Positions 1-64,000 of a stretch of DNA of 64,000 nucleotides are shown here, one piece after another. The notes beneath the pieces are model-generated. The model ran no database searches. It was not told the DNA's origin and worked only from the letters and a program-made list of their open reading frames with translations. A program made the translations under genes and the position numbers. This stretch comes from Fontibacillus panacisegetis (GTDB lineage: Bacteria; Bacillota; Bacilli; Paenibacillales; Paenibacillaceae), in NCBI RefSeq assembly GCF_900102215.1, contig NZ_FNBG01000001.1, forward strand, positions 372,001-436,000. Reading direction: 5' to 3'. How positions within the stretch are numbered: position 1 is the stretch's first letter; each line of letters opens with the position of its first letter.

Positions 1-89
1 GCCAATTCCTCGGACAAGTATTGCGCATTGGAGTTTACAATTTGACCAAGCAACAATTCAGTACCAACTGCAATGATTTCTGCTTTCAT
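1..89 (-). CDS. cinA: CinA-like protein, N-terminal fragment
   Basis: Only the first 29 codons are present; the gene runs off the low-coordinate edge. The translation begins [19 protein letters not shown], the typical opening of the CinA/MoaB-like domain. CinA proteins are linked to competence and to NAD-derivative recycling (ADP-ribose pyrophosphatase and nicotinamide-nucleotide amidase activities in the family). A GAAGGAG ribosome binding site lies 8 bases upstream of the ATG. It follows pgsA by 33 bases in the same direction, the same pgsA-cinA order as in Bacillus, where recA comes next; recA itself is outside the window. Confidence 0.9.
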
Positions 90-122
90 ATGGTTAATCT
101 CCTTCAATACTGTCTTTTCTAT

Positions 123-710
123 TTAGATTTTCGAGAAATTCAGAACATTTTTATTTTTCACAAAATAATCTATCCCTGAGTAAATGGTAATGATCGCAGC
201 TAACCAGATCGCGATGTCAGCAAATGGAATATTCAGCCATTCGAACGGGAAATTGTTAAGCAGCAGTGCGGATATGGCAATAATCTGAGTAACTGTCTTC
301 GCCTTGCCCCATTTACTTGCTGCAATAACGGAGCCTTCAAGAAGAGCAACCTCACGCAGACCAGTAACGGCGAACTCACGGCTAATAATAACGATCGCAA
401 TCCATGAATCGCATTTGCCCATAGCAACAAGGGCGATTAATACCGAGGCAACCAACAATTTATCAGCTAACGGATCAAGCAGCTTGCCAAGATTAGTAAC
501 AAGATTGTGCTTACGAGCAATATACCCGTCAATTCCATCCGTACTGGCGGCAACAATAAACAAAATAGCAGCAATTAGCTGATTCACCGGCAGCGAATAT
601 CCTCCCACACTCAGCTCATGGGACCACCATTCTAAATCAACCAACAAAAATACTAGCATGAGCGGGATCATAAAAATACGGGTTAATGTGATTCGATTGG
701 GTAAATTCAC
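123..710 (-). CDS. pgsA: CDP-diacylglycerol--glycerol-3-phosphate 3-phosphatidyltransferase
   Basis: Integral membrane enzyme that makes phosphatidylglycerol phosphate from CDP-diacylglycerol and glycerol-3-phosphate, the committed step to phosphatidylglycerol and cardiolipin. The CDP-alcohol phosphatidyltransferase signature DG-x2-AR-x8-G-x3-D-x3-D is complete (D61, G62, A65, R66, G75, D79, D83), flanked by hydrophobic helices. Length 195 residues is usual. The start is GTG and overlaps the rimO stop as GTGA, which suggests translational coupling. No separate promoter is visible, so it is probably read from the rimO promoter. Confidence 0.95.
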   Translation of the reverse strand: MNLPNRITLTRIFMIPLMLVFLLVDLEWWSHELSVGGYSLPVNQLIAAILFIVAASTDGIDGYIARKHNLVTNLGKLLDPLADKLLVASVLIALVAMGKCDSWIAIVIISREFAVTGLREVALLEGSVIAASKWGKAKTVTQIIAISALLLNNFPFEWLNIPFADIAIWLAAIITIYSGIDYFVKNKNVLNFSKI

Positions 711-2035
711 AGGACACCCTCCCCTGACAGATCATACTCATAAGCATGTGTAATGCGAACTTTACTAATTTCTCCGATCTCTGCTGAACAATTACTCACA
801 TAAACCTCTCCATCTATTTCTGGTGCATCGTATTGAGAGCGGCCTATAAAAATATCACTGCGACCGTCATATCGCTCAATGAGCACATCCAAAATTTGTC
901 CAATAAATTTGCCACTAGTCTCATTTGAAACAGAGCGCTGAATTTCCATCAGTGTGTTCGCTCTCCATTCTTTTACTTCCTCATCAATCTGACCCGGCAA
1001 TCTTGACGCTGGAGTATCTTCTTCCTTTGAATATGTAAATACGCCGAGCCGATCGAACTTGATTTCCTCAACAAAACGGCATAAACGCTCAAATTCTTCC
1101 TCAGTTTCACCCGGAAAGCCTACAATCAGTGAAGTTCGCAGTGACACTCCAGGAATACGGTCCCGGATTTTTGCAACCAACTCACGAATATCCCGGTTGC
1201 GTCCAGGTCTACGCATTCGTTTTAGTACGGTATCTTCACTGTGCTGTAGAGGCATGTCCACATATTTGCAAATTTTAGGATTCGAAGCCATCGTTTCAAT
1301 AAGCTCATCGGTAAAAAAACCTGGATATGCATAATGTAGTCTTACCCATGCAATACCAGACACTTCACTGACCTTATTCATCAGCTCAGCAAGCTTGAAC
1401 TCACCGTATATATCGCTTCCGTAGTTCGTGGAATCCTGAGCGATCAGGCTGATTTCCTTCACACCTTGAGCTGCTAGCTGCTCAACCTCAGCTATTATCG
1501 AGTCCATCGAACGACTGCGGAATGCACCACGCATAATAGGAATACTGCAAAAAGTACAGTTATTATCACAGCCCTCAGCGATTTTAACGTATGTTGTGTA
1601 TTTCGCTGTGGTTAATTTACGAGGCAAAATCTCTTCGTAATTAAATACAGGATTTCCGACATAAATCGGTTTCTTCCCCTTGAGCGCTTCATCAACGATC
1701 TGATTAATATTATAAAAATCACCCGTCCCTACAATTCCGTCAATCTCCGGCATCTCTTCCATCAACGTCTGCTTGTAGCGCTGCGTTAGGCATCCAGAAA
1801 CAATTAACGCCTTAAGATTGGCAGTCTCTTTCAGCTCGGCCAAGTCCAGAATCGTATTTACCGATTCCTCTTTTGCCGCATCAATGAAACCACAAGTATT
1901 AACGATAATTACCGTCGCATCCTCTTGCCTGTCAACTAGTGAGTAACCTCGCCGATCGATCAGGCCCGACATAATTTCTGAGTCTACGAGATTTTTCTCA
2001 CAGCCCAGCGTAACAATTTTCACTTTTTCTGACAT
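707..2035 (-). CDS. rimO: Ribosomal protein S12 methylthiotransferase RimO
   Basis: Radical-SAM enzyme of the MiaB/RimO family that adds a methylthio group to a conserved aspartate of ribosomal protein S12. Three N-terminal cysteines for the auxiliary iron-sulfur cluster are C12, C48 and C82; the radical-SAM CxxxCxxC motif is C156, C160, C163 in GCDNNCTFCS. A C-terminal TRAM-like domain follows. The N-terminus (KIVTLGCEKNLVDSE) and the 442-residue length fit RimO better than MiaB. It is the first gene of a rimO-pgsA-cinA unit with its own promoter just upstream and is separated from yajQ by a terminator. Confidence 0.93.
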   Translation of the reverse strand: MSEKVKIVTLGCEKNLVDSEIMSGLIDRRGYSLVDRQEDATVIIVNTCGFIDAAKEESVNTILDLAELKETANLKALIVSGCLTQRYKQTLMEEMPEIDGIVGTGDFYNINQIVDEALKGKKPIYVGNPVFNYEEILPRKLTTAKYTTYVKIAEGCDNNCTFCSIPIMRGAFRSRSMDSIIAEVEQLAAQGVKEISLIAQDSTNYGSDIYGEFKLAELMNKVSEVSGIAWVRLHYAYPGFFTDELIETMASNPKICKYVDMPLQHSEDTVLKRMRRPGRNRDIRELVAKIRDRIPGVSLRTSLIVGFPGETEEEFERLCRFVEEIKFDRLGVFTYSKEEDTPASRLPGQIDEEVKEWRANTLMEIQRSVSNETSGKFIGQILDVLIERYDGRSDIFIGRSQYDAPEIDGEVYVSNCSAEIGEISKVRITHAYEYDLSGEGVL

Positions 2036-2076
2036 GAGCTAAATCCCCCATTTTTTCAAGCCGTACAACCTTTATA

Positions 2077-2106
2077 AGTATAATATTTCCTAAACAGCGG
2101 TGTCAA
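2077..2106 (-). promoter_or_regulatory. Sigma-A promoter for rimO-pgsA-cinA
   Basis: Reading the minus strand, a perfect -35 TTGACA (2106-2101) is followed after 18 bases by TATACT (2082-2077). It lies between the yajQ terminator and the rimO start codon, about 40 bases before the latter. Confidence 0.75.
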
Positions 2107-2112
2107 AAACAT

Positions 2113-2152
2113 GAAAAAGTCCCACGCCGCGATAAAAACACTGCGAGAGACT
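2113..2152 (-). terminator. Rho-independent terminator after yajQ
   Basis: Arms at 2152-2139 and 2131-2118 can pair at 12 of 14 positions around a T-rich loop and are followed on the minus strand by TTTTT (2117-2113). It lies right after the yajQ stop codon. Confidence 0.7.
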
Positions 2153-2162
2153 GTACCACGAA

Positions 2163-2654
2163 TTATTTAAAATTCGTAAACTGCAAATCTACGGTCAGAT
2201 CCGCTTTGCGCAGCATTTGCATGATTTCCTGTAAATCATCTCTGCTTTTGCCAGTTACACGAATTTGATCACCTTGGGTCTGGCTTTTCACTTTCAGCTT
2301 GGAATCGCGAATGAGGACGTTGATTTTTTTAGCATTCTCCTGATCGATCCCTTGCTTTAAATTAATGCGTTGGCGAACCGTGCCGAGGGAAGCGGGCTCA
2401 ACCTTGCCGTAATCCAGATTTTTGATGGGCAGACCACGTTTGATCATTTTAGATTGTAAAATGTCAATGACCGCATTAAGTTTATATTCATCATCAGAGA
2501 GGATTACGAGAGTGTCCTTCTCTACTTTCAGCTCGCTTTTACTGCCCTTGAAGTCAAATCGATTTGCAATTTCGCGCTCAGTTTGATCAATCGCATTGGT
2601 AAGCTCCTGCATGTCCATTTTGGAGACAATATCTAAAGAGTTTTCTGAAGCCAT
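2163..2654 (-). CDS. YajQ-family nucleotide-binding protein
   Basis: A 163-residue member of the YajQ/UPF0234 family (opening [18 protein letters not shown], then RFDFKGSK, both family hallmarks). Family members fold as two linked ferredoxin-like domains; some bind cyclic di-GMP or RNA, but the role in Firmicutes is unsettled. The start ATG has an AAGGAAAGG ribosome binding site. The gene is isolated between the rodZ terminator and its own terminator, so it is probably monocistronic, although no clear promoter was picked out in the 90 bases upstream. Confidence 0.9.
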
Positions 2655-2742
2655 TATTCACATTCCTTTCCTTGTCCATATATTTCTTAATTATATGTAA
2701 AAGTTTTCGCAAAGTCGAGGGAACCTCCCCCTTTTTTACATC

Positions 2743-2792
2743 ATAATAAAAGACTGACCCGACATTACTGGCGTAATATCTAAGGTCAGTCT
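2743..2792 (-). terminator. Rho-independent terminator after rodZ
   Basis: A perfect 9-bp stem, AGACTGACC (2792-2784) with GGTCAGTCT (2759-2751), encloses a second small hairpin (ATTAC/GTAAT) and is followed by a T-rich tail at 2750-2743. It lies 40 bases beyond the rodZ stop codon. Confidence 0.85.
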
Positions 2793-2831
2793 CCATTACA
2801 TCTATACACGATAACGTCAAAATCACACTAT

Positions 2832-3851
2832 TTATTCTGTAGTTACACCCGAATTATTCGAACTAGAATTCGTACCTGTGGTACTGTTCGTTCCCAGATC
2901 TGTCGAGGCATCACTATTCGAAGTTCCATTATCGAGATTCAATTGAATTTTGGAAGTGTTCTTACCGTCCTTAACTTCTTGTCCAGCAACCGTAATTGCT
3001 GTGTTGGAGGAAGCGCCTGATTTAATATACAGCCCTTCTGGTCCTAAATCATAAGTTAATACTTCACCTTCTGTGGTGTTATCATAATACAGCTTTTCGC
3101 CGCTCTTATTGCCTTTACGCACCTCAACCCAGCTCTTGCCGGTTGCGTTAATTACAACTTGAACTGGCTGATTGCCTGGAGATTGCACCTTGAATTTAGT
3201 CGTGCTTCCCTCTGTTCCATCAGGAGTAACGGAAATGGTTCCTGTACTACCCGGTTCAGTACTATTATTGCTGTCCGGCTCATTTCCTGAGTTCTGCTGA
3301 GTATTGTCCGTACCGTTAGTTTGTCCGTTATTCGGGGTCGCATTGCTGCCATTTTTGCTAGCATTATCCGTTGAGCTATTATCATCTTTCGGACCTTTGA
3401 TTCCAGCCTCTGTCGTTACCGGAGTTGGATCAGTCTCTTTGTTTTTATCAGCTTCATTAAAATTACCCCATACTGCAAAATATAAATAAATAACGACTAA
3501 AATAATAACAGCAAATGACCACATTAGTGTTGTGGATAACCATTTGGAATTACGTTCGGTTGTCTGTCTGCTGCGACGCTTCTGAAGCACGGGCTCCATT
3601 GTTTTCTCTTGAACTGTCTCCGGCACATCTTTCCGATGCTCCGTTAGCAATTCATCTGCATCCACACCTACCGTTTCAGCATAGGTTTTAATAAATGCCC
3701 GCACATAAAAACTCCCCGGCAGCACTTTATAATCTCCAGCCTCGATGGCTTCCAAATATCTTTTGCGAATTTTAGTCATTTCTTGAACGTCGTCCAGCGA
3801 TAAGCCTCTGGCAAGGCGGGCTTCCTTTAAACGTTGTCCCAATTCCGACAC
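2832..3851 (-). CDS. rodZ: RodZ-like cell-shape protein (YmfM homologue)
   Basis: Bitopic membrane protein linked to MreB and cell-wall elongation. The layout is that of RodZ: a cytoplasmic helix-turn-helix of about 70 residues (ELGQRLKEARLARGLSLDDV...), a basic stretch, one membrane helix (VIILVVIYLYFAVWG), a long Asn/Ser/Thr/Gly-rich extracellular linker, a compact beta domain of the DUF4115 type, and a second low-complexity tail. GTG at 3860 or ATG at 3857 would overlap or touch the AGGAGG box at 3865-3860; GTG at 3851 sits 8 bases from it and gives MSELGQRLKEA, so I chose that start. It follows the ymfK homologue, as in Bacillus. Confidence 0.88.
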   Translation of the reverse strand: MSELGQRLKEARLARGLSLDDVQEMTKIRKRYLEAIEAGDYKVLPGSFYVRAFIKTYAETVGVDADELLTEHRKDVPETVQEKTMEPVLQKRRSRQTTERNSKWLSTTLMWSFAVIILVVIYLYFAVWGNFNEADKNKETDPTPVTTEAGIKGPKDDNSSTDNASKNGSNATPNNGQTNGTDNTQQNSGNEPDSNNSTEPGSTGTISVTPDGTEGSTTKFKVQSPGNQPVQVVINATGKSWVEVRKGNKSGEKLYYDNTTEGEVLTYDLGPEGLYIKSGASSNTAITVAGQEVKDGKNTSKIQLNLDNGTSNSDASTDLGTNSTTGTNSSSNNSGVTTE

Positions 3852-3955
3852 GACCATCACCTCCTATTATTATTAAAATCCTCAAGTCTATATAGCTATC
3901 CAGCTTAACCGGATTCATGAGCGTTGTAATTGTTCATATAACCATATCATCAATA

Positions 3956-4723
3956 TCAAAAGTCGTCAGTGTAATTTGTACTGAACATATCATAGACGAT
4001 CTGCTCCTCCGGATTGTTACGCAATTCTATAATAATGTCAAAATTGTCATAATCAAAATCAGACTCTTGAATAAACACATCAGGGTGTTCAATAACTTTG
4101 GTAGATGGCATATTCATCAATTCCTTCAGCAGATGGTAATGCTTTTCATTAGACCGTAAAGTGCTGATTATACCATCAATAATAAATACGTTGTTCGGGT
4201 TCATCTCTTCTTCGGATAATTGACTCCGTACTGTCTGTCTTAGCAAGGTTGAGGAAACAAAGGTCCAGCGCTTCATCGCACATACACTGCCTGCAATGAT
4301 TGACTCTGTCTTGCCTACACGGGGCATCCCCCGAAGACCAATGACCTGATTACCTTCCCTCTTTAATACTTCACCCAAAAAATCGACAAGTAATCCAAGC
4401 TCATCCCGAGTAAACCGAAATGTCTTGTGATCATCTGAATCCCGATCTATATATCGTCCATGACGTACAGCCAGCAAATCAACGAGACGTGGACTACGAA
4501 GAGCAGTAACAGTTATACTGTCTACCTTACGCAGCATTTTGTCGATTTGGGCGATCTTGTCTTCATCATCCGTCTCAAGAAGAAGACCGCGGGTCTTCCC
4601 TTCAACGCCATTAATAGTAATAATATTCACTTCCAGCATACCGAGCATAGAAGCAATATCACCAAGAAGCCCTGGACGGTTTTTATGTATCTTATATTCT
4701 AAATACCATTGTTTTTGTTGCAT
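3956..4723 (-). CDS. DUF3388 protein with ACT-like and P-loop-like segments (YmfK homologue)
   Basis: A 255-residue protein of unknown function. The first 75 residues look like an ACT regulatory domain (HKNRPGLLGDIASMLGMLEVN). Around residues 130-140 there is a P-loop-like GMPRVGKTES, and further on a hydrophobic strand ending in acidic residues (NNVFIIDGI) that could be a Walker B. The C-terminus is acidic. A TTG at 4762 would extend the protein by 13 residues, but the ATG at 4723 has a GAAGGTG ribosome binding site 6 bases away and starts directly at the ACT-like domain. The family is conserved next to ymfJ in Bacillales. A role as a ligand-responsive nucleotide-binding protein is inference only. 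Confidence 0.82.
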   Translation of the reverse strand: MQQKQWYLEYKIHKNRPGLLGDIASMLGMLEVNIITINGVEGKTRGLLLETDDEDKIAQIDKMLRKVDSITVTALRSPRLVDLLAVRHGRYIDRDSDDHKTFRFTRDELGLLVDFLGEVLKREGNQVIGLRGMPRVGKTESIIAGSVCAMKRWTFVSSTLLRQTVRSQLSEEEMNPNNVFIIDGIISTLRSNEKHYHLLKELMNMPSTKVIEHPDVFIQESDFDYDNFDIIIELRNNPEEQIVYDMFSTNYTDDF

Positions 4724-4836
4724 AAAAGACACCTTCTTTACTCCATTAGCACCATTCGACAAAATAGGCCTTATTTCCTGCTTTATTAGAAAACTTTGTT
4801 TCAGCAGTCAGTAAGACAACGAACAATACGTGTTTT

Positions 4837-4865
4837 ATGATATATAAATTTTTTTTGAAAGGCAA
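4837..4865 (-). promoter_or_regulatory. Candidate sigma-A promoter for ymfK homologue-rodZ
   Basis: Minus-strand TTGCCT (4865-4860), 17 bases, TATCAT (4842-4837), in an AT-rich gap just after the ymfJ terminator. Confidence 0.5.
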
Positions 4866-4873
4866 GCCGCAGT

Positions 4874-4911
4874 AAAAAATGGGAGAAAAGCTCCCGAAAA
4901 TGGGAGCTTTT
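4874..4911 (-). terminator. Rho-independent terminator after ymfJ homologue
   Basis: A perfect 10-bp stem, AAAAGCTCCC (4911-4902) with GGGAGCTTTT (4895-4886), is followed by CTCCCA and TTTTTT (4879-4874). Confidence 0.88.
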
Positions 4912-4922
4912 CAAAGCCAAAA

Positions 4923-5177
4923 CTATGCGTTTTTCTTCGCCAATTTAACCATCAAGCGAGCGATGGTTTTTCGTTCTTCCTCGCTTCCCACATCCCAAAT
5001 TTCCTTGAGAACGCGGTTAGAATCGTTCTGAGGATCGACCTTCTCATCAAGGAAACCACCGATTTCATATGCGAGGTTAGCAATTGCCTCTTCGCTCATA
5101 CCGACATTTTCCGCATGCTGAACGCGTTCACCCAGAAACTTCTTCCAGCGATCGAAATTTTTGACTACTGTTGACAT
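4923..5177 (-). CDS. DUF3243 small protein (YmfJ homologue)
   Basis: An 84-residue soluble, mostly helical, charged protein (MSTVVKNFDRWKKFLGERV...) of the DUF3243 family; function unknown. It has a strong AGGAGG ribosome binding site before the ATG and is the last gene before a strong terminator. Position after the EF-P modification gene ymfI and before the ymfK homologue matches Bacillus gene order, which supports the assignment more than any motif. Confidence 0.88.
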   Translation of the reverse strand: MSTVVKNFDRWKKFLGERVQHAENVGMSEEAIANLAYEIGGFLDEKVDPQNDSNRVLKEIWDVGSEEERKTIARLMVKLAKKNA

Positions 5178-5270
5178 CGTTTAAATCCTCCTCTGATTGG
5201 CGATTTAAAATTCAACAGTTGTAATATGCGATATTTAGGGCTTCCTTATGCGGTTGCCCCAGAGTACAAA

Positions 5271-6035
5271 TCAGGTAAGCCAACCACCGTTTGGACTAAT
5301 TACCTGACCTGTAATGTAACCCGATTCTGGCAATGCCAAAAAGTATACTAAAGAAGCAATCTCCTCTGGACTGCCTAACCGACCTACAGGGATCTCTTCT
5401 TCAATAAGACGCAGCTCCTCATCGTCAAAATCAGCCATCATATCTGTTTTAACAGCTCCAGGAGCCACTGCATTTACTGTAACACCTGAGGGAGCCAATT
5501 CCTTAGCCAGCGCCTTAGAAAAGGCGTTAACTCCACCTTTGGCTGCAGAATAGATGACCTCGCAGGATGCACCGGTTATACCCCAAACAGATGACACATT
5601 GATAATACGTCCGAAACGCTGTGAAATCATGTGCGGCATGAAGATTTGTGTACACAGAAATACGCTTTTAAGATTCACATCCATCACTTCATCCCACCCG
5701 GCTTCCTGCACATCCGAAAACAGTCCGTAATGGGCGATACCGGCATTGTTAACAAGAATGTCTGGTCTCAAACCATGACTGTCCAGTTTATCCTTCATTT
5801 TAGCAATCTGATCCTTGCTGCGAAGGTCTGCCGACACCGTCATAACCCGGGCCCCCAAATCCATGCATTTTCGTGCAACTTCATTGGCCGCTTCATGCGA
5901 TTTCATATAGTGAATAATTACATTCATGCCTACTGATGCAAATCGGAGCGCAATCTGCGCTCCAATTCCCCGGCTTGCTCCGGTTACCAGTACGGTCATT
6001 TCCCCGATATTTTTCTCCATCCCATAATTTATCAT
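5271..6035 (-). CDS. ymfI: SDR-family reductase, probable EF-P 5-aminopentanone reductase (YmfI)
   Basis: Short-chain dehydrogenase with the Rossmann TGASRGIG motif, NNAG, catalytic Ser (NVSS) and the YxxxK pair in YSAAKGG; it ends NGGWLT. In Bacillus subtilis YmfI reduces the 5-aminopentanone group on Lys32 of elongation factor P to 5-aminopentanol, needed for full swarming. It lies directly behind ymfF and ymfH, as there. The start is uncertain: ATG at 6035 abuts the ymfH stop (TAAATG), but ATG at 5999 (MTVLVTGAS) begins where SDR proteins usually start. Neither has a strong ribosome binding site, so coupling to ymfH is likely. Confidence 0.85.
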   Translation of the reverse strand: MINYGMEKNIGEMTVLVTGASRGIGAQIALRFASVGMNVIIHYMKSHEAANEVARKCMDLGARVMTVSADLRSKDQIAKMKDKLDSHGLRPDILVNNAGIAHYGLFSDVQEAGWDEVMDVNLKSVFLCTQIFMPHMISQRFGRIINVSSVWGITGASCEVIYSAAKGGVNAFSKALAKELAPSGVTVNAVAPGAVKTDMMADFDDEELRLIEEEIPVGRLGSPEEIASLVYFLALPESGYITGQVISPNGGWLT

Positions 6036-7316
6036 TTACGGGCTCACCACTAGTGACACCGCAAGCTGATTCCAATCAATATGATCACGAAGTGCTGTAT
6101 TAATTTCATCAAGAGTTAACGACTCATAGATTGGCAGGACTTTGAATAAATCTCCATCCCGGAAACGGTAGCGAGTAAACTCATGGGCAATATTTTCCGG
6201 TGAATTCAACATACGCAAGTACCCACCGATTTTTTTGTTACGAGCCCGCTCAAAATCCTCTTTCTTGAATCCTGAGACAGTAACAGCTTTTATCTCCTCG
6301 GTAATGACTTCAAGCATACGATCAGGGTCTTTGGTATCACCGCCGATTGCCGAGAAGGCATAATTGGGATTGCTATTATATTCATGCGAGAAGCTGTCAG
6401 AGATCAAATCCATATCATACAGCTTCTGATACAGCTTCGTACTGGAACCCAGCAACAGGTCAAGAGCCAGCTTTGTTGCCAGATCACGACGAACGCGATC
6501 CTCTCCTTTAATGCCATGCTTCGTCTCCTTAAAGCCGAATAAGCATTTAGGCAGCGACACAGGTAGCTTAATCACCTTACGCTTCTCATGAACAGCCTGA
6601 GGCTCCTGGTCAAACAATCGAGCAATAGATCCTTGGGGTTTATATTCTTTCTGTGCCTGATTATTTCTAACCAGCTCGAATACTTCTTTAGGATCGACAC
6701 CACCAACAACAAACAGCAGCATGTTGCTTGGATGGTAAAAAGCGTTATAGCAGGTATACAGCGTCTCCTTAGTAATCGTACTAATCGATTCTACAGTTCC
6801 CGCAATATCAATGCGTACCGGATGAACGGCATACATCGCTTCGATTAATCCAAAATATACTCTCCAGTCCGGATTATCTCCGTACATGCCGATTTCCTGA
6901 CCAATAATGCCTTTTTCCTTTTCCACATTTTGATCTGTAAAGTACGGATGCTGGACGAAGTTAATCAGAGTATCCAAATTGTCCGAAACATTCTCTGTCG
7001 CAGAGAACAGGTACACCGTCTGGTCGAAACTGGTAAACGCGTTGGCTGAAGCGCCCTGTGAAGCAAATTTGGCGAAAATATCACCTTCCGGCTCCTCAAA
7101 CATTTTATGCTCCAGAAAATGCGCAATACCATCCGGCACTGTGATCTCTTCTTGTCCTTCTACCTGAAAATGATTATCTATTGATCCGTATTTTGTAGAG
7201 AACGTCGCATATGTCTTTTTAAATCCCTGTTTAGGTAAAACATACACTTGAAGTCCGTTGTCCATCGTCTCATGGTACAAAGTTTCCTGCAAACGATCAT
7301 ATGTGATGGCTTCCAC
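6036..7316 (-). CDS. ymfH: M16-family metallopeptidase-like protein, active-type half (YmfH)
   Basis: A 426-residue M16 (insulinase/pitrilysin) protein carrying the inverted zinc motif HFLEH in GIAHFLEHKMF, and further on the helix with the third ligand region. Together with YmfF it forms a split two-gene M16 pair; in current nomenclature both are called EF-P 5-aminopentanol modification-associated. The start is GTG with AGGAGGGG 6 bases upstream, and it begins 3 bases after the ymfF stop, so the pair is probably translated together. Substrate unknown. Confidence 0.88.
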   Translation of the reverse strand: MEAITYDRLQETLYHETMDNGLQVYVLPKQGFKKTYATFSTKYGSIDNHFQVEGQEEITVPDGIAHFLEHKMFEEPEGDIFAKFASQGASANAFTSFDQTVYLFSATENVSDNLDTLINFVQHPYFTDQNVEKEKGIIGQEIGMYGDNPDWRVYFGLIEAMYAVHPVRIDIAGTVESISTITKETLYTCYNAFYHPSNMLLFVVGGVDPKEVFELVRNNQAQKEYKPQGSIARLFDQEPQAVHEKRKVIKLPVSLPKCLFGFKETKHGIKGEDRVRRDLATKLALDLLLGSSTKLYQKLYDMDLISDSFSHEYNSNPNYAFSAIGGDTKDPDRMLEVITEEIKAVTVSGFKKEDFERARNKKIGGYLRMLNSPENIAHEFTRYRFRDGDLFKVLPIYESLTLDEINTALRDHIDWNQLAVSLVVSP

Positions 7317-7319
7317 AGG

Positions 7320-8606
7320 TTACCCCTCCTTCTGCCCTGTCAAAAAATATATCGTATCCTTATGGATACCATTGGCAACATCTACAACATCTTGTGGCGT
7401 TACCTTCTCAACTTGACTCAGTAATTGTTCGGTTGGACGATCTTTACCTGACAATACACGATTAAAATCGTAGGCAATCATCTCAAAAGCCGAATCCTGA
7501 ATCTCCAATAAACTGTTGCGAAGCATCGCCTTGGTCTGATTTATCTCCAGCTCACTAATTTCTCCTGCTTTCATACTCGCAAGTTGTGCTTCGATGATTT
7601 CAAGAGCCTTATCATAATTATCGATTTCAATTCCGGATTGAATCGTCATTATACCTTTATGTCCGTCAAAACGTGAAGAAGCATAATAAGCAAGACTTGC
7701 TTTTTCGCGTACATTCATAAACAGCTTGGAATGCGGATAGCTGCCGAGGATGCCATTATATAGCAGAGCAGCTGCGTATCGCTCATCAGCATAAGTAATG
7801 GGAGTACGGAATCCCAGATTCAGCTTGCCTTGATTTACATCCAGGCTTTCCTTCACGACGCGAACTTCACCTTGTTCTAACTTACTGTGTTCAGGATTGT
7901 AATCAGGAGATACTGGCCGATCTAGATTAAATGATTTCTCGACTAATTCCTGTACCTCTGCAAGAGAAGTATCTCCTACAACATAAAGGTCAAGGCTAGC
8001 CCGCTTCAACCAATGCTGATAAGCAGTGAACAGAGATTCAGGCGTTATCCCTTCAAGATCGCTTCGTTGCCCCAACGGATGCAACCGATAAGGATCATTT
8101 CGGAACATTTCTTCAATACATCGTTCAGCCGCGTATCTGATTTTATCATTGATTATGGACTCCAGCTTTTTGCGAATAGTTTCCTTCTCAGCAGAGACAT
8201 AGGAGGGACGAAAAGCACCTTGCTCAAGAGCTGGCTTAGTTACGACTTCTCCCAAAAATTCAAAGCTTTTCGCCAATAATGACTCATTGCTCTTCACAAA
8301 AGAATCGTTAATAGTATCCATACGGAAGGTTACAATTTGATAATTACCACGCTTATAAATATCGAACCCAAAGCCAGCCCCATAGAGGCGTTCCAGCTGT
8401 TCACGAAATTCAATTGTCTCCGGATAAGCTTCTGTACCTCTCCGAAGAACAAACGGCGTTAATGCTGTTGTAGTAACCGTTTCGCTACTAAGCGGAATAC
8501 CAGCATAAAGCGAAATGGCAAACGTCTTGAATCGGGTAGTCGGCAGCACGTGAATACGAATATTCCCCGCACTTCCGCGTTCAAATATCGGCTTGTTCAA
8601 GACCAA
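7320..8606 (-). CDS. ymfF: M16-family protein lacking the zinc motif (YmfF)
   Basis: A 428-residue M16-fold protein. Where YmfH has HFLEH, this one reads ALTPFVLRRG, so the metal site is missing and it is expected to be the non-catalytic partner, as in other two-subunit M16 enzymes. It keeps the C-terminal Arg/Tyr-type region of the family. First gene of ymfF-ymfH-ymfI-ymfJ homologue; the 118-base gap upstream holds the sleB terminator and an AT-rich stretch that could contain its promoter. In Bacillus this cluster supports EF-P modification. Confidence 0.87.
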   Translation of the reverse strand: MVLNKPIFERGSAGNIRIHVLPTTRFKTFAISLYAGIPLSSETVTTTALTPFVLRRGTEAYPETIEFREQLERLYGAGFGFDIYKRGNYQIVTFRMDTINDSFVKSNESLLAKSFEFLGEVVTKPALEQGAFRPSYVSAEKETIRKKLESIINDKIRYAAERCIEEMFRNDPYRLHPLGQRSDLEGITPESLFTAYQHWLKRASLDLYVVGDTSLAEVQELVEKSFNLDRPVSPDYNPEHSKLEQGEVRVVKESLDVNQGKLNLGFRTPITYADERYAAALLYNGILGSYPHSKLFMNVREKASLAYYASSRFDGHKGIMTIQSGIEIDNYDKALEIIEAQLASMKAGEISELEINQTKAMLRNSLLEIQDSAFEMIAYDFNRVLSGKDRPTEQLLSQVEKVTPQDVVDVANGIHKDTIYFLTGQKEG

Positions 8607-8670
8607 AACTCCTTTACGAGAGACTGATGATATATCTTAATAAAATTAAATCCATTCTATACCAATCCAA

Positions 8671-8708
8671 AGTAAAGAAGCAACCTAACGAACAAGCGGC
8701 TGCTCCTT
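8671..8708 (-). terminator. Rho-independent terminator after sleB
   Basis: Arms at 8708-8698 and 8685-8675 pair at all 11 positions (two G-U), followed on the minus strand by TTTACTTT. The T tract is weak. Confidence 0.6.
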
Positions 8709-8724
8709 TGTATAGGGTTTATGA

Positions 8725-9570
8725 TTACATACAGAAAATATGCTTACCTATCGTTTTTACTTGAGGGCGGGTCCAGATCCATTTTGAAGTAGCTGTCTCA
8801 GGATTAAAATAGTACAGACAACCACCGGAGGGATCCCATCCATTAAGCGCTTGCTGAACGGCTTTACGTGCGTTCTCGTTTGGCTCGAGCCAAATTTGCC
8901 CATCTGCCACTGCTGTAAAGGCACCAGGCTGGAAAATGACGCCTGAAGCCGTATTAGGGAAGCTAGGCGACTTAACTCTGTTCAGAATAACGGCTGCTAC
9001 CGCTACCTGACCTTCAAAAGGCTCACCACGTGCTTCTCCATATACCGCATTAGCCATAATTCTCAGATCATTATCTGAAAGACCCATTGCGCTCGAAGGA
9101 GCCAATTCCTCCGATTCTTTCTTTGCGGTTTCTTTTTCAGTATTCACTGTTTCTTTTTTTGCTTTCTGCGCACTGCCTGCTTGGCCCGCGACACTTGTCT
9201 CCATTCCTGGTTTCCAGGCCTTAGTTGCGTTGTATAGCTTTAGCTTCGTCTTGGGACCTGCCAAACCATCTGTTTTCATTCCAAATTCAGATTGGAACCA
9301 TTTTAGCGAATCGCGAGTTTTCGGGCCAAAATTGCTGTCTAACTTACCATAATAGAACCCTAGATACTTCAGTCTTCCTTGCAACTCGTACACGTCTTTA
9401 CCATTAGCTCCATAAGTAATGACCTGCTCACTGAATACTGGAATCGCCTGCTCAGGAATATTTTCATTGGTTTTCACATCAGATTCAGCTTTATGCTGAA
9501 ACAACGCATAACCGATTCCTAGCAAAAGCAGCACTAAACCTGCAGCAAACCACATTCTCGCTTTATTCAT
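8725..9570 (-). CDS. sleB: Spore cortex-lytic enzyme, SleB type
   Basis: Probable germination-specific lytic transglycosylase that degrades spore cortex. From the ATG at 9570 (281 residues): an N-terminal hydrophobic segment (WFAAGLVLLLLGIGYALF) acting as signal or anchor, a peptidoglycan-binding domain (GKDVYELQGRLKYLGFYYGKL), a Lys/Glu-rich linker, and a C-terminal hydrolase_2 domain with the catalytic Glu in YGEARGEP. The reading frame continues upstream to 9657 but that part is Cys/His-rich and lacks a ribosome binding site, so it is not included. A sigma-G promoter lies 51 bases upstream, fitting forespore expression. No ypeB-like gene lies beside it, unlike in Bacillus. Confidence 0.85.
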   Translation of the reverse strand: MNKARMWFAAGLVLLLLGIGYALFQHKAESDVKTNENIPEQAIPVFSEQVITYGANGKDVYELQGRLKYLGFYYGKLDSNFGPKTRDSLKWFQSEFGMKTDGLAGPKTKLKLYNATKAWKPGMETSVAGQAGSAQKAKKETVNTEKETAKKESEELAPSSAMGLSDNDLRIMANAVYGEARGEPFEGQVAVAAVILNRVKSPSFPNTASGVIFQPGAFTAVADGQIWLEPNENARKAVQQALNGWDPSGGCLYYFNPETATSKWIWTRPQVKTIGKHIFCM

Positions 9571-9620
9571 ATCGTTTAGCTCTACCTTTCTCTTGTGGAT
9601 TATACATGGTTGGTTGACTT

Positions 9621-9650
9621 TATTATGACAATCCTGACCCTTTCCTATGC
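9621..9650 (-). promoter_or_regulatory. Sigma-G promoter for sleB
   Basis: Minus-strand GCATA (9650-9646), 18 bases, CATAATA (9627-9621). This fits the forespore sigma-G consensus (GHATR, 17-18, CATnnTA) at every defined position, and it stands before a gene whose homologues are sigma-G dependent. Confidence 0.65.
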
Positions 9651-9683
9651 ACCACAAAAAAGATACTTAGCCATCAATAGAAT

Positions 9684-9732
9684 ACAAAAAAGCTGCTCCT
9701 TAGTCACAGTTCAAGTGGACCATCGGAGCAGC
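9684..9732 (-). terminator. Rho-independent terminator after spoIIIE
   Basis: GCTGCTCC (9732-9725) pairs with GGAGCAGC (9699-9692); the minus strand continues as TTTTTT (9691-9686). It lies 22 bases beyond the stop codon. Confidence 0.85.
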
Positions 9733-9754
9733 CTCTTATTAAGCTTTGTTACCA

Positions 9755-12484
9755 TTAAGAAGAAATCTTACCCATCTTATATTGTTCAATCGTCATAAGC
9801 ACCTCACGTGGCTTGCTGCCTTCGTAAGGCCCAACGATACCCCTTGCTTCCATCGAGTCAATCAAACGGGCAGCACGGGTGTATCCAACGCGCATACGAC
9901 GCTGTAACAGTGAGACGGATGCCTGTTTAGCCTCAAGTACAATTTGTACCGCGTTATCGTACAGCTCGTCAAGGATTTCATCCTGATCAGGAGCTCCTTC
10001 ATCAACTTCTGGCACGAGGCTTTCATCATATTCTGCTTGTCCCTGTCCTCGAACATAATTTACGATTGTTTCTACTTCCTGATCGCTCATAAATGCTCCC
10101 TGTACGCGTGTTGGCTTCGATGCCCCCATAGGCATAAAGAGCATATCCCCACGACCAAGAAGCTTCTCGGCTCCTGCCATATCCAGAATCGTACGAGAAT
10201 CAACCTGCGACGATACCCCGAAGGCAATCCGTGACGGAATATTAGCTTTGATTACACCAGTAATGACATCTACTGAAGGCCGTTGAGTCGCTATGATCAA
10301 GTGGATTCCGGCAGCACGTGCCATTTGGGCAAGACGTGCAATAGCATCCTCAACATCATTAGCTGCAACCATCATAAGGTCAGCAAGCTCATCCACGATG
10401 ACAACGATATAAGGCAGAACCCCTGCGAGATCCTCCTTCTCCTTCATCATCAAGTTATAACCTTCGATATTGCGTGCTCCTGATTTAGAGAACAGCTCAT
10501 AGCGTTTCTCCATTTCAACAACAATTTTCTTAAGTGCCAATGAAGCGCGTTTCGGATCGGTAACTACCGGAGTTAGCAAATGCGGGATACCATTATACAC
10601 GTTCAGCTCAACCATTTTAGGATCAACCATCATGAATTTAACTTCATCCGGCTTCGCTTTATACAGAATACTCGTAATAATCCCATTAATACATACTGAT
10701 TTACCGGAGCCGGTTGCACCTGCAACAAGCAAGTGAGGCATCTTCGCCAAATTGCCAACAATCGTCTGACCAGCGATGTCACGGCCAAAGGCAATAGTGA
10801 GCTTAGCTTCAGCGTCTACAAAGGTTGGCGTCTCCATAACCTCACGCATAGTCACCAGGGATACTTCATTATTCGGAACCTCTATCCCAATCGCTGATTT
10901 ACCAGGAATAGGAGCTTCCATCCGAATGTCTTTGGCAGCGAGCGCCAAAGCTATGTCATCAGTGAGATTAACGATCCTGCTAACCTTAACACCAATGTCC
11001 GGCTGAATCTCATATCTTGTTACAGCTGGTCCACGTACTACCTCTAGTACACGAGCACGTACACCGAAGCTCTCCAAAGTAGCTTCCAGCTTGCGAGCAG
11101 TTTGCATATAATCCGCCTGATCTCCTGATTTCCCCGCATTCGCTGGTTTGGATAATAAACGAAAAGACGGAAGCTTGTACGGTTTTGGTGCAGGCTTAGG
11201 TGGAAGCGGAGCTGCTTCTGCCTCAGGCACATGCCCTGTGTTCGATGACTGTGCTTTCTCTTCCTCTTCAGGAGCTGCATCATGTAAAGAATCGTCCGTA
11301 TGGCTGCTGATTGGCTCTGATTCGGATGATATCACCGAGGAAGCATCTATAGCCGAATCGTAGCCATCCAGCTGATGCTCATGATCCCCCCATTCTGCAT
11401 CCTCATCATCCAGACGTCCATCCCTTTGGATATTGTCAAAGAAATCCCGAATGATCGGACCTGTATCCACCTCTGAAGAAGAGCTGGCATACTGAAGATT
11501 GTTCCAGTTTATCCCTTGTGCAACTTCAGCTTTGTCTTCAGCAGATAAATGATCGTGATCTTGTGGATCATGGCTCTTCTCAGCAGCCCCAGCACGAACA
11601 TGTTCTGGATCAAGATCATCCTGCTCCTTTTCATCGGTTCCATTTACAGATTTGGAAGCACGGTCCTTAAAACCAAAGAGCTGGAAAAACACCGGTTTTC
11701 CCGACTTTTTCTTGCGATTTGCAGCAGGTATATCATATTCCATATCTTCCTCGTCTTCATAATCGCTTTCTGCTGCATAATCATGAACCTCGAGCGGTTT
11801 ATTCGTCTTTTTCGATTTTGTTTTGTTCGTAACCGGAACTGGACGAAGCAAGCGTATTTTCTTGCCAAGCTGATGACCAAACTCTCCCATCCTTGTACGA
11901 ATCAATCTGAACAATTCGACGTATGACAATCCAGTAATCAGCATAAAGCTGATTGCCAGCAGGACGATCATAATAAGTTTTGCACCTGCCATGCCAAATA
12001 AAGAATACAGCAGAGCAAATTCAAGTCCTCCTATGTATCCACCACTAATATCAAGATTAAGCATGCTAAACCCGCCATCCGCGAAGGTAGGCGTAAATAA
12101 CGATTGCTGCAAATCCCTGTGGATTTGTCCCATGATGTTGCCGAACGTCATAGGAACTGCTGGAGCAAGCTTATGTCCCATAGCTGAAATCGTACTCATT
12201 AATACAAGCGCAAGAACTGCAAGTAATATTCCAGTGCGTCTTGTCGTCCACCGATTCGGCCATTTCCTTGAAATCATAACTGCCAGTCCAACATATATGC
12301 CAATTAACGGTATTACAAAATAAAACTTGCCGAGAACAAGAGCTGACATTTTAGACAATGAGCGTCCTACTGCAGCTTCCCCGGACAAGGCAATGATGGA
12401 CAAAGTGATCAGGAAGATCCCATAAATTTCGTATTTAAGCATACTGCCAATTGCAGCTTTTTTCTTTTTACGTTTTCGTGCCAA
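9755..12484 (-). CDS. spoIIIE: DNA translocase FtsK/SpoIIIE
   Basis: Septal DNA pump that moves chromosome through the division or sporulation septum. Four membrane helices lie in residues about 18-190; an acidic, low-complexity linker runs to about 440; then the RecA-type motor with Walker A GATGSGKS (589-596) and Walker [12 protein letters not shown]; and the C-terminal winged-helix gamma domain ([22 protein letters not shown] is too long to be anything else at this place). The start is TTG with a GGGGGG box and an extended -10 promoter close upstream. Position next to ylzJ and tepA matches Bacillus spoIIIE; 909 residues is longer than the Bacillus protein because of the linker. Confidence 0.93.
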
Positions 12485-12507
12485 ACAGGAACACCCCCCA
12501 GATGAAT

Positions 12508-12513
12508 ATTATA
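12508..12513 (-). promoter_or_regulatory. Extended -10 promoter for spoIIIE
   Basis: Minus-strand TGGTATAAT gives a TATAAT box (12513-12508) with an upstream TG; no good -35 at 17 bases. The transcript would start only about 15 bases before the TTG start codon. Confidence 0.5.
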
Positions 12514-12563
12514 CCATAATCATTTGGAGGGAGGATATTGATCGCTCAAAAACTACAAGATAT

Positions 12564-12788
12564 TCACTTAAGAAGCATTGGAAAAAACATGATTTGTTGG
12601 CCTGGAGCAAAAGATGGATTCAAATAATCATCCAAACTACATCGCAGCAAACGTACAATCGTTGCCGTATTTCCTGTATCCATTCTCACCTGCATCAAAA
12701 TACCGGACATTTCAATTTCTTGATACTGCTGCTGTTCAGCTTCATTCTGCCAGTAAAGCTCCTCAGGAATAATCGTATAATGCGTCAT
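12564..12788 (-). CDS. YlzJ-like small protein
   Basis: A 74-residue protein ([14 protein letters not shown]...) matching the YlzJ family by its start and by its place between tepA and spoIIIE. Function unknown. The start ATG overlaps the tepA stop by 4 bases and has an AGGAGG ribosome binding site. The sequence is polar with a hydrophobic end ([11 protein letters not shown]) and no clear membrane helix. Confidence 0.85.
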
Positions 12789-13564
12789 TGAGTGATTCCT
12801 CCTGGTAATGAGGTATTCTTACGCAATTCAATTAGAGCATTCAGCTTTTTCAAGCCTTCACCAATTCCGCCGAGACCATCAATAAGTCCATACTTTACAG
12901 CGTCGCTACCCCCTACAGCCGTTCCGATATCACGATTTAGCTCTCCTGTCTTGAACATCAGTTCCTTGAACAATTGCTCGGTGATTTTTGAATGCGCCGT
13001 CACAAAACGAACAACTCTTTCCTGCATTTTCTCAATGTATTCAAATGTCTGAGGCACACCAATGACTAGACCTGTCATACGTATCGGATGAATCGTCATC
13101 GTTGAGCTTTCCGTAATCAAGGAATAGTCAGAAGCAACTGCGATCGGTACACCTATGCTATGTCCACCTCCAATAACTACCGTTACTGTCGGCTTTGAAA
13201 GAGAAGCTATCATTTCAGCGATAGCAAGACCTGCTTCCACGTCTCCTCCTACGGTATTGAGAATAATCATGAGTCCTTCGATACGAGGATTTTGTTCTGC
13301 CGCGACTAGCTGGGGAATTAAATGCTCGTACTTTGTTGTTTTATTTTGTGGAGGAAGTACCAAATGTCCTTCGATCTGTCCGATAATGGTCAGACAAAAA
13401 ACATTGGATTCACCTGGTGTCGGGATCGTAGTTTGTCCTAATTGCTGGATTGCCTCTGAATCCCCTTCCGGTTTTTTTTCGGTTTCAGGCTCATTAGGAG
13501 CAGGTTCTGCATCAGCTTTAACAGTGTTACATAGGAATTCTATCTCTCTTTCCATCTCCATCAT
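12785..13564 (-). CDS. tepA: ClpP-fold protease TepA
   Basis: A 259-residue ClpP-class serine protease of the TepA type. After a variable Glu/Pro-rich N-terminus of about 55 residues comes the crotonase-like core: [20 protein letters not shown], nucleophile Ser in GGHSIGVP and catalytic His in TIHPIRM. TepA was described in Bacillus as enhancing protein translocation and degrading small spore proteins in some species; the exact substrate here is unknown. ATG at 13564 has AAGGA 6 bases away. It heads tepA-ylzJ, behind a strong rnj terminator. Confidence 0.88.
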
Positions 13565-13632
13565 AACAATCCTTCCCGGGCTCCCCGGCCCTGTATTGGC
13601 CTAATTACATACATCAAGTAGTATGCCGTCAT
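13561..13632 (-). CDS. Possible 23-residue peptide coupled to tepA
   Basis: A short open frame reads [20 protein letters not shown] and three more residues. GAGG lies 8 bases before its ATG, and its TGA overlaps the tepA ATG as ATGA. The spacing and coupling are what a real leader or small membrane-associated gene would show. Nothing in the peptide is recognised, and at this length chance cannot be excluded. Confidence 0.35.
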
Positions 13633-13688
13633 TGTTCCTGCCTCTATGCACCAGACAATCTTAGACTGGAAAGTGTATGAATCAACGC

Positions 13689-13742
13689 AAAAAAGCCCCT
13701 TCTTCCAAAGGAACCGTCCAATATACCTTAGGAAGAAGAGGC
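13689..13742 (-). terminator. Rho-independent terminator after RNase J
   Basis: GCCTCTTCTTCC (13742-13731) pairs with GGAAGAAGGGGC (13706-13695) over 12 positions including one G-U, followed by TTTTTT (13694-13689). Confidence 0.88.
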
Positions 13743-13788
13743 GACTGTGTGCCTAAATTGTGCTGTTCAGGGCTAAATGCAGTGATCC

Positions 13789-15468
13789 TTATACTTCCAT
13801 AATGATTGGGAGTATCATCGGTCTGCGTCGTGTTTGTTCATATAGGAAACGTCCAAGCGCATCTTTAACATTCGTTTTTAAGGAAGCCCATTCATTAACA
13901 TTTTCACTCATCAGTTTCTCAAGCGTACTTGATACGATACGGTTAGCTTCTTCAAGCAAACCTTCTGATTCACGAACGTAAACGAAACCTCTGGAAATAA
14001 TATCAGGACCGGATACAATCGTACCATCCTGTTTGCTTAACGTAACAACTACAACCAAAATGCCGTCTTGTGACAACAGCTTACGGTCACGAAGTACGAT
14101 GTTGCCCACATCACCAACGCCAAGACCGTCGATCAGAACATTACCGGATGGAACCTTGCCCGCCTTACGCGCAACACCATCCTGAATTTCCACAACATCA
14201 CCGACATCTACCAGGAAAATGTTGTCAGGCTCAACGCCTACAGATTCGCCAAGAAGTGCATGCTTGCGAAGCATACGATATTCACCGTGAACAGGAATAA
14301 AATACTTAGGACGCATCAAGTTGAGCATCAATTTCAATTCTTCCTGACTACCGTGACCAGATACGTGAACACCGGAATTCGAACCACTGTAGATGACTTC
14401 TGCACCTAGACGGAACAATTCATCAATAGTACGACCAATATACTTCTCATTGCCAGGAACCGGAGTTGCCGCAATAATAACAGTATCCCCAGGCAAAATA
14501 TCAACTTTGCGATGCGTAGAACGTGCCATTCTAGTCAAAGCAGACATAGGTTCACCCTGGCTGCCAGTACACAGAATCACAACGCGATCTGCAGCCATCT
14601 TGTTAACTTCCTCAGGTTCAATCAAAATTCCATCAGGTACATTTAAATAACCAAGATCAGCAGCTATGCTCACTACATTGACCATACTACGACCAATTAT
14701 TGTAACTTTACGACCAGTAGTGTAGGCCGCATCAATTACCTGTTGTATCCGGTGAACGTTGGATGCGAACGTTGCAACTACTACACGTTGCGCAGCCTTG
14801 CTAAAAATATCATCTAACACAAGGCCGACATTTTTTTCAGAAGGTGTAAATCCGGGTTTCTCTGCATTCGTACTATCCGACAAGAGAGCAAGAACACCGT
14901 TCTTCCCGATTTCTCCCATACGATGCAAATCTGCAAATTGATCATTGACTGGAGTATGATCGAATTTGAAGTCACCCGTATGCACAACATTTCCTTCCGG
15001 AGTCTCGATACATACCCCGACTGAATCCGGAATACTGTGGTTTGTTTTGAAGAATGTTGCCTTCATTGTGGAACCCAGCTTTACTTCAGAATCAGCATTA
15101 ATTAAAATCCGCTTAGTTTCACCAAGCAGTCCCGCTTCCTTCAACTTGTTCTCTACAAGACCTAAAGTCAGCTTGGTACCGTATACAGGGACATTTAGAT
15201 TTTTGAGCACATATGGCAACCCACCAATATGATCTTCATGACCATGCGTAAGCAAAATACCTCTTACTTTATCACGGTTCTCCGTCAAGTAAGTAATGTC
15301 AGGAATGACGATGTCGATACCGAGCATGTCCTCTTCCGGAAATTTTAGTCCGGCATCAATCACAGCGATATCGTTGCCATACTGAACGGCATACATGTTC
15401 TTCCCGATTTCTGCGACGCCGCCCAATGCAAAGATCATCAGTTTATCATTATTCATTTTTTTGGACAA
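13789..15468 (-). CDS. rnjB: Ribonuclease J
   Basis: Metallo-beta-lactamase/beta-CASP nuclease with 5'-3' exo- and endoribonuclease activity in mRNA decay and rRNA processing. The zinc motif THGHEDH (H75, H77, D79, H80) is intact, the beta-CASP region follows, and a C-terminal domain ends the 559 residues. Paralogue choice is by position: in Bacillus the RNase J gene next to dapA and tepA is rnjB. The start is TTG at 15468 with AGGAGG about 11 bases upstream; the internal ATG at 15456 is too far from that box. Confidence 0.9.
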   Translation of the reverse strand: MSKKMNNDKLMIFALGGVAEIGKNMYAVQYGNDIAVIDAGLKFPEEDMLGIDIVIPDITYLTENRDKVRGILLTHGHEDHIGGLPYVLKNLNVPVYGTKLTLGLVENKLKEAGLLGETKRILINADSEVKLGSTMKATFFKTNHSIPDSVGVCIETPEGNVVHTGDFKFDHTPVNDQFADLHRMGEIGKNGVLALLSDSTNAEKPGFTPSEKNVGLVLDDIFSKAAQRVVVATFASNVHRIQQVIDAAYTTGRKVTIIGRSMVNVVSIAADLGYLNVPDGILIEPEEVNKMAADRVVILCTGSQGEPMSALTRMARSTHRKVDILPGDTVIIAATPVPGNEKYIGRTIDELFRLGAEVIYSGSNSGVHVSGHGSQEELKLMLNLMRPKYFIPVHGEYRMLRKHALLGESVGVEPDNIFLVDVGDVVEIQDGVARKAGKVPSGNVLIDGLGVGDVGNIVLRDRKLLSQDGILVVVVTLSKQDGTIVSGPDIISRGFVYVRESEGLLEEANRIVSSTLEKLMSENVNEWASLKTNVKDALGRFLYEQTRRRPMILPIIMEV

Positions 15469-15735
15469 GTGAATCTAACCCTCCTAATAATTTGGACGTC
15501 GTAAATTTAAATTGTAAATTAAATGCACTTATAGTGCTTCCTTTTAATTAAAAGTTAATTCAAAAAGTTGTTTTCGGTTAGTCCGATTAATCAAACTTGA
15601 TGAACGCACATTTATTAAATTCTTAATAATAAATTTCACCGCACCCAGTCACTTAAATTCATTATACATGATTATTTTGGCAAAACACAAGCAAACCCTT
15701 TACACCCTCTTAACGTTACGATGCTCCATAGCAAA
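15469..15735 (-). other. AT-rich intergenic stretch before RNase J
   Basis: Together with the dapA terminator this is the longest gap in the window (324 bases). It is very AT-rich, with runs such as TTTAATTAAAAG and AATTTATTATTAAG. It must hold the rnj promoter, but no -35/-10 pair of good quality and spacing stands out. No open frame with a ribosome binding site was seen. Confidence 0.5.
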
Positions 15736-15766
15736 AAAACCGATGCCTCGAAAGAGCCATCGGTTT
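15732..15766 (-). terminator. Rho-independent terminator after dapA
   Basis: AAACCGATG (15766-15758) pairs perfectly with CATCGGTTT (15745-15737), and the minus strand continues with T residues. It ends the dpaA-dapA operon. Confidence 0.9.
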
Positions 15767-15792
15767 CTGGAAATCAAGCATATATTTAGTCG

Positions 15793-16656
15793 CTATTTGA
15801 GCAATTTTCTGATCCGTTCTCCCTCTTCTTCAGTTGGAGGAACAAGCGGAAGCCTAACAGTGCCAACAGCATATCCGATCTCGTTTAGCGCATATTTAAC
15901 AGCAACCGGATTCGGACATTCGAACAGCCCTTTAAACATTGGCAGCAGCTCTTGATGCATTTTCGCAGCTTCCTGCACATGCCCTTCCTGAAAAACCTGG
16001 ATCATTTGTTTCATTTTAACGCCCACCAAATGGCTCGCTACGCTAATAATTCCGTATCCGCCAACAGACATTGCTGGCAATGCAGCGGAGTCATCTCCGG
16101 AATACACCCTAAAACCCTCTGGAGCATTGTAAACAATATGAGCTACCTGCTCTAGCGGAGCACATTCCTTCGTCGCAACAATATTTGGAATTTGAGCCAA
16201 ACGAAGCGTAGTTTCAGCACTCATGCTGACAACGGTGCGACTTGGCACATTGTACACAATAATTGGAAGCTTTGTTACATTTGCAATGGCTTCAAAATGA
16301 CGATAAATGCCTTCTTGTGATGGTCTATTATAATAAGGCACTACCAGTAACGCTGCATCGACTCCAAGTTTTTCCGCTTCTCTGGTCAAGTTGACAGAAT
16401 GCGCTGTTTCGTTGCTTCCAGTACCTGCAATAATTTTACAGCGGCCAGCCGCATGTTTTACCGAAAATTCAAATAGCTTCAGCTTTTCCTCATCGGTTAA
16501 AGTTGGAGATTCACCTGTCGTACCACTAACGACAAGGCTGTCGGATTTTTGCTCTTCGATCAAATAGTCCATAAGACGTGCTGTTTGTTCCCAATCGATG
16601 TTACCCTGATTATCAAAAGGCGTAACCATCGCTGTAATCAATCTTCCGAATTCCAT
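15793..16656 (-). CDS. dapA: 4-hydroxy-tetrahydrodipicolinate synthase
   Basis: Condenses pyruvate with aspartate semialdehyde, the branch step to diaminopimelate, lysine and spore dipicolinate. Class I aldolase barrel with GTTGESPTL near the N-terminus, the catalytic Tyr in VPYYNRPS and the Schiff-base Lys in VATKEC. From ATG at 16656 the protein has 287 residues; the frame extends 9 codons further but the GGAAGGGA box fits this ATG. Last gene of the dpaA-dpaB-asd-dapG-dapA unit. Confidence 0.95.
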   Translation of the reverse strand: MEFGRLITAMVTPFDNQGNIDWEQTARLMDYLIEEQKSDSLVVSGTTGESPTLTDEEKLKLFEFSVKHAAGRCKIIAGTGSNETAHSVNLTREAEKLGVDAALLVVPYYNRPSQEGIYRHFEAIANVTKLPIIVYNVPSRTVVSMSAETTLRLAQIPNIVATKECAPLEQVAHIVYNAPEGFRVYSGDDSAALPAMSVGGYGIISVASHLVGVKMKQMIQVFQEGHVQEAAKMHQELLPMFKGLFECPNPVAVKYALNEIGYAVGTVRLPLVPPTEEEGERIRKLLK

Positions 16657-16704
16657 GTCGTCCCTTCCTTCCATAAGTTCCACTGATATGCTCTGAAAAA
16701 TGTA

Positions 16705-17925
16705 TTAGCGACCAAGCTCAAACTTGGCATGAAGTGCCCGTAAAGCCTGAACCATATCTTCTTTATTCACAAGTACCCAAATGGTTGTATTGGAATCTGC
16801 AGACTGAAGAATCTGAATTTTGTTCTCAGCAAGCGCCTCGACTATTTTAGCCATAATCCCCGGAACTCCGTTAATTCCGCCGCCAATTACAGATACTTTG
16901 GCACAGCCTGATAATATACTTGCCTTTAATCCTAGTGAGCTAAGAACCGATTCCGCTTTATTCAGGTCATTGTCAAAGATCGTATAAACAGCACCCGTAG
17001 GGGTAACATTAATAAAATCAACGCTAATATCATTAGCCGCCATTGCCTTGAACACTTGCAGCTGTAAATTATCTAAACTATTGTCGGAAGCATCCACTTT
17101 GATTTGAGTCACATTTCCGACATATGCTATGCCTGTAACATAACGGTCCATTACTCCAGTCTGAACGTCCTTAAAACCTTCCGGATTGGCAACAAGCGTT
17201 CCTTCGCTCTCAGAAAACGTCGAACGTACACGCACCGGGACTCCAGACTGCATTGCAATTTCAACAGCCCGTGGATGAATGACCTTAGCTCCTTGATGAG
17301 CCATGTTGCAAATTTCAGCATAGCTAACATATTCAAGAGGTTTGGCATCTTCCACAATTCTTGGGTCCGCAGTCAAAATACCGTTCACATCTGTGTATAT
17401 ATCAACCATTTCAGCGTGGAGCGCCGCACCAAGCGCTGTAGCAGATGTGTCGCTTCCCCCGCGTCCAAGAGTGGTTACATCGCCTTCTTGATTGTGTCCC
17501 TGAAATCCAGTCACGATCACAACGTCATGACGCTCCAGTTCCTCAATAACTCTTACAGGATGAATATCCAGAATTCTTGCATTTCCATAGTGGCTGTCTG
17601 TTACAAAACCTGCTTGTGCTCCCGTTAAAACAGTTGAAGTAATCGACCGCTGCTGAAGCAAGCTGCTCAACATGGTCGCCGAAATCACTTCACCGCAGGA
17701 AAGCAGTAAATCCTGTTCGCGTGAAGCTAATGATCCTCCACCTTCAGTAATTAGTCCAAGTAGAGTATCTGTTGCGTAGGGGTCTCCTTTACGGCCCATG
17801 GCCGAAACCACTACGACAAGCCGGTAACCCTGATCCAGTTCACGGCGGATGTGAGTTATTACATGTTCTCTGGCTTCTTTCGTGGAGAGAGAAGTACCTC
17901 CGAACTTTTGCACCAAAATGCGCAT
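16705..17925 (-). CDS. dapG: Aspartate kinase
   Basis: Phosphorylates aspartate, first step of the aspartate family pathway. The kinase domain starts with VQKFGGTSL; two C-terminal ACT domains follow (about residues 265-400). At 406 residues it is the monofunctional form. By place between asd and dapA it matches Bacillus dapG, the diaminopimelate-sensitive isozyme. Start ATG has GGAGG. The gap to asd holds a structured hairpin region. Confidence 0.95.
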   Translation of the reverse strand: MRILVQKFGGTSLSTKEAREHVITHIRRELDQGYRLVVVVSAMGRKGDPYATDTLLGLITEGGGSLASREQDLLLSCGEVISATMLSSLLQQRSITSTVLTGAQAGFVTDSHYGNARILDIHPVRVIEELERHDVVIVTGFQGHNQEGDVTTLGRGGSDTSATALGAALHAEMVDIYTDVNGILTADPRIVEDAKPLEYVSYAEICNMAHQGAKVIHPRAVEIAMQSGVPVRVRSTFSESEGTLVANPEGFKDVQTGVMDRYVTGIAYVGNVTQIKVDASDNSLDNLQLQVFKAMAANDISVDFINVTPTGAVYTIFDNDLNKAESVLSSLGLKASILSGCAKVSVIGGGINGVPGIMAKIVEALAENKIQILQSADSNTTIWVLVNKEDMVQALRALHAKFELGR

Positions 17926-18033
17926 GGGTATTCCTCCAGTTTATATGCGGAGTAAAGCTTTACTTCATTCCGTTATTACTCATGTTAATTATTATTTAAG
18001 ATGAATATTTAAGTTCACCAATAACAGACCTCA

Positions 18034-18072
18034 GGCTGAACCTGATCGGGTTCTACCCAAAGAGATTCAGCC
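18034..18072 (-). other. Structured hairpin between asd and dapG
   Basis: On the minus strand GGCTGAA (18072-18066) pairs with TTCAGCC (18040-18034) and encloses GGGT/ACCC; alternative pairings (GAACC/GGTTC, CAGG/CCTG) are possible. No T tract follows, so it is not a classical terminator. It lies in a 169-base intercistronic gap inside an otherwise tightly packed operon. Confidence 0.5.
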
Positions 18073-18094
18073 CTTGATTGCTATTATTTTGGCA

Positions 18095-19126
18095 TTACCC
18101 TTGTTTCGCAATAATCTCAGCAATTTGCACTGCATTCCACGCTGCGCCTTTAAGAAGATTATCCGAGACGATCCACATGTTCAGGCCGCGTTTGTTTCCG
18201 AGATCACGACGCAGTCGACCAACGAAAACATCCTCTTTACCAGCAGCTTCAGTTGCAAGCGGATATGATTGCGAAGCAGGATCATCTACCAGAGTTATAC
18301 CTGGAGCATCTGCGAGAAGACTTCTTACTTCTTCCAGTTCGTAGTCATTTTTAAATTCAACGTAGACAGATTCAGAATGGCCGTATACGACAGGGATACG
18401 AACACAAGTTGCCGTTACTTCAATAGAATCATCGCCGAAAATTTTCTTGGTTTCACGGACCATCTTCATTTCTTCCAATGTATATCCATTATCCTGGAAT
18501 TTATCGATCTGAGGAATAGCGTTAAATGCGATTTGATGTTTCACAGGTAAGGACCCAACTGGCAAAATATCCGGTTTTGGATCGTTTCCTTCAAGCACTT
18601 CCTTGCTTTGACGCAACATTTCGTTAATCGCTTTAGCACCAGCGCCAGATACGGCTTGATAGGTAGATACAATAATCCGGGAAATTCCAAAACGATCATA
18701 CAGCGGCTTAAGAGCAGCAACCATTTGAATCGTTGAACAGTTAGGATTTGCAATAATGCCCTGATGCTTGCTGATCATGTCTGCGTTAACCTCTGGTACT
18801 ACAAGTGGAGCAGTCGGCTCCATACGGAAAGCATTAGTGTTGTCAATAACTACCGCTCCATGACGCACAGCATGTGGGGCAAGCTCTTTACTTACATCTC
18901 CACCTGCACTAAACAATGCGATGTCAATGCCTTCAAAGCTGTCCGGACCAGCTTCCTCAACGGTAATTTCCTGTCCCTTGAAACGAAGAACGGTTCCTGC
19001 TGAACGAGCCGAAGATAACAGCTTCAGCTTATCTACTGGAAAGTCTCTCTTCTCCAATAATCTGATAATTTGCTCTCCAACAGCTCCCGTCGCTCCTACA
19101 ACGGCGACATTAAATTTCGTTTTCAT
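18095..19126 (-). CDS. asd: Aspartate-semialdehyde dehydrogenase
   Basis: Reduces aspartyl phosphate to aspartate semialdehyde with NADPH. N-terminal Rossmann motif VVGATGAVG; the catalytic Cys is in ANPNCSTIQ, and the later His/Arg region is conserved. From ATG at 19126 it has 343 residues; GGGGAG lies 9 bases upstream, so the 9-codon extension to 19153 is discarded. Between dpaB and dapG as in Bacillus. Confidence 0.95.
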   Translation of the reverse strand: MKTKFNVAVVGATGAVGEQIIRLLEKRDFPVDKLKLLSSARSAGTVLRFKGQEITVEEAGPDSFEGIDIALFSAGGDVSKELAPHAVRHGAVVIDNTNAFRMEPTAPLVVPEVNADMISKHQGIIANPNCSTIQMVAALKPLYDRFGISRIIVSTYQAVSGAGAKAINEMLRQSKEVLEGNDPKPDILPVGSLPVKHQIAFNAIPQIDKFQDNGYTLEEMKMVRETKKIFGDDSIEVTATCVRIPVVYGHSESVYVEFKNDYELEEVRSLLADAPGITLVDDPASQSYPLATEAAGKEDVFVGRLRRDLGNKRGLNMWIVSDNLLKGAAWNAVQIAEIIAKQG

Positions 19127-19176
19127 CTGGTACGTCTCCCCTTCTCTAATCAATACTATTTATAATGAATGAATTA

Positions 19177-19767
19177 TTACCGAAATCGTTCTATAATCAG
19201 CGGCTGCAATTGCTTACCTTCAAGTGCCGCGTAACAAGCTTCAGGAACAAGCTCCATTCGTGCAACAAGTGAATTTGGTTTATCAACCGGATTATCCTGA
19301 CCAAAAGGTACAAAAAAGATATTTTTTGCTACTATCAATTTTGCGATATTTGCTAAATTAAAGCCTAACCCATCATTCGTCGATACTGCAACAACGAGCG
19401 GCCGGCCGTTACGCATTTGCGCTTTGGCTGCCATTAGCACCGGACTGTCTGTCACAGCATTGGCTAATTTGCTTGTCGTTGTTCCTGTGCAAGGTGCAAT
19501 CACAAGCACATCAAGCAGTTTTTTGGGTCCTAATGGCTCCGCGTCGACAATTGAAGAAATGATATCACTACCTGTAATATCTTTCAACTGTTTTTGCCAA
19601 TCTTCTGATTTGCCAAATCTGGTATCCGTCGTCATCACTGACTGAGAAATAATCGGCACCACTTTGGCGCCATCATCTACAAACCGCTTGATCTGCGGAA
19701 TAATTTCTGCAAAAGTACAATGCGATCCCGTTACGGCGTAACCTACAGTTTTCCCATGCCAATTCAC
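19177..19767 (-). CDS. dpaB: Dipicolinate synthase subunit B
   Basis: Flavoprotein-fold subunit (196 residues) of dipicolinate synthase, which makes the spore-core chelator dipicolinic acid from the dapA product. The sequence shows the VAPCTGTTTSKLANA phosphate-binding stretch and the later NIFFVPFGQDNP seen in SpoVFB. Its ATG overlaps the dpaA stop by 4 bases. Expressed in the mother cell in Bacillus. Confidence 0.95.
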   Translation of the reverse strand: MNWHGKTVGYAVTGSHCTFAEIIPQIKRFVDDGAKVVPIISQSVMTTDTRFGKSEDWQKQLKDITGSDIISSIVDAEPLGPKKLLDVLVIAPCTGTTTSKLANAVTDSPVLMAAKAQMRNGRPLVVAVSTNDGLGFNLANIAKLIVAKNIFFVPFGQDNPVDKPNSLVARMELVPEACYAALEGKQLQPLIIERFR

Positions 19768-20663
19768 TCTTCATCCCCCCGTAAATGGAACTCATCCAAA
19801 ATCGACTGACACAACGTATTCGCTATAATGATTCCAGCCGTTTTGGGAGCAACTATTCCAGGTAAACCGGGTGCGAGCAGAGCCTTGATTCCACGTTTCT
19901 CAGCAAAACGGAAATCAGTTCCGCCAGGAGCCGAGGCCAAATCGATAATAACTGCCTTCCGGGGTAATTTAGAGATGATTTGTGCTGTGATTATCATAGT
20001 CGGTATTGTATTAAAAATCAAGTCAATATCCCCCGTATTAGCGCTCAAATCCGTTGTTTTGAAAGGCTTCCAGCTCATTTCTACCGCTCTGGCGACATCG
20101 GCTTCTCTACGTACTCCAACCTGAACATTCGCTCCCAATCCCTGCAGCGTTTTCGCCAAAGTAAAACCCGTCCGGCCGATCCCCAGCACGATACAGGAAG
20201 AACCGTGGATCGTAATATCGGTATTCTGTATTGCCATCATTACAGCACCTTCGGCAGTAGGAATTGAATTGTAGATAGCCACATCATCTCGATCCAGCAA
20301 CTCGATCAATCTAAAACCGTACTCCGCACTCATTCGCTTCAAAAAGCTTTTAGCCATGCCCGTATACACCAGTGTGCCTTCACGAATGGCTGCAAATGTC
20401 TCTTGCTTCATGGCCACTTCTGCCTTCGAAAACGGCGCTGCGATCAAACCTTGATCGTCACAGCCTATCACGGGCAGAACGATCACATCTGCTTCACCCA
20501 GCAATTCTGGGCTCAGCGTATCATTTATTGCTCCTTGAGGTGGAGATTCAAGTTTGTCAAAACCTACGATTCGAACCGAAGCATCCAGTTCTACGCATTT
20601 ATTGATAACCTCCAACTGGCGGGCATCTCCGCCAAGGAACACGATTGTAAGTCCTGTAAGCAT
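19764..20663 (-). CDS. dpaA: Dipicolinate synthase subunit A
   Basis: NAD(P)-binding subunit (299 residues) of dipicolinate synthase. Two Rossmann segments are visible: the start LTIVFLGGDARQLEV and a central VLGIGRTGFTLAKTL. Start ATG with AAGGAG 12 bases upstream. A sigma-K-like promoter precedes it, which would place dpaAB in the mother cell, while the downstream asd, dapG and dapA are also needed during growth and may have additional promoters that I could not identify. Confidence 0.95.
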   Translation of the reverse strand: MLTGLTIVFLGGDARQLEVINKCVELDASVRIVGFDKLESPPQGAINDTLSPELLGEADVIVLPVIGCDDQGLIAAPFSKAEVAMKQETFAAIREGTLVYTGMAKSFLKRMSAEYGFRLIELLDRDDVAIYNSIPTAEGAVMMAIQNTDITIHGSSCIVLGIGRTGFTLAKTLQGLGANVQVGVRREADVARAVEMSWKPFKTTDLSANTGDIDLIFNTIPTMIITAQIISKLPRKAVIIDLASAPGGTDFRFAEKRGIKALLAPGLPGIVAPKTAGIIIANTLCQSILDEFHLRGDEE

Positions 20664-20701
20664 CAGGCGTCGGCACTCCTTCCAGGCAATTCAGTATAGA
20701 G

Positions 20702-20729
20702 CATCTTATGCTGTTGCCTACAAAGTGGT
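20702..20729 (-). promoter_or_regulatory. Candidate sigma-K promoter for dpaA
   Basis: Minus-strand AC (20729-20728), 17 bases, CATAAGATG (20710-20702), one mismatch from CATAnnnTA. The -10 lies inside the small palindrome AGCATAAGATGCT. spoVF in Bacillus is sigma-K dependent, which is why the match was looked for. Confidence 0.4.
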
Positions 20730-20831
20730 GAAACCCTGAGTCTGCTTTTCCCGTGCGTTTTTTTATAGTAAGCAAGCTGAATTCATACTAGAATATTACA
20801 ATTACTACTAGCTAAGGAGCTTGACTCTATT

Positions 20832-22256
20832 ATGAAAAAAACAATGATTGCAGCAACCATACTTATCACACTTGTAGTTGCCTGCGTATTGTTCAATCAA
20901 TTTTACGCGGCTCAAAACAATGACTCGCCTCCTTTGCCGGACAACGAGTCCCCTAATACTGCAATGTCATCTGATCCTGTTGATGATTCGGAAACCAGTT
21001 TGAGTGTTCAGGAAATGAGAGCTGATCTCGATTATTTAGTGACAACATTGGAGCAGGTCCATCCTTCCTTAATCAATGGGTGGAATAAAGAACAGCAGGA
21101 GGCAATTGACACTGTGTACAATCAATTAAATGCGCCTCTGACAAAGGATCAATTTTATTATTATGCCATCGAGATCATCACTTTACTGCAAGATGCTCAT
21201 AGCTTTATAAGTCCATACAGCAATTCCACAAAATCATTGAGTATGTCCGTATATTGGACAGAAGAAGGTCCTGTGGTTCTCAACTCCACTCTTAATTTGC
21301 AGCGTGGAGATTTACTAATAAGTCTGGGAGGCTTAAAAAGTCAGGAGCTGGTTAGCGAACTGAAAAAAGTAATCTCGGCCGAAAATGAAGAGTGGGTAAA
21401 AATGCGCGGATCAGGTGTCATGATAACCGATTCGTTTCTGAAGCATTTAAACCTCGTAAAAGAGGATACTGTAGAAATTTCCGTGAAGCGTAATGGTGAA
21501 ATCCTGTCGTTCAATCTCCCGTTTAACAAAAAAAATGTTCAAGAATCAATGAACACACCCTTTGATACAGGAAACGGTAATTATAGCTACACGATTAATA
21601 AGGACCTCTCACTCGGAATTTTACAAATTAACGCTTGTATATTTGACGAAGAATACAAAAACACTTTGCAAAATTTCTTCGCCGAAGTGAACCAGCTAAA
21701 GGTTAATCATGTAGCGGTAGACTTACGGAACAACACCGGAGGAGATTCAAGGGTCATTGATGAATTTCTGAGATATGTGAATGTCGATAAATTCACTACA
21801 TTTTCGGGATTAGTCCGCTTTTCACCACAAGCTAAAGAGCTTAGGAATGGGGACTTGTCTAGCGGCTTTGAAAGATTCCCGTCAGCTGAAATGAAAAATA
21901 CGAATCAAGTCAGCTCCGCCTTCTCGGGCAAGCTTTATGCTCTGACGTCGGCTAAAACGTTCAGTTCAGGCAATATGTTCGCTGTTATGCTTCAAGATAA
22001 TAAAATAGGTACAATTATTGGAGAGCCTACAGGTAATCAGCCATCAGCCTATGGAGACATACTAGAATTTTCACTCCCTCATTCACAATTTCAATTTTCT
22101 TTATCTTATAAGCAGTTCCTCCGTCCAAATGAAAAGCTAAACGAGCAGCTCACGTTAGAACCGGATATCCCGGTCTATACAACTCGTCAGGATATTATTG
22201 ATGGTCGCGATGCTCAATTAAGTAAGCTGGAAGAAATGATCAAAACAGAACAATAG
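20832..22256 (+). CDS. S41-family peptidase, probable lipoprotein or membrane-anchored
   Basis: The only plus-strand gene. A 474-residue tail-specific-protease relative: N-terminal MKKTM and a hydrophobic segment ending VVAC at residue 18, which fits a lipobox, though the next residues are also hydrophobic so an uncleaved anchor is possible. Then an acidic, Ser/Pro-rich stretch, a helical region with LLQDAHS (119-124), a PDZ-like part (about 145-230), VDLRNNTGG (296-304) and the active-site region TSAKTFSSG with Ser378/379. AAGGAG precedes the ATG by 12 bases. Substrate unknown. It is divergent from dpaA and convergent with the MFS gene. Confidence 0.82.
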   Translation: MKKTMIAATILITLVVACVLFNQFYAAQNNDSPPLPDNESPNTAMSSDPVDDSETSLSVQEMRADLDYLVTTLEQVHPSLINGWNKEQQEAIDTVYNQLNAPLTKDQFYYYAIEIITLLQDAHSFISPYSNSTKSLSMSVYWTEEGPVVLNSTLNLQRGDLLISLGGLKSQELVSELKKVISAENEEWVKMRGSGVMITDSFLKHLNLVKEDTVEISVKRNGEILSFNLPFNKKNVQESMNTPFDTGNGNYSYTINKDLSLGILQINACIFDEEYKNTLQNFFAEVNQLKVNHVAVDLRNNTGGDSRVIDEFLRYVNVDKFTTFSGLVRFSPQAKELRNGDLSSGFERFPSAEMKNTNQVSSAFSGKLYALTSAKTFSSGNMFAVMLQDNKIGTIIGEPTGNQPSAYGDILEFSLPHSQFQFSLSYKQFLRPNEKLNEQLTLEPDIPVYTTRQDIIDGRDAQLSKLEEMIKTEQ

Positions 22257-22286
22257 ACACGAGGAAAAATGGATCTGATAAAAGAG

Positions 22287-22326
22287 AAACGGCGGTACAA
22301 GGAAGCTTATCCTTGCACCGCCGTTT
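22287..22326. terminator. Shared bidirectional terminator
   Basis: AAACGGCGGT (22287-22296) pairs with ACCGCCGTTT (22317-22326); one A-C mismatch and five more pairs extend the stem to 15 bp around AAGCTTAT. It separates the convergent S41 peptidase (+) and MFS (-) genes; the T-rich tail is better on the minus strand. Confidence 0.88.
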
Positions 22327-22357
22327 CCAGCTTCTGATCGAGTCGCTTTATGACCTA

Positions 22358-23656
22358 TTAAACCAGCTCTTTTACTTGACCAGAGGCGCTATCGCCATTC
22401 CGTGTTTTGGATGCCGGCCACAGCAATTTTCCAAACAAGATTCCGATCAGACCAATGACAAGAATCACTAGACCAAAACTCAGGAAGGTACGTGCAGGTC
22501 CAACAGCTTGTACCGTAAGTCCGCCAAGGAGTGGCGCCACAATCATGACTACACCTAAAATGGTACTCTGAATGCCAAAAACACGACCGATCAAATCAGG
22601 AGGCGTTTCTTTTTGCAGACAATAATTGAAAGTTACCATGTATATGCCGTTGCCTATTCCGAGCACAAAGCCTAATATCAGTACAGCGAGTACGGAACCA
22701 TCTTGAGGGAGAAGTCCCAATCCCCCGATCGATACACCTATCAGTGCATAACCACTTCCTAACCTCCAGCCATACCTGACTTCACGATTCATTTTGTTGA
22801 TAATAAGAATAATGATAATTGCACCTGCACCCGATGCTGCCACCATCCAACCAAGCAATGACTCCTGGTCTGGGGCAAGCTCACGAAAGAGACTGGTGAA
22901 CTGAAAATCGATCATTTGAATGGCGAGTGCCCCGATTAATCCAAATATCATAGAAGACAACAGCAATCGACTGCATATTATGAAGCTCCAGCCTTCTTTC
23001 CATATAATAGACAATGATTCCTTTTGCTTTTCCGCACTCTTGGATGTCTTCTTCCCTTCTTCAACACTATTCACAGCTTCCTTTCCTACACTCCACAGCA
23101 GTAAATAAGAGCTTAATCTAAAACAAGCATTAAGTACAATGCACCATTGCGGCGACAGAAAAGACAAAGCGAGGCCACCTAATAAAGGACCCCCAATTTT
23201 AGATCCTTGATTCACGATGCCATTAAGTGAGGTCGCCTGAAGCAGTTGCTCCTCCTTGACAATGCTTCGTGTTAACGCCTGCTGAGCGGGTACGTTTAAC
23301 GTAGAGATCGCCGCACGAACAATAAGGATTGGAAATAGCCAAACCATATTCGGAGCCAGCAATATCAACAATGTCAGAGCTGCCGTAAACAAATCACAAA
23401 TACGCATCAGCTTTAACTTATTTAACCGATCAGCCGCGACACCAGCAACCGAACCGAGCAGAATACTAGGCAGTGCGTTAGCTATCGGAAGCAAAGCCAG
23501 CATCAACGGGCTGGCCTGCCAGCGATAGCCCACAAGCACCTGAATAGCCAATATATCGAACCAATCGCCAAAGGCAGCTGCAGTATAAGCGCTGTATACT
23601 CTCATGTAAACTTTATTACGAAGCAGACTTGATTTTGCTTGTTTTGAAGCTGTCAT
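22358..23656 (-). CDS. MFS transporter, drug/siderophore exporter type
   Basis: A 432-residue major facilitator with about 12 membrane helices; a charged cytoplasmic loop after helix 6 is rich in Lys/Glu/Ser (GKKTSKSAEKQKESL). The loop between helices 2 and 3 reads AADRLNKLK, a variant of the MFS motif GxxxDRxxRR. It resembles the DHA3/MFS_3 group (EntS, MefA-like), which export drugs or siderophores; the substrate cannot be read from sequence. The frame reaches 23662, but the ATG at 23656 is 7 bases from GGAGG. It follows the winged-helix regulator gene. Confidence 0.85.
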   Translation of the reverse strand: MTASKQAKSSLLRNKVYMRVYSAYTAAAFGDWFDILAIQVLVGYRWQASPLMLALLPIANALPSILLGSVAGVAADRLNKLKLMRICDLFTAALTLLILLAPNMVWLFPILIVRAAISTLNVPAQQALTRSIVKEEQLLQATSLNGIVNQGSKIGGPLLGGLALSFLSPQWCIVLNACFRLSSYLLLWSVGKEAVNSVEEGKKTSKSAEKQKESLSIIWKEGWSFIICSRLLLSSMIFGLIGALAIQMIDFQFTSLFRELAPDQESLLGWMVAASGAGAIIIILIINKMNREVRYGWRLGSGYALIGVSIGGLGLLPQDGSVLAVLILGFVLGIGNGIYMVTFNYCLQKETPPDLIGRVFGIQSTILGVVMIVAPLLGGLTVQAVGPARTFLSFGLVILVIGLIGILFGKLLWPASKTRNGDSASGQVKELV

Positions 23657-23696
23657 ACACATTCCTCCATTTCACAGTTCGCAGTTAACTTGAGCT

Positions 23697-23724
23697 GATA
23701 TAAACTGTAAAGGAGAAATGTCAG
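23697..23724 (-). promoter_or_regulatory. Candidate promoter for the MFS gene
   Basis: Minus-strand CTGACA (23724-23719), 16 bases, TATATC (23702-23697), in the 85-base gap after the regulator gene. The -10 is poor. Confidence 0.35.
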
Positions 23725-23741
23725 AGAATGATCAGAGGACA

Positions 23742-24905
23742 TTAGACTCTATTGAGAATGTTATAAATGGTGTCTTCTAGCATTTTAAGCTTTTTTTTCA
23801 GACCAATTCGTTCCAGCTCTTCATCATAAATGTATGTATACTTCTGCTGCAGCTCTTTCTTGACAGGAAATTTCCCACAGTCAAAATAAAAGGAAATACG
23901 GCATAAAGCTAGCAGTTTCAACGGTATAAAGCCGGAATTATCCAGCACTTGAACCCCCTCGTCCAGCAGTTTCTCTCCTTCGTTCCACAGCTGACAATTT
24001 AACATCCACAGCCCCTTAACTATTTTGTAGCTTCCGGTCTCACGCAGATAGGGGGACGAAGACAATATATCTGCTTCAATAGCTTCCGCCATCTGTTCCA
24101 GCTCATGCTCCTCTGTCCCTGCAACCAAATGCACAAACATCTCTGTAATTGCCATTTGCGGAATAAAATAATCGTAACCCTGCTGCTTGATAACCTCGTA
24201 GCTTTTCTTCAAACGATCCAGAGCTTTATCCGTTTCTCCCGCCTGTGCATATAAATCAATTATATTGAGGAGCTCCATTTCTCTGTTCTGCTCAGCTGAC
24301 ATCAGTTTCTTCTCCAGCAATTGCTCACAAAGTATCAAACTATGCTCAGGTTTAACCAAATTAATGTAATATAATATCAGCCAATATAAGCGTTCCTCTA
24401 TTGAAACCTCATTCGTATGCAGCAGCCAATCAATATCACCTTCTACAAAATGGACATAAACCGAATAGTACGGGTCAATTTTGAAACCAAGCACATCCTT
24501 TTGACGGGCAAGGGTGAGCATCGAACGACCTTGACCGTATCGGTGAAATTTCATAAATACATTGCGCATCGTCTCATGAAGCTCCGGGTCCTGCATAGTA
24601 GGGGTTGTTTCCTCAACACTTCTTGGATTTTGCAGAGCTAGACTATAGCCCAATCCGCGGATTGTTTTTATCTCCAGACCAGCATAAGGAGCAAGCTTCT
24701 TGCGCAGTCGATATATATGGTCATCTACCGTCCGATCGACCGGATATTCCAGCGGCCATACATGTTCCAGCAGTTGCTCTCTACTGAATATGCGGCCTCT
24801 GTGCTGATACAGAAATTGCAAAAGAGCAAACTCCTTTGGCAGCAGCTCTACCGTTATGCCTTCAGCAGTCACTTTGTATTCAATTTCAATGAATTCCAGT
24901 TGCAT
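23742..24905 (-). CDS. Winged-helix regulator with helical (TPR-like) sensor half, no receiver domain
   Basis: A 387-residue protein. Residues 1-92 form an OmpR/PhoB-type DNA-binding domain (LLPKEFALLQFLYQHRGRIF, then VDDHIYRLRKKL and TIRGLGY). No receiver domain precedes it. The remaining 290 residues are helical, with aromatic-rich repeats that look like tetratricopeptide-type pairs (LYAQAGETDKALDRLKKSY). This layout resembles signal-responsive, non-phosphorylated regulators, but no close named relative is recognised. AGAAGG lies about 10 bases before ATG. A tandem 12-bp repeat lies upstream and the MFS gene downstream, so control of itself and the exporter is the obvious guess. Confidence 0.8.
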   Translation of the reverse strand: MQLEFIEIEYKVTAEGITVELLPKEFALLQFLYQHRGRIFSREQLLEHVWPLEYPVDRTVDDHIYRLRKKLAPYAGLEIKTIRGLGYSLALQNPRSVEETTPTMQDPELHETMRNVFMKFHRYGQGRSMLTLARQKDVLGFKIDPYYSVYVHFVEGDIDWLLHTNEVSIEERLYWLILYYINLVKPEHSLILCEQLLEKKLMSAEQNREMELLNIIDLYAQAGETDKALDRLKKSYEVIKQQGYDYFIPQMAITEMFVHLVAGTEEHELEQMAEAIEADILSSSPYLRETGSYKIVKGLWMLNCQLWNEGEKLLDEGVQVLDNSGFIPLKLLALCRISFYFDCGKFPVKKELQQKYTYIYDEELERIGLKKKLKMLEDTIYNILNRV

Positions 24906-24945
24906 TCAGGTAAACCTTCTTTCCCATAAATCAGCTTCATCTTAA

Positions 24946-24969
24946 CATTATACAGTCCATTATACAGTC
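24946..24969 (-). repeat. Tandem 12-bp repeat, possible operator/promoter
   Basis: The minus strand carries GACTGTATAATG twice in direct succession (24969-24958 and 24957-24946), so two TATAAT boxes one helical turn apart lie about 45 bases before the regulator start. Direct repeats spaced about 11 bases are the usual target of OmpR/PhoB-type winged-helix domains. Confidence 0.6.
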
Positions 24970-25020
24970 AAAAAGAAAGAACTGCCCCTTAAGGTCAGTT
25001 AATGACCTTTTTGAGACAGT
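24970..25020 (-). terminator. Terminator after dut
   Basis: A two-part stem: ACTGTCT (25020-25014) with GGGCAGT (outer, three G-U or G-C variants) and AAGGTCA with TGACCTT (inner), followed on the minus strand by TTCTTTCTTTTT (24982-24971). The inner stem plus TTTTT would also work in the plus direction. Confidence 0.65.
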
Positions 25021-25035
25021 CCATTTAAATGTTCT

Positions 25036-25491
25036 TTACTTAGTACCCGTATGTCCGAACCCGCCAGCTCCGCGAATAGTTTCCGAAAGCTCATCCACCT
25101 GAATCAATTTAACCTCTGGGACGATCTGGAACACCATTTGGGCGATCCGTTCATTGCGAGTAATCTTGAACGGCTCTTGGCCAAGATTAATCAACAGCAC
25201 CTTAATTTCTCCGCGATAATCCGCATCAATCGTTCCAGGCGTGTTCAGGCATGTAATCCCATGCTTGAATGCGAGGCCGCTGCGCGGTCGAATTTGCGCC
25301 TCTAAGCCTCCAGGCATTGCGATTGCTATACCTGTTGGTATCAACGTTCTCTGTCCGGGAGACAGTACTACATCTTCCGTCACCGCTGCATATAGATCAA
25401 AGCCGGATGCCAGCTCCGACATTTTACGCGGCAGTTCAATATCTTCATTTCCAGCTAAGCGATTAATTTGTACTTCAAATGACAAGTTCAT
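25036..25491 (-). CDS. dut: Deoxyuridine 5'-triphosphate nucleotidohydrolase
   Basis: Homotrimeric dUTPase that hydrolyses dUTP to dUMP. The conserved motifs are in order: ASGFDLYAA (1), RSGLAFKHG (2), [11 protein letters not shown] (3), RIAQMVF (4) and the flexible C-terminal [10 protein letters not shown] (5). 151 residues, usual length. It overlaps the end of mlpA by 17 bases. ATG at 25491 stands only 2 bases after GGAG; the TTG two codons later has 8-base spacing and is an alternative start. Confidence 0.95.
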
Positions 25492-26728
25492 CTCTCCTTA
25501 TTCCCGATAACACACGATCCGATGAGCCTACCATGGCGAGAGAATACGGCTTCTTGAACATTTCCTTCAGAACAGCATTCACATCGTCCATCGTTACTTC
25601 TTCAATTCGGGCTATCATTTCATCAAGTGTATTGTGCCGACCCATCATCAGCTCATTTTTGCCTAAACGGTTCATTCGACTGCCTGTACTTTCCAGGCTT
25701 AAAATCAGGCTTCCTTTCAATTGCTCCTTACCCTTTGTAAGCTCACTCTCATTGATCCCGTTCACAGACACGTCATGAAGAATTTCTTTTGTTAAATTCA
25801 GCACTTCCTGAGTCTGCTTTGGTGCCGTTCCGGCATACACCGTAAACAAGCCACAATCCGCGTAGGAGCTATGATAAGAATAAACTGAATATGCCAGCCC
25901 TCTCTTCTCCCGTATCTCTTGGAACAGACGAGAGCTCATGCCACCGCCAAGCGTATTATTAAGCAATGTCATGGCATATTGATTGTCAGCACCAATCTGA
26001 AGGCCGGGAAAAGACAGGCAAATATGATTTTGCTCCGTCTTCTTGCGATAGTATTTCAGATCACCAAGGAAATCTGGAGCTACAATACTGCTCTGCTGTC
26101 CCTTGTTATTGAAATCACCAAAATACTTTTCCATCAACCCGATAATACTGTCATCGATGTTGCCAGCTACGCTGATCACCGTGTTTTCTACCGTGTAGTT
26201 CTGGCGCATATATTCCTGAAGGTGCTTCGGCTCCATAGTCTGAAGCAACTCCTCGGTTCCTAGTATCGGCTTAGCTAGCGCATGACTACCATACGCCGCC
26301 TCAGATACAAGGTCATGGACCATGTCATCAGGCGTATCTTCGTACATCGAAATCTCTTCCAAAATCACATTTTTCTCTTTACGCAGTTCTTCTGGATCAA
26401 AAAGAGATCGGAAAAACATATCAGACAGTACATCCACCGCAATTGGCAAATGCTCATCCAATACTTTTGCATAGAAACACGTATATTCTTTGGAAGTAAA
26501 TGCATTGACGTTACCGCCAATTGCATCAAATTGCTCTGCTATTTCCTTCGCATTAAAACGTTCAGTTCCCTTAAACAGCATGTGTTCAATAAAATGGGAA
26601 ATTCCACCTTGCTCAGGACTCTCATTCCGTGAGCCTGTCTTGACCCATATACCGAACGACACCGAACGGCAAGTCGGTATTTTCTCCATGACCACCCGAA
26701 GGCCGTTTTTCAACTGCACTTTTTTCAC
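25475..26728 (-). CDS. mlpA: M16 zinc peptidase MlpA/YmxG
   Basis: A single-chain processing-peptidase-like M16 protein with the intact zinc motif HFIEH in [14 protein letters not shown] and the conserved Glu further on ([13 protein letters not shown]). In Bacillus the homologue lies at the same place, behind ylxY, and affects protease gene expression. GTG at 26728 ([15 protein letters not shown]) is chosen because GGAGG lies 7 bases upstream; the upstream ATG at 26743 itself contains that box. 417 residues. Confidence 0.92.
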
Positions 26729-26754
26729 AACTGGCCCTCCCATAACTAAATCGA

Positions 26755-26767
26755 GTTCAAAAAGTCA
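26755..26767. repeat. Single end-sequence of the GTTCAAAAAGTCA repeat family
   Basis: GTTCAAAAAGTCA, identical to the 13-bp ends of the element at 53787-53954, stands alone between ylxY and mlpA; the following CAGTACTA is shared with the copy at 34031-34081. No inverted partner was found close by. Confidence 0.5.
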
Positions 26768-26817
26768 GTACTATAAATGCAAGACTATCCTATCAAAAAA
26801 AAACAATTTCCTCAACT

Positions 26818-27798
26818 CTACGGTGTATTCACACGATTTGGCGATAACGTCTCATCCACTGTGCCTAAAATCAACCCTTTATTACGAATAGCAGTAATCA
26901 TCCCTTTAAGTGCGTCACGGGAGGACGCCGTCGGATGCATCAGGATAAGAGAACCGGGTTCTACTTTCTTAGCAATTTTGCTCACAATTGAAGCAGCTGG
27001 CGGCTTCATCCAGTCTACCGTATCCAAAGTCCAAAGCACCGTTTTTAATCCTTGTTCAGCAGCCAGAATCACTGTCTTGTCATTAAAATCACCTGAAGGC
27101 GGGGCAAACCAACGATTCTCTACACCAAGCTTCTCTTTTAATAGATCCTTCGTTTTGGATATTTCCAGTCTAGCCCTTGTCGACTCAAGTTGACTCATAT
27201 TGGGATGAGAATATGCATGATTCTCGATTTGATGACCTCGCTTTTGAATTTCTAAAGCCATTTCAGCGTTCTTTTTTAACCAGCTTCCATCGAGAAAAAA
27301 AGTTGCTTTCACCTTAGTCTCATCCAAAATATCAAGCATCGGAACGATGTATTCATTGCCCCAAGCTACATTAATCATAAAAGCTGCCATAGGTTTGTTT
27401 GGATTTCCGCGGTAGATGGGATGCGGGCCTAAATCATCAAGATTTACTTTGGGCTTAATTTCCCGATAGACATACTCAATAGCTGAACCTTCCGGTTTCA
27501 GACGTGCCTTTTGATATGTACTCTCCACATCAACCTCAAGTCCGTTATACCCTGGAATCGCCTTCCATACCCGATCAACTACCGCATCAATCGGCTCAAT
27601 TCTAAGTTTTGCTGCCTCCTCCTGAATCATGGATAACAGCTTTTCTTCCCCCTTACTATCTGCGAACCATCCAAAGGCATCCTCACCAAATTCCTCAGCT
27701 CCCCTACCTTGAACAAATTCACGGATTCCCGTAAATTGGCCCAGCACTATGGCAATTAAAATGCATATTGAAACAACCGCAAATTTATTACGATTCAT
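26818..27798 (-). CDS. ylxY: NodB-fold polysaccharide deacetylase-like protein YlxY
   Basis: A 326-residue secreted or membrane-anchored protein (signal-type segment FAVVSICILIAIVLG) with a NodB-homology domain from about residue 135. Motif 2 is present (H194-x3-H198), as are APPSGDFN in place of motif 3 and LMHPT near the end, but motif 1, normally TFDDG, reads NVAWG (143-147): both aspartates that act as base and metal ligand are missing. This is typical of the YlxY branch and suggests a changed or lost deacetylase activity. In Bacillus ylxY is a sporulation gene; a sigma-E-like promoter stands upstream here. Confidence 0.88.
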   Translation of the reverse strand: MNRNKFAVVSICILIAIVLGQFTGIREFVQGRGAEEFGEDAFGWFADSKGEEKLLSMIQEEAAKLRIEPIDAVVDRVWKAIPGYNGLEVDVESTYQKARLKPEGSAIEYVYREIKPKVNLDDLGPHPIYRGNPNKPMAAFMINVAWGNEYIVPMLDILDETKVKATFFLDGSWLKKNAEMALEIQKRGHQIENHAYSHPNMSQLESTRARLEISKTKDLLKEKLGVENRWFAPPSGDFNDKTVILAAEQGLKTVLWTLDTVDWMKPPAASIVSKIAKKVEPGSLILMHPTASSRDALKGMITAIRNKGLILGTVDETLSPNRVNTP

Positions 27799-27830
27799 GA
27801 AGACTCATCCCTTCAGCGGGTTTTGTCCTC

Positions 27831-27859
27831 ATCATATGTGAACAGGCTATCAATTATTC
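27831..27859 (-). promoter_or_regulatory. Candidate sporulation promoter for ylxY
   Basis: Minus-strand GAATA (27859-27855), 16 bases, CATATGAT (27838-27831), near the sigma-E -10 consensus CATACAnT with two deviations. Chosen because ylxY homologues are mother-cell genes. Confidence 0.3.
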
Positions 27860-27881
27860 GGGAAGTGCATCTAAGTCACAC

Positions 27882-27924
27882 AAAAATAAAAAAAGAGCCA
27901 GAATAATTTCATTCTGTCTCTTTT
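27882..27924 (-). terminator. Rho-independent terminator after pnp
   Basis: A 14-position stem with one mismatch (27924-27911 with 27904-27891) around GAAATT, running into TTTTTTTATTTTT on the minus strand. Confidence 0.85.
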
Positions 27925-27966
27925 CCCGCGCTCATTAGATGTAAGGAAGAGTAAACAAGCTGATGT

Positions 27967-30060
27967 TTACTCTGTCTCCGCGGTCAGCACAGCTTTGCGG
28001 GAAAGATTGACCCGTCCCTGTTGGTCGATTTCAGTAACTTTAACAGTCACAGTATCACCGATCGCTACGACATCCTCTACTTTAGCAACCCGTTCAGTTG
28101 ACAGCTGGGAAATGTGTACAAGACCATCTTTGCCTGGTAATATCTCAACGAATGCGCCAAATTTCTCGACTCGTTTTACAGTACCAACATAGATTTCACC
28201 TACTACGACTTCCTTGACGATTCCTTCGATAATAGAACGTGCCTTATTGTTCATCTCTTCATCTGTTGAAGCGATAAACACACGACCGTCCTGCTCTATA
28301 TCAATCTTCACGCCAGTCTCTTCGATGATTTTGTTAATAATTTTGCCACCAGCACCAATTACATCGCGGATTTTGTCCGGGTTGATGTTCATGATAGTAA
28401 TCTTAGGTGCATATTTAGACAAATGCTCTTTCGGCTTTTGGATACGCTCCATCATTTTAGACAGAATGAACATACGTCCTTCTTTTGCCTGTTCCAGCGC
28501 ATCCGTCAAAATTTGGCGGTCAATACCATCAATTTTGATATCCATCTGGATTGCAGTTACGCCTTCGGATGTTCCGGCAACTTTAAAGTCCATATCACCA
28601 AGATGATCTTCCATACCTTGAATGTCTGTCAAAATCGAGACGTGCTCGTTGTCCTTGATCAGACCCATAGCTACACCAGCTACTGGAGCCTTGATCGGTA
28701 CACCTGCATCCATCATAGCCAGCGTACTGGCACAAATACTTGCTTGTGAAGTCGAGCCGTTCGATTCCAATACTTCAGATACAAGACGAATCGTGTACGG
28801 AAATTCAGATTCCGGCGGAATGACTTTGGAGAGTGCTCTTTCTCCAAGTGCGCCATGTCCAATTTCACGGCGTCCAGGAGCACGAAGCGGACGCGCTTCA
28901 CCTACGCTGAACGGAGGAAAGTTGTAATGATGCATAAATCGTTTGGATTCTTCGGGATGAATCCCGTCCAAAATTTGCACATCACCAAGCGCACCAAGTG
29001 TGCATACACTAAGTGCCTGTGTCTGACCACGTGTAAATAACCCAGAGCCATGTGTACGTGGCAAAAGGTTAATGTCACATTCAATTGGACGAATCTCATC
29101 GAGTTTTCGACCATCAGGACGAATTTTATCGTGAGTGATCAAGCGACGCACTTCTTCTTTTACGATGTCGTGCAGTACTTCCTTAACATCACTAAGCAGC
29201 TCCGGAGACTCTATGTATTTCTCCTCAAAATGAGCTACTGTCTCATCATTGATAGCATCGATTGCATCTTGACGAGCATGTTTTTCTGCAATTTTAACAG
29301 CTTCAACAAGACGAGCAGCTGCAAATTCGCGAACTTCACGGTTTACTTCTGAATCAACGGAGTGAAGGATAACCTCCATTTTCTCTTTACCAGCAATTGC
29401 AACGAGCTCTTCAATAACGGCAACGATCTTCTTGATTTCATCATGTCCAAACATGATCGCTTCAAGCATTACGTCTTCCGGAACTTCATTAGCTTCAGCC
29501 TCAACCATCATAATGGCGTCTTTCGTTCCAGCCACTACGACATAAATATCACTTGCTTCTTGCTGCGCAAGATCCGGGTTAATGACAAATTGACCGTTTA
29601 CGCGTCCGACAGCTACGCCGCCAATCGGCCCGTTAAACGGTACGTCTGAAATACTCAATGCAGCCGAAGTGCCAATCATAGCGGCAATTTCCGGCGAACA
29701 GTCCTGATTCACACTCATAACCATGTTCACGATCTGCACATCATTACGAAAGCCCTCTGGAAATAAAGGACGAATCGGACGATCAGTAAGGCGGCTGGCG
29801 AGGATCGCTTTTTCACTAGGACGACCTTCTCTTTTAATAAATCCTCCAGGGATTTTACCAACAGCGTACAGCTTTTCTTCATAGTTCACGGTCAATGGGA
29901 AGAAGTCCAAATCCTTTGGACCCGGCGAAGCCGTTACTGTACATAATACAGACGTATCTCCGTACCGAACCATAACCGCTGCATTCGCCTGTTTAGCCAG
30001 ACGACCGGTTTCCAGTATAAGAGGTCTTCCTCCTAACTGCATTTCTACATGTTTTTCCAT
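27967..30060 (-). CDS. pnp: Polyribonucleotide nucleotidyltransferase (PNPase)
   Basis: Phosphorolytic 3'-5' exoribonuclease of the RNA degradation machinery. Two RNase PH-like domains flank a helical linker; near the C-terminus come the KH domain ([15 protein letters not shown]) and the S1 domain ([19 protein letters not shown]). From ATG at 30060, with AAGGAGG at proper distance, it has 697 residues; a 33-codon upstream extension has no ribosome binding site and is Cys-rich. A promoter and a 5' hairpin lie in the roughly 245-base gap behind rpsO, so it can be expressed apart from rpsO. Confidence 0.96.
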
Positions 30061-30168
30061 GTGATCCCTCCTTGTTACCATTAAAAGTTCGGTACAAGTC
30101 TCATTATTTCCTGCTTTACCCCGATTCATAAAGCAAAGCTCACAATAAACTTGTCCCAATCACAACAA

Positions 30169-30186
30169 AAGCTCCTGACGGAGCTT
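30169..30186 (-). promoter_or_regulatory. Hairpin at the 5' end of the pnp mRNA
   Basis: AAGCTCC-GTCA-GGAGCTT with TTTG behind it. It would begin about 3 bases after the transcription start predicted from the TATAAT at 30201-30196. It could be a terminator/attenuator, or a 5' stem that shields or regulates the pnp mRNA. Confidence 0.55.
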
Positions 30187-30195
30187 ATGTACGAA

Positions 30196-30224
30196 ATTAT
30201 AATTAAAGTATACTCCTGTTGCTA
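30196..30224 (-). promoter_or_regulatory. Candidate sigma-A promoter for pnp
   Basis: Minus-strand TAGCAA (30224-30219), 17 bases, consensus TATAAT (30201-30196). The -35 is weak and overlaps the foot of the rpsO terminator. Confidence 0.5.
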
Positions 30225-30225
30225 A

Positions 30226-30288
30226 AAAGCAACCTAGCAAGCGCTCCATCCGCTTCAACAGCGGATTAGGAGGTTACCAGGCTGCTTT
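30226..30288 (-). terminator. Compound terminator after rpsO
   Basis: Outer stem AAAGCAGCCT (30288-30279) with AGGTTGCTTT (30235-30226) holds an inner hairpin built on ATCCGCT/AGCGGAT. The 3' arm can instead form GTTGC-TTTTTA-GCAAC with the next bases, so two folds compete. Confidence 0.7.
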
Positions 30289-30305
30289 AATACAACAAAG
30301 TCAAA

Positions 30306-30575
30306 TTAACGACGCAATCCAAGTTTCTCAATCAAAGCGGAATAACGTCTAACGTCTTTGTTCTTCAAGTAAGCAAGCAACTTACGACGTTGACCAACCA
30401 TTTTCAAGAGACCGCGACGAGAATGATGATCCTTCTTGTGCGTACGCAAGTGGTCTGTCAAGTTAACGATGTTTTCCGTAAGGATAGCAATTTGCACCTC
30501 TGGTGATCCTGTATCGGATTCATGAGTTTTGTGCTCTTCGATCAATTGTTGTTTACGTTCTTGAGTCAATGCCAT
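30306..30575 (-). CDS. rpsO: 30S ribosomal protein S15
   Basis: Primary 16S rRNA-binding protein of the small-subunit platform; 89 residues from ATG at 30575 ([15 protein letters not shown]), which has AAAGGAGGTGA at ideal distance. The conserved helices [15 protein letters not shown] and [21 protein letters not shown] are complete. In many bacteria S15 represses its own translation through the leader, but no leader fold was resolved here. Order ribF-rpsO-pnp is conserved. Confidence 0.97.
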
Positions 30576-30700
30576 CCTGTTCACCTCCTTTAATATAATC
30601 GCCATTAGCCTAGTAATGAGACGGTGAGATCAAATAACCAAGCTAAGGTTATATGTTATGGGACATATCAGAAAATATATCCACATACACAACGTTAATT

Positions 30701-30730
30701 AGTATAACATAACATTTAATTAAAAGTAAA
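30701..30730 (-). promoter_or_regulatory. Candidate sigma-A promoter for rpsO
   Basis: Minus-strand TTTACT (30730-30725), 18 bases, TATACT (30706-30701), about 125 bases before the rpsO start. The long leader would leave room for S15 autoregulation. Confidence 0.45.
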
Positions 30731-30758
30731 TGGGGGTTGTCCTTAATATACTCGTACT

Positions 30759-31706
30759 CTAATCTATAGGCTGAAGGAGTTCCCGCGCTGTCATAGCATC
30801 CTTTGTAATTTGTGATACTAATTCATCAATACCGTTAAACTTCCGCTCTTCCCTGATGAAATGAATAAGCTGTACTAACAAAATATCTCCGTATAAGTCC
30901 CCGCTATAATCCAGCAAATGTATTTCCAGGGTTGGATGGAGCACATTATCGTGGAATGTTGGCTTTACACCTACATTCATTACTCCTTGATGCCATGTTC
31001 CATTATGATTGGCTCTTACTGCATAAACCCCTTTTGCAGGTAATACATAATGCTCACTCGGCTCTACATTGGCTGTTGGAAATCCGATCTTCCGGCCCCG
31101 TTTTTCTCCATGCATTACAGTTCCCTTAAGTGTGTATGGGCGCCCCAGCCAGGAATTGGTCAGAGATACATCACCTTCCTGCAACGCCTTTCTAATTCCG
31201 GAGCTGCTTACCTTCTCGCCTTCAATAAGAAATGGCGGTACGGTATGTACATCCATCGTATTTTCACTTAATTCACGCAGCATTCCTGCATGACCTTCCC
31301 CACGGTAGCCAAAACGAAAATCAAAGCCAACTACAGCGGTTGTGGTACCAAGCGGAAGCAGCATCCCACTCACAAAGTTTTGTGGGCTCACTCTTGAGAA
31401 TGCATCATTAAACTCTACAATATATAAATAATCTACACCCATCTCCCGAAGTATTTCCTCTTTCTCCTCCGGTGGAGTCAGGTAGCCTTCATAGTCACCT
31501 TTCTTCATCACTTCTTTGGGATGCGGATGAAAGGTCATGACGGAAGCGGGAAGCCCGACCTGCGCTGCGAGTCTTACAGCGGACTGTATGACACTGGCAT
31601 GCCCCAAGTGCAGACCGTCAAACTGACCAATTGCCAGAACCTGCGGTCTGGCATAGTCTGTTATAATGTCCTCGGTTAAAGGATAAGTTAAGGTTATCGT
31701 TTCCAC
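30759..31706 (-). CDS. ribF: Bifunctional riboflavin kinase/FAD synthetase
   Basis: Makes FMN and FAD from riboflavin. N-terminal adenylyltransferase domain with AIGQFDGLHLGH (HxGH-type motif, H33/H36) and C-terminal riboflavin kinase domain starting near GTVMHGEKRGRKIGFPTANV, complete to 315 residues. Start GTG with AGGTGAG 7 bases upstream. Directly behind truB in the long nusA operon. Confidence 0.95.
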   Translation of the reverse strand: METITLTYPLTEDIITDYARPQVLAIGQFDGLHLGHASVIQSAVRLAAQVGLPASVMTFHPHPKEVMKKGDYEGYLTPPEEKEEILREMGVDYLYIVEFNDAFSRVSPQNFVSGMLLPLGTTTAVVGFDFRFGYRGEGHAGMLRELSENTMDVHTVPPFLIEGEKVSSSGIRKALQEGDVSLTNSWLGRPYTLKGTVMHGEKRGRKIGFPTANVEPSEHYVLPAKGVYAVRANHNGTWHQGVMNVGVKPTFHDNVLHPTLEIHLLDYSGDLYGDILLVQLIHFIREERKFNGIDELVSQITKDAMTARELLQPID

Positions 31707-31734
31707 AATCGTCTCACCTGCAATATACTGTGAT

Positions 31735-32658
31735 TTATTCCGGATGAAATACTTTAACCGGAGTTACTGCCCCCGTAGATTCATCCACACGGAAAATACC
31801 TAGAAATTGTTGATCCGGTCCATATAACCGGATCGTGCTTCCTTTGACAACATCCGGCTCAACAACTGATGAAGAGAGTCGTTGTCCCTGAATGGCTGCC
31901 TTTACTTTCTCTTCCTGCACGGTATGTGCAGGCAAGTGATGAACGGCTTGGTCAACTGGAATCAAATGCGATTGCAATGTTCCTGACTGAACATACTCAG
32001 CTAGCTGCTCCAGTGTGATACATTGATCTTCTGGAATTCCTGCAGACATCGTTCTCCGAAGCTCCTCCATCGCTGCCGGCACTCCAAGAGCACGCCCAAT
32101 ATCTACACATAGCGTACGGATGTAAGTTCCCTTAGAGCAAAGTGTTCGGAAAGAAATTCGCGGGTGAATATCATCAGGCTGAAACGAAATCATCTCCAGT
32201 TCATGAATCGTAACCTCACGAGCCTTACGCTCAACCGTTTTTCCTTCACGAGCAAGTTCGTAGAGACGTTTGCCATTTTGCTTGATGGCGGAATACATCG
32301 GAGGCACTTGAGAAATCGTTCCTGTAAATTTGGACAACACATCTAGAACCTGTTCTTCAGTTACTGATACTTGATCAGTACTTTCCAGTACTTTCCCCGA
32401 CATGTCCTCAGTATCCGTCGCAACACCAAGAATCAAGGTTGCTTCGTATTCCTTAGGAAGCTCCTGAAGATATTCAACCATTCTAGTTGCTCTGCCAAGA
32501 CACAACGGCAGAACACCTGTCACTGCAGGGTCCAGAGTACCTGTATGACCGATCCGTTTCATTCTCAAAATGCCACGTGATTTAGCAACTACATCATGAG
32601 AAGTAAAACCGACTGGCTTACGTATAGGCAAAATGCCTTCGTAGTTCATTTGATTCAT
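31735..32658 (-). CDS. truB: tRNA pseudouridine(55) synthase
   Basis: Forms the T-loop pseudouridine of tRNA. The catalytic Asp43 is in GHTGTLDPAVTGVL; the N-terminal GILPIRKPVGFTSHDVV and a C-terminal PUA-like domain complete a 307-residue protein. ATG overlaps the nrnA stop by 4 bases and AAGG lies 7 bases upstream. Confidence 0.95.
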   Translation of the reverse strand: MNQMNYEGILPIRKPVGFTSHDVVAKSRGILRMKRIGHTGTLDPAVTGVLPLCLGRATRMVEYLQELPKEYEATLILGVATDTEDMSGKVLESTDQVSVTEEQVLDVLSKFTGTISQVPPMYSAIKQNGKRLYELAREGKTVERKAREVTIHELEMISFQPDDIHPRISFRTLCSKGTYIRTLCVDIGRALGVPAAMEELRRTMSAGIPEDQCITLEQLAEYVQSGTLQSHLIPVDQAVHHLPAHTVQEEKVKAAIQGQRLSSSVVEPDVVKGSTIRLYGPDQQFLGIFRVDESTGAVTPVKVFHPE

Positions 32659-33632
32659 AACTGAGCCTTCACCTGCTCCAGCACGTGCAGAACAATCTCA
32701 TCCAGTGTACCTTCTATACGAGCACCCGCTGCTCGAATATGTCCACCGCCTCCAAAGCTCTGTGCAACGCGGGCTACGTCTACTTTACCTGCCGAACGTA
32801 AACTTACCTTAACGGCATTCTCATTAATTACTTTAAACAAAAGACCAACCTCGACACCTTGAATATTTCGGGGATAGTTTACGATTCCCTCCAAATCTTC
32901 ATGTATAGCTCCCGTAAGTCTCATATCTTCATCGTCGACGGTCACCCAACTGATCTTGCCGTCTTCGCTTATTTGCAATCCATTTAAAGCTTTTGTTAAC
33001 AAACGAAGCTGAGGCAATGTCATTTGCTCAAGCAGCTTCTCAGACAAGCCCGGACCATCAACTCCATATTCCAGCAGCCTGGAGGCAATTGCCATCACCT
33101 TAGGCGATGTACTCGAATAACGGAACCCGCCTGTATCAGTCAACAATCCTGTATATAGCGCTGTTGCTACATCATGATCTAAAGGCTTGTTCATATATTG
33201 AATAAGATCAAACAATATCTCGACAGTTGCTGCCGCATTTGAAACGATGAGATTTATAGCGCCATATGCATCATTAGTCGGATGGTGATCAATATTTACA
33301 ATTCGAGCATCATCAGTAAAGATGAGATGGCTCTTTCCTACTCTTTTAAAATCTGCACAATCCACGCATATTACATTTTTATACTTACTTTGGAGCGGAG
33401 TTTCCGATAGATCGACAATTTGCTCTGAGTGCCATAAATAGCTCATTCGCCGCGGAATAGGTCCTTCATTGACCATCGTGTAATTTTTACCCAGACATGA
33501 GAGAAGCCAGCCCACCGCAAGGGTAGAACTGACTGCATCTCCGTCCGGCTGTACATGCGACACTACCAGGAAATCGTCTCGCTCCGTCAAAAACTGCTCG
33601 ATTTGCCGGAACTCCTGTTCATTGGTCTGCAT
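32655..33632 (-). CDS. nrnA: DHH-family oligoribonuclease/pAp phosphatase NrnA
   Basis: Degrades short RNA fragments (nanoRNA) and dephosphorylates 3'-phosphoadenosine 5'-phosphate. Motif SHVQPDGDAVSS near residue 25, the name-giving NIDHHPTND, and the C-terminal DHHA1 motif GGGGHIRAAGA are all there. From ATG at 33632 (AAGGAG upstream) it has 325 residues; the frame extends 30 codons further into rbfA but without a ribosome binding site. Confidence 0.93.
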   Translation of the reverse strand: MQTNEQEFRQIEQFLTERDDFLVVSHVQPDGDAVSSTLAVGWLLSCLGKNYTMVNEGPIPRRMSYLWHSEQIVDLSETPLQSKYKNVICVDCADFKRVGKSHLIFTDDARIVNIDHHPTNDAYGAINLIVSNAAATVEILFDLIQYMNKPLDHDVATALYTGLLTDTGGFRYSSTSPKVMAIASRLLEYGVDGPGLSEKLLEQMTLPQLRLLTKALNGLQISEDGKISWVTVDDEDMRLTGAIHEDLEGIVNYPRNIQGVEVGLLFKVINENAVKVSLRSAGKVDVARVAQSFGGGGHIRAAGARIEGTLDEIVLHVLEQVKAQL

Positions 33633-33651
33633 TGCCGTCTCCTTTAAATTC

Positions 33652-34005
33652 TCATTTTTCTTCTTCATGTGAAATATCGCCCAGCAGCTTTTCAATTCGG
33701 CTGCCATATGCAATAGATTCATCTATTTTGAATATCAGCTCAGGTGTATGTCTCAGCCGTATTCTTTTCCCAAGCTCGGTACGCAAAAATCCGTTAGCTT
33801 TTTCAAGCCCCTTGAGCGAGTCCTTTTTTGCATCTTCATCACCAAACACGCTCAAATAAATTTTTGCTTGTGACAAATCATTAGTCACATCGACCCCGGT
33901 CACTGTAACAAACCCAATACGCGGATCTTTCAATTCACTTTGGATAAGTACACTGAGTTCTTTTTTAATTTGCTCGCTTACGCGGCCGGTACGATTTTTA
34001 GCCAT
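33652..34005 (-). CDS. rbfA: 30S ribosome-binding factor RbfA
   Basis: KH-like fold protein for late 30S maturation and cold adaptation. 117 residues, with the opening [17 protein letters not shown] and the central [21 protein letters not shown] of the family. GAGGTG before ATG. The 83-base gap to infB contains an inverted-repeat element. Confidence 0.95.
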
Positions 34006-34030
34006 TTACGACACCTCGCTCAAAATGCAA

Positions 34031-34081
34031 GTTCAAAGAGTCAGGTTTCAGTACTACGTGACCAAGATGACTTTTATGAAC
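34031..34081. repeat. Short inverted-repeat element, GTTCAAAAAGTCA family
   Basis: GTTCAAAGAGTCA (34031-34043) and TGACTTTTATGAAC (34068-34081) are near-perfect inverted ends around 24 bases. The middle (ACGTGACCAAGA) resembles part of the left side of the 168-bp copy at 53787. It fills most of the gap between infB and rbfA. Confidence 0.6.
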
Positions 34082-34088
34082 TACCTTG

Positions 34089-36746
34089 CTACTTACGTTC
34101 GACGGTTTCCATAATAAATGCTTCGATAATGTCGCCTTCTTTGAGATCGTTGTAGTTATCAAGAGTAATACCGCATTCGTACCCTTGTGCAACTTCCTTG
34201 GCGTCATCTTTAAAGCGTTTAAGGGAATCAATTTTACCCTCGAAAACAACGATACCGTCACGAATCAGGCGAGCTTCGGCAGCACGAGAAATCTTGCCAG
34301 ATGTAACCATACAACCCGCGATTGTACCCACTTTGCTAATTTTAAATGTATTACGAACTTCAGCATGCCCAATTACGGATTCTTTATAGACCGGATCAAG
34401 CATACCTTTCATTGCCTGTTCAATTTCTTCGATAGCATTATAAATAACGCGATGCAAACGAATATCTACTTTTTCCTGTTCTGCAGTTGCTTTAGTCTGA
34501 CTGTCTGGACGAACGTTAAAGCCGATGACAATCGCATTAGAAGCTGCAGCCAGAATAATATCGGATTCAGTAATCGCACCGGCGCCGCTATGAATAATTT
34601 TAACGCGTACGCCTTCTACTTCGATCTTCTCAAGGGAGCCCTTCAGTGCTTCAACGGAACCTTGAACGTCCGCTTTAATAATTACATTCAGATCCTTGAT
34701 TTCGCCCTCTTTAATGTGACGGAACAAGTCGTCAAGTGTAACTCTTGTATTAGCACCAAGATCAGATTGACGTTGCGTAATCGCACGTTTCTCGGCAATG
34801 TGGCGAGCTTTACGCTCATCCTCAAATACCATGAAAGGATCACCCGCTTGTGGAACTTCCGTAAGACCGGTAATTTCAATCGGTGTGGAAGGTCCAGCTT
34901 CCTTGAGACGACGGCCTTTATCATTCACCATTGCACGAACACGTCCGAAGCAGTTACCCGCTACAAATGCATCTCCGACTTTGAGTGTACCGTGTTGAAC
35001 GAGAATACGAGCAACCGGACCACGGCTCTTGTCAAGCTCAGCTTCAATAACAGCTCCGCGAGCGCGTTTATCAGGATTTGCTTTGTATTCGTTAACTTCT
35101 GCCACAAGCAGAATCATTTCCAGCAGACCTTCAAGACCCATTTTTTGCTTAGCCGAAACGTTAACGAAAATTGTATCTCCGCCCCACTCTTCCGGTACGA
35201 GTCCGTATTCAGTGAGTTCTTGCTTTACTTTATCCGGATTAGCATCCGGCTTATCGATTTTGTTTACTGCTACGATAATAGGAAGTCCTGCTGCTTTGGC
35301 ATGGTTAACAGCCTCAACCGTTTGCGGCATGACACCGTCATCGGCTGCTACGACGATAATCGTAATATCTGTAAGCTGTGCACCACGAGCACGCATTGCT
35401 GTAAATGCTTCGTGACCCGGAGTATCCAGGAATGTAATCTTTTTACCGTTGATTTCAACTTGATAAGCACCGATATGCTGAGTAATACCGCCAGCTTCTC
35501 CGCCTGTAACATTCGTAGAACGAATAGCATCAAGAAGTGTCGTCTTACCATGGTCAACGTGGCCCATAATCGTAACAACTGGTGGACGCTCCAGCAAATC
35601 CGTCTCTTCATCCACTTCTTCAATCGTTTCGAAGCGATCGTCCTCAACCGGAATCTTCACTTCAACTTCAACACCGAAGTCACCTGCAAGTAACAAAATA
35701 GTGTCAATGTCGAGTTCTTGGTTAATCGTAGCCATTACTCCAAGAGAAATAAGCTTTTTGATAACTTCGGAAGCATCCTTATGAAGCAGTTTGGCTGTTT
35801 CGCCTACTGTCATCGTACCACGAACGATAATTTTCTTTGGCGTATTATCGATCTTCTCACGATATTGCTGAGGAGCCTGTGAACCTTTGCCACGGCCACC
35901 TTTTCCACCGCGGTTGTTCTTAAATCCGCCCTGACGGTTATCATCAAAACGGTTGTTTCTGTTGTTGTTGTTATAGCCACCGCCGCCGCTGTTACCTTTT
36001 CTCGCACCTTGGCCTTGACCACCTTGGTTACGGTTGCTGTTAAAGCCCCCGCTATTAGATCCAGTGTTCGATCCATTATTCGAGAAGTTACGGTTTGGCG
36101 ATGATTGAGATTGCGTATTACGTGCACCTCCACTGTTATTCCCCTGATATGAGGAATTACCTTGGCCCTGTCCACGATTCGGTTGGTTATTGTTATTGCG
36201 ATTGCCAGGCGATTGCCCTTGGCCGGAACCTTGCTGTGAAGGACGGTTGCTTTGCCCTGGACGATTATTCTGATGCTGATTTCCGGATGGACGATGACTT
36301 CTCTCTTGAGTTGCTGATGTGCTGCTCGTAGCAGCTTGATTATTGGTTGATTGTTTATTATTCATGCTAACCTGCTTTTCATGTTGATTTTTGTCAATAT
36401 TTTGTCCTTCTTTTACCCCATTATTACGGCCTTGATTTCCTTGCTGGCTCGGATGATCACTAGGTGCTGATTTCGGCGCTTGACTTCCTCCTGCGGAAGC
36501 CGGAGCCGACGATTTGACTGGAGTCTCGGTTCGACTCGAGCTTTCACGTTTGGCAGCTGCACTACTCTTGATATCCTTGAAAAATTTCTCTACGCGATCA
36601 ACCGCATCATTTTCCATAACACTCATATGATTATTGACCGGAATTTCAAGACGTTTAAGAATAGTTATAATTTCTTTACTACTCATATTGAGTGATTTAG
36701 CATATTCGTACACCCTGAGTTTATCTTTGTTTTCTTGTTTACTCAA
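34089..36746 (-). CDS. infB: Translation initiation factor IF-2
   Basis: GTPase that places initiator tRNA on the ribosome; 885 residues. An N-terminal IF2_N subdomain ([21 protein letters not shown]) is followed by an Asn/Gly/Gln/Ser-rich region of low complexity (about 65-290), a second IF2_N domain, then the G domain with GHVDHGKT (395-402), DTPGHE, NKID, and domains II-IV. Start TTG with GGAGGTGG upstream, overlapping the ylxQ end by 8 bases. The long disordered region is longer and more Asn-rich than in Bacillus. Confidence 0.96.
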
Positions 36747-37062
36747 TATACTCCACCTCCGACGTTTTCACGATTTCTTTTCTAATCATATCGGCAAACC
36801 CTTGATCGGTTAACGCAAGTACTACTCTTTCGGGTTTCCCTACGCTGGATCCCAGCATCTCTCGGTCAAATCCAATGATCAAAGGGACTTTATACGTTCT
36901 GCATTTATCGCGGAATTTCTTGTGGGTATTGGCAGAAGCATCTTTGGCAACGATCACTAGTCTGGCTTCAGATGATCGAACAGATTTCAATACAATTTCA
37001 TCTCCGGTTACGAGTTTTCCCGCCCGCATCGCGAGACCCAGATTAGAAAAAATCTTACTCAT
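36739..37062 (-). CDS. ylxQ: L7Ae-type RNA-binding protein YlxQ
   Basis: A 107-residue L7Ae/L30e-fold protein ([22 protein letters not shown]), presumed to bind kink-turn RNA; role not settled. ATG at 37062 overlaps the ylxR stop (ATGAGTAA) and has GAGG 9 bases upstream; a 7-codon longer version from 37083 is less likely. Conserved nusA-ylxR-ylxQ-infB order. Confidence 0.92.
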
Positions 37063-37372
37063 CGTTTTCGTCCTCTGCCTCATCTCTGCTGGAAATAAAC
37101 TCTTCTTCTACAGCCAGAAAATCTTTTGCCAGTTGCTCATATACATCCTGCCCGACCGTAGACTTTAACGCCCTGTCCAGCGCACGGTTCTTATGGGCGA
37201 GCTTGAAGCATGCAACCTGGCCGCATAAATAGGCTCCGCGCCCTGATTTTTTACCACTTAAATCGATTGATACTTCGCCTTCCGGTGACCGGACAACCCG
37301 AATCAACGATTTCTTAGGCATCATTTGCTGGCAAGCTACACACTTGCGCAGCGGAACTTTTCTAGTTTTCAT
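37055..37372 (-). CDS. ylxR: YlxR/RnpM RNA-binding protein
   Basis: A small basic protein (105 residues) of the YlxR family with CVAC near the start and the signature GRGAYLC. The Bacillus homologue binds and modulates RNase P RNA and also has been tied to gene regulation, hence the name RnpM. The C-terminal 15 residues are strongly acidic ([11 protein letters not shown]), an extension beyond the usual domain. GGGGGG box before ATG. Confidence 0.92.
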   Translation of the reverse strand: MKTRKVPLRKCVACQQMMPKKSLIRVVRSPEGEVSIDLSGKKSGRGAYLCGQVACFKLAHKNRALDRALKSTVGQDVYEQLAKDFLAVEEEFISSRDEAEDENDE

Positions 37373-37427
37373 TACTCAGACCCCCCGTACCTGCTACTGA
37401 GTTACGACGACCGGCTCATCATAACAA

Positions 37428-38525
37428 TTAATCAACGGAGACGGAATCCTGAGGCAATTCACCTTGTTCGGTTTTCTCTCTACCAAATTCCTCTTCCGCC
37501 TGAGTCTCACTCTTGATGTCAATTTTCCAGCCCGTCAGCTTGGCTGCCAAGCGAGCATTTTGACCTTTAATCCCGATGGCGAGGGATAACTGATAATCAG
37601 GAACGATAACACGCGCCATTTTTTCCGCCTCAAACACTTGAACCTCTAGCACTTTGGAAGGACTCAGCGCATTTGCTACATATTCCTCCACATTCTCTGA
37701 ATAACGAACGATGTCGATCTTCTCGCCACGAAGCTCATTCACAATGGTCTGAACACGAGTACCCTTTGGACCAACGCAGGAGCCTACAGGATCAACTTCA
37801 CTATTGCGGGAATACACGGCAATTTTTGAACGAAACCCAGCTTCACGAGCTACAGAGCGAATCTCAACAACACCGTCGAAAATTTCTGGAACTTCCAGTT
37901 CAAAGAGACGTTTCAAAAGTCCCGGATGAGTCCGCGAGAGCAAAATTTGCGGTCCCTTCGTCGTGTTCTCAACCTTGGTGATATATGCTTTAATCCGGTC
38001 ACCGTGTTTGAACTTTTCATTTGGCATAAGCTCATTTAATGGAAGATGTGCTTCGATTTTACCAAGATCAACAAAAACGTTGCGAGGATCCTGACGCTGT
38101 ACAATACCGGTTACGATATCCTCTTCTTTTTCCACGAAAGCATTGTAAATAAGTCCGCGTTCAGCTTCCCGAATGCGTTGTGTTACAACCTGTTTAGCTG
38201 TCTGGGCAGCAATACGTCCAAAGTCACGAGGCGTTACTTCAATTTCTGCTACGTCATCCAGCTGGAAGCTGGCATTAATCTCGCGAGCAGCAGGCAATGA
38301 AATCTCTGTTCTTGGGTCCAGTACTTCCTCTACTACAAGCTTGCGAGCGTATACTTTAATCGCTCCGGTATGCCGGTTCATATCTACGCGAACATTTTGC
38401 GCAGTATTGAAGTTTCGTTTATAACTGGAGATCAAGGCTGCTTCAATCGCTTCAAATAAAATATCCTTGCTAATCCCTTTTTCCCTTTCCAATTCATTCA
38501 AGGCTTCGATAAAATCCATACTCAT
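37428..38525 (-). CDS. nusA: Transcription termination/antitermination factor NusA
   Basis: RNA-polymerase-associated factor that stimulates pausing and intrinsic termination. N-terminal polymerase-binding domain, S1 domain (around LPLNELMPNEKFKHGDRIKA), and two KH domains (VGSCVGPKGTRVQTI and SLAIGIKGQNARLAAKL). Ends soon after KH2, the short Gram-positive form. Start ATG at 38525 (MSMDFIEAL) or 38519; the GAGG box favours 38519 by spacing, family practice favours 38525. Second gene of the rimP operon. Confidence 0.95.
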   Translation of the reverse strand: MSMDFIEALNELEREKGISKDILFEAIEAALISSYKRNFNTAQNVRVDMNRHTGAIKVYARKLVVEEVLDPRTEISLPAAREINASFQLDDVAEIEVTPRDFGRIAAQTAKQVVTQRIREAERGLIYNAFVEKEEDIVTGIVQRQDPRNVFVDLGKIEAHLPLNELMPNEKFKHGDRIKAYITKVENTTKGPQILLSRTHPGLLKRLFELEVPEIFDGVVEIRSVAREAGFRSKIAVYSRNSEVDPVGSCVGPKGTRVQTIVNELRGEKIDIVRYSENVEEYVANALSPSKVLEVQVFEAEKMARVIVPDYQLSLAIGIKGQNARLAAKLTGWKIDIKSETQAEEEFGREKTEQGELPQDSVSVD

Positions 38526-38567
38526 TTGCCTCGAGTTCCCCCCTTCATTAGTTCCGTGCAAATCACG

Positions 38568-39029
38568 TTAAAAGATAATAGCCAATCTGGCGTTAGCAAC
38601 TTTACTGTAAGGAATAATGTAGTTTTTCTTGCCTGCTTGAATAGCAAGCTCATCATTATCAAATGAAAGTAGTCGACCTTCAAATTCCTTTAATCCATCC
38701 ACCGGTTCATATGTAGTCACAAAAACATCTTTCCCGACAGCCTTTAATACATCCGCAGCTTTCTTAAGGGGACGCTCTGCTCCAGGCGAAGATACTTCCA
38801 GAAAATAAGCCGAAGGTATCGGATCGTTCTCATCCAGTTTCTCACTGAGAAACTCGCTGATCCGACCACAATCATCAATATCAATGCCTCCGTCTTTGTC
38901 TACAAATACGCGAAGGAACCAATTGCTCCCCTCTTTCACGTATTCAATGTCAACCAGTTCAAAGCTATTTTCCTCCAAAAAAGGGGTGACCATCTCTTCT
39001 ACGGCCGCTCTGATCTTCGGTGTGCTCAA
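38568..39029 (-). CDS. rimP: Ribosome maturation factor RimP
   Basis: Needed for 30S subunit assembly (S12 incorporation). 153 residues from a TTG at 39029 ([14 protein letters not shown]), which has GGAGG 10 bases upstream; the frame extends to 39230 through non-coding leader and terminator and is not used. Family motifs [23 protein letters not shown] and [12 protein letters not shown] are clear. First gene of rimP-nusA-ylxR-ylxQ-infB-rbfA-nrnA-truB-ribF. Confidence 0.93.
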
Positions 39030-39074
39030 GCTTACATTACCTCCATAATGGTTGTTTCCTATATACCAAAGAGT

Positions 39075-39098
39075 AAAGAGTGGGTTTCCCCACTCTTT
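39075..39098 (-). promoter_or_regulatory. Leader hairpin of the rimP-nusA operon
   Basis: Perfect 10-bp stem AAAGAGTGGG/CCCACTCTTT with a GAAA loop, followed by ACTCTTTGG, a poor T tract. It lies about 30 bases downstream of the transcription start expected from the promoter at 39161-39133, so it is in the operon leader as well as downstream of polC. Fits an intrinsic terminator that depends on NusA. Confidence 0.7.
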
Positions 39099-39132
39099 AA
39101 ACAACGGTTCTATACTCATGATTACCAAAAAA

Positions 39133-39161
39133 ATTATAACATAGTCCGGTAATAGTGACAA
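39133..39161 (-). promoter_or_regulatory. Sigma-A promoter of the rimP-nusA-infB operon
   Basis: Minus-strand TTGTCA (39161-39156), 17 bases, TATAAT (39138-39133). Among the best promoters in the window; it sits just after the polC stop codon. Confidence 0.8.
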
Positions 39162-39184
39162 GTAAATGACCCTTACCCTGCTTA

Positions 39185-42100
39185 CTAGAACAAGGAGAGC
39201 TGGTTGCTTTCCGGCAATCCACGGAAGCATCCCATTGTACCAAGCAGCTCGACAACAGTCTTACTTGCTTTCGACTTTTGCTGGAAATCTTCTATAGATA
39301 AAAATTCTCCCTGCTCTTTGGCAGCTGCAATATTACGGGCGGCGTTGTCACCAATTCCCGCAAGTGCAGAGAACGGCGGAATGAGGGCATCGCCATCCAC
39401 TATAAACTTCGTCGCCTCGGAACGATACAGATCAATGTTCTTGAAGCGCAAACCACGTGCCGTCATTTCCAGCGCCATCTCAAGAATCGGAAGCATGTTC
39501 TTCTCCTTAGGTAACGCTTGAAAGCCTTTTTGCTCGATTTCTTCAATTTTTCGATAGATTGCTTCATACCCTTGGCAGAACAGCTCGATATCAAAATCTT
39601 CACCGCGAACCGAGAAATACGTCGCATAATATTCAATCGGATAATAGAGCTTGAAGTAAGCGGTGCGTACCGCAGAAATAACATATGCGGCAGCATGCGC
39701 TTTCGGGAACATGTACTGGATTTTTAGACAAGAATCAATGTACCATTGCGGCACCTTGCACTTTTTCATTTCTTCAATCCACTCATCTGACAAGCCCTTT
39801 CCTTTACGCACACTTTCCGTAATTTTAAAAGCCAGGCCTGCATCCATCCCTGCCTTGTAAATCAAAAACAGCATAATATCGTCGCGACAACCAATTACCG
39901 TTTTAATGTTGCATGTTCCATTTTTAATCAGATCCTGCGCATTTCCCAGCCATACCCCTGTTCCATGGGACAGTCCTGATATTTGCAGTAAATCGGCAAA
40001 AGTAGATGGCTGTGATTCTATAAGCATCTGACGTACAAACTTGGTTCCCATTTCAGGTACACCATAGGTTGCAACCGGTGTTCGAATTCGTTCCGGACCC
40101 ACCCCCAGCGCTTCCGTTGAGTTGAACATGCTCATGACCTTAGGGTCATTCATCGGAATCGTCGTGGGGTCAACTCCTGTTAAGTCCTGCAGCATCCGCA
40201 TCATCGTCGGGTCATCATGACCCAGAATATCAAGCTTGAGCAAGTTAGCATCGAATGCATGATAGTCAAAATGAGTTGTCATCCATTCTGCACTTGTATC
40301 ATCGGCAGGAAATTGAACAGGTGTAATATCTTCTACTTCAATGTAGTCAGGTACAACAACAATTCCGCCTGGATGCTGACCCGTGCTTCGCTTCACTCCA
40401 GTACAGCCGGATGCAAGACGATTTAGCTCAGCTCCTCGCCAATGCTTATGATGCTCTTCTTCGTATTTCTTGGCAAAACCAAAAGCCGTTTTCTCCGCGA
40501 CTGTACCAATTGTCCCGGCGCGGAACACATTTTTCTCACCAAACATGACCTTCGTAAAATTATGAGCCTCCGGCTGATATTCACCGGAAAAGTTAAGATC
40601 GATATCGGGAACCTTATCACCCTTAAAACCAAGGAAAGTTTCAAACGGAATATCCTGTCCTTCTCCCTTAAGCTTATGACCACAATTCGGGCAATCCTTA
40701 TCAGGCAAGTCAAATCCACTCGGAATACTGCCATCAAGGAACCATTCGCTATGCTTGCATTCTGGATTCAAACAAATGTAATGAGCAGGCAGCGGGTTAA
40801 CCTCGGAAATACCGAGGAAGGTAGCTACTACAGAGGAACCTACAGAGCCCCGAGAGCCTACGAGATATCCGTCCTTATTGGACTTTTTCACCAATCGTTC
40901 GGAGATGAGATAATTGGCAGAGAAACCGTATTTAATGATCGGCTCCAATTCCTTCTCCAAGCGTTTGACGACAACTTCCGGCAAGTCTTCACCATAAATC
41001 GACTTCGCCGTGTCATAGCAAGTATTGCGGATTTCTTCATCTGCCCCATCTAAAATCGGTGTAAACAGCTTATCCGGAAACAGCTCGATCTCCTCAAAGT
41101 TATCTGCAAGCTCATTGGTATTCTTCACAACAACCTCATAGGCTACATCTTTACCTAGAAATTCGAATTCCCCTAGCATTTCATCAGTTGTACGCAAATG
41201 TGCATCAGGCTTGCGAATATCTTTGAGCGGACTGAAACCAGTAATGCCATGTATCGTTATATCTCTGTACAGCTTGTCTCGCGGCTCTAAATAATGCACA
41301 TTTCCAGTAGCGATCACAGGTTTCCCGAGCTTCAATCCGATTTCGACCACTTTACGAACCGCTGTTTTGAGTTCTTCTACACTACCGACCAAGCCTTTAT
41401 CTACTAAATGCATATACATCGTCAAAGGCTGAATTTCCAGCACATCGTAAAAATCGGCTATTCCTTCGGCTTCCTCAACCGTTTTGTTAAGGACCGCTTC
41501 AAAAAACTCACCCTTTTCACAACCGGAGATAATAAGTAATCCTTCACGCATTTCAGCAAGCCTCGACTTAGGAATACAAGCGACCCTCTTAAAATATTGG
41601 GTATGGGACATGGATACGAGCTTAAATAAATTTTTCTTGCCTACTTGATTTAGTGCATAAATTCCACAGTGGAATGGTCTTGAGTTCGACAGGTCTTTAC
41701 CAACTTTATGATTTAAGCGATCGAGTGTGAGCAGACCCTCAACCTTAACTGCATCATCGATTAATCCGTTTAAAATGTTAGCAAGTGCAATCGTATCATC
41801 AATGGCGCGGTGATGGTTCTCAAGCGAAACCTTGTATTTAGCAGCCAGTGTATTCAGACGGTGGTTTTTCATTGTAGGATGCAGCATCCGCGCCATTTCA
41901 AGAGTATCCAATACGGGGTTCACCATTATCGGAAGTCCCAATTCCTTGAGCTTGGCATTTACGAAATCCACGTCAAATCGAGCATTATGAGCTACTAGGA
42001 CAGCATCTCCAGCGAATTCCATGAATTGCTTCAGGACCGGCTCAACCTCCGGTGCATCCTGGACCATTTCATCATTAATATTCGTCAATTGCTGAATGTG

Positions 42101-43501
42101 ATATGGAATCCGTTCATGCGGATTGACGAAGGTGGCGAATCTATCAATTTCCTTCCCTTCAATCATCTTCACAGCAGCGATTTCAATAATTTTACACTGT
42201 GTGACAGAAAGACCGGTGGTTTCAATGTCAAATGCGATGTAAGTAGTCGTCTTTAGATCATCAGGTCTAGGATTTAATACAACCGCAACATTGTCGTTGA
42301 CCACGTTGGCTTCAACACCGTACATCATTTTAATGCCGTTCTTCTTTGCAGCCTTAGCGGCATCAGGGTAGCACTGAATGCCACCATGATCAGTAACAGC
42401 AATCGCTTTGTGTCCCCATTTGGCAGCCGTCTTCACATAATCGCCAATCGGGGTTACGGCGTCCATCGTACTCATCGTCGTATGAAGATGAAATTCAACT
42501 CTTTTTTCATCCGCGTTATCTTTACGGGAAGGAGGTGCAGAGATTTCGCACAAATCCGAAGGTATCATCACTAACTCTGGAACTTGCATAAAACGATCCA
42601 TTTCTACTTTGCCACGGGCTTTAACCCATTTCCCATTGGCCAGCTGGTTCATAATTTTAAGATCTTCCTTGTTCTTTGCAAACAACTTCATCTGCAAAGA
42701 ATCCGTAAAGTCCGTTAAATTAAATATAAACAACGTATTGCCGTTACGCAGTTCCTTGCGATCGAGGCCAAAGATTGTACCCTGAACTGTAATCTTCTTC
42801 TCTTCGTCCTGAATTTCTTGAAGTGGAACCGCCTGTTCCTTGAGATCGTAACCAATCTGCAGCTTGATAGCTTCGCCATCTACTTCCTCAGGAGGTGCGT
42901 CCACAGTCATGCTCTCCATCAACTGTTGAATCACTTCGCGTTCTTCTTCCACGATCCGTTGCTGGAACTCTTCAAAGGCTTCTGCACTGCTTTCGCCCGT
43001 ACTAAGCTTCACTCTCAAGGTTAGCCCAAAGTAATTTTCATAATATGCAATAATAGCTCGATCGATTTGTTTTTTGCGGGCCAACTCCAGTGTCATGCTG
43101 TCACCAAATGTAATGGATACGAGGTCTCCGTCTACTTCATATGCAGCCCTTGCCATCCAGCCATTAACGGACGGAACTTCACGATGTACCCAATCCAGAA
43201 ACAGCTTCCAATACTCAGATACAATTTCTGAAGCAGCTAAGCGGCTGTCATAATGAAAAATAAAAGATATGTGCGCTATATGCTCAAGCTTTTCCTTAAC
43301 TCTAACGTAGAAGGTTCGATAAGCTTGTGCCGGAACTAACGTCTCCTTGCAGATCGTGATTACCCAATCCCGATTGCTTCGACTGACCTCAACCTGTTCA
43401 ATGTATCCATCAAGAAAGTAGGGATCGACTAATGAAGCTGGAACATCCGCTTGCTTCATCAACAGTTCAAGTCTCGTTCTTTTTCCCTGAGCGTCGGTCA
43501 T
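39185..43501 (-). CDS. polC: DNA polymerase III alpha subunit, PolC type
   Basis: Replicative polymerase with built-in proofreading, 1438 residues. Domains in order: N-terminal region, OB-fold ([13 protein letters not shown]), PHP domain ([20 protein letters not shown]) interrupted by the DEDD exonuclease ([21 protein letters not shown]), a four-Cys zinc site (CLNPEC and CPNCG), then palm with PDIDLNFSG and the fingers and C-terminal helices. GGAGGGG before ATG at 43501. Two hairpins lie between it and proS. Confidence 0.97.
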
Positions 43502-43529
43502 GTCTTCCCCTCCGAAATTTCTAAATAAT

Positions 43530-43590
43530 AAAGCTCCCGGCAAAGAGCCGACAGGTCATCAACCCTTCGACATACCCTGCCGGAAGCCTT
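43530..43590 (-). terminator. Hairpin between proS and polC
   Basis: Arms 43590-43578 and 43542-43530 pair over 13 positions with two G-U, around a long loop, followed by TTATTATTT. It stands only about 15 bases before the polC ribosome binding site, so it ends the proS transcript or attenuates polC. Confidence 0.7.
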
Positions 43591-43599
43591 TCATAAGGT

Positions 43600-43632
43600 T
43601 GCTCAAAAAGTCGATACGTTGACTTTCTGAAC
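43600..43632. repeat. Short inverted-repeat element, GTTCAAAAAGTCA family
   Basis: Plus strand TGCTCAAAAAGTC and GACTTTCTGAACA are inverted around 8 bases. The flanking GGTTG matches the flank of the 168-bp copy at 53787. On the minus strand it forms a 10-bp stem followed by TTTTTG and may also terminate proS. Confidence 0.6.
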
Positions 43633-43654
43633 ATTGATCTAATTCATCATCTAC

Positions 43655-45106
43655 TTAGTAAGCTCTTGCAAAAACAACTGTATGTTGTGCTGGTTCTCCG
43701 CACACAAGACATTTTGTCTTCGTCACTTCCGGCTTAAACGGAATGTTGCGGCTTGTTGCCCCTGTCTCGTCCTTCACATGGCGCTCGCAAGCTTCGGAAC
43801 CGCACCAGCCAGCCAAAGTGAAGCCACGCTTTTCTTCGATACTTGCTTTCATTTCATCCAAAGTATCTACAGAGTAGAAATGCTCTTCCCGGAAAGCTTT
43901 AGCGCGATCAAACATTTCTTGATGCACTTTCTCCAGCATAGCTTTCACTTCTGCAACAAGATTAGCTTGCTCAATGACTTTTTTCTCTCCGCTGATGCGG
44001 GAGACGAGAACGCATACCCCATTCTCCATATCACGAGGTCCGATCTCAAGTCTCACAGGAACACCGCGCATTTCATATTCATTAAACTTCCAGCCTGGAC
44101 GAACATCAGCACGATCATCAATCCCGACACGAACGCCTGCTTTTTTCAGCTCAGCAAACAGTTCATCAGCTTTCCCTACTACTGCATCGCGTGTTTTTGG
44201 TGGTCCTATCGGAATGATCATGACTTGTTTTGGAGCTACCTTTGGAGGAAGCGCAAGCCCACGGTCATCACCATGTACCATGATCAAGGAACCGATCAAT
44301 CGTGTACTAACTCCCCATGAAGTGGTGTGAACATATTCCTGAACATTTTCACGGTTCAAATATTTAATATCAAACGCTGTTGCAAAATTTGTACCGAGAT
44401 AATGCGATGTACCTGCTTGTACTGCACGTCCATCTTTCATCATCGCTTCAATAGAATAAGTATCTACTGCACCTGCAAACTTCTCAGATGGAGTTTTCTG
44501 ACCCACGATCACCGGAATCGCTAGATAGTTCTCTACGAAGTCGCGGTAAATTTCCAACATACGCATCGTTTCTTCGCGAGCTTCAGTTTCATTCTCATGA
44601 GCAGTATGGCCTTCTTGCCATAGGAACTCACTAGTACGAAGGAATGGCAAGGTTCGTTTTTCCCAACGCACTACGTTAGCCCATTGATTAATCAGAACAG
44701 GCAGATCACGATATGATTGAATCCATTTCTCGTACATATGACCAATCATCGTCTCAGATGTTGGACGGATTGCAAGACGTTCTTCAAGCTTCTCGCCAGC
44801 CGCTTCAGTCACCCATGGAAGTTCAGGATTAAATCCTTCTACGTGTTCTTTTTCCTTCTGAAAGAAGCTCTCTGGAATAAACAGCGGGAAATACGCATTG
44901 CGATGTCCCGTCTCTTTAAATCGTCGATCCAGCTCTTGCTGGATATGCTCCCAAATTTCATAACCATCCGGTTTGAACACGATACAACCACGTACAGGTG
45001 AATAATCCATCAAATCTGCTTTTTTTATGACATCAATGTACCAGCGAGAGAAATCCTCACCTTGTGGCGTAATTTCTGTTACAAATTGTTTCTCCTCATT
45101 AGCCAT
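43655..45106 (-). CDS. proS: Prolyl-tRNA synthetase, archaeal/eukaryal-like type
   Basis: Class II synthetase of 483 residues. Motif 2 is in the region RTSEFLWQEGHTAH and motif 3 near VHGDDRGLALPP; an anticodon-binding domain and a C-terminal domain with four Cys (GWCGSEAC and KCLVCGEP) ending in aromatic FARAY follow. This is the short ProS type 3, without the editing insertion of the bacterial type of about 565 residues found at this place in Bacillus subtilis. No T-box leader fits in the 56-base upstream gap. Confidence 0.95.
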   Translation of the reverse strand: MANEEKQFVTEITPQGEDFSRWYIDVIKKADLMDYSPVRGCIVFKPDGYEIWEHIQQELDRRFKETGHRNAYFPLFIPESFFQKEKEHVEGFNPELPWVTEAAGEKLEERLAIRPTSETMIGHMYEKWIQSYRDLPVLINQWANVVRWEKRTLPFLRTSEFLWQEGHTAHENETEAREETMRMLEIYRDFVENYLAIPVIVGQKTPSEKFAGAVDTYSIEAMMKDGRAVQAGTSHYLGTNFATAFDIKYLNRENVQEYVHTTSWGVSTRLIGSLIMVHGDDRGLALPPKVAPKQVMIIPIGPPKTRDAVVGKADELFAELKKAGVRVGIDDRADVRPGWKFNEYEMRGVPVRLEIGPRDMENGVCVLVSRISGEKKVIEQANLVAEVKAMLEKVHQEMFDRAKAFREEHFYSVDTLDEMKASIEEKRGFTLAGWCGSEACERHVKDETGATSRNIPFKPEVTKTKCLVCGEPAQHTVVFARAY

Positions 45107-45162
45107 ACGAACCCTTGTCCTCCCGTTATAAACAACACAATATGAAATATAAGTTAATCCAT

Positions 45163-46437
45163 CTACCCAATAAGTCGCAAAATATCATTATAAGTTACAG
45201 CGATCATGAGCAGGAACAACATCGCAAAGCCTATAAAATGCACGAGCCCCTCGCGATTGGGATCGATCGGTTTTCCGCGCACTGCCTCAACAGCTAAAAA
45301 GGCAAGTCGGCTTCCGTCCAATGCCGGAATAGGTAATAGATTGAATATTCCAAGGTAAAGACTCAAAATAGCTGCCCAGTAAGTTAATTGCGCTATACCT
45401 TGTTTAGCGATTTGTCCAGTCACTTCAAATGTACGAACCGGTCCTCCCAGATCATCCATTGAGAATTTGTTGATCAACTGCTGGAATCCTAAAAATATCG
45501 CTTTAGTGGTGTACACCATATCTTTACCTGCTGTTGTAATACTCTCACCAAACGAAGCGCTCCGTGTCGGGAAATAAGTTATGATGGAGCTTCCGACCTT
45601 TCCGCCCTCTTCATTCTGCACAGAACGAGGGGTGATTGTGATCGATAAGGTTTCCTCACCACGTTTGACCGTCCAAACCATAGGTTTGTTCTCTGATGCT
45701 TTGATCATTTCGATCATTTTATTCGCATCTGTCCCAACCGGTATATCGTTAATCGTCTCAACAATATCGCCCTTTTGCACTCCTGCTTCCTCAGCAGGCA
45801 TACCTTTCATAACATCACCGATCTGCAAATGACTGGGATTCTCTAGCGGAATTCCTGCCATTTGAGTATGAAGGGCAAAAAGTACAAACGCGAGAATAAA
45901 ATTCATCAACGGGCCGGCAAAAATAGATAATGCTCTTTGTCCAACTGTTTTGCTCCCGTATTGCCGATCACGAGGGGCAATTTGTGTATCTTTGCCTTTA
46001 GTAACAAGCATGGCTTGTGGATGAACCCGATAACTAATTATCTCTCCATCAACATCAAGCTTTACATGAAGGTGATCCTCCAAATCAATTTCCTGAACTT
46101 CACCGCGAATGACATTTTTTCGACTATCGAGGCGATCCAAATATATTTTTCGAACTTCATCGCCTTCAATTCTGAGTGCAACCGTCTGCCCGTTTGAAAT
46201 CTGGACAAGCTCGGGATCTTCTCCCGCCATACGGGCATACCCGCCAAAAGGAAGCAGGCGAAGCGTGAACTGCGTCTCGTCTCTTTTAAAGGAGAACAGC
46301 TTAGGCCCAAATCCGATAGCAAATTCTCGCACCAGAATCCCTGCGCGTTTTGCAAAGAAATAATGTCCCCATTCATGCACCGTCACGATGACAAAGAACA
46401 TGAGAACCGTCAAAAAAATGATCTTCAGCAATTCCAA
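45163..46437 (-). CDS. rseP: Site-2 intramembrane metalloprotease RseP
   Basis: Regulated intramembrane proteolysis enzyme that cuts anti-sigma factors and signal-peptide remnants. HEWGH (residues 21-25) lies in the first membrane helix, a PDZ domain in the middle (GVQKGDIVETINDIPV), and NLLPIPALDG in the third helix; four membrane segments. TTG at 46437 (MELLKIIFL) has GGAGG 10 bases upstream; the longer frame to 46473 lacks a ribosome binding site. 424 residues. Confidence 0.93.
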   Translation of the reverse strand: MELLKIIFLTVLMFFVIVTVHEWGHYFFAKRAGILVREFAIGFGPKLFSFKRDETQFTLRLLPFGGYARMAGEDPELVQISNGQTVALRIEGDEVRKIYLDRLDSRKNVIRGEVQEIDLEDHLHVKLDVDGEIISYRVHPQAMLVTKGKDTQIAPRDRQYGSKTVGQRALSIFAGPLMNFILAFVLFALHTQMAGIPLENPSHLQIGDVMKGMPAEEAGVQKGDIVETINDIPVGTDANKMIEMIKASENKPMVWTVKRGEETLSITITPRSVQNEEGGKVGSSIITYFPTRSASFGESITTAGKDMVYTTKAIFLGFQQLINKFSMDDLGGPVRTFEVTGQIAKQGIAQLTYWAAILSLYLGIFNLLPIPALDGSRLAFLAVEAVRGKPIDPNREGLVHFIGFAMLFLLMIAVTYNDILRLIG

Positions 46438-46484
46438 TCGTAAGCATCCTCCTTCTGACCACAGATCGTCCAACGTTCTTCTAG

Positions 46485-46512
46485 ATTATCATTATTCTCC
46501 GATCACATACAA
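46485..46512 (-). promoter_or_regulatory. Candidate promoter for rseP
   Basis: Minus-strand TTGTAT (46512-46507), 16 bases, GATAAT (46490-46485) in the 131-base gap behind dxr. Confidence 0.4.
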
Positions 46513-46568
46513 GAGAATACCATCGTGGAAGTTTTTAAACTAAAATGTGTTATTGGTAATAAAACCTA

Positions 46569-47711
46569 CTAAATAGTCGACGCCAATGAACGAGCCCATC
46601 GATCAGCTTCCTTGATTGTCTCCAAATCCGGATTATCCAGAACATGATGACTGGCAAGAGCTGTTTCAATTATTTGCTCGATCTTCAGGAATGAAATTTC
46701 CTGATTTAAGAAACGAGCAACCGCTACTTCATTCGCAGCATTGTACACAGTCGGGGCTGTTCCTCCTATTTTACCACATTCGAAAGCAAGTCTTAAACAC
46801 GGGAAACGTTCAAAATCCATTTCTCGGAAATGAAGCTTGCCGACCTCAGCCAAAGATAGCCGTTTAGTCGTTGATTTCCATCTTTGGGGATAGGTAAGAG
46901 CATATTGAATGGGTACTCTCATATCTGGTGATCCGAGCTGAGCAATTACGCTTCCGTCACGATATTCAACGAAGGAGTGGACAATACTTTCAGGATGTAA
47001 CAATACGCCGATCTGTTCAAAGCCAAGCCCAAACAGCCAATTGGCCTCTATTACTTCCAACCCTTTGTTGACCATCGTGGCCGAATCAATTGTTATCTTT
47101 GCCCCCATAGACCAATTCGGATGCTTAAGCGCATCTTCAACAGTTACGTGCTGAAGCTGATCCCTAGTTAAGTCACGGAAAGATCCTCCAGATGCGGTCA
47201 GCGTAATTTGCTGTACATCCTCCAAATTTTCCCCGTTCAGGCATTGAAAAATGGCGGAATGCTCGCTGTCCACAGGCAGAAGGGCTACACCTTTCTTTTT
47301 CGCCAAATCTGTCACTAAATGACCCGCAGTAACAAGTGTCTCTTTGTTCGCGAGCGCAATATTTTTCCCTTCAGAAATCGCCGCTAATGTAGCAGGTAAT
47401 CCTGCACTACCTACTATAGCTGTCAATACAGTCTCTGCATCTGTCCCGGCAGCCACCTCCACGAGTCCTTCTTCACCGTAAAACAGTTCTACACCTTGTG
47501 GAAGTTGTGGTCTGATTTGATCAGCTAACGATTTATTAGCGATGGAAGCTTTTTGAGGCCGGAAACGGTTTACTTGTTCCACGAAGAGTTCAATATTTGA
47601 TCCTGCGGAAAGGCCAACGATTTCAAAATGCTCCGGATGCTGCATGACAACGTCCAGGGTTTGAGTGCCGATGGAGCCAGTAGAACCGATCACAGCAATT
47701 TTCTTCTTCAT
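46569..47711 (-). CDS. dxr: 1-deoxy-D-xylulose 5-phosphate reductoisomerase
   Basis: Second step of the MEP isoprenoid pathway, NADPH-dependent. Rossmann start [19 protein letters not shown], metal-ligand region [12 protein letters not shown] and the flexible loop HPNWSMG are present. ATG at 47711 with GAGGTG upstream; 380 residues. With uppS and cdsA it links isoprenoid supply to lipid carrier and phospholipid synthesis. Confidence 0.96.
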
Positions 47712-47743
47712 AACGCACCTCTTATTTAAACTTATCACTATAA

Positions 47744-48544
47744 TTAATAAGGAAGGAGCATCAGGATATGTACAAACGGAAATACCGTAATCCAGCTATC
47801 GCAACGGTCAAGTATACCTCCATGACCAGGCAGCAGTGTTCCCGAATCCTTAATGCCATACACCCTTTTATATGCTGATTGGATTAAATCGCCCATTTGA
47901 CCTACAATAGCTGCCGAAATACCTAGCAGGATAGCACGTCCAATTTCGAGCAGCCCCCCAGACAAGAGGGCAAAAATAAGTGAAACTACAACAGCAAGTA
48001 CAATCCCTCCGATTGCACCTTCAACTGTTTTGTTAGGGCTGATTACCGGCCACAGTTTATGTTTACCGAATCGACGACCTGTAAAATATGCCCCGGCATC
48101 GCTGCTCCAAATCGCAGCTAGCATCAAAAAAGTCCAGAACAGACCGTTTCCATCCGGTGTATTCCGCGTATATGCAATGTAAGTGAATCCTAATCCAATA
48201 TAAGCTAGACCAAGAAACAATAAAGCGGCTTGTGCAATGGGAATTTCATTCTTCGTTAGAACAGTAATAGCCAAAAACAAAAATAAGAAAAGCCAAAGTA
48301 TCGCCAAAGTCCCCAATGGCTTTTCAAGTCCTAGTGATTCCCATGGGAACGTTATATACAATATCCCTAAATACCCAATGACGGCGGTTCCTCCAAAGGC
48401 AGGGAGCTTAATCATACGAACGAATTCATAGAAGCCAATCAAGGCCATCAAAACAATTAGTGTTTGAAACGCAAGTCCACCGATGACACATAGACCGAGA
48501 AAAAATACACCGGCAACAATTCCTGTAATCAACCGCTGCTTCAA
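47744..48544 (-). CDS. cdsA: Phosphatidate cytidylyltransferase
   Basis: Membrane enzyme making CDP-diacylglycerol, the substrate of PgsA at the other end of the window. 266 residues with about 8 hydrophobic helices and the C-terminal family signature [18 protein letters not shown] followed by ILDRCDS. Start ATG ([12 protein letters not shown]). Confidence 0.95.
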
Positions 48545-48565
48545 CTACCTACACCTTCCATTCTA

Positions 48566-49333
48566 CTATGATAATCCGCCGTATCTTCTCGTACGCCGCT
48601 GATATTCAGCAACTGCTTCGTATAATTGTTGACGTCCGAATTCGGGCCAGTAAATGTCGGTGAACCATAGTTCACTATAAGCCGCCTGCCAGAGCATAAA
48701 ATTACTCAATCTCAGTTCACCGCTTGTGCGGATCAAAAGATCAGGATCTGGTAATCCAGACGATAGCATATTTAAGGATATCATTTCCTCCGTAATATCT
48801 TCAGGAGCAACAGTTCCATCTTTAACTTCTCTGGCAATCTTCTTCACACTCTCTGTAATTTCCCGTCGACTGCCATAATTAAGTGCAAAATTCAATATAA
48901 GTCCAGTATTATTCTTAGTTCGTTCAATGGCTTCCTGCATAGCAGCGAAAGTATGAGGAGGTAAATCCTCTGTATGCCCCATCATTTGCACCTGAACGTT
49001 CTTTTCAATTAATTCATCCAATTCCAGAGCCAAAAATTCTTGTGGAAGCGACATTAGAAAATCAACTTCATCTTTTGGCCTTTTCCAGTTCTCTGTAGAG
49101 AATGCATAGAGCGTCAATATTGAAATCCCGAGTTCATCCGCCGCTATTGTCGCCCTTTTGACAGCCTTCATTCCGTTACGATGTCCGACAATCCGCGGCA
49201 ATCCCAGTCTGCGAGCCCAGCGGCCATTACCATCCATAATGATAGCGACATGCTTTGGAATGTTTCCATCTGCAACTTCCGCAGTAGGCTGACTATTCCT
49301 TTTTTTCCACCAGGGTTGAAACAACTTAATCAT
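48566..49333 (-). CDS. uppS: Undecaprenyl diphosphate synthase
   Basis: cis-prenyltransferase that makes the C55 lipid carrier for cell-wall synthesis. IIMDGNGRWA with catalytic Asp34, GHRNGMKAVK, and the C-terminal LLIRTSGELRLSNFMLWQ are intact. 255 residues; the first 25 are a variable extension. GGAGGAAAAGG before ATG. Confidence 0.96.
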   Translation of the reverse strand: MIKLFQPWWKKRNSQPTAEVADGNIPKHVAIIMDGNGRWARRLGLPRIVGHRNGMKAVKRATIAADELGISILTLYAFSTENWKRPKDEVDFLMSLPQEFLALELDELIEKNVQVQMMGHTEDLPPHTFAAMQEAIERTKNNTGLILNFALNYGSRREITESVKKIAREVKDGTVAPEDITEEMISLNMLSSGLPDPDLLIRTSGELRLSNFMLWQAAYSELWFTDIYWPEFGRQQLYEAVAEYQRRTRRYGGLS

Positions 49334-49360
49334 TCCTTTTCCTCCAGCCGGTGATGAAAA

Positions 49361-49390
49361 AGAGACAAAACCCCACCGTAAATGGAGGGG
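49361..49390 (-). terminator. Rho-independent terminator after frr
   Basis: CCCCTCC (49390-49384) with GGTGGGG (49377-49371), one mismatch, followed by TTTTGTCTC TTTTT on the minus strand. Confidence 0.7.
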
Positions 49391-49404
49391 CCGCTTTTCA
49401 TCTC

Positions 49405-49959
49405 TTAAACTTCCATGATCTCTTTCTCTTTCGCAGCGAGCACTTTATCTACTTCTGCAATAAACTTATCTGTTGATTTCTGGATATCTTCCTGATGTCT
49501 GCGCGATTCATCTTCAGAGATATCACTTTTCTCAAGCTTCTTGATATCATCGTTAGCATCACGACGAATGTTGCGGATAGCTACTTTACCTTCTTCTCCG
49601 AATTTCTTCGTCATCTTCACGAGTTCAACGCGGCGTTCTTCAGTCAGTGCCGGGATCGACAAACGTATGGAAATACCATCATTTGCAGGAGTCAGTCCAA
49701 GATCCGACTTCTGGATTGCACGTTCGATATCAGCCAAAGAAGACTTATCCCAAGGCTGAATCATCAAAGTACGTGAATCTGGTGTATTAATGTTAGCAAG
49801 CTGATTTACAGGAGTCATTGCTCCGTAATATTCAACTTGAACGCGATCAAGTAGCGAAGGATTAGCTCTCCCGGCGCGAAGCGTCGCAAGATCTCTTTTA
49901 AGTGCCTGAATCGCTTTATCCATGCGTTCTTCAGCATGAGCTTTGATCGTTTGTGGCAT
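49405..49959 (-). CDS. frr: Ribosome recycling factor
   Basis: Splits post-termination ribosomes with EF-G. 184 residues with the expected helices ([22 protein letters not shown] and [10 protein letters not shown] are contiguous family blocks, here named by parts). It starts directly behind pyrH (no gap), with GGGAG 11 bases before ATG. Confidence 0.96.
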
Positions 49960-50721
<762 letters not shown>

Positions 50722-50744
50722 CTACTCTCAAAAGGCGTCAGGTT

Positions 50745-50770
50745 AAAAAAGAAGGAACACGAAGTGTTCC
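50745..50770 (-). terminator. Rho-independent terminator after tsf
   Basis: GGAACAC-TTC-GTGTTCC, then TTCTTTTTT on the minus strand; textbook shape. Confidence 0.92.
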
Positions 50771-50818
50771 AAGATATGCTTACCGTTCTATAGATATTAT
50801 ATGGTAATCGTGTATTAA

Positions 50819-51469
50819 TTAGTTTTTCACTTGAGCCATAACTTCTTCTACGAAGTTATCCACTTTTTTCTCCAAACCTTCACCAAGTTCAAAACGAACG
50901 AAGCGACGGATTGAAATGTTTTCACCGATGGTGCTGATTTTTTCATTCAGCAAATGTGAGATAGTCTTGTCAGGGTCTTTAACAAAGCTTTGTTCCAACA
51001 AGCAAAATTCCTCATAGTATTTACCAATGCGGCCTTCAACCATTTTTTCAACGATTTTTTCTGGTTTGCCTTCATTCAAAGCTTGAGCCTTCAAGATTTC
51101 CTTTTCTTTTTCTACGTCTTCTTGAGGAACTTCTTCACGACGAACGTAACGTGGGCTAGATGCAGCAATATGCATTGCGATATCACGTGCAAATTCTTTA
51201 AATTGATCTGTCTTGGCAACGAAGTCAGTTTCGCAGTTGATTTCTACCAATACGCCGATGCGGCCACCAGCATGGATGTAAGATTCAACAACACCTTCAG
51301 TTGCAATACGACCTGCTTTGTTTGCAGCCGCTGCAAGACCCTTTTCACGAAGCAATTCAGTCGCTTTAGTCAAATCACCGTTAGCTTCCTCAAGCGCCTT
51401 TTTGCAATCAAGCATACCTGCACCAGTTTTTTCACGTAGTTCTTTTACCGCTTTAGCATCAACAGCCAT
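50819..51469 (-). CDS. tsf: Elongation factor Ts, short form
   Basis: Nucleotide exchange factor of EF-Tu. The N-terminal UBA-like part and [14 protein letters not shown] are conserved. 216 residues, well below the roughly 290 of Bacillus subtilis, so the second core subdomain is reduced, as in other short EF-Ts proteins. Flanked on both sides by terminators, while rpsB-tsf are still expected to be co-transcribed in part. Confidence 0.95.
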
Positions 51470-51529
51470 GTTAGAATACCCTCCAAATCATGATTTAGAA
51501 ATCAAACTTGCATTTTGAACTTTCTCTTT

Positions 51530-51569
51530 AAAAAAAGGGTAGTGAGAGGTTTGCACCTACCAACCACCC
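51530..51569 (-). terminator. Terminator-like hairpin between rpsB and tsf
   Basis: GGGTGGT (51569-51563) with ACTACCC (51543-51537) and an inner AGGT/ACCT, followed by TTTTTTT (51536-51530). Probably a partial terminator that sets S2 above EF-Ts. Confidence 0.75.
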
Positions 51570-51606
51570 TTCTTCATTTAATTCAATCATTTATATAGAT
51601 ACCTGA

Positions 51607-52305
51607 TTAAGCTGTAGTTTGTTCACCTTGGTTAGCTTCAATCACTGCATCTGCCATTTTTCCTGTCAACAATTTAACAGCGCGAATCGCGTCGTCGTTA
51701 CCAGGAATAACGTAGTCGATTTCATCCGGATCGCAGTTAGTATCAACGATACCTACGATTGGAATACCAAGTTTGCGAGCTTCTGCTACTGCAATGCGCT
51801 CTTTGCGTGGATCAATTACGAACAGGGCGCTAGGCAACCCTTTCATGTTCTTAATCCCGCCGAGGAATTTCTCAAGGCGATCTTTCTCTTTGCGAAGAAT
51901 GATAACTTCTTTCTTCGGCAATACGGAGAAAGTACCGTCTTCTTCCCAAGCTTCAAGTTGTTTCAAACGATCGATACGTTTTTGAATGGTTTGGAAGTTA
52001 GTCAGCGTTCCGCCGAGCCAGCGTTGGTTAATGAAGTATTGACCAGCGCGTTCTGCTTCTTCCTTAACAGAGTCTTGAGCTTGTTTCTTTGTTCCTACGA
52101 AGAGGATTGTACCATTGTCTTCTGCAATACTCTTAACAAAGTTGTAAGCTTCTTCGACTTTCTTTACCGTTTTTTGCAAATCGATAATGTAAATGCCGTT
52201 TCTTTCAGTGAAGATATAACGATCCATTTTCGGGTTCCAACGACGTGTTTGGTGTCCGAAGTGTACGCCTGCTTCAAGCAGTTGTTTCATGGAGATTACT
52301 GCCAT
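51607..52305 (-). CDS. rpsB: 30S ribosomal protein S2
   Basis: 232 residues from ATG at 52305 ([18 protein letters not shown]), with AGGAGGTG upstream. The signatures [10 protein letters not shown] and [17 protein letters not shown] are present. First gene behind its own strong promoter; a leader of about 120 bases contains a small hairpin. Confidence 0.97.
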
Positions 52306-52370
52306 CTTCACGCACCTCCTAAAATTGGTTTTTTTGATGCTTCCTCCGCCAGTATCATTTCCCGTCAAGA

Positions 52371-52387
52371 CTTCAACTTTGTTGAAG
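52371..52387 (-). promoter_or_regulatory. Hairpin in the rpsB leader
   Basis: CTTCAAC-AAA-GTTGAAG, a perfect 7-bp stem about 40 bases behind the predicted transcription start, with no T tract. Confidence 0.45.
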
Positions 52388-52432
52388 CACCCTTAACGAA
52401 ATCAACAAGCGTGCGTTATAACACCGTCAATT

Positions 52433-52461
52433 AATATACCATAACTAAAAATGGGATGCAA
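52433..52461 (-). promoter_or_regulatory. Sigma-A promoter for rpsB
   Basis: Minus-strand TTGCAT (52461-52456), 17 bases, TATATT (52438-52433) with an upstream TGG. Confidence 0.7.
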
Positions 52462-52486
52462 ATGGATTTTACATAGAATCTTAATA

Positions 52487-53134
52487 CTAATACTTCGGTT
52501 TGGCGGTTAGCTTCGTAATAATGGAATTAAAATCTTCACCAATCTCAAAATTATACGTACCTGTACGAATTTTAGTGTTGACCTTCTTATCTTTTGCCCG
52601 CTTGATAAAAGCTTCCTTGTCAGTAATTACACCAGATTTCTCAAGCCCTTCAGCTATCCCAGTCAGGGTGCTGCCTGAAACGATCTTGTACTCCACAATC
52701 ACTTTCTTTGGCTTTGCCGGAGCTGCAGGAGCTGCTGGTTGTTCCGTGGACGGCGTTGTCACAGGCGATTCATTATTCACTGAAGAAACCTTTTTGTCCT
52801 GTGGGGTCTGAGGTTCTTCAGGAGTGGCAGGTTTTTTCGTTTCTTCGACTGGTTTAGTCTGGGATTCTCCTTGATTAGAAGAGGACTCAGGTTCACCATC
52901 CAGACCACCTGACTCATCAAGCGACTCCATCTTCTGCTTCCATTCTTCTTCAGTTAGAAGCTCCGTACCGTTCTCCACAACTTTTAAATCAAGTTCCTTT
53001 GCTGCATCTTCTATCTTTTGTTTCGTCCACAATTGACCTGTTTGGCTCTGGCCTAGATTCATCAATTGGAGTAATAATGCTCCTATGATCAACCCAATAC
53101 CAAGCCCCATCATAAAATGGCGATTTTTAAACAT
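52487..53134 (-). CDS. Membrane protein with MltG-like N-terminal domain only
   Basis: A 215-residue protein: a membrane helix (GLGIGLIIGALLLQLMNLG), a Ser/Glu/Pro/Lys-rich linker, and about 70 C-terminal residues (IVSGSTLTGIAEGLEKSGVI... TGTYNF) that look like the LysM-like substrate-binding part of endolytic transglycosylase MltG. The catalytic MltG/YceG domain itself is absent, so it is not expected to be an enzyme. Start codon overlaps the SwrB-like gene stop by one base. Last gene of the motility operon; no terminator before the rpsB promoter. Confidence 0.7.
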   Translation of the reverse strand: MFKNRHFMMGLGIGLIIGALLLQLMNLGQSQTGQLWTKQKIEDAAKELDLKVVENGTELLTEEEWKQKMESLDESGGLDGEPESSSNQGESQTKPVEETKKPATPEEPQTPQDKKVSSVNNESPVTTPSTEQPAAPAAPAKPKKVIVEYKIVSGSTLTGIAEGLEKSGVITDKEAFIKRAKDKKVNTKIRTGTYNFEIGEDFNSIITKLTAKPKY

Positions 53135-53745
53135 TAGGTTGCCTCCCTCTTAGCTAACTGAAGGATAAGCTGGATTTCACCTCGTTGAATCCCAATCGTT
53201 TTGGCGATCATATCTATTGATTTGCCCTTCTCGTATAGATCAAACAACTCCGGGTACCTGTCACGAACAGATTCCGGAGCTTTCGTATCCAAATCGGCAG
53301 AATGATCTGGATGAGGTTGATCAGCAGCTAATACCGCCAATTGTTCAATAACATCGCTTGAAACCGGAATTACTGCCTCTTCCACAGCATAGCTAGTTTT
53401 CATAGCTGGTGCAGCTTCCGCAATATGCTCGACAGCCTTTCCGATTGTGGTGTTATTTCGGGATACTTGCTCCACTTCTATCATACGTTTACGCAATTCT
53501 ACAATCTGTTCCTGCTGTGCCAGCTGCTTGGAGGCAAAATCCTGTTTCATTTGAGCGACGAGATCAATAAGCTCATCGTTCTCCTTTTCAATCTCTGACA
53601 TATACTGCTCCAGAGTTGTTTCAAGCTCACCAATCCCGTTATTTACAGGAGCAGTAGTAGATTTGCGACTAGGTATTAACATAGCATAAACCACCACTGC
53701 TAATCCAAGCAGAACAATGTAGAACCATGGATCTCCAAATGACAT
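53134..53745 (-). CDS. SwrB-like membrane protein (DUF6115 type)
   Basis: 203 residues: N-terminal membrane helix (WFYIVLLGLAVVVYAML), a predicted coiled coil (about 45-100, rich in Glu/Gln/Lys), a Ala-rich middle and a C-terminal helix-turn-helix-like segment (YPELFDLYEKGKSIDMIAKT). In Bacillus the protein between sigD and rpsB is SwrB, which promotes flagellar basal-body assembly; topology and place agree, sequence identity cannot be judged here. ATG at 53745 has GAGG 6 bases upstream. Confidence 0.7.
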   Translation of the reverse strand: MSFGDPWFYIVLLGLAVVVYAMLIPSRKSTTAPVNNGIGELETTLEQYMSEIEKENDELIDLVAQMKQDFASKQLAQQEQIVELRKRMIEVEQVSRNNTTIGKAVEHIAEAAPAMKTSYAVEEAVIPVSSDVIEQLAVLAADQPHPDHSADLDTKAPESVRDRYPELFDLYEKGKSIDMIAKTIGIQRGEIQLILQLAKREAT

Positions 53746-53786
53746 TGTTATCCTCACCTTTGTTGAAACATTCATTTATAGAGGTT

Positions 53787-53954
53787 GTTCAAAAAGTCAA
53801 CTTTTGATCACGAAGTAACACCAAGAAGTATATTCACATCGAATCTTGAATTCATCCGGTACTTCTGGTGCTCACGTACCCACTATGTACGCTCCGCTCC
53901 TCAGTCCCTAGATTCATCCAACCTTCTCGGTGCTGAAAATCTGACTTTTTGAAC
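53787..53954. repeat. 168-bp inverted-repeat element with internal repeats
   Basis: Perfect 13-bp inverted ends GTTCAAAAAGTCA (53787-53799) and TGACTTTTTGAAC (53942-53954). Inside, ATTCATCC...CTTCT.GGTGCT occurs twice in direct order (about 53851-53872 and 53912-53933), and CACCAAGAAGTA near the left end is complementary to both. There is no open frame of note. It sits within the motility operon, between a hydrophilic small gene and the SwrB-like gene. Looks like a non-autonomous, MITE-like or REP-like unit. Confidence 0.7.
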
Positions 53955-53971
53955 TTTCATTTAAATACTCT

Positions 53972-54292
53972 TTAAAGAGAGAAATCTATGTGCTTTCCTT
54001 TATAGGGATGCTCCGCCATTTGTTCTTTCTCCTGCTCTGCATGACTATCATCTTGTTTGGAATGTTCAGCATGTTGCTCTGAAGAACTGTTTCCATCACG
54101 TCTTACAGTAGTATTATGAGCACTCTCATCAACACCAGTGCTTCGCATGCGATCTTGTTCGTCTTTCTTGATGTTTTGAGCAGCGAGCAAGTTCTGATCG
54201 ATTTGAGGCCGTTGTTGTCCTTCATTCTGAATTCGTCCTGCCTCGCTCGTTCGCGGAATCGCGATTTGCATTTCAACGGGCTTCATATTCAT
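53972..54292 (-). CDS. Small hydrophilic protein of the motility operon
   Basis: 106 residues, very polar (Gln, Glu, Asp, His, Ser), no membrane helix, probably disordered, ending in a more hydrophobic HPYKGKHIDFSL. Not recognised. GAGGTG precedes the ATG at proper distance and the gene fits between fapA and the repeat element, so it is likely real. No function can be proposed from sequence. Confidence 0.65.
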   Translation of the reverse strand: MNMKPVEMQIAIPRTSEAGRIQNEGQQRPQIDQNLLAAQNIKKDEQDRMRSTGVDESAHNTTVRRDGNSSSEQHAEHSKQDDSHAEQEKEQMAEHPYKGKHIDFSL

Positions 54293-54327
54293 AGGATCAC
54301 CTCATCGATTGTAAGAACAAATGGTTA

Positions 54328-55734
54328 CTAGACGTAAGCCGACATCGAAATGTCTCCCTCACTATAATAGAAAGACATTCGAGAAATAGGCTCTTTTATA
54401 TACTTCGTATACCGACCGATCACAATTTTGGAACCACCATAGATCATTTTTAGTACATCCACACGCGCTTTTCCAGTCTCCTCAAGAGCTTTTTCGATAT
54501 CCAGCATACGTTCCTTCATATCATTAATCTCTTGGGTTTGTGATTTTTTGGTCAATCCAAGCTTGGAGCGCATCGCTACCTTATCTGGAGTCAGCTTACC
54601 GAATGAAGCTAATTGATCCAATAAAGAAAGCGCCTTCTCAGTCTTATCCAAATTAACATGAATATCCTTCACATTTTGACGTAGCTCCTGCAGCTCATTC
54701 CGCAGTTCCGGCAATACGCCAACCTCAATTGATGTGGTTGTGGACATTGGGTTACCGATGATTCTTGCAGTAACACGTTCCCCGGCCTGAATGCTGCCAC
54801 CAACAATCAATCCTTTAGATCCGCTGCAAACAACGTCTTTACCTGCACGAATGTTGGAATGCATTATACTTTGCGAGACGATGACGTCTTCCCCAGCTAC
54901 CACATTCCCATCCTGTATAAAGGAGCTCTTTACCTGATGCCCGGCCTTCACGATGCCTTTATTGTAACCGATAATGCCGCCGGAGATCTCAATAGAACCA
55001 TCAGCGTACAATTCAGCGCCTTCTACACCGCCGATTACACGAATATCACCGGCTGCAGTGATTTTAAAACCGGTCAGAACATTTCCTCTCACAACGACAG
55101 TTCCAACAAAATCAATGTTTCCAGTACTATAGTCAACATTTCCATTAATTTCGTAAATAGGGAACACATTGAGCTTATCTTTATCCGTTTGCGTAACTAA
55201 CCCATCGATAGCAGCATACAGAGCAGTCTGCTCAGGATTCAGAACTACGTTCTTGCCAATTTTAAAACGAGCTGCTTTACCTTCCTTGGCAGCGATGGTA
55301 TCACCCGTAACAGCCGTTCCCGGACGACCGGGTACAGGAGGAACAAGCTCGGCAATCAATTGTCCTCTACGTACATTATTCAGACGTGTAATGTCTTTAT
55401 AATCGACCGTCCCGTCTTCTGATTCAGCCGGCTTTTTCGTCTCATCATCAAAGCTGACTGCGTAACGAATTTTCCCATTCTCACCTTGAACCGACTCAAT
55501 CCCTATTGCAATCGGCGTTCTGCTAAAGAAATATTCTTTGGGATTTATCGCAAAGCTGTTTACGATATCCTCCTGAATTCCGTATTTAATGCCCTCTCCC
55601 CGCAAAAAATGAAGGAGAGCTTCTGCTGTACAAGAAAACTCTTCTACCTTCATTATGAATTGCAGGTAGGCTACTGTCTTGTCATCATTAAGAGTAACAC
55701 CAAGAATCTTTCCCAAATCACCCGTATGCTCCAT
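54328..55734 (-). CDS. FapA-family (DUF342) flagellar assembly protein A-like
   Basis: 468 residues from ATG at 55734 (GGGGGG box). The middle is a right-handed beta-helix/polymer-forming type region with Gly-rich turns (GNVDYSTGNIDFVGTVVVRG; ADGSIEISGGIIG), followed by a coiled coil and a C-terminal beta part, the DUF342/FapA plan. Members near motility genes are called flagellar assembly protein A; in other species FapA helps localise flagella. Located right behind sigD, where Bacillus subtilis has none. Confidence 0.8.
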   Translation of the reverse strand: MEHTGDLGKILGVTLNDDKTVAYLQFIMKVEEFSCTAEALLHFLRGEGIKYGIQEDIVNSFAINPKEYFFSRTPIAIGIESVQGENGKIRYAVSFDDETKKPAESEDGTVDYKDITRLNNVRRGQLIAELVPPVPGRPGTAVTGDTIAAKEGKAARFKIGKNVVLNPEQTALYAAIDGLVTQTDKDKLNVFPIYEINGNVDYSTGNIDFVGTVVVRGNVLTGFKITAAGDIRVIGGVEGAELYADGSIEISGGIIGYNKGIVKAGHQVKSSFIQDGNVVAGEDVIVSQSIMHSNIRAGKDVVCSGSKGLIVGGSIQAGERVTARIIGNPMSTTTSIEVGVLPELRNELQELRQNVKDIHVNLDKTEKALSLLDQLASFGKLTPDKVAMRSKLGLTKKSQTQEINDMKERMLDIEKALEETGKARVDVLKMIYGGSKIVIGRYTKYIKEPISRMSFYYSEGDISMSAYV

Positions 55735-55779
55735 TGGTCGTCCCCCCTTACAATCATTCATTTCGTAAAAGACAATTCT

Positions 55780-56568
55780 TCAATCCTCATGCATTAATAA
55801 GTCACGGTGTTTTTCTAAACTACCACGAAGTCGTAAAATTGCTTTCGAATGAAGTTGTGAAATGCGTGATGGTGACAACGACATCACTTCAGCGATTTCA
55901 CTAAGCGATAAATCTTCATAATACAATAAGGAAACTACCGTACGTTCTTTATCGGTTAATTTCTCAATTCCTTTTGCAAGAGACTCTCGCAAATAGAACT
56001 CCCGTACTTTATAGTCAGGATTTTTAGCCTTTTCGTCAACGAGTAATGTAAGACGGGTCTCAGATTCTTCTTCACGAATCGGATCCTCCAGGGAACAAAG
56101 CGTCATAACAGCAACTTCCTGAAGCATTCCCTGGAATTCCTTCTCTGTTAAATTCAAATAATCGCTCATCTCGGAATCCGTTACCGAGCGAAGATACTGC
56201 TGCTCCAGATGTTGATAGCCTTCTTCTATTTTTTTAGCTTTTTCTCTGACAGAACGAGGTACCCAATCACCCTGTCTCAAGCCGTCAAGTATAGCTCCCC
56301 TGACCCTCCATGAAGCATAGGTCTCAAACTGAAGCCCCCGTTTGTAATCAAATTTCTCAACAGCATCGATCAGTCCCATTACGCCGTTGCTTGCTAAATC
56401 ATCTTTTAATACATTTTTGGGCAGACCGACGGCCAGACGTCCTGAAACGTAGTCGACAATATGCAAATACTTCTCGATAAGTTGTTTCTTTGCCTCTAAA
56501 TCTCCATTTTCCTTCCAATTTTCCCATACATCGGCATGATTCAGAGTGGAAGTCTTCCGTTCGTTCAA
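55780..56568 (-). CDS. sigD: Motility sigma factor SigD (FliA/WhiG family)
   Basis: 262-residue sigma-28 type factor controlling late flagellar, chemotaxis and autolysin genes. Region 2 (DDLASNGVMGLIDAVEKFDYKRG, shown in parts; FETYASWRVRGAILDGLR), region 3 and region 4 (LSLSEIAEVMSLSPSRISQ) are intact. Start TTG with GGAGGGTG. It sits between a small membrane protein gene and fapA. Confidence 0.95.
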   Translation of the reverse strand: MNERKTSTLNHADVWENWKENGDLEAKKQLIEKYLHIVDYVSGRLAVGLPKNVLKDDLASNGVMGLIDAVEKFDYKRGLQFETYASWRVRGAILDGLRQGDWVPRSVREKAKKIEEGYQHLEQQYLRSVTDSEMSDYLNLTEKEFQGMLQEVAVMTLCSLEDPIREEESETRLTLLVDEKAKNPDYKVREFYLRESLAKGIEKLTDKERTVVSLLYYEDLSLSEIAEVMSLSPSRISQLHSKAILRLRGSLEKHRDLLMHED

Positions 56569-56583
56569 TTGCCTTCACCCTCC

Positions 56584-57012
56584 TTAGTTTTCTGTCAGGT
56601 GACGAACAACATTAGCCAGCTCTACAGGATCTTTGTCGTCAGGTGTCTTAACTAATTTCGGTGGATTTAATGGTGCAAAATCTTGAGGCTGAGCCTGGGA
56701 CTGAGAACTTGGAGGTTGTTTTAATAAATCATTCAATTCCTCACTCTCATCAGGAGTCATTAAATCAAGATTAGTACCTTTACCGTCTTGAGCTTGCAAA
56801 GCTGCCATTTCCTCAACCGCAAGGTCTGGGGGAAGCTCTTTCAAAAAACCGATCACCCAGTAGACAGCGAATGAGAGAACAAACCAAACGACAAATGCAA
56901 TAATTCCACGGAATAGGCTTGTTGAGAACAAGTTATTCCCGGCGGATACAGCAAAACTTATTAGAAAACCAATGAAACCAAACAACAAGCAATATCGCAT
57001 TTTTCCTGTCAT
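56584..57012 (-). CDS. Two-helix membrane protein between cheD and sigD
   Basis: 142 residues from ATG at 57012 (AAAGGA upstream). Two membrane helices (YCLLFGFIGFLISFAVSAG and FRGIIAFVVWFVLSFAVYW) and an 80-residue acidic/Pro/Gln-rich cytoplasmic tail. Not recognised; the place is not occupied in Bacillus subtilis. Overlap with the cheD end suggests coupling. A role in motility is suggested only by position. Confidence 0.72.
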   Translation of the reverse strand: MTGKMRYCLLFGFIGFLISFAVSAGNNLFSTSLFRGIIAFVVWFVLSFAVYWVIGFLKELPPDLAVEEMAALQAQDGKGTNLDLMTPDESEELNDLLKQPPSSQSQAQPQDFAPLNPPKLVKTPDDKDPVELANVVRHLTEN

Positions 57013-57014
57013 GG

Positions 57015-57512
57015 CTACAATTCCTTTATACCCTTTTGTACACTGCGTATGAACAATATTCCACTTTCGCAATTCAGCTCAATGGTACGTCCGTAATTTC
57101 CCCCCGTATCTTCCCCAACAAGCGGAATGCCAAGATCAGATAATATGGTTTTACAGGATTCCACATTACGAGGACCGATTCGCATCGAATCCCCAGTACC
57201 CGCAAACGTAAACATTTGCGAGCCGCCTGCCATTTTGGCGACAAGTCGCTTCTTGGACGCACCTAGCTTAAGCACTTCCTGAACTAGCTTCGGTACCGCA
57301 GTGTCCGCATACTTCGCTAAGTTCAATGCCCCTTCTCGTGCAATTTCGGATGATGGCAGCATTACGTGAGCAAGTCCCGCTACCTTCTCTACTGGATCAA
57401 ATAGTGTTACCCCGACACAGGATCCAAGACCAGTAGTACGAATTAATCCATACTCTGAAATTACGTTCAAATCGGCCATTCCAACTTTTACGATACGTTG
57501 CTCATCAATCAT
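57015..57512 (-). CDS. cheD: Chemoreceptor glutamine deamidase CheD
   Basis: Deamidates receptor glutamines and works with CheC. Catalytic Cys32 in GLGSCVGVTLFD and His49 in AHVMLP; 165 residues. Overlaps cheC by 8 bases. Confidence 0.95.
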   Translation of the reverse strand: MIDEQRIVKVGMADLNVISEYGLIRTTGLGSCVGVTLFDPVEKVAGLAHVMLPSSEIAREGALNLAKYADTAVPKLVQEVLKLGASKKRLVAKMAGGSQMFTFAGTGDSMRIGPRNVESCKTILSDLGIPLVGEDTGGNYGRTIELNCESGILFIRSVQKGIKEL

Positions 57513-58131
57513 TCTCGATGGGCACTCCTAAAGCAGTAAAGATTTTGGAGAAGGACTCGGGGTCAGGTATTAGAAAAAACTGTCCTTCTACTTCATGATT
57601 ACCTTCAATAAAGGTTGTATCGATCAACAGGGCTGAATCTCCCATCTCACCAAATTGCAGCAAACCATAGCTTAGAATAGCACCAGCCATATCCAGAGCT
57701 AAAGCAGGAACTGTCGGGATCATGCTTAACTTTGTGAAGTCAGCTAATGAGGATAGATATGATCCCGCCAAAATGTTGCCAATTTCCGATAGTGCAGACC
57801 ATTCCATTTCGGAGAAGCTATCACCGTTCTCCACTTCAAGACCCGCTAATCGGTGTAACAATTTTTTAGCTGCTTCTGGACTAAGTATAAAAAACAGATT
57901 ACCAGGCGTGTCTCCTTCGACTCGAAGAAAAACAGCTAGTACAATATTCTCAGCCCCTCCTACACGGTCAGCTACAGCTTCGAAAGGTAGCATTTGAACT
58001 TTAGGAACTGCCATGTCAATCGGTTTGTCGAGTAGTCTGGAAAGAGCAGTAGCAGCATTACCTGCTCCAATATTCCCGACCTCCTTCAGAACATCCATTT
58101 TAAATTCCTTAAAGTTCTTGAACAGATCCAC
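57505..58131 (-). CDS. cheC: CheY-P phosphatase CheC
   Basis: 208 residues with both family motifs (D/S-x3-E-x2-N): DVLKEVGNIGAGNA and SALSEIGNILAGSY, so two active centres, as in Bacillus CheC. Start GTG with GAGGG; begins 3 bases after the cheW stop. Partners with CheD for adaptation. Confidence 0.95.
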   Translation of the reverse strand: MDLFKNFKEFKMDVLKEVGNIGAGNAATALSRLLDKPIDMAVPKVQMLPFEAVADRVGGAENIVLAVFLRVEGDTPGNLFFILSPEAAKKLLHRLAGLEVENGDSFSEMEWSALSEIGNILAGSYLSSLADFTKLSMIPTVPALALDMAGAILSYGLLQFGEMGDSALLIDTTFIEGNHEVEGQFFLIPDPESFSKIFTALGVPIEND

Positions 58132-58134
58132 AGC

Positions 58135-58596
58135 CTATCCCTCTAAGCTTTCTAGTTGGATAATTTCGTTACGATTCAAAACTTCTGATAAATTAAGCAT
58201 TACAAGAAGACGTTCATCTGAAATTCGGGCAACCCCTTGCAGGTATTTTGCCTTGACTCCACCCACTACATCTGGTGGTGAATCAATGGTATCAGAATTC
58301 AGATCGATTACATCGTTAGCGGAGTCGACGATAAAGCCAACTTCCATTTCATTTGCTGCCACGATGATAATTCTTGACTGATCCGTAAAGTCTGCCTCAG
58401 GAAGTCCGAAACGCCCCCGCAGATCGATAACCGGGATAACGACACCACGAAGATTAATAACACCTTTAACAAAAGAAAACGTCTTGGGTACTCTAGTAAT
58501 CGGTATCATACGCTCGATAGTCTGCACCTTGTCTACTTCAATGCCGTATTCTTCTTCTCCAAGCTTGAAAACAATGACTTTAATTTCCTCTCCCAT
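58135..58596 (-). CDS. cheW: Chemotaxis coupling protein CheW
   Basis: 153-residue SH3-like adaptor linking receptors to CheA (FKLGEEEYGIEVDKVQTIERM, quoted only in part; GVINLRGVVIPVIDLR). AAGGAGG before ATG. A 67-base gap with a hairpin separates it from cheA. Confidence 0.95.
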   Translation of the reverse strand: MGEEIKVIVFKLGEEEYGIEVDKVQTIERMIPITRVPKTFSFVKGVINLRGVVIPVIDLRGRFGLPEADFTDQSRIIIVAANEMEVGFIVDSANDVIDLNSDTIDSPPDVVGGVKAKYLQGVARISDERLLVMLNLSEVLNRNEIIQLESLEG

Positions 58597-58618
58597 GGTT
58601 ACCCCTCCTTAATGGTCC

Positions 58619-58644
58619 CGGTCAAATGTACAAAATTTGAACCG
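58619..58644 (-). other. Intercistronic hairpin between cheA and cheW
   Basis: CGGTTCAAAT and ATTTGACCG pair (one bulged T) around TTTGTAC. No T tract; perhaps mRNA processing or stability. Confidence 0.4.
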
Positions 58645-58663
58645 AGTGTAAAAAACTCATCGA

Positions 58664-60733
58664 CTATTTAATAAATGCATTCGGATCGATAATAAGTGCA
58701 ACTTGTCCATCGCCCAAAATGGTAGCCCCGGCAACTCCCTGAATTGAAGGAAGATATTTACCAAGATTTTTGATAACTATTTCACTTTGACCAATGAAAT
58801 CTTCAACCGTCAGAGCAGCTAACCGTTCGCCCTTACGAACAACAACCATTTCGGTTTCCTCTTCCGCAGCCTCAGCAAAATCTGGAATATCAAACAGTTG
58901 AGACAGTGACATTACTGGGATATGAGTATCACGATAAGGGATCATGGTGTATCCATGAACATTTCGGATTTGATCCCTTTTGATTAATCCAGTCTCGACA
59001 ATGGAAGACAGAGGAATCGCATATTTCTCTAAACCTACCTTAATCAACATAGCTGAAATGATAGAAAGAGTCAGAGGCAATTGTACAGAAAATTTAGTCC
59101 CTTGACCAAGCTTAGATTCAACCGAAACTACACCGCTTAGCGACTCGATTTTGGATCTAACAACATCCAAGCCTACACCACGACCGGATACATCCGTAAT
59201 AACTTCAGCTGTGCTAAATCCAGGAGCGAACAGAAGCATAAATACCTGTTCATCTGTCATTTGAGAAGCTTCGCTCTCAGTGACAATTCCATTTTTGAGC
59301 GCCTTGCCAAGTACTTTATGACGGTCAATCCCGCTACCATCGTCTTCAATTTCAATAAAGACATGATTTCCACTATGGAAAGCTCTTAACTGAACAGTAC
59401 CTGTCTCTGGCTTGCCAAGTGCAATACGCTGGGCTGTGGACTCAACCCCATGGTCAACTGCGTTGCGAAGCAAGTGAACCAGCGGATCACCAATTTCGTC
59501 GATGACGGTGCGGTCCATTTCGGTTTCAGCACCTGTGATCACAAGATCAATTTTTTTATCGAGCGATTTGGACAGATCTCGAACCATCCGCGGGAAACGG
59601 CTAAATACGGTATCAACCTGAACCATTCGAAGCTTCAGAACTATGTTCTGGAGATCACTTCCGACACGGCTCATATGCTCAACTGTTTCCGTCAGATCGG
59701 AACGCTTCACTTCATTAGCCAGCTGTTCAAGACGCGCTCGGTCAATAAGTAATTCACTTAAAAGATTCATTAACACATCCAGCCGGTCAATATCTACGCG
59801 AATCGTTCTGGAAGGTGCTGAACCGCCTGCCGTGCGACTCGCAGGTTTACTCTTGTCCGCATCTGGTACTGCTTTACCAGCTGTTTTATTAGCAGCTTCC
59901 TCTTCAGAAGCAACTTCAGCAGTTGGAGTGGCAGCAGCGGTTTCTTTCACACCTGAAACAAGCTGTGATAAAGTATCCTGATCAAGCAGCATAACTTCAG
60001 CAGTTTCAATTTCGGATAAGTTCAAAATCATGCTTTGCAGTTCCGCAGCATCTTTCTGCGTTATGTAATAAAGTGAAAAGCTGCGATCAAATTTTTCCTG
60101 TTCAATATCCTGTACTGTCGGATGCGATTTAACAATTTCACCATAGCGTTCAAGCAAATCAAATACCAAGTACGCCCGAGCCGCTTTAAGCTGGCAATCT
60201 TCCCGGATGGAAACATTGATATGCATGACCTTGTGACCTTCAGCTATCGATTGCTCCAATACTGAATACTGATATTCATCCAATTGAATGTTACCCGATT
60301 CAGCTGAACTCTTGGTTGCTGGAGCCGACGAACTGTTACCTGACGGTACACCCTCGCCCTTAACGATAGCCTGAAGCGAAGCAACGATCGAACTTACGTC
60401 CGCTTTTCCCTCTCCGCCTTGCGTGATATCCTGAACCATCGATTGTAAGGCATCAAGACTCTTAAATAGAGTATCAAATATGAAGTCTTGCATCTTCAGC
60501 TTCTCGTTCCGCACTAGATCAAGGACGTTCTCCATCTGATGCGTCAAGGACGATAGATCCTCAAAGCCCATCGTTGCAGCCATACCTTTTAACGTATGGG
60601 CGGATCTAAAAATGACCTGAACGATCCCTATGTCTTCAGGATTGTTCTCCAACTCTAGCATATTTTCATTCAGTGACTGCAAATGATCATTCGACTCATC
60701 GATAAACATGGATAAATATTGATTCATGTCCAT
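58664..60733 (-). CDS. cheA: Chemotaxis histidine kinase CheA
   Basis: 689 residues. HPt domain with phosphorylated His46 in RSAHTLKGMAATMG, a CheY-binding P2 region, linkers rich in Ala/Ser/Glu, dimerisation helices, ATPase boxes (LLRNAVDHGVE, IEDDGSGID, DVSGRGVGLDVV) and a CheW-like C-terminal domain. AGGAGG with 9-base spacing before ATG. Confidence 0.96.
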   Translation of the reverse strand: MDMNQYLSMFIDESNDHLQSLNENMLELENNPEDIGIVQVIFRSAHTLKGMAATMGFEDLSSLTHQMENVLDLVRNEKLKMQDFIFDTLFKSLDALQSMVQDITQGGEGKADVSSIVASLQAIVKGEGVPSGNSSSAPATKSSAESGNIQLDEYQYSVLEQSIAEGHKVMHINVSIREDCQLKAARAYLVFDLLERYGEIVKSHPTVQDIEQEKFDRSFSLYYITQKDAAELQSMILNLSEIETAEVMLLDQDTLSQLVSGVKETAAATPTAEVASEEEAANKTAGKAVPDADKSKPASRTAGGSAPSRTIRVDIDRLDVLMNLLSELLIDRARLEQLANEVKRSDLTETVEHMSRVGSDLQNIVLKLRMVQVDTVFSRFPRMVRDLSKSLDKKIDLVITGAETEMDRTVIDEIGDPLVHLLRNAVDHGVESTAQRIALGKPETGTVQLRAFHSGNHVFIEIEDDGSGIDRHKVLGKALKNGIVTESEASQMTDEQVFMLLFAPGFSTAEVITDVSGRGVGLDVVRSKIESLSGVVSVESKLGQGTKFSVQLPLTLSIISAMLIKVGLEKYAIPLSSIVETGLIKRDQIRNVHGYTMIPYRDTHIPVMSLSQLFDIPDFAEAAEEETEMVVVRKGERLAALTVEDFIGQSEIVIKNLGKYLPSIQGVAGATILGDGQVALIIDPNAFIK

Positions 60734-60761
60734 GGTGAGGCACCTCCTTCAAGAGATTCCA

Positions 60762-62216
60762 TTATTTCACAATCTGTACTAACTTAAGGCCAATCTCATT
60801 AAGCGGTAACACATTATTGACGCATCCCAGTTCTACAGCAGAACGAGGCATTCCATAAACAACGCAAGTTTCTTCACTCTCTGCAATCGTCGAAGTGACA
60901 CCACTGTCATACAATTTCTTCATTGCCTTCGCTCCATCACTCCCCATGCCGGTTAATAACACGACATGACGTTTCAGAGATTCCAGCGGAAGCAGCGATT
61001 CATATAGAACATCTACTGAAGGGCGATGCCCACTGCGAGGCGCATGCTCTGATAGATTCAGCTTATATTTCCCTCCAGCACTTAAGCTGACGTTCATATG
61101 ATGCCCCCCGGGAGCTATGTATGCCGTTCCAGCAAGCAGCTCCATCCCTTCTTCCGCCTCTACAACGTTCAGCGCGCTTAAACTATCCAGTCGCTGAGCT
61201 AACGATTTTGTGAAGTTCGCAGGCATATGCTGAACGATCACGATTGGTGCGGGAAAATGAGCCGGAATTTTCTCTAACACCGCTTTTAGAGCTTTTGGAC
61301 CTCCGGTTGAAGTACCGATCGCGACCAAATCCGTGAAGCCTTTTTTTGATAATGACGGTGATGCTCTCCCTAAATCTATTGGTGTGTCCTTTACCGCAGG
61401 TATATCAACCATTGATGAGCTTGGTGGCGACATCGAAGTCGTGTCGGTATTTTCTCCACTCAGCTTTTTACGGGAGATAGACGGAGCCGCTTTCTGTTGA
61501 TCGTCTTTAGGCTGCTTCCCAGCCAAAGGTTTTACCATATCCTTAACCTTTTTTCTAGTACTGACAGCCGGTGGAGCTATACTAGATTTGGATGGCCCAA
61601 CAGACGATTTGTTATCTGAGACCGTAGAAGCTTCATTCTTGAAGTCTAAGGTAAGCTTATCCCGCTGATCCAGATCTTGCGCACTTCCTTTATCACTCGC
61701 TGAATTGTCCAGTATTGTTCTCTTAGACTGAATCGGCGGAGTTTTAGGAGTTTTGGGAGGCATTATTTCAGGAAGCTTCTTCTCCAATGCCGCTTGTCTG
61801 GCCAGCTTTCTTTCTTTAGCAAGCATTGCTGCACGGATTTGCTCACGAAGCTGTCGACCTACCTCTTCAATATCATGTGAGCTAGTGGATACCGATGGTT
61901 TTCGAATAAAGTCAAATGCCCCAAGCTCTAATGCCATAATCGTTTCTTGCATGCCCTGCTCATTAATTCCAGAGAGCATTATAACTGGCAGAGGGTGCTT
62001 ACTCATGATAACCTTAAGAGCCTCAAGCCCATTCAACTCAGGCATTTCAACATCCATTGTAACGAGATCAGGGGAAAGTTTTGCGATCATTTCAATTGCT
62101 TCTCGTCCATTTTTAGCCGTTCCAACCACATGAAATACCGGATCCTGCTCGATTAGGTCAGAAACGATTTTTCGCATGAACGCTGAATCGTCAACTACCA
62201 TAACCTGATATATCAT
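60762..62216 (-). CDS. cheB: Protein-glutamate methylesterase CheB with long linker
   Basis: 484 residues against about 350-360 in most CheB proteins. Receiver domain with D9/D10 and phospho-acceptor D55 (VTMDVEMPELNG); methylesterase domain with Ser303 (GTSTGGP), His330 (VQHMP) and the late Asp in GMGSDGAKAM. The two are joined by about 150 residues rich in Ser, Lys, Pro and Asp (about 142-290), the source of the extra length. GAGGTGG before ATG. Confidence 0.95.
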   Translation of the reverse strand: MIYQVMVVDDSAFMRKIVSDLIEQDPVFHVVGTAKNGREAIEMIAKLSPDLVTMDVEMPELNGLEALKVIMSKHPLPVIMLSGINEQGMQETIMALELGAFDFIRKPSVSTSSHDIEEVGRQLREQIRAAMLAKERKLARQAALEKKLPEIMPPKTPKTPPIQSKRTILDNSASDKGSAQDLDQRDKLTLDFKNEASTVSDNKSSVGPSKSSIAPPAVSTRKKVKDMVKPLAGKQPKDDQQKAAPSISRKKLSGENTDTTSMSPPSSSMVDIPAVKDTPIDLGRASPSLSKKGFTDLVAIGTSTGGPKALKAVLEKIPAHFPAPIVIVQHMPANFTKSLAQRLDSLSALNVVEAEEGMELLAGTAYIAPGGHHMNVSLSAGGKYKLNLSEHAPRSGHRPSVDVLYESLLPLESLKRHVVLLTGMGSDGAKAMKKLYDSGVTSTIAESEETCVVYGMPRSAVELGCVNNVLPLNEIGLKLVQIVK

Positions 62217-62246
62217 ACTGTTCCACCTCAGTTCCTTGATGCAGAA

Positions 62247-63149
62247 TCATTTTGTGCGTTTGAACCAGTTATTCATAAATCTCTTGATTCCTGATACAGT
62301 ATCATTTGATTTCGACTGTGGAATATCCATGTACATCATGGCCAGGCGTTGTATATCACGCGCAGCCGCACAACCGGGGTAGGCTGTAGAAAAAGGAATT
62401 TGTTTTTTTACCGCTTGCATTACATGGGGATCATCACTCATAAATCCCAGCATCGAAATCTCTTTATCCAGGAAGCGATGAGCAACAAGCGTAATTTTGT
62501 CAGCAACCTCACGCGCCTCTCTGAGGTCAGTTGCTCTGTTAACAATGAGCTTAAAAGGAACGTCACTGTTAATTCCATGTACGACCTTGATTAATGCATA
62601 AGCATCAGTAATTGCTGTCGGCTCAGGAGTAGTGACTACCAAAGTCTCATCAGCAGCGGTAATAAATTTTAATGTTTCTTTAGAAAGACCGGCTCCCGTG
62701 TCGAAAATGATATAATCCATCTCTTCTGAAACCTTCTCCAGCTCAGAGGTGAAGTAATTCAAATCATTATCCGACAGCTTAAATAAGTCAGCCATTCCCG
62801 ACCCTCCCGCAATAAAGGGAAGACCCTGTGTTCCTAATTCAATAATTTCTTTAATGCCCTTCTCACCTTTAAGCAAATGATACAAACTATATCTCGGTCT
62901 GACTCCCATCAATACATCAATATTTGCCATACCAATATCAGCATCGAATAGAAGTACTTTACGACCGAATGATTTTAAGGCTAAAGCGAAGTTAAGCGTA
63001 AAATTTGATTTCCCAACTCCACCTTTGCCACTGCAAACAGTTAATATACGAGCAGGTCCCGATGATGTCCCCTTGTTATTGCCATTCACTCCAGAGAATC
63101 TTTCTCTTAAAGTAACCAGATCTCTTAGTGTCTGAGCTTGGTCATTCAT
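62247..63149 (-). CDS. flhG: Flagellar MinD-like ATPase FlhG
   Basis: ParA/MinD-type ATPase that with FlhF sets the place and number of flagella. Deviant Walker A CSGKGGVGKSNFTLN, DADIGMANIDVLMG, and the dimer switch region; 300 residues. The N-terminal 35 residues include the FlhF-activating stretch of the family (QAQTLRDLV). ATG overlaps the flhF stop. Confidence 0.95.
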   Translation of the reverse strand: MNDQAQTLRDLVTLRERFSGVNGNNKGTSSGPARILTVCSGKGGVGKSNFTLNFALALKSFGRKVLLFDADIGMANIDVLMGVRPRYSLYHLLKGEKGIKEIIELGTQGLPFIAGGSGMADLFKLSDNDLNYFTSELEKVSEEMDYIIFDTGAGLSKETLKFITAADETLVVTTPEPTAITDAYALIKVVHGINSDVPFKLIVNRATDLREAREVADKITLVAHRFLDKEISMLGFMSDDPHVMQAVKKQIPFSTAYPGCAAARDIQRLAMMYMDIPQSKSNDTVSGIKRFMNNWFKRTK

Positions 63150-64000
63150 GAACTGAACTCTCCCATTATCATATCAATTAGCATGTTCTGATTAGACAGA
63201 AGCAGATCATCCGGGACATTTTGCCCATTAGTGATATATGACAACTTAACAGGATAATCATTCATGAGGTTAAACATCGGTCCAACGCTTTCTGTTTCGT
63301 CTAGCTTCGTAAAAATTACTTTATCCAGACCATATCTACTGAAATGCTCCGCAATTTTCTTCATATCCTGCGCCTTGGAAGTCAAGCTGAGCACCAGATA
63401 AGTCTCACTTTGTTCGGAAGGGCTAAGCAAGCTGTGAAGCTCTGCTACATAAATTTCATTCAAATAGTTTCTTCCTGCTGTATCCATCAAAATTAAATCG
63501 CAATCATCTAATCGCTGAAAAGCTCTTTGCACATCTCCCGGCGATTGAACGACCTCAAGAGGTACATTTAAAATAGAGGCATATGTTCGAAGCTGTTCAA
63601 CTGCTGAAATCCGGTAAGTATCAGCTGTAATAAAGCCTACCTTTTTACGGACTCTGAATATTTGATCAGCTGCAAGCTTCGCAATCGTTGTCGTTTTTCC
63701 AACACCTGTAGGACCAGCAATATACACGATTCGTGTATTTTCGCCAATCCCCTCGCCTATGCGCTCCTCCAGAAATGAGCCAAGTTGCTGACGAACCTGT
63801 CTTTCCAACTCATCATCAGAAATTGATTTGTCCGAATCAATCCATTTCTGATAGGTCTTATCGATCCAGTTATCAACTAGCTCTGCTGATATTTCTTGTT
63901 CAAGCATTCGATTCTTAATCGCGTCTAAAGCCTTCGGAAGTTCTAAATCACCTTTCTGCTGTTTGGCTAATTGGCCGATCCAGCTCTTCATTTCCCTTAT
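63146..64000 (-). CDS. flhF: Flagellar SRP-type GTPase FlhF, N-terminal part missing
   Basis: Frame is open at the window edge; the ATG at 63991 is internal, with IRE encoded before it. The 285 residues seen hold the N domain helices and the G domain: G1 AGPTGVGKTTTIAKLAA, TADTYRISAVEQLR, LMDTAGR and TKLDE. The basic B domain of FlhF is expected outside. Directs the first flagellar components to the membrane. Confidence 0.95.
   Translation of the reverse strand: MREMKSWIGQLAKQQKGDLELPKALDAIKNRMLEQEISAELVDNWIDKTYQKWIDSDKSISDDELERQVRQQLGSFLEERIGEGIGENTRIVYIAGPTGVGKTTTIAKLAADQIFRVRKKVGFITADTYRISAVEQLRTYASILNVPLEVVQSPGDVQRAFQRLDDCDLILMDTAGRNYLNEIYVAELHSLLSPSEQSETYLVLSLTSKAQDMKKIAEHFSRYGLDKVIFTKLDETESVGPMFNLMNDYPVKLSYITNGQNVPDDLLLSNQNMLIDMIMGEFSS

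Follow-up and report, generated by a model that had tools for sequence, protein, structure and literature searches.

We propose that a 180-bp segment at positions 53781-53960 of the window (the whole stretch of 64,000 nucleotides from Fontibacillus panacisegetis analysed here) is one monomer of a non-autonomous mobile element, MITE- or BOX-like in kind, which occurs Paenibacillus-wide and in some related genera, and whose fold has been kept in the spreading lineage; we put the probability of this reading at about 0.7. The limits were set by comparison of copies and by a pair of filled and empty sites, and the element is assigned to the minus strand, which is the strand that folds and is sense to the operon. 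A preliminary description of the window had placed it at 53787-53954; the element is real, but those limits were too narrow. Its 18-bp ends are imperfect inverted repeats, GAGGTTGTTCAAAAAGTC at 53781-53798 (the 3' end in the RNA sense) and GACTTTTTGAACTTTCAT at 53943-53960 (the RNA-sense 5' end). The perfect 13-bp inverted ends noted earlier (GTTCAAAAAGTCA) are present, and the inverted arms at 53787-53811 and 53930-53954 are 25 nt long and 84% complementary. Also confirmed were two direct inner blocks (copies of ATTCATCC at 53850 and at 53912, with a CTTCT.GGTGCT-type block after each), a partial inverted copy of the inner block near the left end, and CGTAC/GTACG, which make up the terminal stem of the consensus fold (hairpin GCGTAC..GTACGT, 53874-53892, minus strand, with stem arms at 53874-53879 and 53887-53892). 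The element is flanked by a 5-bp repeat, TTATA on the left (53776-53780) and TTAAA on the right (53961-53965), which match at four of five positions. We noted that the left flank at 53767-53778 (AACATTCATTTA) resembles the right end at 53952-53963 (AACTTTCATTTA) at a spacing of 185 bp, which is the array period; this likeness may be fortuitous or may mark what is left of a second unit.

The two neighbours of the element, a 106-aa ORF and a SwrB-like gene, belong to a row of minus-strand genes that also includes a sigma factor, fapA, a weakly YceG-like gene and rpsB. The upstream ORF (53972-54292, minus strand) is conserved in 17 relatives and has no Pfam match, the downstream SwrB-like gene (53134-53775, minus strand, matching DUF6115/DUF2802 under the Pfam cut-off) probably has its true start at 53745, and fapA (54328-55761, minus strand) served as the anchor for finding the orthologous locus. 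In line with the earlier statement that the element holds no protein frame, the listed surrounding ORFs (at least 80 aa) leave it uncovered. The element may, as the preliminary description suggested, influence expression of the SwrB-like and MltG-like genes and rpsB; a scan of 53600-54150 showed no terminator-like site.

The own-genome check proposed with the preliminary description showed the element to be multicopy: a BLAST search of the genome returned 72 pieces (counted up to E 10), 52 of which form 36 clusters when 4 short pieces and 16 opposite-strand echoes are left out. A single copy conserved at this locus alone, the outcome named beforehand as telling against a mobile element, is thereby excluded. 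Matches were found in 23 of the 39 genomes searched, namely the own genome, 19 of 23 others of the same genus (the remaining 4 having none) and, among genomes from the order's other genera, 3 of 15. One relative, G008, carries at least 150 covariance-model matches, a lower bound given that all 150 candidates scored were matches. In a collection spanning 84,980 species, an exact 39-base core occurred in 97 stretches, which come from Paenibacillus, Cohnella and one metagenome-assembled contig labelled Sphingobacterium; the isolate name of the latter, Fux382, is also borne by a Paenibacillus bin. A plasmid search gave three matches among 72,556 records, all from Paenibacillus, and a phage collection gave none. 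A viral collection gave seven matches to the end pattern; six of these read as coding sequence and one, L358 (IMGVR_UViG_2848043816_000001), is a copy with modules, similar on reading to that in L157 of G008. This contig is perhaps a misfiled host stretch or a prophage. On contig L117 of the own genome (G000:C73), family members or remnants in both orientations occur in three gaps (1-252, 1163-1372 and 5389-5407); the ORFs of this contig look, by eye, like arginine biosynthesis genes. No convincing match to the element was found among the 4227 models of Rfam release 15: the sole match at locus L001 was PsrR1 (E 9.1), which overlaps the element edge by about 10 bases, and 12 further loci gave nothing matching the element up to E 1. 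A T-box leader adjoins a tandem array at L022:1233-1469 (minus strand, 67.7 bits, under the gathering score of 93). We found no description of this repeat family in the literature searched, which covers few subscription journals.

The copies behave as insertions. Read in the RNA sense, two-ended copies run 5' GTGCGTGTTCAAAAAG ... CTTTTTGAACWACCTC 3', and among 119 unique two-ended copies, free of overlaps and duplicates, 48 have a perfect 5-bp flanking repeat (7.1 expected by shuffling) and 32 have a repeat matching at four of five positions (25.1 by shuffling). The match per column is 70-81% inside the five flanking columns and 23-50% beyond them, and the perfect repeats are mostly TWWWA, with TATAA the commonest (14 of 48). 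fapA was matched in 27 other genomes, and of these, 17 same-genus relatives were read at the locus of the window copy; 16 have a short spacer only and no element. In the seventeenth, G003, TTATA flanks a mini-element at this locus, where the near-identical G008 is uninterrupted. Conversely, a 295-bp copy at a TATAA site is present in G008 and absent from G003, while one insertion is common to both (L385 in G008, L037 in G003). Scattered copies with common ends, 5-bp flanking repeats and element-free sites in relatives uphold the earlier proposal of a non-autonomous mobile unit. Consequently for the host, Paenibacillus operons, including this motility operon, can harbour a sizeable folded insertion that varies between species.

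The large RNA hairpin anticipated by the preliminary description is predicted both by folding of the window copy and by a consensus structure. Folding of the window copy exceeds chance: z is -4.47 for the minus strand, whose stability none of 200 shuffles equalled, and -3.80 for the plus strand (2 of 200). In an alignment of 76 copies (74 distinct) from several genera, fitted to a covariance model, 94.3% of 3178 cells hold standard pairs, both partners vary in 30 of the 45 pairs, and the covariation score of 0.244 compares with 0.025-0.051 when partners are slid and was reached by 0 of 500 shuffles, with the caveat that kinship among sequences can by itself beat every shuffle and that alignment cells are not independent. 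Two MAFFT alignments, made without fitting to the model, gave consensus energies of -42.96 versus -20.03 on the opposite strand (31 copies) and -34.11 versus -13.94 (16 copies, other genera included). The strand preference is also seen in the excess of G-U over A-C cells, 284 versus 30, or 144 versus 30 when mostly-G-U pairs are left out. One strand, here the operon-sense strand, has a conserved, covarying fold.

Conservation of the fold differed between changes shared among copies and changes private to one. In 94 model-fitted copies of G008, which are related, so that p values are guides, private pair states kept pairing in 22 cases and broke it in 42; the figures were 14 kept and 17 broken for states found in two or three copies, and 18 kept and 9 broken for states found in at least four (p = 0.006 versus private). 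Private substitutions did not distinguish paired from unpaired columns (42 in 90 versus 32 in 88), whereas letters common to at least four copies avoid paired columns (37 versus 82 in unpaired columns, p = 0.0005). Family-wide, pair states in at most two copies comprise 24 G-U and 20 A-C, and commoner states 120 G-U and 10 A-C (by subtraction). The corresponding G-U:A-C ratios within G008 alone were 11:9 for private states, 9:9 for two or three copies and 6:1 for at least four, which is not significant (p = 0.20). Because pair states shared by several copies in G008 tend to keep pairing and private ones do not, our results suggest that the fold is needed by the spreading lineage and not by every resident copy.

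The family varies in size around this fold. By reading, in G008 and elsewhere, extra hairpin modules follow CAGCACCGA, GGAGCGGAGC and GAGCACC, and an additional segment of about 112 nt follows ACTTCGTG. At the other extreme, internally deleted mini-elements retain little beyond the ends, the smallest being about 32-40 bp. The own genome further holds 11 tandem arrays with the RNA-sense layout [incomplete unit]-[complete unit]n. Over all loci, which were picked for element matches and in some cases for a tandem look and are hence not a random sample, we counted 37 arrays of 1.17-3.95 units with 94-100% internal likeness. Their 5' boundary is scattered and their 3' end retained: about 34 arrays begin with an incomplete unit, L155 begins with a complete one, and L421 and L461 begin in spacer, and the 3'-end pattern stands at the last unit in 35 of 37. 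By reading, one of these 35 (L020) is a chance pattern match in which the arm is lost; the L022 array has a diverged end and the L021 array runs into a contig end. Internal junctions are identical or nearly so within an array and often unlike its terminal end, and around 29 arrays no flanking repeat was found above the shuffled level. A pattern check of junction polarity, which picks up either strand, counted 46 junctions with a further 3' end after them and 12 without; on reading, the 12 were taken for opposite-strand views, and none of our claims depends on this count. Orthologous arrays differ, with three complete units versus one in one case and a first unit shortened by in-place deletion elsewhere.

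We also searched for an enzyme that might move the element. A search covering DDE_Tnp_1_6, DDE_Tnp_1 and DDE_Tnp_1_4 yielded no transposase with these ends in 27 PF13751, 30 PF01609 and 12 PF13701 loci (from 6, 6 and 10 genomes, respectively), several own-genome copies being cut by contig ends. End pairs 450-4500 bp apart were sought in 354 loci (1.62 Mb) and two were found. One, L308, was considered as an autonomous partner and rejected, as it consists of two elements around an ordinary gene; in the other, L136, the longest stop-to-stop frame is 191 aa. An insertion sequence in G021 with ends GGGGCTGTCC..AAGTC bears a loose likeness to the left end of the element. In the own genome, 11 contig ends (L162, L165, L167, L170, L173, L175, L177, L179, L181, L182 and L184) carry a DDE_Tnp_1_6 gene, a repeated insertion sequence that probably breaks the assembly; its end, GGGTATCTCAACAGCCTG (four loci), is unlike that of the element. 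Neither RVT_1 matches (in 7 of 10 copy-rich versus 5 of 7 copy-poor genomes) nor Y1_Tnp matches (5 of 10 versus 2 of 7) track copy number, and G003, G008, G011, G013 and G022 have no Y1_Tnp match. G018, with zero element matches, has 33 RVT_1 matches, many equal in score.

The constant 5-bp length of the repeat and the symmetry of its site point to a transposase or integrase that acts on the two ends, and it is in this sense that we infer the kind of enzyme. In the mechanism we propose, a putative enzyme would recognise both ends in trans, and insertion at AT-rich sites, approximately C-TWWWA-G, would produce the 5-bp duplication. The interior fold, comprising an arm closed by the ends, a terminal hairpin and a side hairpin, would be kept by selection in spreading copies, and resident copies would afterwards decay near-neutrally. 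We infer that the fold serves mobility; given the constraint on it, the simplest account would be that a transcript or single strand of the folded polarity takes part in copying. The interior would be dispensable if the ends-only mini-elements moved as such, and the minis of about 32-40 bp are one reason to weigh an ordinary DDE-type MITE, in which the ends alone matter and the fold reflects founder inheritance plus gene conversion, or early weeding of harmful transcripts. This is a serious possibility, though we think it unlikely. The fixed 5-bp repeat and symmetrical AT-rich site fit it, as does the neutral look of single copies (private G-U 12 versus A-C 11), but filler would not be expected to show compensatory changes in 30 of 45 pairs, as seen across families, or so marked a strand asymmetry. 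Weeding of read-through transcripts would not clearly favour one strand either, since neighbouring genes lie in both orientations: by crude ORF calls, the flanking genes of 71 copies were same/same in 32, opposite/opposite in 17, opposite/same in 14 and same/opposite in 7, with 1 copy inside an ORF.

The tandem arrays raise another alternative, namely copying of a circular RNA or single-stranded DNA from the 3' end, SINE-like or rolling-circle-like, which would leave multimers short of parts of the 5'-most unit. The 37 internally alike arrays with a scattered 5' boundary and a kept 3' end, the agreement of junctions within an array that are often unlike the terminal end, and the 29 tested arrays without a flanking repeat speak for it. 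However, orthologous arrays change in place, and for this reason a rolling-circle or reverse-transcription origin of the arrays was demoted to a rival; with 5-bp repeats on complete monomers and RVT_1 and Y1_Tnp genes that do not track copy number, we regard it as improbable. A conserved host regulatory RNA, functional where it sits, could account for the strand-specific covarying fold, for the element lying within a transcribed operon here, and for the same-sense downstream gene in 46 of 70 copies, but it appears highly improbable in view of the lack of conservation at the locus studied here, private mutations that do not spare pairing, and hundreds of scattered sites with 4 of 23 same-genus relatives lacking a match. 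A further reading is a bacterial SINE-like element that would spread via RNA or single-stranded DNA, folded and of one fixed polarity, recognised in trans by a putative enzyme. We hold this reading doubtful; if true, it would explain why a non-coding repeat keeps its strand-specific covarying fold in the spreading lineage and not in resident copies, and why the 5' unit goes missing from tandem forms whose 3' end stays. Bacterial MITEs are usually regarded as ends plus filler. This family offers numerous copies in each genome, close relatives that differ in single insertions, and a fold open to disruption and repair in a laboratory strain, so that one can test whether the interior of a repeat of this kind may be required for spreading.

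The element resembles several known systems to different degrees. It is short and non-coding, with inverted ends, a target-site duplication, dispersed copies and element-free sites in relatives, as expected of a MITE (a class reviewed in PMC10969869). The alternative in the preliminary description, a REP-type unit, was not sustained: the REP/BIME unit is a 20-40 bp palindrome according to PMC3733652, whereas the element here is 180 bp long with flanking repeats, and genes for the partner Y1 transposase (RAYT) do not track copy number (5 of 10 copy-rich and 2 of 7 copy-poor genomes). Correia elements and ERIC are structured non-autonomous repeats able to alter transcripts, and have other hosts and other ends than the element here. 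Both are named in PMC3049150. The bcr1-bcr3 repeats of the Bacillus cereus group are, according to PMC6542083 and PMC3446304, high-copy, MITE-like and often in transcripts; compared by description, their TTTAT motif recalls the TWWWA site here, whereas the plasmid matches of our element are to Paenibacillus records only. Closest by description, along with bcr1-bcr3, is BOX of Streptococcus pneumoniae, which PMC3049150 presents as modular small interspersed repeats of variable size, with inverted ends that pair together in the predicted transcript, target duplications and an uncertain mover, all features that recur here. The two differ in host and in the link to ISSpn2 proposed for BOX, no such link having been found here, and the present element carries its modules at several points of one fold and forms tandem arrays of whole units.
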